From Scytalidium lignicola (taxonomy: Eukaryota; Ascomycota; Leotiomycetes), in assembly GCA_002812745.2 (NCBI GenBank), contig NCSJ02000131.1, positions 1 to 64,000 on the forward strand: DNA of 64,000 nucleotides, read 5' to 3'. This document shows, piece by piece, positions 1 to 64,000 of the stretch. Each line of letters starts with the position of its first letter. Position 1 is the first letter of the stretch. The position numbers were made by a program, and so were the translations under genes. The notes beneath the pieces are model-generated. The model saw only the letters and a list, made by a program, of their open reading frames with translations. It ran no database searches and was not told the DNA's origin.

Positions 1-231
1 CACCACGGATCCGCCGCCCAACGACCCTGGATTGTTGTTGTTGTCGGGAGCCATCGAAGACTCTCGAGGCGTGTTGACACCGCTTTGCGGAAAGGGTCCG
101 GCGTAGGAGTCGTCGGACTGCAGTGATCGGGTTGAGATGGATGAGGACGACGAGGTTCGTGAAAAGGAGGGTCGGCGTCTGGTTGGCGACCGCGCAAAGT
201 ATGAGGCTGGCTTGAACGACCGGCTTGCCAT
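1..231 (-). CDS. N-terminus of an unknown protein, cut by window edge
   Basis: An open frame on the minus strand starts with ATG at 231 and runs off the left edge, giving 77 residues. It begins MASRSFKPASYFARSPTRRR and continues with a long Ser/Arg run, then a Ser-Asp-Asp and Pro/Gly rich stretch, an Asn4 run and a Gly-rich tail. The in-frame stop upstream is at 286-288, and no other ATG lies between it and 231. The composition (basic, Ser-rich, low-complexity, no membrane segment) is that of a disordered N-terminal tail of a larger fungal protein. It could also be read as a mitochondrial-type presequence, because the first 30 residues are Arg/Ser rich and lack acidic residues. I do not recognise the family; the function is unknown. 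Confidence 0.6.
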   Translation of the reverse strand, partial: MASRSFKPASYFARSPTRRRPSFSRTSSSSSISTRSLQSDDSYAGPFPQSGVNTPRESSMAPDNNNNPGSLGGGSVV

Positions 232-1066
232 TCTGGTAATTAGTTTCCTTGGTAAACAATTTTGATTGCGGAGAAGCCCTGTGGTTCAACGCCGTCTGAT
301 CCGCAGTGCTCGTTGGTCTCGTGCGAACCTCCGTGCTGCTCGTTGCTCGTGATGTTTCTCCAGGTTCTTTCGTCCAGAAATGTTTTGGTGTTGTTAAAAA
401 GGAGCTCAAGTCGTCTCGTCTTCGTCGCTTGAAGAGAGCGACCTGCCGTCCGACGGCGAGATTCTTATCGCCTTTTGTGGCCTGTTGTCAAGAGAATGTT
501 GCTTTGGGCTCAAGATGGTGGAGATGATCATCTTCCTTTAGGGAGAAAGTATTAGAGAGCTTCGGGTCTTAGTGCCGGTGGGCGTAAGAGTGCATCCTCC
601 CTTTCGTGTGCTACGTACTTGGGGGGAAATCTGGTGCCTATCCACCGCCGCTCCTGGTCGAAATACCTGACGTTCAGGGTCTGCCCGTGGCGATTTCAGG
701 GTCGCACGCGGGAATGGAGACACCGGTACTTGAGAAGACTTGGGTGATGATGGGACCCTCCGGGATTTCCAGTCGTGGTTGCAACCCAATCGAATTTCTG
801 GTGGTGTTGAGGCGCGAGAGAGAGTTTGTCTTCGATGGGAATGAGAAATCCGAGAGGAGAGTGATGAGTATAAATCTCGATCTCGGATAATAACTTAAAT
901 TGTTCGTAAACCACAGCCCAACGCTGCAGCACAGTAGTGCTGATATTATTGACGCCTGCGACCAAGACGAAGAAACAAGCTATCAGCCGCTTTAAAGGTT
1001 TTGGTGTGGAGATATGAAAGTCGGTCGGTTCCTCTTCGTATTTACCATAGAGCGTAAGTCAAAAAC

Positions 1067-1980
1067 GTACTGTACTGTACGGTACAGTATCTAGAAATGT
1101 AAAAGATGCCCCGGGAGGTAGAAAAACACGGAATTTGGCACGCTGCAGCTGTTTTGGCAAAGGTCCCCAATCTCCACACAATTTGGCTCATCAATCTTTT
1201 TGTTTTGTTTTTGTTTTGTTTCAAAACAACGAAGAGATGGTCACCTCACAAAAGACAACACACATAACAGACGGATTTGCTGTGCCTTGCTACGCCAAGC
1301 TCTTCAGAAAGACCACTTATACGTACTTGGATCAAGCCTATCAAAGCCATCATAACATCGCCCCCTACAGTCCCCATCTTTAACGCCCATCTTAATCCTC
1401 CACATTAAACTTCTCTTCTAGCTTCGTAGGGCTTCGTTTAGAGAAGAGGAATATTGATTGCTGTACAGTACACCACCACCATCACCATCACCACCACCAC
1501 CTTGAAAACGCATTAATTGCCCAAGGGTCATATTACAACTCTAGCTCTTGGGTATAGTACAGTACAGTAACCAAATTCCATGCCGCTTGATGCGAATCTT
1601 TCCATGCATCATCGGATAGATTCAGTAAGGACATGCAGCGCCGTCCTCTGCGGCGTGCATGGTCTGCAAGTGCGCCGGCGTCCTGCAGTCTGCACCAAGC
1701 ACCTGCATGAGTGGTCCTGCACTTTTCCTGTATTGTACTGTACAGTAATTATCCTCGTATTAGGAAGTAAAACGTGGTGGTAATATATATCGAAAAGGAG
1801 AAAGAAGAAAGAAGAAGAAAGCACGTTAAACTAATTATTATTTTTTGCGATAACATCCAACTTTCGCTGCTAATATAAACTAATTTAATTAATCATCCTT
1901 ACCTGACAATATATAAAAAATGCCCCCTTTGACAGGTGGTCGGAAAAGGTACAGTACCGTGAGTACCAGAGTACCAGTCC
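1067..1980. repeat. Cluster of GTACTGTAC/GTACAGTAC palindromic motifs
   Basis: The motif occurs at about 1,067-1,089 (overlapping copies TGTACTGTAC and GGTACAGTA), 1,462-1,472, 1,554-1,569, 1,734-1,747 and 1,950-1,957, with GAGTACCAG variants up to 1,980. Single copies recur in other gene-region gaps near 11,787, 11,968, 12,281, 21,805, 22,758 and 24,762. None is seen inside the exons annotated here. The role is unknown. It could be a binding site, a short dispersed repeat or compositional bias of the genome. Confidence 0.6.
1471..1501. repeat. CAC/CAT trinucleotide microsatellite
   Basis: A run of CAC with a few CAT units in a non-coding stretch, directly after a GTACAGTAC motif. Confidence 0.8.
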
Positions 1981-2880
1981 ACCACACCCGTCACAACGGA
2001 TCATCCCTGGGAGGAAGCAAAGAGCAAAGTGGAGGACGATCCATCGTACGATGTCGACGTCGGATACATGCATTTTGCGGCCACGATCCCGTTAGCTCTT
2101 TCTCTGCTTTCCTTTCCTTTCCTTGGGAGCAATAGCACAACAACAAATGGACTGGCTCAAAGGGAGCAACGGCGCCGGTTCAGGGAAACTAAACGAGTAA
2201 AAGGGGCTAGAGGAGAGTTGGCACTACCACTACTGAAATACAATCATACTCTGTACTGAAAGGGGTGTATGAGAGAGTGAGAGAGAAACTTGACAGACAC
2301 CCAATAAATAAATTAATAATGCACGCGGCCGGATCAGCCTTGTTGGATGGGAACGTTGCGCCCTGCTCTCGCCATTGGGCCCTCTACGCTAAACCCATGG
2401 GTGTTGGGTGAGTTTTGGGAGCCTTTTGCTCCACAGGCACAAACCTTCGAGAAAATGGTATGAGAAACTGCGTGAACTCAAATCATGGTGGTCTCATCTC
2501 ATTACACTCTAATTACCTCGGCAGATGCAGATTGCTGTCTGTTCAAATCTAAGGAGACGAGCAATGCTGGAGAACAGCCGATACGGGGTCTCACAATCTC
2601 CTTTTCCATGACTCCTAAACTCGCTCTCAGTACGGAGGGTACTCCGTAGGAATACAACTGTTGCAACGCTAAAGGACCATTTCCTCCCCGTCTTTAACAA
2701 TACTGTAGTGGATATCGATACAACTCCCCACCTCTGTCTACCCCGCCAAGCAATCAATGTTTGCATTTTGCATATTCGTTCCCACTGTGAAAATCATCCT
2801 CGACAAAACAACCAAGCGCCGTACGGAGTAATTCCTCCGTCTCCAGTTCCCCAATNATTACAGGACCTATGACCTGCATC

Positions 2881-3564
2881 TCAAACTGCGGCTCTCCCTG
2901 TAAACTGCGATCGCTTCTGCCGCTGTCCGAACCAGTAGAATCCCATCGCGATGGCAGAGATGAGCCAGAGCAGCGCGTTGACCAAGTCCACCCAAACGGC
3001 ATTTTTCATCCGCTGTACACCCGGAACACCAGCAGCATGAGCATGGATGAATAACTACGCGAGAGAAATATTAATTAGTTTTGAGGTGACCTTAAGATAA
3101 AAAGACAAACAACCAGAGACAGGAGATATGTGCAGGAGCTAATGAGTGAGTACTAACATTACCAAATACCCCAAACAGAGCAATCCACAAGATAAACAGG
3201 ATCGTATCCCACACGAACATGAACGGTACGCGCATCACGAACGGGATCATGTAAAGAAGCGCCGTGACGGCCGCGAATGCTCCAACGACTTCGGCATAGA
3301 TCTATTTCGAATGTTAACAAAACCACCCAAATCAGCCCTCTCTGAAAAATGAATGACAATGACACAGCAAAGAAGAATTTTGTGTATTTGGAGAAGAAAG
3401 AGACTTACCCATTTCCCATCACTGTATTTGCCCTGCTTGCGTGCGGCGCTCAGATCCACCCCGTATAATCCACATACTGATAATGCAAGGGCGAGTTGAC
3501 AGAAGCGGAAGATGGAGGAGAAGATATAGCTCAAGGTGAAGTCAAAAGCGTTGCGGAAACCCAT
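2881..3564 (-). CDS. MARVEL-domain (membrane-associating) four-span membrane protein
   Basis: There are three exons: 3,409-3,564, 3,170-3,301 and 2,881-3,054, all in phase 0, giving 153 residues. The introns are 107 bp (donor GTAAGT) and 115 bp (donor GTATTT, acceptor TAG). For intron 2 a donor 7 bases further on (GTAATG) also exists, but it would break the frame into exon 3. The predicted protein has four membrane spans: residues about 8-32, 54-74, 79-98 and 114-137. The last cytoplasmic-side block, KNAVWVDLVNALLWLI, is typical of small fungal MARVEL proteins of this length. The C-terminus is short, basic and ends GRAAV. Members sit in plasma or vesicle membranes and are thought to organise membrane apposition or trafficking; no substrate is known. 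The start at 3,564 gives the short N-tail before span 1 that the family usually has. Confidence 0.85.
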
Positions 3565-4957
3565 TTTTGCTCTTGCTCCTTATTGCTTTTTACTTTTTTT
3601 CTTTCCTACCCAGAAGTCAAGTTGCCTCGTATTGCTAATATCACAAATATCCTCTCTTTTCTTCCTCTGTGCAAAGACAAAGTCCGTAAGTCGTAGGAAG
3701 TTCGACCAGAAGCTAGTATGAATAATACCTCACTAAAAGAAAGNAAAAAAAGCGGTTATTTCAAATGAACGAGCTGTAATGATGTTGTTGTTATGATGTT
3801 TATGAAGCAGGGATGATGCAACTGAGACACAATAACAAAAAAAACCGTCTCAACACCCATACCCATACATTACACGTGTATGGGAAAAACAGCGCCAAAG
3901 CAAAGCACAATACGTCAGTGACTAACAATCTCTTTTTGATATATTTAATTTTTAGCGGGTATTCTTTTAAAAGTCGTCAAAAAGTACCGGTATGGGTCGC
4001 AACATCAGCACACCAAGAAACGCCATAGAATGAAGATCCAAAAAAGGGCTTCATCAAAACTGACGCTTGTGACAATTTAACAGTTCACAGGCTTTCGCAC
4101 AACAAACATCGTCATAGGCCAAGGCCTGTCCTCATGCACGCACGCGACACCCCTTATCTAACAGCTCATTCTTTCATTCTTTTCTTTCTGTTCCCATATC
4201 TGACATTTCCACCCAATTAATCTATTCCCCCCTATACACAAAACCGTACTGCATCAAAACACGGCGCGGGCGCTAAAATCATTTGGTTCGCGGACGATCA
4301 CTTTCTCAGTCAAAGACAGGGAATAAAACGCCACTGACCTCATTCTGACAGGGGTGCTGTTGAAACACAACCTTGGTTTTCTAAAGTTTGGGGCGGGTTT
4401 TTGTTTTTTTGTGGTAAGGGTAGGGGGTTGATAGATTGATAAATTGATTCATTGGTTGGAGCTAAATTTGCTCCATCTTTTTTTTCTGTCTTCTGTCGAC
4501 GACGGCACGGCGCGAGAGGAGGTGGGGGGTTGTTTTTTTTATATTTTTTACAGAAGTATGTCTGTACTTTTCTAGGACAATTTTTAAGTTTTGGTACGGA
4601 TGTAGTTGTATATATATATGTATATAAAATACCTCGGCATTATGGTAGAATTGAAATGGAGAATAGCTTTGTCGAGGAAACTACGACGATAGGGTGGTAA
4701 AGAGAATGTTTTGAGCACGATATATCAGTGCTTAGTAGCTGAATTGCTCTGTTGCTGAATATTAAATAGAAAAGGGGATACTCATGTTCACTGTCGAAAT
4801 CTTTTGTGAATTTGTATATTGATACTCTCCCGAGGCAATATGTCCTGCGTGGAATCTTGTTTATATATCAAATTCCATTCAATAGAGAGCATTTCCACAG
4901 TGCTCTCACATAATATATAACCACCAAGTTCCTATCCACAAAAGTGTGAATCTCACT
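3565..4957. other. Intergenic region without recognisable gene
   Basis: This lies upstream of the MARVEL gene and downstream of the GH95 gene. It is moderately AT-rich with T and A homopolymers and a TA dinucleotide run near 4,610-4,630. No open frame has a family pattern. It probably holds the MARVEL promoter (adjacent to 3,564) and the GH95 3' UTR (adjacent to 4,958). Confidence 0.55.
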
Positions 4958-7548
4958 TTAGACTTCCACAAGTACCTTCCCATCCTTATTGATAATCACA
5001 AGCGGTACCTCTCTTCCTGTCAAACTTGCACTCGTAACCACCCCATTTCCATCCCACTTGAAATCAACAATTCCACCTCCTTTGAGTCTGAGCCCTTTAA
5101 CGCTGCCATTACCCCACTCTGCTGGAATTGCCGGTCCTAGCACCACAATCCTCTTTCCACCAGCCTCCGTGCCCAAGGTCGGTAAGTCTACAACCAGCAT
5201 GCTCAAGGTCGCACCTACGAAGCCAAAATTTGCATCGATTTGGAACGGTGAACTATGGCCATTATACATGCTAGCCAGATTCCCGACAAAATTCTGCTCA
5301 ATGGCATACCGAAGCTCAAAATATGCCTCCTCAGTGTTGTTGAGCAGAGCCCAGCATGCCGAACGCCAGACTTTCTCCCAGCCTGCGTTCGCATCGCCAG
5401 CATTTCCGGGACCGCGAGAGTAGAGAGATGTTGTTACAGCATTTTGGATGGTGGCGTTTGTGTACCCGGATAAGAGAGAGGAGACGGAATGCCCAGGGTA
5501 CCAGCCGTAGAGATTGGAGAGGTGGCGGTGGGTGTCATTCTCAAAGTCGTAACCAAAGGAATCAGGGACTTTCCATTCTTTTATCTCACCCCAAGTTCCA
5601 ATGTGTAAGCCCGTGTCGAGTGAGGCAAGGGTATCGGTGAGGTTTGACCCGAAGTCCTCTGAGATCTGAGGGAGGGTAGGAGAGAGGAAGACGAGAGCGG
5701 CAAGGAGCTGATGTATGAGTTGTTGGAAGTGTGTGCAACCAAACGTTGTCGGACCGTGTTCTGGAGAGTTGCAAGGGTTAACTACAAGGGTATTATCATT
5801 GTAGAAGTGGTCTGGCTGAAGTTGAGCGAGCCAGAACTGGGCTACACCTTTGAGGAGAGGATATCCTTGTTCTTGAAGCCAGGTAACGTTTTGAGAGTAA
5901 TCAAAATGGTCTAGAACATGCTGCATTATCCATGCGGGACTGGCTGGATAGTCGGCCCACTGAGCATTATCCTTCAGGCCGGTATGCCCGAAGATGTTCA
6001 GTTCGTCGTGTGCAACCCATCCTACACTGTCATATACCAACTGTGCAGTTTCTGTCCCGCGAGGCACCCAGGTATTTTGTATGTAATTCCACAAGGCAAC
6101 TTGGAGATCTCCAAGCCCGGTTTGGTCTACTCCCCAATGATTCATCTGAAGATTGATGTTGGCATGAAAATCAGCCCCCCATGCAGCTGTGATCGTTTCA
6201 CTCCATATTCCTGCTAGGTTTGGTGGCAAAGAATTAACCCTGGACGATGAGATAAAAAGGTGACGGCCATAATGGAAGATGGTGTTCTCGAGATATGGAT
6301 CGCTACTAGACGAGGTATATCGACTTATGAGTGCAGAAGTTTCCAGCCCAGCTGATCCAGCAGAATCGGGAAGTTCTAAGGTGAATTGCCCGGCTAGGTT
6401 CTGATAATCTTGGTTGTGTGTTTGTCTTAAGCTATCCTCGGACTTTGCTGATGCTGCTGCAGTGACAGATTCGACATATGGCCCCGGATCAACCCCTCTA
6501 AAGGAGTAATTACTTTCTGCAGTGCCAGCAGTTTGATCGTAATCAGTGCCACCACCAAAAACAACACTAACGGAGTGTATATTAGAATCGGTAGGTATTA
6601 TCAAAGCGCCAGCTGTTGAGTTGCTGCAGTATGCCGTTCCAGTTCCAGTTGTAAGTCGGGCAATTCCATCATATTTCATACCAAGGGGAGGGCCAAGTTG
6701 GGTCACACCAGTTAATCGGACATAGTTATCCCCACAGGAGGTATTGAAGAATGATGGGTCTGTGAGCTGATTCTCCAGAGCAATTGTTATCTCAGGTAAG
6801 GCGGCGTTGGAGCTGAGATTTAAGACACAAACTTGATCTGGGTAGCTACAGTAGACTGTTTCCATGTATGTAACTCCATCATTAGCTGTATAGACCGTGG
6901 TATGTAGACCAGAATCGAGATTGAGAGATCTGTTATAACTGGTGGTTGAGCTTACTCCATCAATAACAACTGATAAGTTCGCATATACTTGGTAGCTTCC
7001 ATAGTGAGAGGTATCTCCAAGGATCTCGGAGACATCTTATGCATCGTTAGCTAGATACATCCTCGAAACAACTGACAGCTTAAGAACAGGTCCTCTGTAA
7101 AGACAGGGCAAGTAAAACGTACTTCCGGTTCCATTTTGAAATATCCATTCTCTAATGCCCGGTAGATACTGCGAAACAGATGATGATGGGTTGCCTCCAT
7201 TATATGACTAGAATCTACCGGTCAATACATGACATGGAGAACTTGGGCACTAACTTACATCAGACTCAAATGGTCCTCCAGACCATAGAGTATCAATATT
7301 CAGCACAACTTTATCAGCGCCAGGCTGGCCAAATGGCATGGCTTTCCAAGAAAATATAAGTATGTGTGGTATAGCATAACTATGATATTCGGTCACAAAC
7401 CTCCAAGTCTGCCATTGCCAATAAAATATGCTTCTTGGGTAATAGTACCAAAAGAGGCCGGAGTACTAGCCCATAATCCCTTTGAAGCAGCGAAGACTGC
7501 TTGCCATGAGAGAGAATAACTAATAAAAAATGCAGATAACTTCATCAT
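4958..7548 (-). CDS. Secreted GH95 1,2-alpha-L-fucosidase
   Basis: There are four exons: 7,401-7,548, 7,259-7,341, 7,123-7,207 and 4,958-7,035. Introns are 59, 51 and 87 bp with GTTTGT, GTAAGT and GTACGT donors, and the spliced frame encodes 797 residues, the usual family length. Residues 1 to about 22 form a signal peptide (hydrophobic FFISYSLSW core, AVFA before the likely cut). The N-terminal beta-sandwich starts with GNGRLGAMPFGQPGADK and NIDTLWSGGPF, hallmark GH95 blocks. In the (alpha/alpha)6 barrel, NINLQMNHW holds the two substrate and water-positioning Asn residues (about N398 and N400), NSPEHG the general acid Glu (about E531) and SPFQIDANFG the paired Asp (about D706). These matches follow the characterised GH95 mechanism (inverting hydrolysis of terminal alpha-1,2-fucose). 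The protein probably acts outside the cell on plant xyloglucan or glycans. A second in-frame ATG one codon downstream could be the start. Confidence 0.93.
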
Positions 7549-9158
7549 TTCTAGGAATGTAATGGTTGAAGAAGAGAGACACGGTATCTACAAACACGAA
7601 CCTCTAGCACCCACGTCCATGGCTGGCAATGCTCTTTATATGAGCTGATTACCAGGCACCGTTTAACGAAAAACATAAGAGACTTCACCATACCCAAGTA
7701 TTGATGTGCAAATCTTCCACCTGAAATGGAATGCGGGGTACACATCTCAACGGTTCTCCGCTGGCGAGTTTTTCGGCGAGTTAATAAACCGATTCATCCG
7801 AACCATGCAATCTGTGTTGCAATACAATTATCATCCAATACAGGAGAACGAGAGAATGATAGACGATGAGATATGTGCAAGCAGCCCATACTAAGGTTTC
7901 GGGGGATCATAATGCGACAAGGTTTAGATTCGAGATTTGCAGAGATCACCCCACCAAGCCTACCTCGAGAGACACATAAAATGATAGATGGCTAAATAGT
8001 ATCGCATTTTGCGGAGTCCTGCGTCTGACTATAGTGACCTAGAAGATGACGCCGGAGGAACGTAGAATCCACGAATCTCAGCTTGGTATCTCGAATGGTT
8101 GGGAGTTAAGAGCAAGAAAAGAAGTCGGAAAAGTGTCATCTTCTAGGTATGGAACGTAGTGATCAGCCATCTAAGAAGTAAATGCTTGCGATACCACGCA
8201 GCAGAAGAAACAGCGTATCGCTGGCATCGATTTAATTGAAGTTTCTGAGAGAAAGAATGGAGGATGAAGATGAAAGAGTCTGGAGTGGTTTGGTGCGCGC
8301 CTAGTACACTCTGGGTAAGCTCTTCACGGGCGTTCATGCGGGGACCGGACCGACGATAGTTACGGGTAAGTTTGACCTAACAGCACACGTAATGATACTC
8401 TTAGCACAGTAACTTACCAGGAACTCCACTGTAAGCACACGTTATTGTGGGTAAGTTATCAGAATGCCTTACCACCTCATCTTTAACCAGCTCACCATCA
8501 ACAATACAACACCTACCTGCTACCTGACTTCCTTACTACCTAATGACTGCTCAGCCACTGTATATTCCTGCCACATTGCCTTTGTCTCTTTGAAGCGTGC
8601 CCTGCTGACACCGTACCACTCTCACCACTCTTACCACTCTTTGTACTCTGCGCAAACTCCCCACTCCACCGTCATTTTTCATTCGCGCTGGCTTTTCTCT
8701 CTGCAGCATTACATCACCAAATTAGACCTCTGCTCGCTGAAGTTGGCATGAACTCTCACCTCCCAGCTTGCCCAACGGACCAGTCAATGCCGTGGCAGTG
8801 CTGCAGGTTTCATGCTGAGGGCCCTAAGCTGAGCTTGTGGATGCCATGATTTGTTGATGCTCGCCTCCTAAAATTTTCCTTAGTCCGCGCCCCGCAGACG
8901 CCTACCGAAAATGGAGCCTGGATGCCTAACCACTGGCCATGGCCCCTCCATCGTCATTCGGGATACGAAGCCTGATACCTCCGTACGGCAGGAGCCTCAG
9001 CTTCTCTTTCGACAACCTTCTCTCTCATTTCTCTCTTGCAATTTAAATACATGCGATAACGAGATCAAGAACCACCGTCAGTTGCTTTATTATCGCTCGT
9101 TCGCTGTCTTTCTCTCCTCTAGATTTCTCCCTCACCACACTCTTATCTACAGAAGGGC
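7549..9158. other. Divergent promoter region between GH95 and the DUF8035-like gene
   Basis: The two flanking genes point away from each other, so this 1.6 kb holds both promoters and 5' UTRs. No coding frame is convincing. Near 8,355-8,460 there are three GGGTAAGTT/AACTTACC-like copies in both orientations within about 100 bp. A C/T-rich stretch occupies about 9,000-9,150, directly upstream of the ATG at 9,159, as is common in fungal promoters. Confidence 0.55.
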
Positions 9159-10907
9159 ATGTCTAGGCGGGGCGGGACTCGGGTGTCCGAGTTCGAGGAG
9201 CGGGATTATTACGATCGACCTGTACCAGGCGTTCGTGTCCGAGAGCGAGATGTTGAAGAAGTCGATACATTTGCTCGTCGCGGCGACCGCATTCCCGACT
9301 TTCTAAGACAAGATAATCGTCGCGAAGAGCAAGGCCCTCTGGTCTTGAGAGAGCGCCGAACACGTGAACGGTCACCATCAGAAGTTCGAATAACCGAGAG
9401 ATATGTTGAAAGGGAAAGAGAGAGATCGCCTTCTCCACCCTTGGAGAGGGTCAGATCTAGAATCATAGAGAGACGAGAGCCATCTCAAGAAAGGGTTCGT
9501 CGAGTCGTTGAGACCAGAGAAAGAATACGTGAGCGATCACCATCACCACCCATCGTCGTCCGAGAAAGACTCGTTGAGAGGCTGAAATCCCCTTCACCTC
9601 CTCCACCTGAGAGAATTCGGACAAGGATAATAGAAAGGGAAAGGGAAAGAAAGCAGCCATCACCTTCACCATCCCCGTCTCCTCCACCAATACTCGCACC
9701 TCCAATTCATCAAGAAATTATCACCCATCATCGGCATATAGATCATGGTATGTTCATTATCATTGTAAGCATGCGCATCAACCACTAACAATTTATATCA
9801 AGGCTTTGAACGCCCGAAAGCTCCTTCTCCACCCCCACCCACCCGCCGCTCTGAGCGCACAAAAGAAACAGATATTGATATTTACACTTCTCGCAACAAC
9901 ACCGAGGTTGATATCCGCAAGACCATCCGCTCACACACTCCTGAACCAACTCGGCCACGCCGTTTCGTAGATGACAGCTATCTCTTCGAACAAGAGCGTG
10001 ACAAGCTCAAGGTGCGTGACACACGTTTGGAGCTGAATAGACGACGGAGCGTTTCATCCCGACCACGTGAGCGGTCTCGTTCACGTGTCAGAGTCGACAT
10101 TGATGATGAGGCCGATTTCTATGCAAAAAAAGACCGAGAAGAGAGCTTATATCGGGGAAGCATATAATGGCGCTACCAAGGATTGGTCCATTGTTGATGT
10201 TCCTCCAGGAACTGAGCGTGTCAGGATGGATGGTGTAGGTGGTGGGAGCCAAGAGATTACGTGGCAGAGATTTAACGGCGTCAGAAGGAGCAAATTCATT
10301 CCTGAGAGAGAAAGAGAAAGGGACAGGGACAGTGAACGGTTTGTGGAACGCGTAGAGATCGATGATCCAAGGAGATCGAATACCGGGCTTGAGATTGAGA
10401 TTTCCACCAACAAGAGGAGGGAGGGTGGTGGCTATGAGAGGGATTATGAGAGGATTGAAGAGACGACAACTGACCGTCGGGTTGGCCCACGAGGCCCCAA
10501 GGGTAGAGCGGGGGAACTCTGGACAGAGATCACTAAGGATTTAGTTGCGAAGGAAGCCATTGAGGAATTGGGGTATGATTACGAGGAGACGGAGTTCTTT
10601 TATTACGTCTTAGAATATCTCCGCTATGTAAGCCTCACTATTCTTTCTAATTTGCTCTCCTTCTGGACCTTTACTAACAGTTGAGCAGGAGGACGTCCTT
10701 GAACTTGTTGAACTATCTGAAGATATCCGTCGTCATCGTCGAGATCGCATCCGAGACATCGCACGCGAGCGTGACAGGATGCGGGAAGAAGACAAATGGT
10801 CTCGAAGAAAGGAATATGATGACCGCTATGATGAGGAGAGAGTTGTCGAGCGAGAGTACATCTATGATGGAGCGCCGAGAAGGCCGAGGAGGAGCGATGG
10901 TTGGTAA
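9159..10907 (+). CDS. Highly charged Arg/Glu/Ser-rich conserved fungal protein (DUF8035-like), with a one-base frame break
   Basis: There are three exons: 9,159-9,747, 9,803-10,627 and 10,689-10,907, joined by introns of 55 and 61 bp (GTATGT and GTAAGC donors). The product would be about 543 residues. The first 300 residues are low-complexity repeats of RERERSPSPP-type units, like RS/RE-rich nuclear or cytoskeletal proteins. Two well-ordered blocks follow: AYIGEAYNGATKDW with DVPPGTERVRMDG (from about residue 304), and EITKDLVAKEAIEELGYDYE with EDVLELVELSEDIRRHRR spanning intron 2. I associate these with a fungal family labelled DUF8035; the label is from memory. The frame breaks inside exon 2 at an A7 run (10,125-10,131): the upstream frame meets TAA at about 10,166, while the conserved block lies in the next frame. 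One A fewer restores the gene. A sequencing error is more likely than a pseudogene, because the splice phases agree only if one base is removed. The function is unknown. Confidence 0.8.
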
Positions 10908-13900
10908 AGAGGTTATTGGATAAATTGGGATTTGTCTGGGTGTTTCCCACTTTTACGAATCATGATGTGATGACCTGAAACGAAATCCAATGATTTAGTT
11001 AACGGATAAATTTTTGATGAACGAGGGGCCGTGGATGGAAAGAGTTACGAGGAATTTGCATATCAACGAGGTTTTCATGGAAGATGATGGGATTGATGGA
11101 ATTGTTTGGTGGCNTTTTTTTTCCTTTGAGAGATTTTGATTACGTTTGGGAGGCATGAGATGGTCTTCTCTTCACNTTTTTTTCTTCTTTCTTTCTTCTT
11201 CTTCCCTTCCTTGCTTAATGTCCACTACACTAAGCGCGATTTTTTTAGCCTGTAATGGCAGTTTATATATCATCTTTACTCACGACGACTTGAAAGGTAT
11301 CCAGTACTGTCAGTATTCGTAGACCTCGACTTTCCTTCTCAAATTGATTATGTTCGTAAAAATGATTCAATATAACATTTGACATAAACTCGACTTCTTC
11401 TAAAGCCCGTAGCTTAACCCCCTCTCCCACCTAAATTTCTATGCCTCTTCCTATATCGCCATATATTAAGAAAGCGTCTGATCTCGATGTTACGTCTACC
11501 TTCGCCCCCTTGTATTTACCAGGAAAAGCTATATATACACTAATTATGCCTTATCGTTTATGCACGCTTATGTTACTGTAAATCGCATAATCCGGGAAGA
11601 GATGGCAGATGACACGGATGGATAATTAGCTCTTATTCCGTTTTCCTTGCTTCTGCTTCTGCTTTTGCTTTTGCATCTTCTCCTCCTGCTATCCAATTCA
11701 ATGTCAGGATAAATATACATGCATCAGTTAGAGACATCATTATGCATGATTTTAAGGACTTATAACTTATTTAAATNAAAAAAAAGGTACTGTAAGAAGA
11801 GCATTTTAAAACATAGTGCTGTATGCTATGCAGGAACATTGACCAGTGGATGCAACGGCGGGATGTAAGTAAGGGAGTTTTAATTAGGTTGATGTTAGTT
11901 GGTGTGTGTACACGCATCGTATTATTGCGATTTTCAGGACGGGAGAAGAGTAATTATATAGTTTAATGATATAGTACTGTAGTTAACCCTTCATGATGCA
12001 GGTGCATTATCTAATCCATCTCTCTTCCTTGGAAGTGAAATGAATGGAATTACCCTAGCGTGCTGCTTTAAATCTTTTCTGGTTTTTGTTTGAAAAGGGT
12101 TGGTTACTAATTAGAGGCTTTCCCTGCATATCTGTAATTTGCAGTGGCTGTTTTTTTGTCTCAACCACGGAACTGAGACAGCAGGTCTCGGAGTCTTTAT
12201 CTATCATTAAAAAAAAAAGAAAAGCTCAAGTCTGTGAGCCAGCCTTACCGCATGCATTGAGCATTGGGTACGCGTGGTACAGTAAAGCGTAAGTGGTGTT
12301 GGGAATTTGGAAATTTGACGTTCAAATTAGATTGCCCCAAGGGCGATATCAATATGGGTAGTTCAGAGGAGATACTGTTCGTACAAAGTACACTTTTAAA
12401 CGTTTCATTGTATCAAAAGGCGTGACTGCCCCATGCCATCCGATTGGCAAAGAGAAAGGCAAGCTTCTAGCATACGTATGTGGTGGAACTGTATCCGTGC
12501 CTTCGGATCCTCTATTGCCGCCAACATCCTTTTTTGATGCAGAGTTGTGGGGATAAATCAATGCCAAACATTGGTTACTATTTTTTGCCCAGAAATCTCG
12601 ATTCAACGACTTGTTACGGGAGATGCAACAGGAAGAGAAAATCCAAGTACCGGTATCGCCTTATCCGTAAGCTCAGACCTCGGCCGAAACTTTCCAAGAC
12701 AGTTTGTTACATGCTGGTTAGCAGGTTAGTTAGCAAGGGACGACCTCGATGCCTTCTTTCACGCTGGAAGCCATGAACTTGGTGGCGACGAGGGTCTCCT
12801 CCTCCCTGCGTATGCTGACTATTCACAACATCCCATAATTAATTAACTGACGGGCGGAAGGGTGCTCGCCGCCGTCAGAAGATGCCAGTATGAAAAGCTG
12901 CGCAGTAACCCTCTTGCAGGTAGCCAAATACGAACCACTTTGGCTGATGAAATGGTATAACTGGTGACATATATGCTGTATATCAAACCATCATCGTTAT
13001 TTTTAATGGACTTTGCAGACCAAAACAATTTCATTGATACAGATACCTACTCGATCCCGTTTTTGCTTTTGCAATACCCTTCATTTAGATTTTAATGGGT
13101 GTTCCAATAGGGTGCATGCAAGCTTTACTCGTCCGTCACATCCTAATTACGCGGTCTATCTGTCAGACCTTTTTAGTTGCAGGCCCGTCGTACACCAGAG
13201 CAATTGTGCGTCTCGACCACGTCATTGAAGTGCGCAATTGGACTAAAAGCTTGGATCTAGCCACGGCTTGCTCAGAGAAAGATGGGGAGCTTTGAGAGTG
13301 AAGAGTAATACCGCCGCGAAGATGCTCTGGAAGCCATTCTACGGATGCATCATGGCATGACACCCCGCAGCGTTATTGAACTTGAACTATTAAGCCATTG
13401 GACCGAATGCTCCGGCAGATCATGATTGAGTTGTCGAAAATAAATAACTTTCAGCTGCGTGTCTCGGTGTTGTTCAGCCCCGAGCAGCCGTATACTCTCT
13501 CTCTCTCTCTCTCTGCTGTTGAATAATCACGCCAAATCGACTGGTGGCGGGTGTGCCTTTGCCATACGAAGCCCATCGACACTGCCCCAGCCCGCACTGT
13601 AAGTTATCGACGATCGCCCGGAGGCTACGTTTCAGTCCAAAAACCTCCGAATCTGAGAAGGGCAGTCCCACCAACAAGTCGTCATTTTACCAGGTGTGGA
13701 GATCCTTTTTTTTCTGCACTCCAAAAGCAGACGGACGGCGTTGCTGGCGCGGAAAGCAGTCAGCAAAACGTTGGGTGTTCTGTCGTGTCTGTGTGGTTGT
13801 TGCCCCACGCTAATCCATTCCACGGACTCCCGCCAGGAAAAGAGACAAGAGACGAGCTACTTGTGCCAACCCTGTCCTGAGACGAAGCGACCAGCGATCG

Positions 13901-14159
13901 TATTTGTGAAACCAGCCCCAAATAGCGATCGCCTGCGCAGCCTTCTCTTGGCAGAACATCATGATCGGGTCGCTCTACGGGTAGCCTCCTTTAAACTTTT
14001 CCCTGGCCCTCAACCTTTGTACTTTTACCTTATCATTTTACAAACCCCCTCCCCCTTGATTAAGGAGCACCACGGATTCTGCTTCATCGTGGAGAGCTTA
14101 CACCATCTCTGTGTGGTCACGCTGTCGATCCAGACAGCAGGAGCTGTTTTCTCGTCAGG
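10908..14159. other. Long intergenic region without recognisable gene
   Basis: In 3.2 kb I find no frame with a family pattern on either strand, and no tRNA. It contains N-flanked T and A homopolymers (11,114, 11,176, 11,777), GTACTGTA motif copies (11,787, 11,968, 12,281) and a (TC)n run at about 13,494-13,514. The final few hundred bases are pyrimidine-rich in places and should include the promoter and 5' UTR of the mannosyltransferase gene at 14,160. Confidence 0.5.
13494..13514. repeat. (TC)n microsatellite
   Basis: An uninterrupted CT/TC dinucleotide run of about 21 bases, about 650 bp upstream of the mannosyltransferase start. Confidence 0.85.
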
Positions 14160-15398
14160 ATGCTCACTTTCAGGAGAGCCTTAATAGCGGCGGCGTGCTT
14201 CCTCACACTCTTCTACATCCTCACCAGAAGTCATTCTACCCCGACAGATAGTCATTCAATCGCCAAGCAAGCTCTAGATCCAGAATCAACGGAGAAATCC
14301 AATGGACAACCCCCAACGAGTTCGGCGTCCACGAACGCAGGATCCACTTCATCTTCTCAAAATCGACCGCACACCAAATCCAAGAAACTACACTCGAGCC
14401 AGCGATTATTAGCAGACCTCTCGAGATACCCTCTACGAGAAAAACTCTTATATCAATTTCCCTACGACGTCGAGACGAAGTTCCCTGCGTACATTTGGCA
14501 GACATGGAAATACACTCCCGCATCAGGGGATTTCGATGAAAAATTCCGTGCAGCGGAGGCAAGCTGGACTGAGATGCACCCAGGTTTCGTGCATGAGGTG
14601 ATAACAGATGATGTGGCCGTCCATCTCCTGCGGTATCTCTATGCCTCTATTCCAGAAGTCTTGGAGGCGTACCACGCTCTGCCCGTGCCGGTTTTGAAGG
14701 CTGATTTTTTCCGCTATCTCGTTCTGCTAGCCAGAGGCGGTATTTATTCCGATATTGACACATTCGCCATTCAATCTGCGGTTGATTGGCTCCCAGCAAG
14801 TGTTCCACAGGAAGCAGTAGGATTGGTCGTTGGCATTGAAGCAGATCCAGATCGACCAGACTGGGCAGATTGGTATTCCCGCAGAATCCAATTCTGCCAG
14901 TGGACCATCCAGGCCAAGCCCGGCCATCCTGTCCTCCGCGAAATCGTAGCACGGATTACGACTGAGACGCTGAAGCGGAAGAAGCAGCGTACCCTTGGAA
15001 CAGACAGCCACGGCGTGGTGGAATTCACGGGCCCGGCGATCTGGACGGATATTATTTTTGAATACTTCAACGACGAGAAGTACTTTGATGTTGCTTCGAG
15101 CAAGTCAAATATAACGTGGCGGGATTTTACGGGTATGGAGATGCCTAAGAAGGTTGGTGATGTAGTTGTCCTGCCCATCACTAGTTTTTCTCCGGGCGTG
15201 GGTCAGATGGGTGCTGGAGAATATGATGATCCAATGGCCTTTGTGAAGCACGATTTTGAAGGTTAGTTACGCCCGTTAAAAGTACATGCCAGGATTGGGG
15301 TGCTGACTGATTTACTAGGTACCTGGAAACCTGAAGAAGAACGGCACATTGGCGACATTGTGGAAGGGGAACAAGAGCCAGAGCAAGCTTCGCTCTGA
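14160..15398 (+). CDS. Och1-like alpha-1,6-mannosyltransferase (GT32), Golgi type II membrane protein
   Basis: There are two exons, 14,160-15,261 and 15,319-15,398, with a 57-bp intron (donor GTTAGT, branch CTGAC, acceptor TAG). The product is 393 residues. An N-terminal anchor at residues 5-22 is followed by a Ser/Thr/Gln-rich stem to about residue 80, the usual type II Golgi layout. The catalytic part starts at KFPAYIWQTWKY. The GT32 block KADFFRYLVLLARGGIYSD leads to the metal-binding D-x-D motif DID (residues 198-200). VVEFTGPAIWTDI and the C-terminal FEGTWKPEEERHIGD, completed only by exon 2, match fungal Och1 proteins. Och1 adds the first alpha-1,6-mannose to N-glycan cores in the early Golgi and starts the outer chain. 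It could instead be a paralogue such as Hoc1, and the acceptor cannot be told from sequence. The ATG at 14,160 is the only one that supplies the anchor. Confidence 0.9.
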
Positions 15399-16518
15399 GC
15401 AGAAGGCTCTAACAGCATGCATCGACACCACTGATCACCCCGCATATCTTGTATAAATACCATGGAAAAAAGTTCTCGAATCTTTGCATTCCTGGGCCGC
15501 TTCTCGCATTTTACACGGCGTATTTTTCATATGTAACGGCTACATACACGTTTTGAATAGACAAGGCGTGTGGGCAGGTCCCTCCTGGGTTTTACTATTA
15601 TTTTCTTTTAATCATAGATGGGTGGGTGCGGGAACTTGCGTCTGCGCAGATAATACTATTGCATTATGGTGTTTTGGGTCTCGGTTTTCTTTTCTTTTTC
15701 NTTTTTTTGCAGAAAAGTATATGGATCCGCCTCAGTTTCAGGGGCAGCTGGCTTTCATGAGTTTGCAAGGTGGATCAAGCAAAAGCACAGCAGGAAATTA
15801 TCAAGGGCTGAGGTTTCTTGTGGGAGATAATATTTTCTGAAATCAACTGGAAGACATGGGAAGTGATATACACAGTTTGCTTTAACAAAACTCTCATGTC
15901 TTAGCTGGATATATGCACAGGCGACAAAAGTCGTCTCAGAATCTTTGTCGGAATGCACAGATGGAATTTAAGGATATAAATCACACATACTGGCTATGAT
16001 CCAGTAAAAATTAGGGTTCACTGGTAAATCAGTCCCATGCAATTAGAACAGTTAAAGAATCAAACTACTTTTTGCATCAGTTTTGGCTCTCTAGGAACTC
16101 TCTCTGCGCTTTGGCATCGACACAAGCCGTTCCTAGCCGGATCCGATGTTTTTGACTCGAGAATACCGAGCGTCTTACCGTAAGCTGGAGAAACACACCA
16201 ACCCCGCGTTCGCTACCGTAGTTCCCTAGCCCCGCAGCCACGATCTCATTAATTATACCCGCCCCCAGATCTTGAAACATTCAACCAAACAAAACATAGT
16301 TTCTTTTCCTGAAACATTTTATCATTGGTCCTAATTTATATCAATCAATCCCCATTATGATTTGGTTATGAGAAGAGTATTGGTCTTTTCTCTCTAGTGC
16401 TCTATTGGTTTGAGGGCGTTTTCTTCCCTTCCGCAGAAGGAAGTTGTAGGAACAGGGCAAGGGTTTAACGGAGGCCCAGCGGATTGAGATAAGAGCTTCG
16501 TCGTGTCTACACATCTCA
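15399..16518. other. Intergenic region without recognisable gene
   Basis: This is the 3' flank of the mannosyltransferase gene and the promoter of the acyl-CoA ligase gene. It has no coding pattern. It contains one N-flanked T homopolymer (about 15,701). Confidence 0.55.
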
Positions 16519-18768
16519 ATGGTAATGATGATGATGATTAGACCTGGGCCAAACTTTTCTAGGGGGATTTTGAGAGCTAGGAGGGTCAGCTTAAGCCGCC
16601 TTGGAGGGTTTGTGAGGTTCAAGGAAAGTGATTATGTGAGAACGGGATTCGGGTCGAGGAGAGGCTTGTTGACTGAAAGTTATGCCAGAGGCGGGACAGA
16701 GGTTCGTTTTTTACTTTCTTTCATTGCTTTGCTTTTATTCAAGACGTCTTGTACTGTGACTTTTCTTGAATCTTGGCTTATTTTTTTATGTAGCCACCTC
16801 TGCTCACTCAAACTATACCTGAGCACTTTTCTTCTATAGTCTCGGCATATGGCGATCGCAATGCGCTTATCTCCCGTAGCCAAGGGGTACGATTAACGTA
16901 TGCTGAGCTAGATGAACGGAGTAACGCACTTGCTTTGGGACTTAGGGATCAGGGTGTAAGTAAAGGTGACAGGGTTGCTGTTAGTTTAGGAAACGGATGG
17001 GAGTTTGGAGTGGTATGTTAAAATATTTCTTTCTTATCATATTTCAAGTATGAGATGAGAGAAATTATAGAGCTAATTCAACTCATGTAGATCACTTATG
17101 CTTTGTTTAAACTTGGTGCCATTCTTGTAAGTCTCATAATATCTCACAGTCTCTATAATTTTGGCAAGACTAATGCATTTCATAAGGTGCCGTTGAATCC
17201 GGCTTTCAATGCTCCTCAAATCATTTCTGCTTTATCACACCTCGAGGCCACGCATTTAGTCATTGGTACAGAGACAAATCTTCCATACAAGCCACCACGA
17301 GAGAATATTTCGCTCCTTCAAGAGCTCGTGCCTGATCTCACCGCCACGAAGATCGAGTCAGAATCTGTACCGTCACTCNAAAAAGTTAATCCTAGTCGAC
17401 AATTCTTCTTCTAGAATCAACATTTCACCCCTTACAGCTACAACTCCTTTCCAAGATGTAATATCATCCTCAGCGGCAGTCTCAGGTCAACGTGTGATCC
17501 CAGACTCTCCACTAGCTATTGATGACACGATCAATATCCAGTTCACATCCGGCACCACATCTATGCCTAAAGCGGCATGTCTCACTCACAAATCTATCCT
17601 CAACAATGGGTTCTTCATTGGTCGACGTATGGGCCTTACCTCTACGGACATAATCTGCTGCCCACCACCTCTTTTTCACTGTTTTGGTTGTGTTCTGGGT
17701 TACATGGCGACTGCCACTCACGGTGCTTGTATAGTCTTTCCATCTGAGGCATTCAACCCTACGGCATCCCTCCTCGCAGTGCAAGAGGAGCGTGCTACGG
17801 CTCTCTATGGCGTCAGTACAATGTTTGTCGCAGAGTTGGAATTACTCCATCATGGTGCTGTTGAATATAAAGGGTTTGAACACCTCCGTACTGGCATCGC
17901 GGCTGGTTCAAGCATTCCAAGCAACCTGATGGAGAAACTGCACCACAAATTAAATCTTACGGGTCTCACCATTTGCTATGGCATGACAGAGACAAGCCCT
18001 GTTTCTTGCATGACTACACCGGATGACCCTATTCAGAAGAGACTTGATAGCGTTGGTCGACCATTAGAACATGTCGAGGTTAAAGTCGTTGACGTGCACG
18101 ATCGAAGTCGGATCCTACCCCTAGGAGAAAAGGGTGAGCTTGTTGTTTCCGGTTATCTCGTGATGAACGGATACTGGGGCGATGAGGCCCGGACGAAAGA
18201 AGTGAGGGTCGAGGATCCTGCTACGGGAAAAGTCTGGATGCACACTGGTGACGAAGCAGAAATCGACAGTGAGGGATACGTTAGGATCACAGGACGCATC
18301 AAAGATCTGATTATTCGAGGTGGAGAAAATATCCATCCGCTAGAAGTTGAGAATGTGCTTTTTGCGCATGAGTGTATTAGTGAGGTCTCTGTAGTTGGAC
18401 TTCCGGATGAGAAATACGGAGAATGTGTCGCAGCCTTTGTGGTGCCTTGTGAAGGTGTCAGTTGCGGGGTTGATGATGCCGGAAAGGGAAATTCAAATGT
18501 GGATTCCCTTGCTGCAACAACCATGAAGAGTGGTGGTGGACAGGACCCTAAGGATATCTTGTCAAAGGAGATGGTTAGGGATTGGGTGAGGCAGAAGTTG
18601 AGTAACCACCTCGTACCAAAACATGTGTTTTGGGTCAAGACCTATCCCAAGACAGCGAGTGGGAAGATCCAGAAGTTCAAATTGAGAGATGACGGGATTC
18701 GGTATTTGAAGGAGGCGGAGAAGGAGGCGGAGGTGAGGAGGGTAGAAGATAAGGTGGAGAAGATTTAA
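16519..18768 (+). CDS. Medium-chain acyl-CoA ligase, ANL superfamily (ACSF2-like), probably mitochondrial
   Basis: There are four exons: 16,519-16,701, 16,794-17,012, 17,091-17,126 (a 36-base exon) and 17,187-18,768, all joined in phase 0. The product is about 672 residues. The first 60 residues are Arg-rich with almost no acid before a QTIPEHF start of the enzyme, consistent with a mitochondrial presequence. The adenylate-forming motifs are in order: P-loop TSGTTSMPKAA (about residues 266-276), YGMTETSP, the HTGDEAEIDSEGYVRITGR block, IIRGGENIHPLEVE and the C-terminal lysine motif TASGKIQKF. It activates a carboxylic acid, likely a medium-chain fatty acid, to the CoA thioester through an acyl-AMP. 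In the P-loop, Ser and Ala replace the two late glycines of the usual pattern. An N at 17,379 next to A5 adds one base; without it the frame is continuous. Alternative starts exist in the ATG cluster just downstream. Confidence 0.88.
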
Positions 18769-19652
18769 GAATTTATGAGGAAATACTTGGGGTACGACAT
18801 TATATGACTGTAGATATATAACTGGAGTATATGGAGAAGATAATATTATATCTAAATCTTAAATAAACAGTCAAACTTTTCACAAAGACTTTTCTCTCTT
18901 TATTACTTCTTTCTTACATGCCGATGTGTCTCAGAATATAAATAGTAGGGGAACAAAATCTATTTCAACACGCTTACTTCTTGAACGTCTATTAGTATAA
19001 TAAAACACTTCAATAACGTATAACTGGGAAGAATTTACATTACATAACTGAGAGGTAGGAGAACGTCGAGTATATTGTTACATAATAGCGTAAAGGTGGA
19101 AATAACGCACGCTAACAACATTTTTAGTCCTAGCTTTATATGAAAAGTAACCACCAATTATATTGAATTTTAGAAGTAGCTAGGCCAGTAGATGATATTA
19201 TAGAGCCGTACTACAATCGTTGTTAAATGAAACCTAGTTAGGGATGAACTAGGTAGGTGGACTATTGCCTAGATGCATAACTTCAACTAAACTATGATCA
19301 AACTTAATTCAAACGGCACTTCCAATCCAGCTAGACTCAGAAAGGAAGTAAAGACTAGGAATGAACTCCTATTTAAATGGAAATTGAACTCCGAAGGTGG
19401 GATACGGAATAGACTGCGATGCGGAATGAGGAAGGAACGAACTCCGCGTAACTTCACCATATATAAAGCCATCGACACCCATGCATTCTTGCTATGAAAA
19501 TAATCATCTTTATATTTTTGTTCTAGCCTAAATACGAATATATAATGCTTCGTGCTTCAGCCATTTATCTACTATTTCTTTCATTTAACTGCAATCAAGA
19601 ACAATGCACAGACAGGGTATAATTAACTTCTACAGAGGATTCACGACACGCC
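18769..19652. other. Convergent 3' region, AT-leaning, no gene seen
   Basis: This lies between two convergent genes and so holds both 3' UTRs. The middle (about 18,780-19,250) is AT-rich but does not contain a recognisable transposon. Short frames at 19,290-19,497 open on both strands and have no family pattern. Confidence 0.55.
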
Positions 19653-21623
19653 TCAACTTTCAATCTCAGGTGTGGCGATTTTTTCATCTCCAATGGCAAC
19701 TTTCCTTTTTTCTATCGCCTCATCACTCTCACTTCCAACACTAGCTTCGGCTGCCTTACCTTCAACAGAAGGTACGCGACCAAGCATATGATGCTCAACG
19801 TTGATCTTGGGACCTTTGAACCATTTGTGGGCAGAGACGAACCACCAGATAAGGATCATGAGCATCCTATGACAGAAGAAATTAGTTTGAATCCTCGGGA
19901 AAAGGAGTAGAAAGAAGTCATAGGAAGAGACTTACGGAACACCATATACAACTATAGTCCAGTTCATAGTTTGTGCATTAAGATCACCTCCTTTCACGGA
20001 TGGGAAACACAGGATCGGCATCATAACCAAAATGAAAGCCGTCGAACAAATACCAAGCGGCTTGCTGAACTTGCCCAAATGCCATGGTCCTCTCCTGAAT
20101 CGATCACCCACGAAGAACACCCTGATGAAAATGGGGATTGTGAATGCTACGTAGGCTGCAATCGCACCAATGCTGAAGATGGCACCAATAGCAATAGATC
20201 CTCCAAAGATAAGGCACACGAGGGCAATTCCAATGGCCGTATTGAACCAGACCGCATTGACGGGTGTATAGGTGAACTTGTTGACCCGCTTCATCCAAAA
20301 GCTAAATGGGAAGCAGTCGTCGCGAGCATAGGCAAAGGTGACACGGCTCGCAGCTACCATACAACCTTGGCCCATAAAGAAGCCACACATAATTGTGATG
20401 CTGAGGATGGCTAAAGCTATCTTCTGAGGCATCACTTGGACCAAGTAGGAGGCCCATGGTTGGCCAAGGTCTGAATCCATGACGGCATCAATATCGATGA
20501 CTGTGTACGCGACGACGAGCTGAAGAGCCCAACCCATCAAGCCACCAATACCAGAAGTCATCACAATAGCTCGTGGAGAAGCAATCGCAGCGTTTGAGCA
20601 TTCTTCCGACAAGTGAAAAGGTGCATCGTATCCCGACATGGTCCAGATAATCGCAATAAAGGACATGAGGACAGCAACTCCGTCAGGCCAGTCAGTAGCG
20701 TTCTGGACGGACCAGACTTGAGAGCTCGGGAAAAACTTCGGTGTCGTCTCAGTTCCTGTCACAGAAGCTGGAATCATGACTATCACTACGAAAAGAGCGA
20801 TGATATTCAAAGTCGAACCAACGGAGTTGAAGCGTGCTATCCATAGTGTTGGCATGGATGAGATAAAGGCGTGGATTATCATAAGAAAGACGGTCAAGAG
20901 GAAGGTTTGGTAGTCTGTGGGCACGTATGATGGGTTGGTTATGCTGGCCGCGGCGAGAATCATAGCAGCCAGGGCATAATCGACTGATGGCGCTCCAGTT
21001 ACTTGACACATCCAGTTGGACCAACCTGTGACCCAGGCTGCGAAGGGACCCCATCCAGGAGGAGCAAGGACTGCGGAAGCATAGTAAAGACCACCGCTGT
21101 TAAGTGTTAGCTTCCTTTTCTGCTTCGTATTTTAAATTTCCCTCTCTTTTTCTCATCTTCTCAATTTTTTTGGTTCCTTTTTCTCCCTCATAACCTTCAT
21201 TTCCTTCCACTCCTGGCATAAAATTCACCGGGGAAAAAAAGCAGAAATAATGAAAACTCACCTTGTTGGCATACTACTGCATAGCTCAGCCATTCCCATA
21301 GCAACACACTGGATGAAAAACCAACTAATCAACCAACCCCAGACCATACCACCAGTGCCTGCATATCCCAAGCCATAATACAGAGTACTGGCAAAACTAG
21401 GCAAGAGACCTGCAACAGCAAAACTCACACAGAAGGTCGTCCAGAGGGAAAACTCGCGCTTGAACTCCTGCTTGTATCCCAAAGCTACGAGCCCGGCCTC
21501 ATCAGCGCTGAGGCCATCGAAGTTGGGTACGTCGCCATCCAAGAGGACGGAAGTTACAGGAGGTGGGTGCTTTGCATCGTAATGTGCCTGCTGTGAGGCC
21601 GTCTTTTCAAGAGAGGGCTTCAT
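19653..21623 (-). CDS. APC-family amino-acid/GABA permease (fungal GABA permease-like)
   Basis: There are three exons: 21,262-21,623, 19,936-21,096 and 19,653-19,866, with phase-2 introns of 165 and 69 bp (donors GTGAGT and GTAAGT). The product is 578 residues. The cytoplasmic N-tail (about 70 residues) ends with EFSLWTTFCVSFAVAGLLPS, followed by the conserved GLYYASAVLAPPGWGPFAAW block formed across intron 1. About twelve membrane spans are visible. The GYDAPFHLSEECSNA block in the middle is characteristic of fungal GABA and choline permeases in this family. The C-tail after the last span is hydrophilic and ends in acidic/Lys-rich sequence. The protein should import amino acids, GABA or related amines across the plasma membrane. 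Substrate choice cannot be predicted, and a polyamine or choline role is possible. Confidence 0.9.
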
Positions 21624-24600
21624 CTTTGAAATCCTCTTGCTGGTGAGATTAGGGAAGGGAGTGTAGGCAGACAGAGATGCGCTCTTTATCTGGATTCTGG
21701 TCAGTGAAACGAGTTATTATGAATCAGAGATCGGAGATTAGCACCTTTTATCTGTCTGTTGTGATACTGCACAGTAGGACAGGTTTGATGGCGCACGGTT
21801 CTTACTGTACTGTCGTCTTCGCACATGTACAACGATGGCTCAATGCGAGTCAAAAGACGGTTGGTTGTCGTCACTTAGTCCACGGTCAGAGGAGAAGGAG
21901 AGAAGGGAGTGAATACATTCGCCAGCTAAGAGCCTGGTCAGTCGTGTGCAAAGGCGGCAGACACACACGCGGAGTACTTATACGATGCGATCATTGAAAA
22001 GGACGTATCTCTCCATACACCACCATCTCAGCCCGGGATGACGACCGGCTGCAGCCAGAGGGTACATCTGGAAGTCCATGCATGCACACGGAATGAATCC
22101 GTGCCAGGCCAGGTTATCGGCTGGGTGTTACTCGTCGATCTGGTGAGGAGAGTCTGTGCAGATTACCGTATTGTTAGAATGATGAAGCCGGATGGGCCTC
22201 GATTGTTTGGGCCAAGTCGGCCGCTATCAATGCTCTAAGACTGCATCTGGCAGTTACAGCCGTGGTTCACTGGATGAGAGATACACACCACGAGGAGTGG
22301 CAAAGGTTAGTGCAGATCCAGCCGGTAAAGTACGTCTGAAGGGGTCTTGTCCTTGTCCATTTCTAATGTGGTACAATTGCTGCTTTTGCCACTGGCCCTT
22401 GTTGTGGACTGTATAATTTCCCTTTTGCGAGCCATTCTCCTCATCATGACTTTGGGGATTGGTATCGAAATTCGAAGCACTAACTCAAGGCAGTTTCTAC
22501 GGCGTTTAAATTACTACACAGAACATCATCTTACTGCTGTTTTACTGTGGGGAAGCATAGCCATAACCTTAAGTGTCCACTTGTCAAAGCCTGCAGCATC
22601 AATCTTGCAGCAATACTCCGAACAGTAGCTCGCAAAAGAGAGACTACTCTTCTGGCCGAGACATCCAGTCGACGTGCAGGTCGAACCAGCTTCCAATTCT
22701 AATAGCCCACGATCCGGATCTCCGGGTCGGTGTGGATGACATTTATGGCATTCCACTACCGGTACTGTAACCAAAGCTGGATGAAGAATCGAATTCTGAT
22801 TGATACAGTTCCAACTGGCAGTTGGGGGTGTTAGGGAAGAGATAATTACGAGAGAAAGTTGCAATCGTTGCTTATCTCTCGCTTAACGCCCCCTTTCTCC
22901 ACTTGATCCACACCTCCCCCATACTGGACCCGCCCCGAGCCCCGGCTAACTCCCGCTTGGAGCGCGTTCCTTATCACAATCCTTGCTACCACCATCTCTC
23001 TCCCGCCACCCTCCTGATTTGCTAGACAGATGACGAGGGATGATTGTCTCAACAGCGATCCGACCGAGGGACCTCTCACGCCTCTTTGGATCGCTCTCCA
23101 AATCTAGGAACCACGCGTGCCATAAAGCGTCAAGAGGCTGAAAGCCAGAACCACGCCTTACACACCAGGCACTCCTGGCACTCTCTCCCAAAACATCCGA
23201 AAGAGGAACTTGATAGGGACCAAAAGCGGGGGTTATTCGATCGGGGGCTGAAAGGCAAAACACTCCTTATTGTGGACAAGCTCCCGTTGGATATCAAGCA
23301 TTTTGTGGGGAAGAATCCTTTTACGTAACGAGTTGTTGACAGAAGCTTCTTGGGTTCTTCCTTTCTCTTGTTGCAGTTGCTGTCACATCGAGAGAGGCGA
23401 GAAGCGTTCGATGCGCCAGCAACTTAAAAGCACCTCATCCAGTATCACAAAGAGGCCTGCAATCACCAATGGATGCTGAAAAATATGAAGGAAGCCCTCA
23501 GTTCGGAGAATTTCTGTTGATCTAATTCAGGGTTGACTGTCGGCGTTTCCGAGCGGTCCTTACTTGAATAATCTATGCGTGGCGTAATTAATCAATTCCT
23601 GTTGCCAGCAGAGCAAACATTCCTTAATGGAAAAGAAGGGATAGCCAGAAGCCTGTACCAACCATTACACCCTACACCCGCAGCGGCTGGACTTGCGTGT
23701 TTAAGGCCATGGCACATGGGTGCGATTTCATCGATGTAAGGAAACCCGTTTGGAGCCAGCCAGTAGGATCGCTTGACATGCAGTGCCCACGCAGTTAACG
23801 TAAAGGGGAAATTTCTCGAGAAAGCTTGTCGATTGCTTGTCACGCGATCTCCTGATATCGGAGTGCTACCATCGAATGACTAAGGATTTGTATTATTTTG
23901 TTTTTAATTCTCCTCTTCATGTCTCTTTTTTTTCTTCCTATTCCTTTACCCCGAAGTCGTGTTGAACGTGTNGGGGGGCTCACCTATTGATCTCAACAGA
24001 GTTTACCCTAAAATGGATATCTTTGAGAAAGCTCTTTGTCAGGAGATCAATTGACTATTATATGCCTGGTTATTTTGTCGTTCTCATCTCTACNTTTTTC
24101 TCACTTTCTTGTACTGATTTATATATGCTTATGATTTGTCTTTAAGCCACAGAATTCGTAATATTAAGGTGCTTAATTAAATACACCGGAAGTCAACAAT
24201 GAAGACCACATTGCAGATAGCTCAGTCCTCCTATCAAAGAGTGTATATTTAACTGTTTCTTTCACAATGATAGCATTTCCAGTTTGTATGAAATGGTGTG
24301 CAACATGAAAATGGTGAAGCTGCTGAATGTTGTGATATCACAGCCTCTTGGTAGATTCCATACTACGTCAAGTACGTCATATCAATTAGTAAATTCCTTC
24401 TATCTAAGATTTCTCGTGCATCTTCACATAGTTGGTAAATTCAATATTCTCTGAACCCTCTGAGGGATAAACCAAAAGCTCCAATCGACTGAATGGTGAT
24501 GCTCCTCTTCCAAGTGGGTAATCTTAAATAATTAGTGAAATCTCCTAGGATGTTCCCCTAGTAACTGAGTCCTATTGAATTTATCAAGCATGAACTTAGA

Positions 24601-24779
24601 ATGGTAAACGAGCTCGCTTTGTATATCTCTTTTGCAGAGATCAAGAGTTAGACCACGCCTTTCTGTGAAACAGTTAAAACTCAATTTCATATCACACTTT
24701 TTGCTATTAACAGTGAGTAGTCTCATCACTGCATTAAGTAACATTGACTTTACCATTAAGGTACAGTACATCTTCATCG
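21624..24779. other. Intergenic region grading into AT-rich sequence
   Basis: This is upstream of the permease gene. No frame on either strand has a family pattern. A frame at 22,347-22,625 encodes a 93-residue hydrophobic peptide, but nothing supports it as a gene. A relatively GC-rich patch at about 22,880-23,330 could be promoter or decayed coding sequence. From about 23,880 the sequence becomes progressively AT-richer, with N-flanked homopolymers at 23,972 and 24,094. Part of 24,300-24,780 may already belong to the LINE that follows. Confidence 0.45.
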
Positions 24780-25889
24780 ATCAGTTTTGATGGAAAATGA
24801 ATAGCCGCTGTTTACTTACAGCGCAGTCACAATGTCTCCGTGTAATAGCAGGAGCTTACAAAGACACTCTAATTCAGAGCTTAAAGACAAAGACATTCTG
24901 CCCACCGCTAGACTTATACTTGAACGAAAGAGTAGCAGCATTCGAGGATTGCCTTAATTGCGTAAGCCTGAAGTAGGTAATTCACCGAATAAGCAATAAG
25001 GCAACAGGACTCTTGAAGAAAAGAAGAAGACGCAAGTAGCAAACGAAAAAATAATTACCCAAAGAAAGTAGCGAATACAAGGCAGCGTGGTTGTAGTGAT
25101 GGAGGGGCTATCAAGTGACATCAAAGGTAATTAACGTAACTGTAACAAGAGATTAGAAGGTAAGATGGACTTGGAGCTTCGAAATTGTCAAGCTGGCTAG
25201 GCTATGTAGTTATACAGAAGTTGTAGACTTTCTTACTTTCGACAAAAAAGCATTGCTCTTACATAGTAAGCTGGACAAAGCAGTTAGCTTGTTAATTATA
25301 CAAATTCATACTAGCAAAATTGGACTATAAGTGTATTTGTTTAGACGTTATGTACTTAACATAAACACATTACTATACAACTGTGAACTTACAGAAGAAA
25401 CAGCTTGTCATCTAATCATTGACTGTCTAAACTTAAAATGAATGAGNAAAAAGTCTCAAAACAAGGGCTTATACAGCAAGAGACTTAAGAGAGATACTGG
25501 GAAGTTGTCAAGAATGTAAATAGATTGTTAGCTAAGTGTTAGTTACAAGAAGGCTGCAGGAGTACAAATTAGCAGTATGACTAGGGATCCAGGAGTAGAA
25601 CAAGACGACGGCGAAGCAGCAGCATCTCAGAGAACTGAGTTATTAACTACTAACTTAATAGCACAGCGAAATTCTCCCCAACCAAGCCGGTAAGCCGAGT
25701 ACCGGACAAGAGGATAGTAGAGACGAGGCGAGGTAACTGCACCCAAGCAGATAGAGAGCAGCATGGAGGTTTTCACCCGGNNAGGGAGCTNGCANGGTTT
25801 CCTGTATGACAGTGTAGTTATCCTGCATACTCTTAGGGTGGCCCNATGGCCTACGGTATAAGAATAATAATAATAATAATAATAATAAC
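24780..25889 (+). mobile_element. 3' fragment of a Tad-like non-LTR retrotransposon (LINE), ending in (TAA)n
   Basis: A frame at 24,824-24,961 reads QSQCLRVIAGAYKDT, then a PPLDLYLNERVAAFE pattern. This is the linker that follows the reverse transcriptase in fungal Tad-like LINE polyproteins (short hydrophobic helix, then LDLYL-x-R-V-A). Further on, at about 25,390-25,445, a Cys-rich tail of the form C-E-L-T-E-E-T-A-C-H-L-I-I-D-C fits the C-terminal end of such proteins. The 3' UTR (25,640-25,860) is not AT-rich and still contains several Ns. The copy ends in nine AAT/TAA units, a typical LINE tail. The reverse transcriptase is missing or unrecognisable, as expected for a 5'-truncated insertion. 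Stops between the blocks show it is dead. Confidence 0.75.
25861..25889 (+). repeat. (TAA)n tail
   Basis: About nine AAT/TAA units directly after CTACGGTATAAG. It marks the 3' end of the LINE and the start of the AT-rich block. Confidence 0.85.
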
Positions 25890-27420
25890 CTTATGTATAT
25901 TTTTAAATAATAATTAGTTATTTAATATTAAATATATTCTTGTCTGTACAAGATATGCTTTTAACTTTTTTTTTTATTCTTATAGAACAAGTTTAGTCTG
26001 GTGATTTTAACTTCTCTAAGTATTGTTATTAGAATTTGTTCAACATCATTCTCTGGTTTAAAGTCTAGATTAAGATTTAAGCTTAGAATTCTTAATACTA
26101 GAATTGGTTTTAAGTTAAGTTTAAGTAATAGAAGTATTAGCTTTTTTTCTTGTAACTCTTGATGATTCTCTAATAGTTAATCCTTTTGTTGACTTAATAA
26201 ATTACTTTGGTAATATAATAACTTCCTTTAATATTCCTTCTTGGATATTAGTTTTCTTGATAGTCTAGTCTTTACTTAAGTCTTCTTCAGAATTATCTTC
26301 TGAACTTTCCTCAAATCTTTCCTCAGATTCCTCTTTAGATTCTTCTTCAAAGCCTTCCTTAAAACCTTCTTCAAGTTGTTGTTTATTATTGTTGTTATTT
26401 ATTAATATGTTTATTTTTAAATCTTGATTTATTAAGATAAGTAATGTTTAAAATATTATAAAATTATACTATTTAGGTTATTGGATAACTAAGGATAAAG
26501 TAGATGTTCAAGGATAGTAAAAATGTATAATATAAGCAATTAAGTTAAAGATAAGATTTAATAATGTATTTAGGTTGAACATAAGGAGTTTACTCTTATA
26601 TTCTTATAATGTGCTTATATAGATAATGAAATACAGTTAGACTTGCTGGACCCCTTAAGTCCTCTAAGTCTATGGACCTTTTAGACCCCTTAGGTCCCTT
26701 AAGTCTTAATCATGTTATGTGATTGTTAGGTTTTCTATATACACTCTACTGTGTATTGAGCCTCAGGCCTACACTAATCAACTTGTTAAGTAAAACTTGT
26801 AATATCAATACTAGCATAACTAAAGCATTAATAAATAGAATTCAAACTAAGTATAAATTACTTAGTTAAAAGTATTGTAAAAAGAGCTTTTAAGATATTA
26901 GTTAATTTCAAATATATATTGTTTGTAAATATATTCATAATACTGAATTCAATTCTATTCTTATTATAAATGCCTTTTATAATTATATAAGCTTTTCCAC
27001 TTTAATTTAAAAGCTTTACTCCTTTAAGAACATTGACTAAGAAAATAAGAATATAATAAACGTTAAAGAGTTATAAAGTAAATGTTAAATTATCATTTAG
27101 CTTTGTTTTAAGTATAATTATACTTAAGTTAATAATTTGAGCAGATTTATTTCTTGTTTTTATAAGTATTAGATCATAATACTCTTGATAAGAATTTAAT
27201 TTAAATTATAATATGTAATTTACTATATAATTTATAATGTTTATGTTTACAAGTTAATAATTATAGTTGAATATAGAAAAACTCTTAAGATTTACAGTTA
27301 TAAGAGAATTAGATTTGTTCAGGTTGATTGTATTTAAGTTAAAATCAAAGTCTGAACCTGATTTTAAGGATTTAAAGTCTTTATCTTTCTTTTTGTTATA
27401 CTTTTTAATAAATTCTTCAT
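25890..27420. other. AT-rich RIP-mutated transposon debris
   Basis: Very AT-rich. A minus-strand frame at about 26,270-26,390 is rich in Glu and Ser codons (TCT/TTC triplets on the plus strand). Sequence at about 25,985-26,060 resembles 45,110-45,215, next to the gypsy LTR, so a fragment of the same minus-strand gypsy family probably lies here. At 26,648-26,706 a short stretch of GACCCCTTAAGTCC-type units stands out by its higher GC. No intact gene is present. Confidence 0.45.
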
Positions 27421-28029
27421 ACTTCTTAAAGTATTTTTCCTAATAATCAGCTTTCTTATAATTTAACTTTTTATAATAAGAGTACTTTTNCTTTTGGTTT
27501 TTTNATCAAACTTACTAGCCTGTTTTCAACTGTAAAGTACTATACCCAAGCTATCAGATTTTAATACTTCATCTGAAATATCTTTTATAAGAGTTTCAAG
27601 GGAAGAGGGTATTTTAGAGTATACTACTAATCATTGTTAGTTGGCTTATACAACGAAAGAGTCCTCTAATCCCCTTACAAAGAAGAGCTTGTAGAATACA
27701 TCTGGTAATATAACTTCTATACTAATCAAATTACTCTTCAAAGCCTTGAATGTAGTGATATAACTTCTAACCAAGCTAGAATACTTATATTTAACATTGA
27801 CTAACTCAAGGATATATTTTTCCTTAAGATTATAGTTTGAACCTTGATATTAAGCTTTCAAGGTTTCCTAGGCCTCCTTAGATATAAAGTACTCTGAGAT
27901 AAGAGCATTAACTTCCTCGTTGATATTCAATAATATACAGAGTTTAGTTGTAGAATTTACTTTTTCCCAAGCCTTAAATTCTAAGGTTTTTTTNATTATC
28001 TTCTATTTAAGGGCATTTGATATTGCCAT
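27421..28029 (-). pseudogene. Ty1/copia Gag (UBN2-type) with CCHC knuckle, RIP-destroyed
   Basis: Reading leftward from an ATG at 28,029, the frame begins MAISNALK. It gives the helical Gag pattern of UBN2-type copia elements: AWEKVNSTTKLCILLNINEE, ALISEYFISKEA, then a stop where Trp is expected (TAG for TGG), and LKAYYQGSNYNLKEKYIL (stop codons read as their likely source). Near the end, at 27,443-27,484, a zinc knuckle spacing CX2CX4HX4C is preserved exactly, but all four ligand codons are Tyr (TAC/TAT) and the next Trp is a stop. All of these are C-to-T or G-to-A changes. It lies directly downstream of the LTR at 28,173-28,500 in the same orientation. The rest of the element to the left is not recognisable. 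Confidence 0.7.
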
Positions 28030-28172
28030 TTGTATAACCAAGATAACCCTTTGATTTAAGAATATTAATGACTATAATACTCTATAATCTATAATTCTCA
28101 GGACCTTTCAACTGGTATTCCTTTGGTAGTAGAAGACTTGATTCTTCTCTTATTTTAAAAGATTATAGTAGT

Positions 28173-28500
28173 TGTTGAATAAAGGTAAAAGATGAAATCA
28201 ATCGAATAATGATTCTGATTGGCTGACTAGAGTACATAACCTGTTGACTGGAAACGCAGGAATACAGAACCACTATTGTATTGATTGCTTAAGGAGTCTA
28301 CAACTACAGTAGATTCTATATATACAGAGAGTTACAGCCGTAAAACCGTTATGGTCAACAGTTACGGTCGTACAGGCACCCTACGGGTGCCTATGGTTGC
28401 CTACAGTGGTAGCCTACCGTAAACCCTATCCGTAAGCCCTAGCATAGGCAACCGTAAGAACACTGTGAAGTGGCATCCGTAAACTCCAAATATTGCAACA
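28173..28500 (-). repeat. LTR of a copia element (TGTTG...CAACA)
   Basis: This 328-bp unit begins TGTTGAATAA and ends TATTGCAACA, so its ends form the short TG...CA inverted repeat of LTRs. It is GC-richer than its flanks and contains repeated CCGTAA/TTACGG words at 28,333-28,490. It sits 143 bp upstream of the minus-strand Gag start, as a 5' LTR should. I could not find the matching 3' LTR or a clear target-site duplication, so it may be a truncated element. Confidence 0.65.
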
Positions 28501-29230
28501 TATTATATTTGTATAATATAATAAAGAAAGTACTCTTGAACTCTTTACCATTGTTATATTGTACAATTTTAAGAGGTAAAAAAGCCATGATAAATTGACT
28601 AAATACTTGTGTAATTAGAATTGATTCTTTACTTTTAAGTGGATATAATTGTGAATATTTGGTAAAATGGTCCTTAATATATAATATCCACTTGTATTAG
28701 CCAGATAGTTCATGCCTTATATCAATTAAATTTACTTGAATATGTTCTCAAGCTTTCTTAGAAATAATAGGTTTAAGAGAAGCTTTAATAGTAGATAGCC
28801 AGTTCAAAGAACAGTTTTTGCATCTTTTAAGTACTCATTTAACCTTATCACGTTTGATTCTATAGTAATTTTGCTTAATTACTGGCTATACTTTATCTTA
28901 TCCTGCATGAAGGAGTTTGATATATTCTTGTACAATAATATCAAATACCTCACTATCTTGTACAGTATATCTCGGTTCTGGATGATATGAATCAGGCAAT
29001 CAATATAATTAACAGTTCTTAAGCTCAAATTAAATAAGTGCTCTGTGTTTTAGGTTGGTATTTGCTTGATTCTCTAGTTTAAGGTTTGGGTTGTCTAAAA
29101 AGACATACATTCTTTGCTAATATTCTGGGTTAATTCATTCTTTATTAGTATAACCTTCGCTATATATATATTCTTGAAAAGCAAAGCGTACATCATTAGG
29201 AAAAGGGTTAATTGATTCAATTAAAGCCAT
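28501..29230 (-). pseudogene. Integrase-type (rve) transposon protein of the fungal 'KRAB-A domain 2-like' family, interrupted by a copia LTR
   Basis: From ATG at 29,230 the minus strand reads MALIESINPFPNDVRFAFQE and continues with a Cys-containing H2C2-like zinc region (KRCKNCSLN). The integrase catalytic start follows (IQVNLIDIRHELSG, where VDLID would carry the first Asp, here Asn), with DHFTKYSQLYPLKSKES next and the second-Asp block as VQYNNGKEF, where DNG is expected. Both catalytic Asp codons thus read Asn, and Trp or Gln positions are stops. The frame is cut at 28,501, exactly at the end of the copia LTR, in the middle of the LLYKY segment. The name comes from annotations I remember for Leotiomycete repeats. 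It is probably a transposon integrase, not a host gene. Confidence 0.65.
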
Positions 29231-30112
29231 ATTAAATGGAGAATAACTTAATTGAAGGTTGTAAAGTGGAAGAAATCTATTACATTTAAAGCTACACCGC
29301 TACTGTGGGGTAAAAAGTTGAGGTGGTTGGCGTATAGGCTAGACCATACACCAACTGTAATATTGGTTTGCGTATGGGCTAGACCATACACCAACCGTAA
29401 TATTGGTGTATGGGCTAGACCGTTGGTGTATGGGCTGGAACATATATAATAGTGCAACTGTCGAATTATCTAAGATTTTGCTCAATTTTACAGTACTCGT
29501 ATTATTGTGTGGCAATAGCTTTGTTCTTATTATGCGTGAGAGTATATGAGTTCGTATTTTCTGGCCAAACTAATTGGGCAATCATTTATTCGGGTCAACA
29601 TTATTGGAGGAGTGGTGTTACCCCGTTATCTCCAAAAAGATAAGCTAGGTTTATGCTTTGCAGAAAGCTCACTTTGAATGCATGCGTTGTGTTCCGATGT
29701 GTTGGCACAGCCGGTTGGTTGGCCTGACTCCTGCAGATGGTGTCTTAAGGTGGGTTCATAAATATCCTTCAGGGGATCAAGACCAATAGCTATCGCCTTT
29801 CGGAAATCCTGGGCCTGGTTCCCAATAGATGTAGCTCTGCAGTGTGGATACACGTGTATCGACAATGCGTTGTGTAATAATGCACCATTTTATTGCGTCG
29901 GTCGCAATTCCACACTGCTCTGAAAGAGTTGCAGATTTCAGGTACAAGAATGTCGTACCACCTGTGGATTAAGGGTATCTTTCAGACCACGCTGCTTCAC
30001 TTTTCAAGTCACAACATCATTGGCAGGTATAATATCTACTTAACCGATGGTTATTTCCCCCTCAATATGTATACGCAGCTAATCAAATAGTTAAGCAGCT
30101 TGTTTATCACCT
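29231..30112. other. Non-RIP island with tandem hairpin repeat, no recognised gene
   Basis: Composition returns to about 40-45% GC. The period-40 repeat at 29,325-29,441 is listed separately. Between 29,640 and 30,100 both strands have medium frames (for example an 80-codon minus frame ending at 29,865), but I see no family pattern. It directly precedes the SesA gene and may contain its promoter, a 5' exon or a decayed neighbour. Confidence 0.45.
29325..29441. repeat. Three-copy tandem repeat (period 40) with internal dyad symmetry
   Basis: Units start at 29,325, 29,365 and 29,405. Each unit contains TTGGYGTATRGG, a CTAG centre, and CCATACACCAA, so it can fold into a hairpin; TRTAATATT-like 9-base spacers separate the units. 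The third unit is rearranged: its second half repeats GTTGGTGTATGGGCT in direct orientation. It lies at the junction between AT-rich debris and the non-RIP island. Confidence 0.8.
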
Positions 30113-30802
30113 ATGCAACATATGGCAGGTTCCATCAAAATGCAACGCAGCGAAGTAGCTGAAATTAGCAGCTTGATGGATCAGGCACTCATCGGTATCC
30201 AATCTGCCAGGAAAATACCTGGCAATATTGATGATGCTGCTGCAGATCTTAACCAAGCCTTCCCGGCCTTTCAGAAAGTAGCGAATACATTGCCGCTTAT
30301 TCAAGAAACTCTTGAGAATTTCCGTGAGAATATACTTAAATTTAATCCAGATAAGAAAACTTGTCAGGACATAAAACCAGACTTAGAAATATTTAAAAAT
30401 AAGGCTATACGCCTAAAAGAAATATTTCATGAAGTCATTCCGGAAGCCGAGACTTCAAGAATGAGACGTTATCGCAAAGCTGCAAAGGGAGATCTGGTGG
30501 AGGATCTGATGAAGCAAATGATCAAACATATTCTTTATATCTTAAAGTTGCCAGCTATAAAGTTAGCAAGCCAAGAATACTTAAGAAACCTAGACAAGGC
30601 TTTCAAAGATCTATCGAAAATACCACGGTCACTGCCGGATGATGACTCTCCGTTTTCCTTCCACAATTATGGAGCAGGCTCTCAGAACATCCATACTGGC
30701 AGCGGAACCCAAAACAATAACAATGGCTCAGGATGCCAGTTTATTGGCAGCAAACAGGATTTCCAATTTGGTTCCACACCCCCTTTTCAACTAGCTAAGT
30801 AG
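30113..30802 (+). CDS. SesA-domain protein with C-terminal sigma-like amyloid motif (NLR-associated cell-death signalling)
   Basis: One exon of 229 residues. Residues about 35-175 match the SesA domain (found at the N-terminus of fungal STAND/NLR proteins and in stand-alone partners): FQKVANTLPLIQETLENF, then a C-x-D-x-K-P-x-L-E helix, RLKEIFHEVIPEAETSRMRR, and DLVEDLMKQMIKHI with a following LDKAFKDLSKIP helix. Residues 183-220 are a Gly/Asn/Gln tract with a nine-residue rhythm: GAGSQNIHT, GSGTQNNNN, GSGCQFIGS, then KQDFQFG. This resembles the sigma amyloid motif by which an NLR passes a prion-like fold to its effector. The usual job would be regulated cell death in non-self recognition, acting in the cytoplasm. 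Starts at 30,122 and 30,140 are equally possible. The gene is intact inside RIP-mutated transposon sequence. No NLR partner is visible in the window. Confidence 0.8.
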   Translation: MQHMAGSIKMQRSEVAEISSLMDQALIGIQSARKIPGNIDDAAADLNQAFPAFQKVANTLPLIQETLENFRENILKFNPDKKTCQDIKPDLEIFKNKAIRLKEIFHEVIPEAETSRMRRYRKAAKGDLVEDLMKQMIKHILYILKLPAIKLASQEYLRNLDKAFKDLSKIPRSLPDDDSPFSFHNYGAGSQNIHTGSGTQNNNNGSGCQFIGSKQDFQFGSTPPFQLAK

Positions 30803-33370
30803 CGGGCAACCCAATATTGTCGCCTTAAGTACACAGCCATATAGTATTTTTACTTCTATTCTGGTTTCTGTATCTAGGTATACTTCGCTAAATGGGGTTA
30901 TCTACATTGACCCTTCAATAACTCTGAGTGAAATGACAGGATTTTTCGTAGTGCTGCAAATAATGACTGTAGGAATCATTTATGTGTAGGTTACAAATTT
31001 AGTATACTCTGAGTCAATTTAAAGCCAATAGTCTCTTGATCTCTTTATTGATGTATTTAGTCGCATAAACATATAGTGTAATCAGATTAGGCTGAAATCA
31101 ATGATGAAAGCAAGCTGATATACCCTATCATTTCTATTAATATCGAACTTCAATGGGCTTATAACTCAATAATTGCATTTATGAATCTAATATCTCAAAG
31201 GTGTGTACCGTATCTCAAACTCTCTTTGTTTAGAAGGATGTATATCTAGCAGTTAGAACCCTGCATCGGACTTATCTTACTCGATCCCTAGTCTTCTGAG
31301 ACGATCACATTGTTATTTGACGAATACCTTCCGTGCTGAAATGTGTTTGGAGACTAGAAGGTTTAGGAAAATTCCTTGAAAATGAAAGGCTCTTTGAATT
31401 GTCCTGGTTTGTCTTGAAGGAACTTTTGACAATGGATATTTCGATAACCGAGTTTGAACTCAGAGCCCTCAGATATATGGCAACGACAAATCTCAAACAG
31501 ACGGCCGCAGAAAGGGATTTCCGGGCGATCTAAAGAATGAAGTTTCCTTTTCTTTGACCTGATCCCATCCTCAGAGCTAGTCAAAAGTGGAATCAGGTTG
31601 CCGTTTGCACCCTTCATCTTCTCTTCCCTTATTTTTCTATTTTAGGGAAGAAAACCTGTAAAGAGTATAGGATGACCAGGTCGGATCAAATTTTGCAGCC
31701 ACAGAGATACGGCTTGTCGAAATAATCGGGTTTTAATGCGTTATATGTATAACACTATGAGGAAATCAGGTGTTGGAAAAAGCAACCATATTGGACCCGA
31801 GATTCCATTAAAGATAAATGGAGTGAGTACACCCCGTATAAACATGAATAACCTATAAGAGTCGATATTAAGTAAATCAAGGACGTGGATAAATGGGTTT
31901 GAAGCGGTTGTGTGATATGTAAGTATTTCTTTACGGAGGCATTCAGTTATAAAACACTTGCTAACCTCCAGTTCATCGAACAGTAGTAATGGGTGTAGCT
32001 GCAACATTAGTGTGCAATGTGATGAACTTGTTAGTATATGAGGAAGAACTGTTGATAGAGTAAATAAGGGGCGATTAAAATCTAAAGGGCTACACTCGTA
32101 CGCCTTCGTCCTCAGTTGTAAAACCAATAAAGCACCAGGGCTGTTGATATATTCTTTCATTCGCAAAAATGGAACTCTTGAACGGACTTCTAGGATGAAG
32201 CCATGCCTCTCATTATGAGCCAAGCAAAGAGGTGATCAAACGACTGATGGCTCGACGGTATCGGACTTCATACCAGTTTATAGTCTTTTTTAGAAGACTA
32301 CTATGCCTTAGCTGTAATTGGGAAAGCCGGTTTAAAGACTTTAAAACGTACAGTTCCACCTACGGTAGAAATATCATCTCACAGGAAAGCTCAAAATAAA
32401 GGGGACGGGAATACGTGACTTTATACTGCAACAGCAGCAACTTCGTATGTGATTAATTGATTCATTTTTTATTATCTTTTTGAACTTCCAATTATTTAGT
32501 CCTTTCTACTGGCAGGCAAAATGGCTTTCTTTCTTCATCCTATCTCCTATTTCCACCACGAGGAAGTGATATTATAGTATAGATATCTTGTACATGACGT
32601 CAAACTTGCTGGAAGAGGACACGTAGTTGCATATCCATTACCACGCTTCTTCTCATCTTCTCGGTAATAATTTCCACCCTATTCAAGTATCTCTATATCG
32701 AGTATGAAGAGATACCAGAAATCAAGCGTAGCATGAACCGAGCTCCTTTTAATTATGGAAGATATATCTAGAGTGATTCCTAACATACAATGTTTCATGT
32801 AGGGTTGCTTGGTTTGACCAAAAACACTGGCGATTCGTAACAAGGATGGAAGGAGAGGAGGAGATGAAGAAAAGGCCGCAGTGGTGGTAAGGATCAGAAA
32901 TGCACCTCTGCAGCCTTAAGTGCTTTTACCTTCACGTGAGGAGAACTTTGTTAAATATAACTTCGTTCACTTTTTGAATGGCTTTACAATACCATTTGTT
33001 AAGAATCTCAAATAATTACTGTGTAAGTAAGGTTTAAACCTCATTTTAGGGCAAAACTGTATGTTGCTTGTGTTGACGAGTACTGGAGAGATACGGAAGT
33101 GGACAGTACCAGAGTCATTTTGAAGACGAAAAGCCACTTCCGGATTCGTGACTTAGGGGCATCAAATATACAGAAAACAAACAAGATGGTCGAACGGATA
33201 AGTGAGATGTGCAACGAGTTGAAACAAGTTGTACCAGTAAGTTTGTTATAATCGTATTCCTATTCTACAACGGAAATCTCAAAGAGTCGAATGGGATTTG
33301 AACCAGGTTTGAAATTTACTAAAGCAACTAATGGCCATTCTGCACTGTTTCTTAAAATAGATAAAAAGAC
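30803..33370. other. Non-RIP region without recognised gene
   Basis: GC is about 38-40%. A 160-codon minus frame at 31,741-32,223 and overlapping frames on both strands at 31,305-31,617 are the longest, but neither has a recognisable family pattern. In the absence of codon bias or motifs I do not call them genes. They could be decayed coding sequence. Confidence 0.4.
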
Positions 33371-34308
33371 TTAATTTTTGTTGAGGCCGAGGCCTAGCTC
33401 CTTAATGAAGATATCAGCTGCCTTTTCACTTATGGCCAATGCCGTGTTGTAGGTATTTGCCGCAACATTGCGCGGCACAATACTCAAGTCGGTAATCTTC
33501 AATCCCTGGACGTCGTAAACATTAAGCTTGGTATCGACGACACCCATCTTTTCAGGTGATGTCATTTTACACGTGCCTAATGAGTGCCAGGTAATTGTAA
33601 CGTTTTCACGCAGTCACCGTTCAAGAACGGCATCATCCTCAGGTGTATACTCGATGTCCTGTATATCTGTAAGTGGGCCATCTGTCTCGATGCATGCGGC
33701 TTTTGTTGCTGCCGTAAGGGGGTGGCTGCCCGTAACTTCACCTCGATAAGTTTCCATGCGACGCATGATCTCACGTTGCTTCTTGTATGCCCACATATGC
33801 TTCTTTATGTCAATGCTGTGAGCACCAGAAAAGAAGCTAGTTTCGAAGTCGAGTTTGTCATTCAGCTCGGGGCCTGTGATATGGATGTGACCTCGGGAAT
33901 AAGGGTACACAGAGAAGACTGACATGGTCGGGGTTAGGCTCGATTTATAAGGATATACTAATAGATTATGATCCTCCACCAAGAACACCTCCAGAGGCAA
34001 CAATGACTTCTCTGTCAGCCAGTTGTTTTTCCATGTTCCCCTTGTAAAATATGCTCGTCTTGCTAGTAGGATGGGAAAAGAAGAAGGCTGGGTGGGCGAC
34101 GCTTGGCATATCATTATTTGTACCGCCCTCCATGACCAAAATAGACAGGCCTAGGTCCACGTCAGCAAGTCTTGCTGCAATGACACAACTAAAAGCTAAA
34201 GAATTAAATCAGTGATTAATCTCGCTCGAGAATGGACTTATTCTCACCGCCGGCTATGATTACATCCACCTCCTTGATATCATCAAGAAGTTTAGTATAT
34301 AGCCCCAT
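33371..34308 (-). pseudogene. Alcohol (methanol) oxidase, GMC family, internally deleted pseudogene
   Basis: On the minus strand ATG at 34,308 starts MGLYTKLLDD, followed by VDVIIAGG of the FAD-binding fold, then an apparent 50-60 bp intron. The continuation CVIAARLADVDLGLSILVME, HPAFFFSHPTSKTSIFYKGN and REVIVASGGVLGGGS is the N-terminal part of fungal alcohol oxidases. At about 33,965 it jumps directly to the C-terminal part: SVYPYSRGHIHITGPELND, IDIKKHMWAYKKQREIMRRM, CIETDGPL, a TGA at 33,614-33,616 where Trp is expected, TWHSLGTCKM, VYDVQGLKI and NVAANTYNTALAI. Roughly 300 central residues are missing (family length about 660). The remnant keeps high similarity and only one nonsense codon, so the loss looks fairly recent. 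The parent enzyme is a peroxisomal FAD oxidase of short alcohols. Confidence 0.85.
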
Positions 34309-34509
34309 CTTCAATATAGCTCAAAAGATAACTATACGCTAGATCAAATTAGGAGCGTGTTAAAAAAGGAAAACAGAAAGAGTACGTAAGGGGGTGTCAG
34401 AAAAGGCTTACCCACCCCATGCAAGTGAATCAATTCTGCCACTCAAAAAGGGTAATTTTATATTGCTATTTTACTACCCCTATTTACTCCTATTCTACTA
34501 CTACTATTA

Positions 34510-34990
34510 CTACCTTGAAAGGTTATCTTTGCACAACTTGACCTTATCAATCCTTTAAAGCATAATATCAATAAAATGGTTGATATGCTATTCAATTGAT
34601 ATCTTATACTCTTATATATCTTGCATGACTACTTTGAGATCCTCCGGTTTCTACTTACCTGTTAACTTACGATTTTTAAGTAATTATTTAAGGACTTGCT
34701 ATATATTTTCGATAAGATTCAAGTCTGGGAATTAAGGAAGTTAATCAATTGAATTAATATAGTATTCAATTCGAATACTATTGTACAACCTTCTATTTTT
34801 AACTGTAATCTTTTTACTATACATTCGGCTATTATCCTTTACACACTAATATATTCTTTGTGTTTTAAAGTTTTCCTTTAATTGCTTTGCCTTAAATATT
34901 TCCTTTAATAACTTTTCAAAAATTTAACTAGTATACTTCTTTTAAGTAAATCTTTTGCTTTACCTTTATATAAAACAAAATGAAGCTTTG
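34510..34990 (-). pseudogene. Tc1/mariner transposase C-terminal fragment, RIP-mutated
   Basis: The minus strand at about 34,830-34,560 reads FPDLNLIENI followed by a stop where Trp is expected, QVLK, LLKNRKLTGK, then KPEDLKVVMQDI. This is the SPDLNPIENIW catalytic block of Tc1/mariner DDE transposases (third acidic residue region) and its C-terminal helix. Upstream, a VKDNSRMYSK stretch matches the second-Asp region (EDNxxxH). Trp-to-stop changes are of the RIP type. Terminal repeats are not identifiable. The MULE inserted just beside its 5' side (34,998). Confidence 0.7.
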
Positions 34991-34997
34991 ACTTGAA

Positions 34998-35008
34998 ATT
35001 ATAATTAA
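34998..35008. repeat. MULE target-site duplication, left copy
   Basis: ATTATAATTAA, identical to the 11 bases directly after the right terminal repeat at 37,549-37,559. Confidence 0.9.
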
Positions 35009-35059
35009 GGCCATATCTAAATCCCCGCCAGACTTAGCTAAATCCACGCCAAACCACCG
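35009..35059 (+). repeat. MULE left terminal inverted repeat
   Basis: 51 bp identical to the reverse complement of 37,498-37,548. It ends CCAAACCACCG, after which the two ends diverge. Confidence 0.93.
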
Positions 35060-35245
35060 ATACCGGTGCCTCTCCCGACAACTTTCACCCATACATTTTA
35101 TTAGTAATAATGATACACTAATAGATACAGGACTAGTATAGTAAAATTCTACATCGCACGTATTATCTCAAATTCAACACGTCAAAATTGAAGCTATTCA
35201 GACTTGTATTACCTTAAATTATTTAACTTTCAAATCTCAAATACA

Positions 35246-37370
35246 ATGGCACCTTGTGGACCTGCTCCCCCAGAAGATTTTTACCCTGATATTGACCAAT
35301 TATACAACTCAATTCAGGCTTTTGCAAAGATCAATGGATATGCCTTTTCCAGACGCGATAAAAAGGCTAAAAGGGTAGTGTTTATATGCGATAGAGGTGG
35401 CCCATATAACCCCAAAGGAAAGAAAGCTGGAATTGACCCTTCTAAACAACGCCAAACAGCCACTAAAAAGAGCAATTGCCAGATGAAGATTGCGGCTATT
35501 GCTAAAGGTGATGGGTGGAGAGTCCAGGTTATAGAGCCTACCCATAACCACGAAGCCTCTTCTTACGCTGCAGCCCATACAAGCCATAGAAGAGCAGCTC
35601 TGGGCTCTGAATTAAAGGCAGAGATCATAGCCAAAGCCCAAAGCGGCATTAAGAATGCTCAAATATTGAGTTTCCTTCGACTTTACCACCCAACTCATTT
35701 GACCGGCAAAGACATCTCCAATATAATTCAAGCTACTAGGGCAGAGGAATTAGGTGGTAGGACTCCTTTAGAGTGGCTATTGTATGTCAATACTTGTTCC
35801 TGCTTCTATTATTTGCTAATAAATTAGGCTACAACTTAAGGAAAAGGATTGCAACCCAACATATACTGTCGATGATGCCAATCGCCTGGTCCACCTGTTT
35901 TTTATCCATCCTGATGCTATTCCCATATATCAACAACATTCAAATATATTATTGCTTGATTGTACATATAAAACAAACTGGTTTCAAATGCTACTTCTCA
36001 ATATATGTGCAATAACAGGCAACAACAAAGTGATTCAGGTTGGGTTAGCTTTTCTCTCAAATGAGAAAGAAGCCGCATACAAGTGGGCTTTGCGTCGGTT
36101 CAAGGAAGTAATGTACAAATATAATATTCAAGAGCCAATCTCTATAGTAACTGATAAGGAATTGGCTCTAATGAATTGTATTGATACATATTTCCCAGAG
36201 TCCTACCATCGCCTTTGCCAGTAGCATGTCAATATGAATGTATTGGCTAAAACCAAAAGGTTTTTCCCTCCCCCAATTAAGGAAAATGGTATTTATAAAA
36301 AGCATGCTACTTTTCAAGCTTTTTTGAAGTTATGGAAAGAGGTTTTAGATTCTAGAACCTTCGAATCCTATTCATTTAATCTCACTAAATTGCGTGCTTA
36401 TCCTGGTGAAGCGGTCAAATACGTGGAAAACACTTGGTTAATTCCTTGGAGAGAGAAATTAGTTTGATTTTGGGTTGATAAACACCCTCATTTTGGAGTC
36501 CTTGTTAGCTCTCCAATTGAAGGCTGTCATAGCACTTTAAAATCTTATTTGCAAAAAGGGAATGAGGACTTCAACAAAGTGTTCTATAAGATGTGGCTCT
36601 TCTGGGAACACCAAAAAGACAGTATAAAATTGGCGATTTCTCAAGAATCACTTCGAAGACGGCATAGTATTGCCAATCCTTTACTCTCTCTTGTAAACCA
36701 AAAAGTCTACGATTGTGCTTTGAAGAAAATTCAACAGGAGATGGCTAAAATTCCGAAAAATGGCTATATAAACCCCATTTGTCAGTGTACAATTCAGCAA
36801 TCTATTAGCTTGCCATGCTTTCATACAATATGAGAACGTTAATACAACAATAGCCCAATATTACTTGAAGATATACACCCACATTGGCATTATCATAAAC
36901 ATCTTGAAGATGGGTTAATCTAATCTATCCAAGAACCTCTATTTCAACCATTAGTTGTCAACGGGAAAGGCAGACCTAAAGGAGCGTTAGGAAAGGCTCA
37001 AGGCCCAAACGCAAATTCCAGTACAAAACGCTTACCCTCTGCCTTCGAATTGCCAAGTAGTTCAGCTCCACCAGCAATAGAAAGTTCAACGTTTAGATCA
37101 CCTCCTCTACAAGAAGAGCCTGGTAACAAACAAATATATATTACTAGGACTGGCCGTACAGCTACTAGAATTGGCTTACAACGTATTCAAGAAGTAGGTG
37201 ATACGTATGAGCCTGGGACAATGCCAGAGCGAGCATACCGGCGTGGAATATCGTCTATATTCCATACAGATTCAATTGTGGATACTGAGCAATTTCTTGA
37301 TAAGGCAATAACCACAGAAGTGGTGGAAGAGTCACAAAAAACTCAAGATTGTATTGTAGTAGAAGTGTAG
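35246..37370 (+). pseudogene. MULE transposase with FAR1/WRKY-GCM1-like zinc finger, five nonsense mutations
   Basis: ATG at 35,246 (MAPCGPAPPEDF). A zinc-finger DNA-binding part follows with ligands in FICDRGG, KKSNCQMK and PTHNHE. One 46-bp intron at 35,782-35,827 (donor GTATGT, branch GCTAAT, acceptor TTAG) keeps the frame. The catalytic core has the DDE triad intact: Asp in LLLDCTYKTNW (35,958-35,960), Asp in SIVTDKELAL (36,153-36,155) and Glu in SPIEGCHSTLKSYL (36,519-36,521). Stops at 36,222 (TAG), 36,465 (TGA), 36,831 (TGA), 36,840 (TAA) and 36,921 (TAA) interrupt an otherwise continuous frame. Each can derive from TGG or CAA by one C-to-T or G-to-A change. A C-terminal CQCTIQQSISLPCFH zinc-knuckle-like block and a basic tail with KGRPKGALGKAQ (AT-hook-like) follow to the final TAG at 37,370. 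Confidence 0.9.
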
Positions 37371-37497
37371 TTTAGTGGATTCATCTGGATTGAATCAATT
37401 GCACAAATGTCATCACTAAATCTCCTTACACCATACTAATTTGTATGCGACCGTGAGATACGATTATGTTGGGGTGAAGCCCGGTGGGGTCCGACAC

Positions 37498-37548
37498 CGG
37501 TGGTTTGGCGTGGATTTAGCTAAGTCTGGCGGGGATTTAGATATGGCC
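37498..37548 (-). repeat. MULE right terminal inverted repeat
   Basis: Perfect inverse copy of 35,009-35,059, followed by the target-site duplication. Confidence 0.93.
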
Positions 37549-37559
37549 ATTATAATTAA
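37549..37559. repeat. MULE target-site duplication, right copy
   Basis: ATTATAATTAA, matching 34,998-35,008. Confidence 0.9.
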
Positions 37560-37698
37560 TTGTTGCTTATGCTATAACTGATTTATAATCAAAATGAAAT
37601 GTGAATTAAATATAATCAAAGTATTACTTTTCTTCTTTAACTTTAAGTAAATTTTAATGTTTAAGCATATTAGTATATATAACTATTTCGTTTATATA

Positions 37699-37892
37699 TG
37701 TTAGTAGAATAGTAGTTATGTACACGTGATATTCACATGCCCCTGTAAGCTAGTCCCGATTAGGTAGTAGGAACAAGCAAAGCTCTTACAGCTTTACTCT
37801 TTTACCTCTAATTATATAATAACCATAAAATAGCATAACAAGTATATTATATATAATTGCATACTATACTATATACTACAAGTGAACTGATA
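37699..37892 (+). repeat. 194-bp LTR, copy A (copia family 2)
   Basis: It starts TGTTAGTAGAATAG and ends AACTGATA (CA mutated to TA). Two further copies were recognised: 51,529-51,722 in the same orientation (194 bp) and 54,096-54,287 inverted (192 bp). The GTAAGCTAGTCC and TAGTAGGAACAAGC words in the middle are shared with small RIP-type differences. It precedes the copia-type Gag and protease remains at 39-41 kb. Confidence 0.75.
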
Positions 37893-39239
37893 CTAATCAG
37901 TTTGTACATACAAATCAGGAGATTATTATTTAATTGGTAGAACATTTAGTAATCCCCTTTTAAAGCTGAATCTTAGGAGATTATAACCTGTTTAATAAGA
38001 CATTTAGTAGTCTTTTTACAAAGTTGTAATTTACTTTAGTCGAAGGAGGAAACAACTATTCAACAATTATAGTTTAATCAGTAAAATATTTAACAGTCCT
38101 TTTTTATAGTTGTTATTATTAAACTTGTTTTTACTAAAAACAATACATTTAGTTAAACATTAAACAGTTTACTTATAAAGTTGTATAATCAGTCAATTGA
38201 CTAATTCTATTTGAAAAACTATTATTTTACCTTTCATTTTTATTAATTTCTATTCAAAAACCATTACTTTTTTTATACTTTTCATTTTAGATCAAAAATA
38301 ATATGTCAAACTATTAAAATTATAATTTTTTTACCTTACTTTCACTTTTATTATAGAATTACAAGCTTTTACAAGTATATAAGAGAACTTTAAGAGCTTA
38401 TGGAACTTTATGTTCAAGAAGATTAAGAAATTATTATACTTCTGAAAAACTTTTGTCTAAGCTTTTATAATTACAAAGTTTATTACTTACAAGTAAATAC
38501 TCTTTATACTTATGCATAATTAGCTTTGTTTTACAGTTAATGAAGCACTTTGTACTAGTACTAATAGATTATACATATATAACTTAAGAATAACAAGAAA
38601 TATAACAGAAATAAAAGATATAACAGAGAATACAAAAGAAAACAGGTTAAAAACCATTGTAAAAGTAATAAAGAGTATTATAAAGGTAAATTAAGAGGTA
38701 TGAATTAAGAAATAAAAATAAAGAATAATAATTAAACTTACAAAGAACCATTAGCTTAAATTCTTAAAAATCAAGGTTTACAAATATTATTTTGACAAAA
38801 AAAGTAATATAAACCTTTAAAACTTATTTTAAGATGATTTTAAAGACTTTATTATTAACTATTTCAGAATAATTCCTCAGAAAGAATTACAAGACTTATA
38901 TAATTGTTTTTACTATAATAGTATACAAGTAATATATAATAACAAGAACATTATAATTGCTTAAACTTTTATAAATGTATTATAAGAGGAAGAACAATAT
39001 GTATAAGATGAGGAAAATCTTAAAAATGCTTTTCATAACCTTTAAAAAGGACTTATTACCTTTATAATTATTATACTCCTTAAAACTATTTAACCTATAT
39101 ACTCTTAAATTAACTTTAAAGTTCTTAATTCTATATTTATAAGCTAAGAATCAAGTACTTTTATAATCCTTTAAAGTAAACAATAGTTTTACAAATTATA
39201 ATAAAATTATAATCTTAATTACAAGCTTAACCTATTATT

Positions 39240-41090
39240 ATTACCTTTAACTTGACTTATATACATGAAATAAGCCTTTGATATTATCAAAATGTACATA
39301 GAAGACTAAAAGTATAATAAAGCAATTAATAACTTTAAATATAAGTTAATAATCTTCAAGAGTTATTATAAACAAGTAAAATTACCAGAGGAATTTTATA
39401 TTAAAACATTCCTTATTATGTTAACAAGGTTAATAAAAAGTTATTTTATTATTAACAACCTTGTTAAACGCACATTTAAAGAAATATATACTTACTTATA
39501 TAACTTTTATAAAAAACTTATATATTATCATTGAATTTACACTAAATAAGAAAGTATAATATTAACTTTAGTTATAACCAGAAATCTTAGGAAAATAACA
39601 CTTGAGAATATACAATTACTTATTAACAAGCTTTAAAAACTTTAATATAACCTTTAACTAACTTATAAGATAATTAGTATTCTTCATAAGAAGTTAATTA
39701 CCACTTACTAAAGATTTCTAGTATATAAATATACTATTTCAAACTTATTNAAAAGACTTAAAGCAACTTATTAATAAACTCTACTTATTTATTATATTAT
39801 ACNAAAAAGGAAAAGGAATAAGAATATTATAATAAAACTTATTTTATAAACTGTTATTACTATACTAATCATAGAATAAGCTAACAATATTACTTATAAA
39901 GCTTTAGATATACTACTTTATGTCCTTAGATATAAGGAAGGTATTTTATATGCAAAAGAGAAGGTTGTTGATTATGAAAATACTTATAAGAGGAGTAAAA
40001 TGCTGAAAAAGCGCATTTTAAAATTAAATACATAAACTGATTTATCTTTACTATTTACAACTTTGAATACTTCGAAAAGTAATTTCAATAATATGTTACT
40101 AATTGTGAAAATAACAATTCTAAAAAGGAATTAAACCTTACTTTTGAAATCCTTTTCGTTAACAACGTTAATAATAACCTTAATTCAGAACTTAAAGAAC
40201 TTGAATAAGGTGATTTCATATTCTTTACCTTATATAAAAGTATTCGAGTAAATTTAACTATTCTAATTGTTATAAAACTAGCTAATAATACTTTCTTATA
40301 CTAATTAACAGTTAAAGTACTAATAATTAAAACTTATTCTTAGAATATTAACTTAAAAGCTTTTATAATAACTATAATAGAATTATTCAGCATAACAAGC
40401 TTAACAAAGTATAATTTAAAGCAATTTTATAGAATTATAATTGATACAAGAGTTATGATAAACTTTACAACTGATTACAGCTAATTCAAAGTTTTACAAT
40501 AAACAGATTAATTTATAATACTTGATATAATTATTAAAAGTATAATAAAAGTACAATTTAAAATTGAAAGTATAATTTTAATAAACTTTATATTAGTAAA
40601 TACATTAATTAAGCAAATTGAATTTTATATGTTTATATCAACTATACTTTTCTTATTATACTTAATAAATATAAATTGATTAAACATATATTTTAATAAC
40701 ATATTCAATATTAAGTTTATAAACAAAATNAAAAAATNAAAAGAATTGAAAAAGCTTTTAAAAAGTTATACTTTATAATACAAGCTTATAAAAACAATAA
40801 AAAGAAGCTTATTTTGACTTAATTATTTATTATTTAATATGTTAGCTAATATATTATTCTTTGTATTACTGTTATAAAGTATAAAGATACAAGCTTATAC
40901 TTACAAAACATTTTACAAGTATATATACAGTTTACTACTTTGCTAAATTAAGATTTCTATATACAATTACCTTTAAAGCTTATAAAGTAACTTAATCTTT
41001 ATAAAAACTTGATTTTACAAATTGTAAAGTTACTTTATAAAGTCTTTAAAGTTAAAAACTATTAGTTTTAAACTTATTACTCTTTGTTAC
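39240..41090 (+). pseudogene. Ty1/copia gag-pol remains (family 2): Gag, protease, start of reverse transcriptase
   Basis: Plus-strand reading with frequent stops. Gag-like pattern at 39,290-39,700 (KAFPIMLTRL-type block seen as IKTFLIMLTRLIKSYF, then NNLVKRTFKEIYTYLYNFY). Protease pattern at about 40,430-40,690: IIIDTRV where the active-site motif would be DTGA, followed by an IGQIEFH-like block seen as IKQIEFYMF and YFNN. Reverse-transcriptase (RVT_2) pattern at 40,890-41,090: VYIQ, DFYIQLP and IVKLLYKVFKVKNY, in place of the usual VKPLYG-x-PE-x-GN. The same segment recurs at 49,920-50,335. All differences from the expected motifs are C-to-T or G-to-A. The element is cut off at about 41,090. 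Confidence 0.55.
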
Positions 41091-41639
41091 AAGACTTCTT
41101 ATAACATGGTCATGTAAGGTAAGCTTAGTCACTCTCATTAAGTTTATGTAGAAGTAAGCTATTTGTAATTATAGTAAACAAGTATATATAGTAAAGTTAT
41201 AACTTAAGTTGAATATAAGGTTCTTAACTAAAGCTTAAGGAATATGTTCTTATATAAACAAATAAGTATAGTCTTGTATAATTAGTATAGATCTAATACC
41301 CTCTTATATGTCTTATACTCCTTACATGAGTTATATGACTTAATATTTTGTTGACTACAAATACTTTATAAGCTACTATTTAATACTTATCAAGTTATGA
41401 TAATAAGAATTATAATACTATTTCCTTTTTATCCTAGTGTTGTCTTAATGCTTAACTAATGACATTGAACAATCTTTATTATTTGTTTACTATACTTCTT
41501 ATCCATAATGCCTTCTTACTCTTAAACATACAAGACTTGTATTAAATAAGCAAAAAACATAAAATCATTTAGTTTTCTTATAACTTCTAAATACAAATTC
41601 TATGTAAATAACAATTATACTTGTTATTAAGCTGAAGGC

Positions 41640-41945
41640 TTTAGTAAATGTTCAGAGTATACTTGAAGAGATGATTATTATAATATTCCTAATCTTAACA
41701 TTAACAAGTTAGAATAGGTTTCTTATAAGAAGAATTATCTTAACTCTGAAGAAGAGTTTCTTAAGACTTAAATACAACAAATGCTTATTAAATGGTTATA
41801 CTTTTACAAACTTCAAAAGTAATTAAAACTTAAGATTGTAAACATGATTTGAAAAAGTACTTTTATCATCAAAGAACTAAAAGAAATAAAAGAAAGAAAA
41901 AGGTTGGAAAATGAAAAACTCAACTTCTTAGTCTTTTTAAGAGCT
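41640..41945 (+). pseudogene. Possible pogo/Fot1-like transposase C-terminus
   Basis: The plus strand reads a helical, charged pattern with KWLYFYKLQKQLKLK followed, after a stop, by FIIKELKEIKERKRLENEKL. This resembles the basic leucine-rich C-terminal tail of pogo/Fot1 transposases (LQKQ...R...LDELDE...E-x-E). No catalytic block is visible. Weak call. Confidence 0.3.
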
Positions 41946-44242
41946 TATTATATCCTCTTAATAAAGATAAGTAATATTCCTTAGTTAACCTTTTTGTATT
42001 AAGTACTAACGTTATTAATCCTTTACTTGTCTTGTTAACTTAATTAATTCTTCTTATTAAGGATTCTTTTTAATTAAAGTTTAATAATAANTTTTTTACT
42101 ATATTTTTAACATTCTTTAAATACTTAGTAAGTTCTTATGAATTATCTAACTTTGGAAATCCTTTTCATTTAATTAAATACTGAATTTTCTTATACTAAT
42201 ATTTATAATCTAAGATTTTCTTGACTACTTACTCTTTATCAAGTTATAACTTAACCTTTATACTTAGTATTAACAATGTATTCTTAAGTATTAGTTTTAA
42301 TAATGTTGTATAAAATACAAAATGTATTTTTATAACTTTTAATAACTTTAATTTAATTGTTATTAGTCTATAAACTTCTTTAAACTTAAATAGTCTTAAC
42401 TTTATAAAGTTAAATATATTACTTAATCTTTTTATTTATAGATTTTTTCGTCGAAGATAAACTTTATCCTCTTTTTTATATATAAGTTCTATATTACATT
42501 TCTTATCATAATATACTTTTATCTTTTCCTTTGTAAATTGTATTGTATTTGTTAATTTAACATGTATTTTGTATAACTTCTTTATTAACTTATTAATTAA
42601 ATCAAATGATAATTATAATTTATACTTAAGTAAGGTTAAATCATCAAGTCTTTTTGTGAATAACTTTAGTTATTTATAATATTCCTCAAGAATATGTTTT
42701 AATGTTTTATCAACATAAATAACTCTTAAGGATACTAAATTCTATTCTTCTTTTAAGAAGGTAATTATATTTATTCTTTAATTAATTATTAGATTATACT
42801 TTCTTATTCATTTAATTCTTAATATTACTTAATATATTCTTAATTACATAATGTCAAATAATATCCTTTCCTGATGATTATTGCTAATTCTCATATCTAG
42901 TTTACAAGTTTAAACATTAACTACTTTTTTAACTATATTATTGTTTGTTAATAATATTAAGTAATTGTTCTTCTTAACTCTTATATTAAGTTCAAGTCAC
43001 TTTATAACTTGTTCACTGATGAAGTTTTTTTTTAACTCTTAAATTGATCAAGGCCTTTATTAGCTTTCTGCACAATTTTATATTTATGTATAATGAACTT
43101 TTACTATTTATAAAATAAAGATTAATATTTTTAATATTGTCAATTAATACATTATCTCTGATTTCTAAATCTTCAACATTTTCTTAAAATTCTTCAAACA
43201 ATGTTGTTTATCTCTTAACAAGATCTCTTAATCTTAATCTGTTAAGGCTTTTATTGTTTATAAATGCACATACATCTTATACTTATTCTACCATTTCATT
43301 TTTAAGGCATTCTCTTATCTTAATAATAAAGATATCACTTTCTATAAGAATTCTTCTTGTAGAATTCAAAAAGTATATTGTTACTTCTTAGTTAAACTAT
43401 TAATTGATTCTTTATATTAACTTATCTTCTTTTAATAACATAATAAATACTTTTAAAAGTAATGAATCTTCTTTTAATTTGTTAATTATAAGTAAAGCTT
43501 TTACTTCTTAGTTAACTTATTCAATAATAATCTTAACTAGTTCTCTTTATTCTTGTTAAGCATAATATAATTCAACTTCAAGTAATTGTTTTACTGATTT
43601 CCTTAGATCTTAGATTTCTTTGTACTATGTTTTTACTTTTACTTAATCTTGTTAAAAAGTTATTATTAAATAACTTCCTCATTATAAGTTATATTATCCT
43701 TATATAATATAACTTAATTCTTCTTTTATTATTATCTAAGTATCTTCAAGCATTTAGTTGAAATTATCTTAAATCTAAGTTCTTTTTACTAATAAGAAGA
43801 ACTTGTATATTCTCCTCTTTATAACAATGTTCTAAAGGTTGATCTTATAAACTAAAACAAGGTTTTCAAGATTAAGTTTTTATTCTTCAACAATTACTTC
43901 TTCTTATTATATAATTTAGTAAAGTTAACTTTTATTTAAGATTTCTTATCCTCTTAGTCCTCTTATGCTAATTGTTAAATAGTATTTTAAGATTAATACT
44001 TCTTTAAAAACAAGATATTATTCTATTAATACAACTTCAAAGTTTGCTAGCATAATCATCCAGATTCTATTAACTCTTGAAATTGATCTTTATCTATTCT
44101 AATTCTCAACTTGATTATTATCTTAAAGATATCTAATATATTAAGTTCTTGTTATAAGTATAAAGACTATTTTGAGGATTCTTATTATTATTATCTTGTC
44201 TGGATTCATTTTAACAATATGATATAGTATAATTGTTAAGTC
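41946..44242. other. AT-rich transposon debris, minus-strand biased
   Basis: The plus strand is rich in CTT/TCT triplets, so Lys/Glu codons predominate on the minus strand, in line with the gag frame that follows at 44,243-44,545. I cannot assign a domain. No gene is seen. Confidence 0.4.
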
Positions 44243-44545
44243 TTAATAAACTTCTTCTTCTAAAGAGTTTCCTTCCTTATCCTTAAAGTCTTCTTCCTCA
44301 GAAGATTCAAATAAGATATCTATGATTCTTAGAATTCTTATAACTTCAACCTTAACTAACAAGTTAAACTTATTATCCTTTTTATAAGTATTTGCTATAT
44401 GTTTAAGAAGTTTATATTTAAAATATAACTTGTTTTTTCTTCTTTTGTTAAGTTCTTCAAGGGAAATTCTAAAGGAATTCCCTTTCTTATTTCTTTCTTC
44501 AAAGTACTTCCTTCTTTTCCTTTTATAGGTTTTTCCTTTTTTCAT
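44243..44545 (-). pseudogene. Ty3/gypsy Gag C-terminus with degraded zinc knuckle
   Basis: An open 100-codon minus frame, Lys/Arg-rich then acidic. Residues 41-54 (44,384-44,425) keep the CX2CX4HX4C spacing as YFKY...KH...NTY: the His is retained but all three Cys codons read Tyr. After it the chain becomes acidic (SSEEEDFKDKEGN), as in fungal gypsy Gag proteins. The 244-bp LTR at 45,217-45,460 lies upstream in the same orientation. Confidence 0.55.
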
Positions 44546-45216
44546 AACATTTAACTTTATAAGGTCTCCTTAATTCTTCTTTTTATTAGTCTTTCTTTTG
44601 TTGAAATAAGATTTACCTTTCTTGTCCAAGATTATCTTATATTATTTATTCTTAATCTTGATAAACAAGTCAATTAAAGTATCAAGTATAATAATTACAA
44701 ATTATCAGTATAATTCTTCTTTAATAAAGTCCTTAAGTCTAGTCTTATACTGATATATATAAGCTTCTTCTCCTCAGTTAACTACTATTATATATTAACA
44801 ATAGAACATTGTATATTCATTAAGGCTCTTAGTTTATTTAAGGTAAGCTAATTATCTCTTAACATTCCTTTTCTTATTAATATCCTTATATAAGTGTTTA
44901 AATTCTCTTATATAATTAACCTAACTTATAATGATATTGATTACTCTTTAGTTTGTTATTTCTTCATTTATCATAAACTATTTATTTTTAAAGGATTAAA
45001 ACTAAGTTTTAATTACTTCTCTTAAGTATGTTAATGCTTATAATACTTTATATATATCTTAAGGTAATAAGTAATCATTTAATACTAGATAAGTTCTTGT
45101 TTAAGCAAGATATACTTTCAACTTCTTTTTNTCTTTATANAANAAGTTTAANNTNANAATNTTAACTTCTTTAAAGGTTATTATTAAAGTTTGTTCAATA
45201 TTATTTTCTAGTTCAA

Positions 45217-45460
45217 TGTTATGGATTAAGTCTAGGGTGAAAACAGTAAATTATAATCAGGGAGGTAGTAGTACTAATACTTAAGCTTGTTCTATTCTTC
45301 AAACTAATTCCTCAAGAATCCAAATCATAATAACAACTTAGGTTACCTTTATATTTGTCAAGTCTTATATACTCTTAAAATGAGTTTTTATCTTAATACT
45401 TTGTTTATATGCTTAATGTACTACATGTACTTCTTAGGCTTTATAATCCAGGCTTTAACA
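45217..45460 (-). repeat. 244-bp gypsy LTR, left copy
   Basis: On the plus strand it runs TGTTATGGATTAAG...GGCTTTAACA. The copy at 47,664-47,907 has the same length and ends. In the minus orientation its 5' side is preceded by AAAAGAGAGGGATAA (45,461-45,475), a polypurine tract as found before a 3' LTR. The Gag remains at 44,243-44,545 lie downstream in the same orientation, so this LTR may also serve a second unit. Confidence 0.75.
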
Positions 45461-46434
45461 TTATCCCTCTCTTTTGAGGCTTTTGTCCTCAAGAGTTATA
45501 AGCTTTTAATGTCCTTTAACACTTCTTCTAAAGTTTACAAATACAAAGATCATTCTTGAATTCTATACTTCTTTTAAATGTGAAGATCTTAAAATAGTAT
45601 CTTTGTTTAGTAACTTAATATTATGACATCTCTAAGTTAGTATGCCTTTTTGGTATCCTTTTGATGTTATAGTATACAAGTCTCTTATGTTAATGATAAG
45701 TTTTATACATATGTACAAACATAGCTTTGTTATTTCTCTTATACCTTCTGGTTATTGACTTTTTCAGTTCTTCTGAAGAGGTATAAGTCTTAAATGAAGA
45801 TTCAACACTTTACTTACTTCCCTTTGTCATTAATAATATGAAGTTAAACAAAGTAAACACAAAACACTTAAACATAGTAAACATAAAGCTATTCTTAACA
45901 TTAAGCTTTTTGATTATAATCAAACATAAGTGNTTTTTTTAGTATAATGATCTTGTAAAGTAATTCTTAGATTACTGTAAAATTAAGTAAAGATTAGTAA
46001 ATATTCTGGAGTCTTTAAATAAGCAAAATATAATATATAATCATCAACATTTCCAGAGGTTTATATAAACTTCTTTTGTTATTCTCTTTCTTTTCTCTTT
46101 CTCTCTTTGTTACTTTATTCATTACCTTTACAAGATAAGTTTTCCTCTTTCTTAGTTCTTTAAAGCTTGAAGTTGAGCTTTGAGTAGTATTATACAAATA
46201 CTTATCTTATTGTCCATTATTCTTTACTTTTAGTTATAACTATGTAAGTACTTTACTTCTCTCCTTTTCACCTTTCTCTCTTTTAATATATTAAGAGCTC
46301 TTTGATTAACTTCTGTAATCTTTCTTGTTAAATCTCCTAGTTTTCAAGTAAGTTTCTTTTGTTCACTTTTGTTAACTCTTCAACTAACATGCAATTAGCT
46401 TATTATGGTTAAGAAACATAAAAAAACTTATATA

Positions 46435-46790
46435 TTCTTATTGTTTACAATGTAACAAGTCTTTATCTACTCAACTTAACTTTAAGTATCTTATTTTACA
46501 AATTAACAACAAGTGTAAAGAGTATACTCATAAGTACAAAAAGTGTAGAAAAGTTCTTAAGGAGTGTTGTCATTATATAAATAAGCTATTCTAGCTTATT
46601 GACCAAGTAACAACAAGTAATGTTATAGTTGTTATTACTCTTCAAGTAGTATAACATGAATATACTAAATATATTAAGAATATACTTTATTAAGAAATCA
46701 AGAATGAAAAGATAAATAATAATAAGCTAAGTATAATTAGTAGGATCTTGAAGAATATTAATAATTACCTTAAAATTCTAAATAATACTN
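46435..46790 (+). pseudogene. Cys-rich reading frame of unknown family inside the LTR pair
   Basis: A plus-strand frame reads SYCLQCNKSLSTQ, then INNKCKEYTHKYKKCRKVLK, ECCHYINKLF, a stop, and a further helical part with more stops (TAG, TAA). The Cys/His spacing looks like a zinc-binding segment with two CxxC-like pairs. It is opposite in orientation to the LTRs. I do not recognise it; it could be part of another nested transposon. Confidence 0.3.
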
Positions 46791-47663
46791 TTNACAAAGA
46801 TAATAAGATCTCCTTAAATTCTTCTTATATTAATAATACTTGTTGATTTTACTTCTTATTACNTTATTGTTATTTTGCCTTTAAGATATTGTCAAGATAT
46901 AGTATAATATAAAAGATCTTAATGTTATCCTTCTTATATAACTTTAAGAATTTAACAAATTCAAATTTACATTTGTATATAAAGTTGTTATACTCTTTTA
47001 TTGTTTTCCTTGTGAACTACTTTAGTAAAAGTGTATACTTATACTTTACACTTTAGATTATAAGTTGTTATAATAGTAATTCTAACAATACTTTGCTAGT
47101 ATATTGCTTTTATAATATATTCTTTACTAAGGAATCTTCTTATAATAAGATTTATATCTTTATTAAGAAACTTTCTTATAGTAAAATTAATATCCTTATA
47201 AATGTATTATTATATTGAAGTAGTCTTTCTTTTCTTTGTTATAATGCCTTAATCTTTAAGTTTAACTCTTTTATTTGTCTTTGCACTTTATCCCTTTATT
47301 TGCTTATATACTTTAATTTAGCATTTTCCTATTAAAGAGCTTTAATATAGTATATTCACTGCTTGAACAACTTGTTTTAAGGAGGTAATAGATTGTCTTT
47401 AAGAACCTTTAATTCCTTTACTTATTACTCTTCTTTAATTAATTCTTTGACTAAATTACTTAATAGTATAAATATAGTTTTTATGTACATAGTTCTTAAG
47501 CTTGTCATCATTATAATGCCTTTGTTCTAACTAAGCTTAGCATTAGCCTTCCTTGTTGTTCTTTACCCTTCAACAATCTTAAGAAGTATTATTAAATAGC
47601 CTGATTAACTTGTTATTATCCTTTGATTGTAATAGATTGTTATCTAAATAAGAGGAATTAGAA

Positions 47664-47907
47664 TGTTATAAACTAAGTCTAAAGTAAAGATAATAAATCA
47701 TAATCAAGGAAGTAATAACATCAATAATTAAACTTGTTCTATTCTTTAAACTAATTCCTTAAGAATCCAAATTATAATAACTGCTTAAGTTATCTTTATA
47801 TACATTAAGTTTTATATACTCTTGAAATAAGCTTTTATCTTAATACTCTGTTTATGTGCTTAACATATTATGTATGTTTCTTAAGCTTTATTATTTAAGC
47901 TCTAACA
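47664..47907 (-). repeat. 244-bp gypsy LTR, right copy
   Basis: On the plus strand TGTTATAAACTAAG...GCTCTAACA. It matches 45,217-45,460 along the full length with scattered A/G and C/T differences. The pair encloses 2.2 kb, too short for a complete gypsy element, so the inside is deleted. No matching target-site duplication is visible at the outer ends. Confidence 0.75.
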
Positions 47908-48956
47908 TAAACATATATTTCAATAACCTTATAAATTTACTTATTATCTTATAAAGAAGTATTTTAATTATATAACAATTTGGTTATAACTTTCTACTTT
48001 AGAACATATCTTTATATATCCTTGTTTTTAATTCATTAAAGGAAAACCTTTATTTCTTGACTAACATAAAATTATAATATTTATACTAATGTTTCCATTA
48101 CTTGTTAATAGTTAGATTATAATGTATATTAAACTATACAAGTTATAATATCAACAAGGACTTGTTAAAATACCTTATCAAGTTTTATACTTATTACTAA
48201 TATTATAAAAAGTTATTAAAAAGATTTAAATTCAACTTATAAGATAATATTAACTTTAACTACTTTATTATTATTAACATCTTCTATATTAATAGTAAAC
48301 TNTATACTTTATATNNTCAACAANNGAATACATTATCAAGTTAGTAAATAACTTTAAAATATTAATATAAAGTACATTCAGGATACTTTATAAGTTTGTT
48401 AGATTAATACTTACTTAAAACCTTTAAACTAGATTATAACTAATGTTAAAAAGAACTTTGTTAATAAAGAGTTCTAGTAAAGTATTATAATTATAAGAAT
48501 AACTTTGAAAGTAGTTTTAGTAAAAGCTTATAACTTAATTAACTATATTAAATAATATCATACACTTGTACAATATGCTTACTAGATAATTATAGTTAAA
48601 ATTTGTAATTTTAACAAAAATATAACTTTACAGATAATATTCAAAGCTATTAACAATTTAATAAGATTTGACAAACTTATCTTTATATTACTAGTTTACA
48701 GTACTTATTTATACATATTAGAACTTAACATTTTAACTTTAATTATTAGTTAAAGAATTATAATAATTAAGAAAGTTATAGAGGAAATCAGTAAAATCAA
48801 GATAAAACAGTAAGTACAAAATGTAATTAATATATATAATAACTTTAACATAAGTACTATTTATAATTTATTATTAAACTTAAACATTTTTATATAAAGA
48901 GTAAAAAACACAAGTTATAATAACAGTTAAGAAAAGTTATACAAACTTGTAAGTAT

Positions 48957-48964
48957 AAACGAAG
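48957..48964. repeat. 8-bp target-site duplication, left copy (hAT-like element)
   Basis: AAACGAAG, repeated exactly at 49,569-49,576. Confidence 0.85.
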
Positions 48965-49568
48965 TAGACTGGCTGGACTGTTGCATTGGACTGTGGTCCA
49001 GACCAGACTATAAGGTTTTTGTAGACTGTTTCAGACTGTGGTCTGAGCAATTCAAATTATGAGGACTGTTTTCAGACTGTAGACTGTATAGTCTGGTCTG
49101 AAAAGACTACAGTCTGAACTTAAAAATTTAAGACTAGATTATACAGTCTATAGTCTGAAATTAAATTAAAATGCAGACTGTTTTGAGATTGTAGTTTGTA
49201 TAATCTTAATTAAAAATTATTAAATTTAATTTATATTACTGTTATTATAAAGTGTTACTTTTTTTATTTAATAAATAANTTTTTAATAAATAATTATATT
49301 TATTATTTTAATTTAAATTTAAATTTATACAATTTGATAGTTTAACTAGATTATAAAGTATTAAAGCTTTAAATTTCAGATTGTATAATTTAAATACCTT
49401 ATAATTTAATGTTTTATAGTTTGGTCTAGTCTTGTCTTAATGCTTTATAGTCTGGTTACCTTATAGTCTGGTCTTGTCTGGATGTCTTATAGTTTAGTCT
49501 AGATTATAAGGCATCTAGACTGTATAGTCCGGACTATACAGTCTTGTCTAAACTGTTTGGCTAGTCTA
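48965..49568. mobile_element. Non-autonomous hAT-like element (604 bp) with dense GTCTG/CAGAC subterminal motifs
   Basis: Perfect 8-bp duplications (AAACGAAG) flank a unit that starts TAGACTGGCT and ends GGCTAGTCTA, an imperfect terminal inverted repeat of about 10 bp. 8-bp duplications and short repeats of this kind are diagnostic for hAT elements. The outer 200 bp on each side are packed with AGACTGT/GTCTGG words in both orientations, like the subterminal transposase-binding arrays of hAT elements. The centre is plain AT-rich sequence without a coding frame. The same motifs occur at 59,770-60,010, beside the degraded hAT transposase. Confidence 0.8.
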
Positions 49569-49576
49569 AAACGAAG
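49569..49576. repeat. 8-bp target-site duplication, right copy (hAT-like element)
   Basis: AAACGAAG, matching 48,957-48,964. Confidence 0.85.
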
Positions 49577-49919
49577 AAATATATATATTAGCATTATTAT
49601 ATAAGAATATACTATTCAAGTTAACAATTATAAAACTATACTTTATACTTATAAAAAGAATTGATAAAATCGAGTTATTAAAGTTAGAACTAGAAATTAT
49701 AACTGTTAAAGAATATTAAAAGAAGTTTGACAAGTTGATTATAATTATTACTTTATTACTAATACTACTTGTAAAGCAAAAACATAGAAGACTTTGTAAA
49801 TACTTTAAAATTATAATATTCTTACAAGATAAACAACTTGAACAATATTAATTTACAGTTTTATACTAAGTTAAAATATTAAAATTACTTGAAAAGAGTG
49901 TTTTCGAAGTTATAAACCC

Positions 49920-51480
49920 TTAAAATATACTTAATAATATATATATATTCAATGTTAAGTTTATAAATGAAATTAAAAATAAAAAAAACTGAAAAAGCTT
50001 TTAAAAAGTTATATTTAGTTGTACAAGCTTATAAAAACAATAAAAAGAAGTTTGTTTTGATTTAATTACTTATTATTCAATGTATTAGCTAATGTATTAT
50101 TTTCTGTATTACTACTATAAAGTATAAAGATATAAGCTTATACTTACAAAATATTTTACAAATGTATATACAGTTTATTACTTTGCTAAATTAGGATTTC
50201 TATATATAACTACCTTTAAAGCTTATAAAGTAATTTAGTCTTTGTAAAAGCTTAATCTTACAAGTTGTAAAATTATTTTACAAAGTCTTTAAAGTTAAAA
50301 ACTATTAATTCTAGACTTATTACTTTTACTACATTAAAGTACTTGTTATAAAACTGTTAATATATAACCTTTACTTATTGTATAATATTAAACTTTTTAG
50401 TATTATAAAACTTTAAACTAATAATACTTTATTTGTTAAAAATGTTCAATTTATTAAACTTAAGCAAAACTAGTTAAAAAAAAGTTAATTTTTTAGTAAA
50501 AGAATGTAAAATGTTAATTATTAGCAAAAAAATCAAATTTAATAAAAGTATTATACAACTGAATAATACTAGTATTTTACTTACTTAAAAGTGTTAATAT
50601 ATTAACTTATAGCTTATAATAGGAAAAACAATTATAATAACAAGTTTATAAAGAACTATATACCAAAACTTTATTATTAAAGAGTAATATATTATATAGT
50701 ATATTCAAAGAGTATATATAACTTTAATTTATCAATTAAAAGTATTATACAACTTATTAATAACTGCTTAAGTTATTAATCTTAACTAAGAAGATATAAA
50801 ATCGTTGAACAAATACTTATAATAGTAAATCCAGAATATTATTAAAAGAATACAATTTATTAAGCTTGAAAAGGAAATATTATAGTTATTAGTTTTTACA
50901 AATATTTTATTTATAAATAACAAAGACTTATTATTATAAATTAACTATATTATAACATTTGTAAACTAAAAAGGAAATATAAATATATTATATTAAATAT
51001 TAATTAAGTATAAAAGGATTACACATAACATTTTAATTTTAAAATTGTACAGAATAACTTATAAGTTTAATATAAAAGTTATAATTAAATTAACTATTAA
51101 AAGAATCCTTGAAATTGACCTTTTACTAATCATATGTACAAATTCAAGGTTATTGTACAATTATCTTGTCAAGTTAAGAATTATACAGGAAAAGCAACTT
51201 ATAATTAATATAATATACTTTTATCAAATGTACAAACAATACTAAATTGTTAAAATATAATAAATTGAAGGAATTTACAAATTTAGTTAATTTTATGATT
51301 TAAAAAAAAGTTATTTAACACTTTAAATAGTTGTGAAATATGAATAAAATACAATTAGAAATAGTAGAATAAGTAGAATATAATAGTATAAGTAACAAAA
51401 CAAAGAATTATACAAAAAAAGGATTTAAAGTTATTCTCAATTAAGTAATTAGCATATGATTAAGAAAACTTTACAAATTT
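49920..51480 (+). pseudogene. Ty1/copia reverse transcriptase and RNase H remains (family 2, second copy)
   Basis: 49,920-50,335 repeats the 40,680-41,090 segment (same reverse-transcriptase patterns, different RIP changes). About 51,045-51,245 is an open frame that fits the copia RNase H end: IKLTIKRILEIDLLLIICTN followed by SRLLYNYLVKL, with Asn where the catalytic Asp of CTDS is expected. The frame ends shortly before the 194-bp LTR at 51,529, so this LTR is its likely 3' LTR. Confidence 0.55.
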
Positions 51481-51528
51481 AAGTGTTTTAAGAGTTATAA
51501 TATATAGTTATTTTTAAAGTAACTTTAA

Positions 51529-51722
51529 TGTTAATAAAGTAGTAATTATATATATATAATATTTATTTACTTTTATACGTTAGTCCTGATTAAGTAATAA
51601 GAACAAACAAAGTTTTTACAACTTTACTCTTTTACTTTTAATCGTAAAACAATTATAGAATAACATAATAAGTATATTACATATAATTGTATACTCTACT
51701 TCGTGTTACAAGTAAACTGACA
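51529..51722 (+). repeat. 194-bp LTR, copy B
   Basis: Same length as copy A (37,699-37,892). It starts TGTTAATAAAGTAG and ends AGTAAACTGACA. It is heavily RIP-mutated. It follows the RNase H remains of family 2 and is itself followed by a Gag zinc knuckle on the same strand (52,006-52,047). Confidence 0.7.
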
Positions 51723-54095
51723 ATTATGTTCAAGTTGATAATAACTAATTTAAAAGCTGTTAAAGGTAATAAAATAGATTTCTTTTATAAATTTGTCTTT
51801 ATTTTTAGTCTTAAAGATAAATATCTTATTTAAGCTAAACGTTAATGTTCAGTTAAATCTAAGAAGTTACTTATACTTATTCAACTTATAGAAAATATTG
51901 TTAATGAATTTATCTTTATTACTAACTTTTTTTAATATTATCATGTATAATAAGAATAATTCTAATTTGAACTTAAACAATTTGAAAAACTTTAAAAATG
52001 TTAAGTGTAAGTATTATAAGAAGAACAATTATAAAGAATTTGATTGCTTTTAAAAGTATCTTGAAAAGCTTGAAGAATATAAGGTAAAATAGTCTACTAA
52101 GAAGAAGNAAAAAGNAAAAAGGATAAGAATNAAACTTNAAAAAGTTTAATTCGAAAGACAAATCTAATTCTAATACTGTTAATTTTAACTTTACTAGCCT
52201 GGTTATTATTAATCTTATAGCTTTTTCCATATTTACATATAATTAATAAATTGCAGATATAAGTACTATTAATCACATTATTAATAATCTTAATTAATTT
52301 AACTTTAACTCTTATTCAATATATTTTAACTTTTATCTTATAAAAATAAATAACAATTTTACTTTAATTATAAGTATAAGTATTATTATTCTTAAAACTA
52401 CTTGTTTAAATAATTTATCCTTCCTTTTAACACTTATTGATATATAGTATATACTTACATTTCTGATTAATANTTTTTAAAGTTTTAAAATTCTTTGTAC
52501 AAGATAATAACGTTTATATTACTTTATGTAGTATATTTGATAAAAATAATGTTGAATATAATATTATTATTACTTTTCCTACTAGTATTTATTTAAGATT
52601 AACTTTTATTTTAATAGTATTTATTTTAACTTTTTTTACTTGTTAAACAATTTTTAGTTTGAATATTATTTATTAATGTTTAATATATACAAGTTTTAAA
52701 GTTGTTAAGAATATTATTAAAGTTACTTTTAGTATTAATATAAAGCTAATNAAAAAAAANCTTCTAACAAGAATTTTTTTCTTTTATAAAGCTTATAAAT
52801 GTAATTGTTCTAAGAAAAGTATTTTTCAAGAACTTAGAAAATAATCTACTAAAGTTAGTAAAATCTTGAATATTAATGTATGTATAATTATACTTATTAA
52901 TTATAATAAGTATTATTATACTATTATTATTATAAATGATTACTCTAACATTACTTAAAGTTATACTTATAAAAAAAAGAAAAGTATATATAATGCTATA
53001 ATTATATACTATACTCTTCTTAAAAATTAATAGAATATTACTTTTAAACTAATTTGAATTAATAATAAAAATAAGTTTAATAAACAGAAACTTAATACTT
53101 TTTATAATTATAAAAGTATTCAACGTAAAAAAACTACTTTTTATACATTATAATAAGGTAAAGTTTTTAAAAGAACTAAACACTTTATATTTACAAGAAC
53201 TTATACTATCATAATTACTGTTAATATTTTTTATACTTTAAAACAAAGTATACAAGTTAGTTATATACATTAATAATCATCTTATAATTAGAACTTTTAT
53301 AAGTAATATTTCTTTATTCAAAGTTTTTATAAAATAAGTTTTTCCTTTTAATATTAATTATAAACTTAATTTATTAAACCTTTATATTATTAGTTTTAAA
53401 ATCTTTATACATGTTAATAAAAATATTATATAATATCTTAAAAGATAACTTCTAAAGTTAAAAAGAGTATATTATTAAACTTTAAGAGTAATTTAATTTA
53501 TCATTGTTAAGTTCTTTTATATACTTATAAATTAGTTTACATTTCTTATATTACTTTTATAAAAGGTAATTTACATTTAAAAAAGCTTATTGTTAAAGCT
53601 TAAAACGTTAAAGCTATTATTAAAGTTAATGCTTTACATTTTTCATAATCTTTACCTTTTATTCTGCAAAATGCAACTTTTCCTTTATATTTAAACTTTA
53701 TATTTGAAAAAATTATACAACTTACTAAAGAAGAAAAAGTATTTAAACATAATTGTAATCATCTAAAAAGCTTAAAGAATAAGAAGTTTAAACTTAATTT
53801 AAAACATATTAATAACTTTAATATTTTACATGTTAATCATATAGAAATTTATATTACATATTTATAAACTGCAAAGTTAATCATTTAAGCTTTATTTATA
53901 TCTTTAATTGTTTTTTCATCTTTAATTGTTTTTAAAGCTTTTTTTTAATGATAAAAAGATTCTTAGTTAACTTTTAATAATTGTTATAACTTATAATTAC
54001 TATTTTATAACTTGTTCTACTTTAAATTTAAAGTATATTCTAATTATAATAAATAATCTTATAAAACTAAAATCTTATAAAAAAGCTTTTAATAC
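51723..54095 (+). pseudogene. Copia Gag and possible integrase remains
   Basis: At 52,006-52,047 the frame VKCKYYKKNNYKEFDCF keeps the CX2CX4HX4C spacing: first and last Cys retained, second Cys and the His read Tyr, and the following codon is a stop. Its flanks (KYLEKLEEY) resemble the minus-strand copia Gag at 27.4 kb. At about 52,905-53,000 a pattern KYYYTIIINDYSN recalls the copia integrase start (IDDYSR), with Asn in place of the first Asp of the pair. The rest is too degraded to assign. Confidence 0.45.
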
Positions 54096-54287
54096 TGTTG
54101 GTTTACTTATAACACATAGTATAATATNTAATATATATAATATACTNATATACTATTCTATGATTTTTGTATGATTAAAGGTAAAAGAGCAAAGTTATAA
54201 GAACTTTACTTATTCTTACTACTTAATCAGGACTAGCTTATAAGGGTACATGAATATTACGTGTACATAATTACTATTCTACTAACA
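54096..54287 (-). repeat. 194-bp-family LTR, copy C (inverted)
   Basis: Reverse complement of copies A and B: on the plus strand it begins TGTTGGTTTACTTATAAC and ends TTCTACTAACA, 192 bp. It contains two Ns. Its inverted orientation shows that it belongs to a separate insertion. Confidence 0.7.
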
Positions 54288-54989
54288 AATATATTAACTA
54301 CTTTATTAATATTATGCTTAAAAGGATAATAAAAGTCAAGATATAAAAGGAAAGCCTTTTAAAGTAGTAATAATAATAATAGTAATAATAAAATAATAAT
54401 GTAAAAATGCCTTTTTTGAATAACAGAATTCGTTTACTTATAAGAGGTAATAATTCATTTTTAATATTCTTTTATATATATAAGGAAATGTTAGAAATGA
54501 ATTATTATCTTATGTAAAGTAATATAATTAAAATGTTATTATATGTTATAACCTCTTTATTTGAAGGCTTAAAGCTTAATAACATTGGTTATATAAAGAA
54601 CCTCCAGTGAAATAAGGGAAGATTACATAATAAGTCATGTGATGGATCCAGGATCCAAGACAAGATCCAAGAGTTAAGAGTTAAAAGTTAACAAGAGCTT
54701 TTAACTCTAAGGAGTATAGAAGTTTATATAAGTAAATAGTTTTCTTAATTAAATAGAGCTTTATGCTTAACTTAAATTGAATATCTTATAAAAAAATCTT
54801 TTAATAACAACTTAATTATTACTTATAACTTTACATTTATATATAAGCCCTTAAGTGAATAATATAATATTATTATAAGGAAGATATTTGAATACTTTAT
54901 TAACAAGTATATAAGGTATATTATATTTTGAGCATTACTTTATATAATACTTGTAAAGTTATAAGTAATTATGTCAGTTATGAACATAA
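54288..54989. other. AT-rich region, probable gypsy 5' LTR and leader
   Basis: No gene. A short GC-richer patch at about 54,600-54,700 (GTCATGTGATGGATCCAGGA and tandem CAAGA/TTAAGAG words) looks like the LTR of the gypsy element whose Gag follows. I cannot place the LTR ends. Confidence 0.35.
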
Positions 54990-57900
54990 GATTAATACTT
55001 ATAATAAGGGTAGAAGAGATTAACCTTTTACTTAAGGAGGAAACAAAGTAAAGAAGTTAAAAACTTAAATTCTAAAAGTAGTATTACTAAACAAGTTCAA
55101 TAAGATTAAGTTTAAGTTATAACTCTTCTTAGTCTAATGTGAAATATACATTGCCTTTAACAATAAGAAGTTTAATAACAAGGAAGACTAAGTATTGTAA
55201 GTTATAATATTCTTGAGGGGATTTGTATTTAATTAAATTGAAGTATTCTTGAAAAATTACTTTAAACATTAGACTAATAACAGATAAGGAATTCTTTTAT
55301 AAACAATGAAGATTTTCAGAACTTAAAGGGGATTTAGCAATAAGATTAATAAAGTCTTTGAGGATATTGATAAAATACATTAAGCAAAAAGGTATTTACA
55401 AGAATTAATATAAAAAACCTTAGTAGTTAATTATACTGTAGAATACAAACAATATACAAGTAAAATAATATNAAAGTAATTTAGTATATATAATTATATA
55501 TTATCAAGGCTTAAAAGATTCAGTCAAAGATGAAGTAGTAAAGGGTAGATAATCAGATATATTAAACATTATGATTAAAAAATCTATTATTTAGGACAAC
55601 TCTTTGTTTAAAAGAAAACTTGGTAAGAAAGGACTTTTCATAAAGGGAATAAGTCAGAAGAAGTCTAAGAAGACAACATTAGTGGATTATAAGGATCTTA
55701 TAGACTTAAACATTGTTAGAAAAGAATATTTACAAAAGAAGAAAATCTTATTAAAAGAAATGAAAAGNAAAAAAAGATAAAAACCTTTATTATTAGTATA
55801 AATTACTAAAACATATAATATTATCATATTAGAAGAGTAGAACTTTTAAAAAAGGAAAAAAGGTTATTATAATTAAAATAAATCTAATAAACAAAGAATA
55901 ATCAACAAAAGAAGAGTTAGAAAAAAGAGGAATATATATACAATTGAAAAACTTACAAATTAAGAAATCAGAACATCTTGTAATCAATAATGTTAATAAA
56001 CTTTAAGCTGAAAAAAGAATAATTTTACAAAGCTTAAACTTTAAAAGGAATTGTTTAAAACAAGGTTAAAAAGTCATTAAAACAAAATAAATATAATNAA
56101 AAACCAAGAATTGTCCTTAAATTAATATATCAGATTAGAACACTTGTAAAAGTAAAAGTCAAGTTATTATAAAAACTTAGGATAGCAAAATTAAGTAAGC
56201 TAGAAACTTAAAGAACTATCTGGATACTAAGACAATTTTTAGTATTATTAACAATAACAAACTATCGGATAATATTTNAAAAAAACCATCATAATTATAA
56301 GTTAAGCTTAAGAAGTAAATAATATACTTAAAGTATTTTTTGAGGAATAAGAAGGATAATAAGGGTATAGACTAAGAAAAGTTTACTAGTTTGACAAAGA
56401 ACATCTTGAAGAAAAGATTAAGATTATGAATTATATTGTAGAATATAATATTAAACAAGGTTNAAAACTTAATAAAAATTAATAATACATAAGAAGAAAG
56501 ACTATTTTGTAAGAATGTTAATCTTATAAGAATTATTTATCATTAGAATATAAAGGTTATGATTAACTTAAGGAGTAATATGAATTTAATATTTATATAA
56601 GTAATAAGTTCATTAGGAATTTATATTATAATCAAGTTAATAGGATATCTTGTTAGAATAGTTAATAAAACAATAGTAAAAGAAGTTATAATACTTAAAA
56701 CTAAACTATATGTTATGATTATAAGGGGTTATAAGGAAATAATTAAGTTTAATGTTATAAACATTAGAAAATACAACATAATCTTAAGATTGTTATGGAT
56801 TAAGAATTATAATTCTAAGATATACTAGACTATTTACAAAATCAAGTTTATTAAGTACTAATATAATAAGGTGAATAGTTTAAGACTTATAGAAGTGTAT
56901 AATGTTATAGCAAATAGTAATGAAGACTTAAGAAAAGCCTTAACTTTATACCCTTAAATATTAGAACAATATAAGGAGTTTGAGGAATTATTCATAGAAT
57001 AGCTTAAAGATATAACATTATTAGAATATTATGAATAAGATTATGAAATACCTTTAAAAGAAGGATTTAAATTACCTTTTAGACTTATATATCCTACTAA
57101 CTCAGTATAAGATGTAATTACTAAAGAATAACTAGATGAAATAGTAATNAAAAAGATTTATAAAAGAGTTGTAATTATTGTATAAAATGCTTTTGATATT
57201 TGTGCTTAAGCTAAGGAACTCTTAAGAAAAGCCTTGTAAAGACTATAAAAGGATCAACATAAGAATAATGCTAAATTAGTATTTGTTACCCTTAATATTA
57301 GTCATTAAAAATAAGTTAATAAAAGTTATGATCTTTATTAAGTTAGATTTCTAGGTAAGTTTTAATTTAGTCAGAATAAAGGAAGGTAAGGAGTAAAAGA
57401 CAATTATATAAACAAAATATAAATTGTTCAAGAGCTTAATTATGTTATTCAGGCTTATTAACACTTTAACTACTATATAAATAGTTAACAACAAGATTAT
57501 TAAAGAATTTCTGGATAAATTTATAATAGTATACTTAAACAATATTCTAATATACTCAAAGACTAAAGAAAAACATAAAGGATATGTTAAATAAGTATTA
57601 AAAGTACTATTTAAGGAAAGAATATGTTATAAACTGATTAAGTATAAGTTTTATATTAAGGAAGTTAAATTCTTAAAGGAAATCATCATTATTACAAGAT
57701 TCAAAATGAATCTGGAAAAGACTAAGTTAAACTAAAGAATGTTAAGGACATATAGTCTTTTCTAAGATTAGCAAACTATTATAAATAGTATATTAAGGAT
57801 TATATAATAATCATAAGATTATTAATATCCTTAACTAAAAAGAATAAGTTGTTTATATAGAATTAAGAATAATAAAAAGCTTTTCAAAAGTTAAAGAATA

Positions 57901-59768
57901 CTTTTAAAGATTAAGTATTAATATAACTTAACTTAAAGAAATTATTCTAGATAGAAATGAATGTATTAGACTATGCACTTGGAGTAATGCTTAACTAGTA
58001 AGATGATAAAGCAAAATGAAGACTAATAACATTCTATTCAAGAAAGTTCATTCTAGTTAAACTAAATTACAAAATATACAATAAGGAATTGTTAATTATT
58101 ATAAACTCATTTAAGAAATAACAAGTTTACCTTGTAAAGGTTAAACATAAGATNAAAAGTTTTAATAGACTATAAGAGCTTAATCTACTTTATTATAATG
58201 AAGGAACTAAACAAACAACAAATAAGATAAGCAGAATTGTTAGTAGATTATAATTTCTATATATACTATGTTAAAGGTTCTAAGAACATTAAAGCAAATA
58301 CTCTTAGTAGAAAATTAGAATTTATAAAAGACAACATATATAAATTAAGGGTTATCTTAAAGGAAGAAGGCTAAAACTTAGTATTTTAACATGTATAAGT
58401 CAATAAGATAATAAGAATTATAGATAATAAATAGTTAAGGAAAATCCAAGATAAAGTAAAAGTTAAGAAAGAAAGAATAAACCTTTTCAGGAAAAAGAGT
58501 TTAAATACTTTTATAAACTATTATGATAAGAGGAAAGACTAAGGATAAGAGCTTTATAAGTTAAGTGTTTAGATTTATAATAAAAGATTAGTTATATTAA
58601 ATACCTTAATTAAGAAGTTTATTNAAAAAATAATATAAATTATTAGCATATAAACATTAAAGAATTAATAAAACAAAGAATAGAATTCAACAAGAATTTT
58701 ATGTTTATAAGTTAAAATAAGTTGTTAACAAAGTTATTAAGGAATATAACATTTGTAACAAAAGTAAGAATTAGTATAAGTTATCATATAAACAATTATA
58801 ATTATTAGAAATATCTAAACGATTATAATAGTTTATATCTTAAGATTTTATTGTCAAACTTTCATTGTTATAAACAGAGTAAAGAAGCCTTGATACTAAT
58901 CAGTATAATACAATACTAATAATAGTTGACAGATTAACAAAGTTTATATTAATGTTATTATTTAAGGAGTTATAAACAGTAGAAGACCTTGTAAGAGTAT
59001 TCTTTAAACATGTAATAACAAGTTATAGACTTTAAAAAAGAAATAGTATTAGATAAGGATAAATTGTTTATATTGAAGTTTTAAGAAACTTTGATAAATT
59101 TTATAAGAGTAAAGCAAAAGCTATTAATAGCTTTTTACTCTTAGACAAATAAATAAACAAAATAAGTTAATGTTATAATTGAAATATATTTATATTGTTA
59201 TGTTAATTATAAACAAGATAACTAAGCAAGATTGTTATTATTAGCATAACTAATATATAATAATTCNAAAAAGTAAAATTATAAAAGTTATATTATTCTA
59301 TACAATTTATAAGCATAAGCTTAATATAAGTCATATTACAAAAAAAGCTTTAAAGTATTAATNAAAACAACAAAAGAGAAAGTGAAGAGTATTTAGGAAA
59401 TTTAAAAGCAACTTAAGGTTGATATTAAATTTACAAAGTAAAGAAATATATATTATTATAACAAAAGACATAGTATAAAACTTATGCTTAAGAAAAAGAA
59501 TAAGGTTTACTTTTTGTAAAAGAATATCAAAACAACAAGGTTAAATGACAAGCTAAATTATAAGAAATTAAGATTATTCAAAATCAAAAAGAAGTATAAT
59601 AAACTATCTTTTGTTTAAAACTACTTAAAAAATAGAGGATATACTTAGTTTTCTATATATTATTACTAGAACTAATACTTGAAAATATACTATTAACATT
59701 AAACATAAATATTGAAATAGACTTAGAAGAGGAATAAAATGTAGNAAAAAATATTAGACTATAAACAA
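54990..59768 (+). pseudogene. Ty3/gypsy gag-pol polyprotein, full domain order, destroyed by RIP
   Basis: The plus-strand patterns are in order. Gag: about 55,100-55,545, with LRGFVFN-stop-IE and YYQGLKDSVKDEVVK. Reverse transcriptase: about 57,060-57,740, with KEGFKLPFR, FNLVRIKEGKE, YLNNILIYSKTKEKH and EVKFLKE. RNase H: about 57,860-58,340, with EMNVLDYALG, FYSRKF, DYKSLIYF and NIKANTLSRK. Integrase: about 58,740-59,350, with NICNKSKNQ, then a TILIIVDRLTKFILM block and a VITSYRL block. A C-terminal part ends in YNKRHSIKLMLKK and KLNYKKLRLFKI. The active-site codons are hit: YLDD reads YLNN (57,532-57,543), and the first RNase H Asp reads Asn (57,960-57,962). Dozens of Trp and Gln positions are stops. 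The frame ends where a hAT copy begins. Confidence 0.8.
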
Positions 59769-62213
59769 TTAAACTGGCTAGACTGTTACATCAGACTATA
59801 ATCTTGTCCAGATAAGACTATAAACTACACAGTCTTATCCACAAAAATTTAAGCAAGACTATAAATTATATAGTTTAGTCTTAGGTTTTTGAGATTGAAC
59901 TATAAAACAATCTTCATTTTTTAATTAGACTAGATTATAATCTTATAGTCTAGTCTTAAAATTTTAATCTTAAACCGTGGACTATACAATCTAAACTATA
60001 AGATTATAATATTAAATTGTAATGGTAATATAACCTAAATTAAATAAGTATAACTATAATACNAAAAACAAACTTTACTTAATTAAAGTATATTTATATT
60101 ATTATTATAAAAGTATATTATCAACATATATAAAATTGAAAAAAATATTATTATTTTATAAATCTATTTATATTTTTTATGTTAACTAGATTAACTACTT
60201 TTATCAAAGTTTAATTTATCAAAATCTAAGTTATAAAGTCTTTTTTCTTCTAGTTATTCTTAGAGTTCTTACTCTTAGAGTAATCTTTCTTTGTTATTAT
60301 GTTTGAAGCTTGTCTTTTAGTTCATCTTCTTCATCTTCTTCTTTGTCATCTAAGATTATTACATTAATAACAATTTCCCTCTTATTCATTTCAACTACAT
60401 TATCAGGATTAAGAGCTTTAAATATATAGTCTACATTCTCTTACTCGTTTAGCAATTCCTATTTATAACAATTAAATGCTTTATTATTATAAACTTCTTA
60501 ATAATATCAAGAGTTAATTGTACTTTATAATATTTATAAAGATTATAAGCAATATTGAATATTCTTTTAACTTTAGTACTAATAACTGTTTAAAACTTAT
60601 TATAAGCATTTAACATTATTATATTATATTATAAATATATATACTTAGAATAACAAGGATATTTCTAACTATTTTTGAAACAAAAGAATAAAAAAGATTT
60701 AATTGTTTTTATATATCTAATATTAACATGTTAATTCCATCTCTTATTATAAGACTTCGGAGAAAACTTTCAACTTTAGACTTTAATCTTGTAATTACAA
60801 CTTATACTCTTAGAGTATCTTAATTTAACTTAAAGACTAAGTTTAAGCTTTATNAAAAAAGTAATAATACAATTTTCTTAGTTGTTTATTAAAAGTAATT
60901 CTGATTCTTTATAATTGTTATCCTAATATTTAATGAACATTTACTTATAACGTTTTTTTATACTTCTTATCTTAGTCAGTTATCTTGAAAATATCAAGCT
61001 TTTAAGAAAAGTCTAAAATTTTTACTAAAGTATATTATTCCTTAACAAAGTTATTTGTTTAAGAATAATAACCTTTTAATACTTTAAGACTTGTATTTAT
61101 AATAGTAGTAAACTCAAAAATCTATGAATTAATAATTATATCTTTTTAAAAGAGTATAACCTTAATTTTATTTAAATAATTAAAAAGAGCATTATAAACG
61201 TTTTAAGTATAATTAATTATAATGTCTTTTGTTGACTTTAAAAGACTAGTAAATATAGTAAAAGATTAGAGCAGAATAATAAAATATTATAACTTCTTTT
61301 AATTAGTGTTTATTAAAGTCAAACAGTCTAATATAAACTCCTTTTCTATTAAAGCCTTAAGCTAGCTTTTTAATAGAATACAAAGTTATATTACTTGAAG
61401 AATCATATTATATATTGAATTCTATTAGATTTTAATATCTATCTTAAGTCTTAAAAGTCGTTTTTATTCAACTTCTAATTATTTTGTTAATAAGAGTTCT
61501 ATCTTCTTACTTGATCAACTTGTTATAATGCTTAAAGCACAAATCTAGAAAATTAAAGTTTATTAATATTATTGTTAACTGTTATTATAATTAAACTTTA
61601 TAAAAACAAATCNTTTTTGATAACATTAGTTATTGTTTTATCATTGTCTTCTATAAATACAAGAAGTTAGAACTTTTTTATCTATTTCTATGCTCTTGTC
61701 TAGTTTAATATCAAATACAACTAATATTGCCTTAACAATTAGTTGTATAACATAAACTATATAAGAAATCTTAATTTCTTCATTACTCTATTCAAGTAAC
61801 TCTAATATATTCTCAAGGTCTTTTTGTATTTTACTGTTGTTTAAAACATTATCAGTAATAATACAATATAATCAACTTATTAGCTTGAATTCTTCTAAAA
61901 TCTAATAAAGAGTTTTTGTTATAACTTTACTAGTATAGTTACTTTTAATATGTTCAAACTTAACAAGTACTTCTTTTCACTTCTAATCTATTATAATATA
62001 ATATACTATAATTGTAAGAAATGATTTCTTAAATGAACTTTGCTAACTATTAAGAGTAATTAACACTTTACTATTAAGTAATAAATTAAAGAACATTTAA
62101 TCTTGAACCTTTAAATAATAATTTTCCAGATTAAGCTATATAATCGTCTGACCAAGAATATCAAGACTTGGTTATAATATTCTTAAAGCCTTCTGAAACT
62201 CCTTGTTTTCCAT
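59769..62213 (-). mobile_element. RIP-mutated hAT element with transposase
   Basis: The left end (59,770-60,010) has TAAACTGGCTAGACTG and many AGACTATA/TAGTCTAG words, the same subterminal style as the 604-bp element at 48,965. It cuts the end of the gypsy frame. The transposase lies on the minus strand. The right end could not be located, since no matching terminal repeat is visible before 64,000. Confidence 0.55.
60240..62213 (-). pseudogene. hAT-family transposase, RIP-destroyed
   Basis: From an ATG at 62,213 the minus strand reads MENKEFQKALRIL. It then gives LLLNSKVLITLNS-stop-QSSFKK, where LDCW would carry the first catalytic Asp (Asn at 62,049-62,051, Trp now a stop). FLTIIVYYI, KEVLVKFEHIKSNYTSK and LYCIITDNVLNNSK (the TDNASNN block with its Asp intact) follow, then ISYIVYVIQLIVKAIL. 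This is the canonical order of fungal hAT transposases. The C-terminal dimerisation region is only faintly visible near 60,480-60,860, and an acidic tail (TCTTC-rich on plus) lies at 60,310-60,360. About ten Trp/Arg/Gln positions have become stops. Confidence 0.7.
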
Positions 62214-64000
62214 GAATTAAAAAAGTAAACTTGTTAATATAAATATAACATACATTTGTTCATACTAACTTATAAAACTAAATAGTAATACAAAAGAATG
62301 TTAAAAACAATTATAATTATTATTATATATATTATTATTAATATAATTAAAGAAAACTTATTATCATTATATTTAAACATGTTTAACTAATTAACTCTGA
62401 ATATAACTTTTGATATTGTACAAGTGTAAATGTATTACTGCCTCCTTTTAAGAGTTCAAGGTATACATAAGCTTTTTAATAAGTTTAATAAATTACCTTT
62501 AAAAGGTTAATCCTAATATTAACTACTTAATGAAATTACTTTTATATCTTTAATCTCCTTGACTTTGTCCATCTAATACTTTGAAATTGTACATTATTAA
62601 TATATCCTTTAAGCTTTCTTTTCCATTAACTGATCTGTTGTTTATATTGTTATATTGTTTATATAATATATTGTTTATTAAAGCTAATTGTAAAAGTATA
62701 AGGTATATTCTTGATATTATCATCTTTATATAAATTAGTAAAATTAACTTAAACTAAAATATAATAACTAATCAAATATATTAGTAAGATTAATTAAAGA
62801 TAAAGTATATACTTCATCAAAATTAACAACAGATTCTAACTGTTAAAATTCAATTTAACTAGATATAAAAGTTTGTTTAAACTTAGATAAATGTAACATT
62901 ATTATAAATGTATTATAAAAAGGATATAATAACTATAGGAAAATAAAAGAAGTAAAACTTATAATTTTCTAAAGCAAAATGTAAGTCTTATTATAATTTG
63001 TAAGAGTAATAGTATATAATAATAGTATATAATAATGCAAATAAACATGAAATTGAATATTATATGATTTCTTAAAGCTTTACATATTATTTTCATATTG
63101 TACTAGTCTTATATAAGTAAAGTGCTTATTATTATATCAAACAATTCATATTAAGATTTATTATACAAAAAGTAATTTCCTTAACCTTTAATTTTAAGTA
63201 AAGTAATATTATACAATTTCATAATTATAACTAAATATAATAACACTAAACAAGTAAAATTAATCTATTAACTACTTACTTGTTATTATTAATACAATCT
63301 TTTATCTTTTTATCANTTTTTATTATCTTTTTCTTCNTTTTTCATCATCTTCATCATCATTATCTTCTTCTTTATCATTATCATTAATAATAAAATCTTT
63401 TATTTCCTTATCCTTATCTTCTTCTTCATCTTCATTATTACTGAGGATAATTTCAAGATTATCAACATAATCATCATCNTTTTATTCTTTTTTCTAAGTA
63501 TTTATTGATATTAACCTTATTAATATTTTATTTTTCTAAGTACTCTTATATATCTTCTAGATTGTTAATATGTTAGATAAACTTATAAAATTCCTTTTAT
63601 GAAATTTTTACTTTTAAATCAAAGCTTATTATAATAATATAACATTCCTAACAATGAATAAGCAATTTCAAATTTTTAGTAAAGGTATTATTAAAAGTAT
63701 AATTCTCATTATTAACAATTTCTTTACCTTTATCTTATAAAATTTATTAATTATTTAATTTATATCAAATAAATAATTAACAAACCTTTGTTTAAACAAG
63801 CAAATTCTTCAACTTCTTCTTCTCCTCCTTGTTAATAACTTTCATTATTATAACTTCATCATTTATAACAATTATCATTTTCAAGTTTATATTAATATTA
63901 ATAATAATTTAATATTCTATAATACTATCTTCAACAACTTATAATTTTACAATTTACATCTTTACAAAAAGGTTAATCTAATCTTCTTTCTTGGATTAAG
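62214..64000. other. AT-rich transposon debris to the window end
   Basis: No gene is readable. A minus-strand acidic frame at about 63,316-63,490 (Asp/Glu runs seen as TCATCTTC repeats on the plus strand) resembles the acidic tail of the hAT copy at 60.3 kb, so a second hAT copy may begin here. Several Ns flank T runs. Confidence 0.4.

Follow-up and report, generated by a model that had tools for sequence, protein, structure and literature searches.

The window analysed here, a 64,000-nucleotide stretch of DNA from Scytalidium lignicola, encodes a single-exon protein in which a SesA domain is followed by a sigma amyloid motif (Table 1); by a measure taken over alignment columns, the conserved hydrophobic helix I at the N-terminus of SesA is absent from this protein, and the same change is found in its closest relative, from a Xylogone species. 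Because the hydrophobic helix is lost and the tail is kept, the protein may well be a maintained, non-lethal sigma-amyloid protein that acts as a brake or sink on sigma signaling or as the carrier of a prion-like state, its own sigma NLR having been lost or having diverged; this interpretation of the assembled evidence is held with belief and doubt in equal measure. The parts are known, and what is new is their combination, namely a sigma-bearing SesA protein without a detected partner whose helix is altered in two genera. Among the papers listed by a literature search, outside whose scope most subscription journals lie, none describes a partnerless sigma SesA protein with an altered helix in its title or the start of its abstract.

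Table 1. Features of the SesA–sigma gene and of another gene in the window.
Feature	Coordinates	Strand	Remarks
SesA–sigma protein gene	30113..30802	+	single-exon ORF, 229 aa; probable start 30122, giving 226 aa
Helix I, residues 14-34	30152..30214	+	polar, where other SesA proteins have a hydrophobic, Gly-rich helix at the N-terminus
SesA domain, residues 41-140	30233..30532	+	Pfam PF17107, profile positions 16-119
Sigma amyloid motif, residues 181-214	30653..30754	+	Pfam PF17106 (NACHT_sigma)
Three nine-residue GxGxQ units, residues 187-213	30671..30751	+	
Tail end, residues 205-229	30725..30799	+	23/25 identical to the Xylogone ortholog
Glycosyltransferase gene, product 100% identical to B7463_g6985	14160-15266		

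The earlier note, which was made from the sequence alone, had described an intact single-exon gene with a SesA-type helical domain and a sigma-like tail in which GxGxQ recurs three times with a nine-residue rhythm, and each of these elements is borne out. The 229-aa frame is open on the plus strand; its SesA domain matches PF17107 at 1.8e-20 (73.7 bits against a curated Pfam cut-off of 26.3), with profile positions 1-15 unmatched, and the tail, whose comparison with profiles of fungal amyloid motifs had been proposed, matches NACHT_sigma at 1.1e-8 (35.5 bits, curated cut-off 27.6). The GxGxQ units begin at residues 187, 196 and 205, and none of 200,000 shuffled versions of the 47-residue tail has three of them at this spacing of nine. 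In the available part of PMC3321046 (Daskalov et al. 2012), the sigma motif is defined by a motif A, GxGxQFNxx, and a motif B, GGTQNINT, present three times in varying order, a definition that the tail sequence fits; fibril formation by the het-eN sigma peptide is given there as unpublished results. The start at 30113 is probably nine bases early, since the database gene model P0002 (226 aa) and, by alignment, the Xylogone ortholog begin at the second ATG. Foldseek returned 0 matches for the window protein against the PDB at E<=0.001, and a phmmer search of PDB chains gave 11 matches at E<=10, the best of which (0.0014) is a designed helical protein.

To compare helix I, the window protein was aligned with 119 homologs among the matches listed (of 268), P0002 being omitted as identical; the Xylogone ortholog, P0003, is one of the 119, and in all the other 118 the first helix has stayed hydrophobic and rich in Gly. 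Over 15 helix-I columns the Kyte-Doolittle mean of these 118 listed homologs is 2.43 (SD 0.16, minimum 1.89), against 1.22 for the window protein and 1.07 for P0003; the helix is retained in the eight listed comparators that have SesA together with NACHT_sigma, at 2.43-2.82 over the same columns. Polar residues (D, E, K, R, Q, N) are absent from these columns in 115/118 homologs and number one in 3/118, compared with three each in the window protein and P0003, which carry D and Q at two sites where the other 118 listed have S, A, G or, at the second site in two rows, N. A first measure, the best 18 residues among the first 45, had placed rows P0107 and P0044 below the window protein; the longer models of these two rows appear to put extra residues ahead of the SesA start, and the 15-column measure was made because they seem to distort the first. 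By a third hydrophobicity measure P0107 is lowest at 0.01, with P0003 at 0.23 and P0001 at 0.28, the mean being 0.64. At the column that aligns with Met10, 116/118 of the other listed homologs have Met, and 115/118 have no residues just before it; Xylogone has Leu in this column, so the N-terminus has probably been lengthened, and a short N-terminal extension probably precedes helix I in the window protein.

A profile covering helix I together with the residues that follow was made from 116/118 rows, leaving out P0107 and P0044. Five SesA proteins with a sigma motif, all of which belong to the training set, score 57-68 bits with it, and a paralog outside that set (C47) scores 74.5 bits; P0003 reaches 1.3 bits, and the window ORF has no match at E<=10. 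A missed upstream exon bearing the usual helix was sought and not found, the best plus-strand match upstream being 2.2 bits. The profile is narrow, in that two further SesA genes of the genome (C388 and C44) score just 11.9 and 10.6 bits in spite of hydrophobic N-termini; the best 18 N-terminal residues have a hydrophobicity of 1.88 in C388, 1.78 in C44, 1.32 in C21 and 0.88 in the window protein. In multiple alignments, P0098 from Penicillium oxalicum, P0091 from Fusarium oxysporum and P0117 from Monosporascus share the domain order at 38-41% identity, but the Pfam SesA match is complete in P0098 and P0117 (positions 1-122; 145 and 142 bits, respectively) and partial in the window protein (16-119, 73.7 bits). 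The reading of the gene as a member of a SesA–sigma system stands as far as the domains go; the alteration of helix I, the presumed killing part, was not visible from the sequence alone.

The pathway outlined in the available parts of PMC12881547 and PMC10197012 involves the oligomerisation of an NLR, whose amyloid motif templates the tail of the effector, and an attack on the membrane by the N-terminal helix of the effector. By homology, the sigma tail would become amyloid when templated by another sigma motif; in an ordinary SesA protein this conversion would free the helical bundle at the N-terminus for its attack on the membrane. The window protein has a polar residue pattern in this presumed membrane helix and a bundle and tail that are conserved in two species; a polar helix with a kept tail would yield a non-lethal amyloid, serving as a sink, a brake or the carrier of an amyloid state. 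Amyloid formation, the loss of killing and any antagonist role are what we infer for the window protein.

The textbook example in which killing has been uncoupled from an amyloid signal is the pair HET-s and HET-S, in that instance as two alleles. The logic of HET-s from Podospora anserina is comparable, as the amyloid tail is retained and the N-terminal killing helix is altered; within the available part of PMC10197012 it is described as a natural HeLo-dead variant, arising through one change in an N-terminal helix, that still forms amyloid. HET-s differs from the window protein in belonging to the HeLo family, in carrying the HET-s motif and in being an allelic variant rather than a change common to two species. 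A killer-helix-dead sigma effector standing in two genera as a non-lethal, prion-like carrier or brake of sigma signaling that works without an NLR of its own would be an interspecies counterpart of small-s HET-s; taken in this full form, the proposal is tentative and more doubtful than not.

Several observations weigh against the reading as a maintained, non-lethal sigma-amyloid protein. The AF2 model of the window protein has a helix spanning residues 5-33, with pLDDT block means of 89 and 95 for residues 11-30. The four-helix bundle of MLKL kills without a Gly-rich hydrophobic first helix; together with the well-formed helix I of the model, this makes an amphipathic killer helix possible. 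Further points on this side are the narrowness of the helix-I profile, the score of the P0003 sigma motif below the Pfam cut-off (23.0 bits for NACHT_sigma against 27.6) and the conservation of the sigma region, which is no higher than that of the rest of the protein (27/34 identical to P0003 in residues 181-214, 175/226 overall, insertion not counted).

The main alternative to a non-lethal protein is an ordinary SesA executioner, still lethal and switched on via the sigma tail by an NLR encoded elsewhere in the genome, with a motif that is split by an intron, diverged or unreached by the searches. The available part of PMC3321046 lends this precedent: SesA effectors there have the same order of SesA then sigma, an unlinked sigma protein is known (EEU38904.1), and an unnoticed 5' intron at first kept the sigma motif of het-eN from being recognized. 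The SesA–sigma protein of N. haematococca, again as given in the accessible text, likewise has SesA and then a C-terminal sigma of three repeated units, and spans 210 codons; compared by description with that system, the window gene is without an adjacent NLR match among those listed and has helix I replaced.

The partner NLR was sought in a copy of the assembly of 46.85 Mb in 664 contigs, in which the window lies on a contig of 112,698 bp (C35). The published Ion Torrent assembly of S. lignicola, a saprotroph also able to live as an opportunist, comprises 47.7 Mb in 826 contigs and is 97.6% complete by BUSCO (PMC6256649), so the searched copy may lack some of it. NLR-type matches in the genome number 56 for NACHT, 14 for NB-ARC and at least 134 for NPHP3_N (150/157 candidates scored), and among the matches listed none of the three families occurs on C35, with the same 150/157 scored for NPHP3_N. 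A genome search with NACHT_sigma at E<=1 gave a single match, the window gene, from 2 candidates of a heuristic first look. Queries at E<=10 with the window tail and the P. oxalicum tail returned the window gene alone, and the C47 tail returned C47 alone, revealing no third place; that the window and C47 tails miss each other marks the limit of single-tail queries. The 5' letters (~1 to 3 kb) were read at 90 places, at least one of them counted twice, made up of 56 NACHT, 14 NB-ARC and 20 further NPHP3_N places, and the canonical sigma motif was not found in this set of ~90, which covers some of the NLR starts. A sigma profile built from 10 sequences and run on 101 loci matched the window gene alone at 73.7 bits, the next score being 6.4 bits.

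These results, together with a helix I that is not the usual hydrophobic one, speak against the ordinary executioner; the at least 134 NPHP3_N matches, which leave many NLR-like 5' ends outside those read, speak for it, and we regard it as rather unlikely, though with an appreciable share of the probability. Since genes were matched exon by exon, only the best first-look candidates were scored and het-eN sets a precedent for an intron-hidden motif, the absence of a sigma NLR is likely rather than proven; as judged from the assembly, S. lignicola is likely to be without a canonical sigma NLR partner. The suggestion in the earlier note that the gene stands alone, its NLR lost or far away, fits both the lack of a listed NLR match on C35 and the window gene being the sole NACHT_sigma match at E<=1. 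The check that it proposed, for an NLR with a matching motif, yielded none in the NACHT_sigma search or the ~90 5' ends, with the reservation that the search is heuristic and that C47 carries a sigma-like stretch of 9.9 bits.

Further SesA matches in the genome are C47, C44, C388 and C21, the last under the cut-off; C44 has an NB-ARC match after SesA on the same strand. At C388 (L006 / L020) a SesA gene lies beside an NPHP3_N/NACHT receptor on the opposite strand, a candidate effector–receptor pair. At C47 (L002 878-2959) SesA is followed by the divergent sigma-like stretch, and an intron at L002 1500-1660 (GTAAGA...TTTGCAG) would fuse SesA in frame to NACHT, predicting an all-in-one receptor. 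C47 was considered as a matching sigma NLR and rejected: its stretch scores 9.9 bits against the Pfam cut-off of 27.6, and the 10-sequence sigma profile gives it 5.0 bits; it reached 48.6 bits solely with a profile that itself included C47, and is at best a divergent relative. P0096 of Rasamsonia combines SesA, NACHT_sigma and NPHP3_N in one protein by Pfam, and N-termini combining HeLo-like and sigma are already in print, as seen in the available part of PMC9815663. An NLR N-terminal stretch at L036 ~1190-1290 with YGGNVHLGNIIHG is possibly another amyloid signaling motif.

The closest protein to that of the window is P0003 (F5884DRAFT_748745) from Xylogone sp. PMI_703, which is 76-77% identical over its own length, tail included. 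Identity is 27/37 in residues 4-40, 80/100 in the SesA domain (41-140) and 27/40 in residues 141-180; P0003 has the same altered helix and nearly the same tail end, and differs by a three-residue IHT insertion in the sigma motif and by its sub-cut-off NACHT_sigma score. In a tree of 22 chosen rows of the 120, with P0096 trimmed to its first 215 residues, the window protein and P0003 group with 7/8 sigma-bearing rows (support 92/93, short of what earns a star from the tool). The stem of the pair measures 1.15 changes per column and its tips 0.12 and 0.15; the long stem could reflect a burst of change followed by constraint, relaxed constraint or unsampled lineages.

The long stem, the degenerate helix I, the weak sigma motif of P0003 and the partner NLR not found in the searches would also suit a decaying relic, in which the sigma NLR disappeared, the killing helix was then lost and the gene is drifting to loss. 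Set against such decay is a frame uninterrupted in two species at 77% identity, near the 85% of the window glycosyltransferase and its Xylogone ortholog P0123, and a tail end kept at 23/25; neutral sequence would be expected to gain frameshifts by such a distance. Decay is considered improbable.

The ortholog also bears on the age of the locus. P0003 and P0123 each lie on a Xylogone contig of 8,210,761 bases, presumably the same one given the equal size, and with 77% identity to an ortholog on a contig that appears to bear the counterpart of another window gene, the SesA–sigma gene is an old resident rather than a newcomer. The recent arrival entertained by the earlier note is contradicted by this placement, which equally opposes a recent transposition or transfer of the gene. 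In favor of such an arrival are the RIPed blocks on either side of the island and, within the island, a MULE at 35009-37548, 4.2 kb downstream of the gene, whose terminal inverted repeats match at 63/71 over the arms and whose 11-bp target duplication is perfect. The SesA gene lies outside the ends of this element, so capture by the adjacent MULE is rejected, and an arrival of the gene into the transposon block in recent times is highly improbable. The MULE has FAR1 and MULE domains with in-frame stops between adjacent frame pieces, and its MULE segment has 71 matches in the genome, itself counted. Other features near the gene are a short tandem array just upstream at 29324-29444 (2.5 copies with a period of 40 bp, accompanied by related partial units) and a GMC oxidoreductase gene fragment at 33371-33610 on the minus strand (GMC_oxred_C, 7e-16); the neighboring same-strand frame pieces 33614-34147 and 33966-34205 have no Pfam match.

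By its RIP indices the region at 25-29 kb is affected, and that at 38-63 kb is for the most part RIP-like or affected; the interval 29.5-37 kb is mostly RIP-free, with weakly positive values at ~32.3-32.7 and ~34.3-35.2 kb. The SesA–sigma gene, with a strongly negative composite RIP index of -1.18, thus sits inside a largely RIP-free island of ~7.5 kb. RIP on both sides, as had been claimed, is present at some distance, roughly 1 kb on the upstream side and 7-8 kb on the downstream side, but the island of the gene itself is mostly clean. RIP targets repeated DNA, and for this reason little is proved by finding a single-copy gene intact next to RIPed repeats; the undamaged frame, offered before as a sign of selection despite RIP, is a weak argument in an island that is mostly un-RIPed, and the ortholog is the better evidence of constraint.

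If the helix has been lost and the tail kept in two genera, the uncoupling of amyloid from killing can be stable in evolution. A non-lethal sigma-amyloid protein of this kind would offer a natural means of finding out whether sigma amyloid functions by itself, something hinted at by the bistable Secteur trait of Nectria; should the window protein still kill, SesA has no need of the hydrophobic helix, and this would be equally informative.
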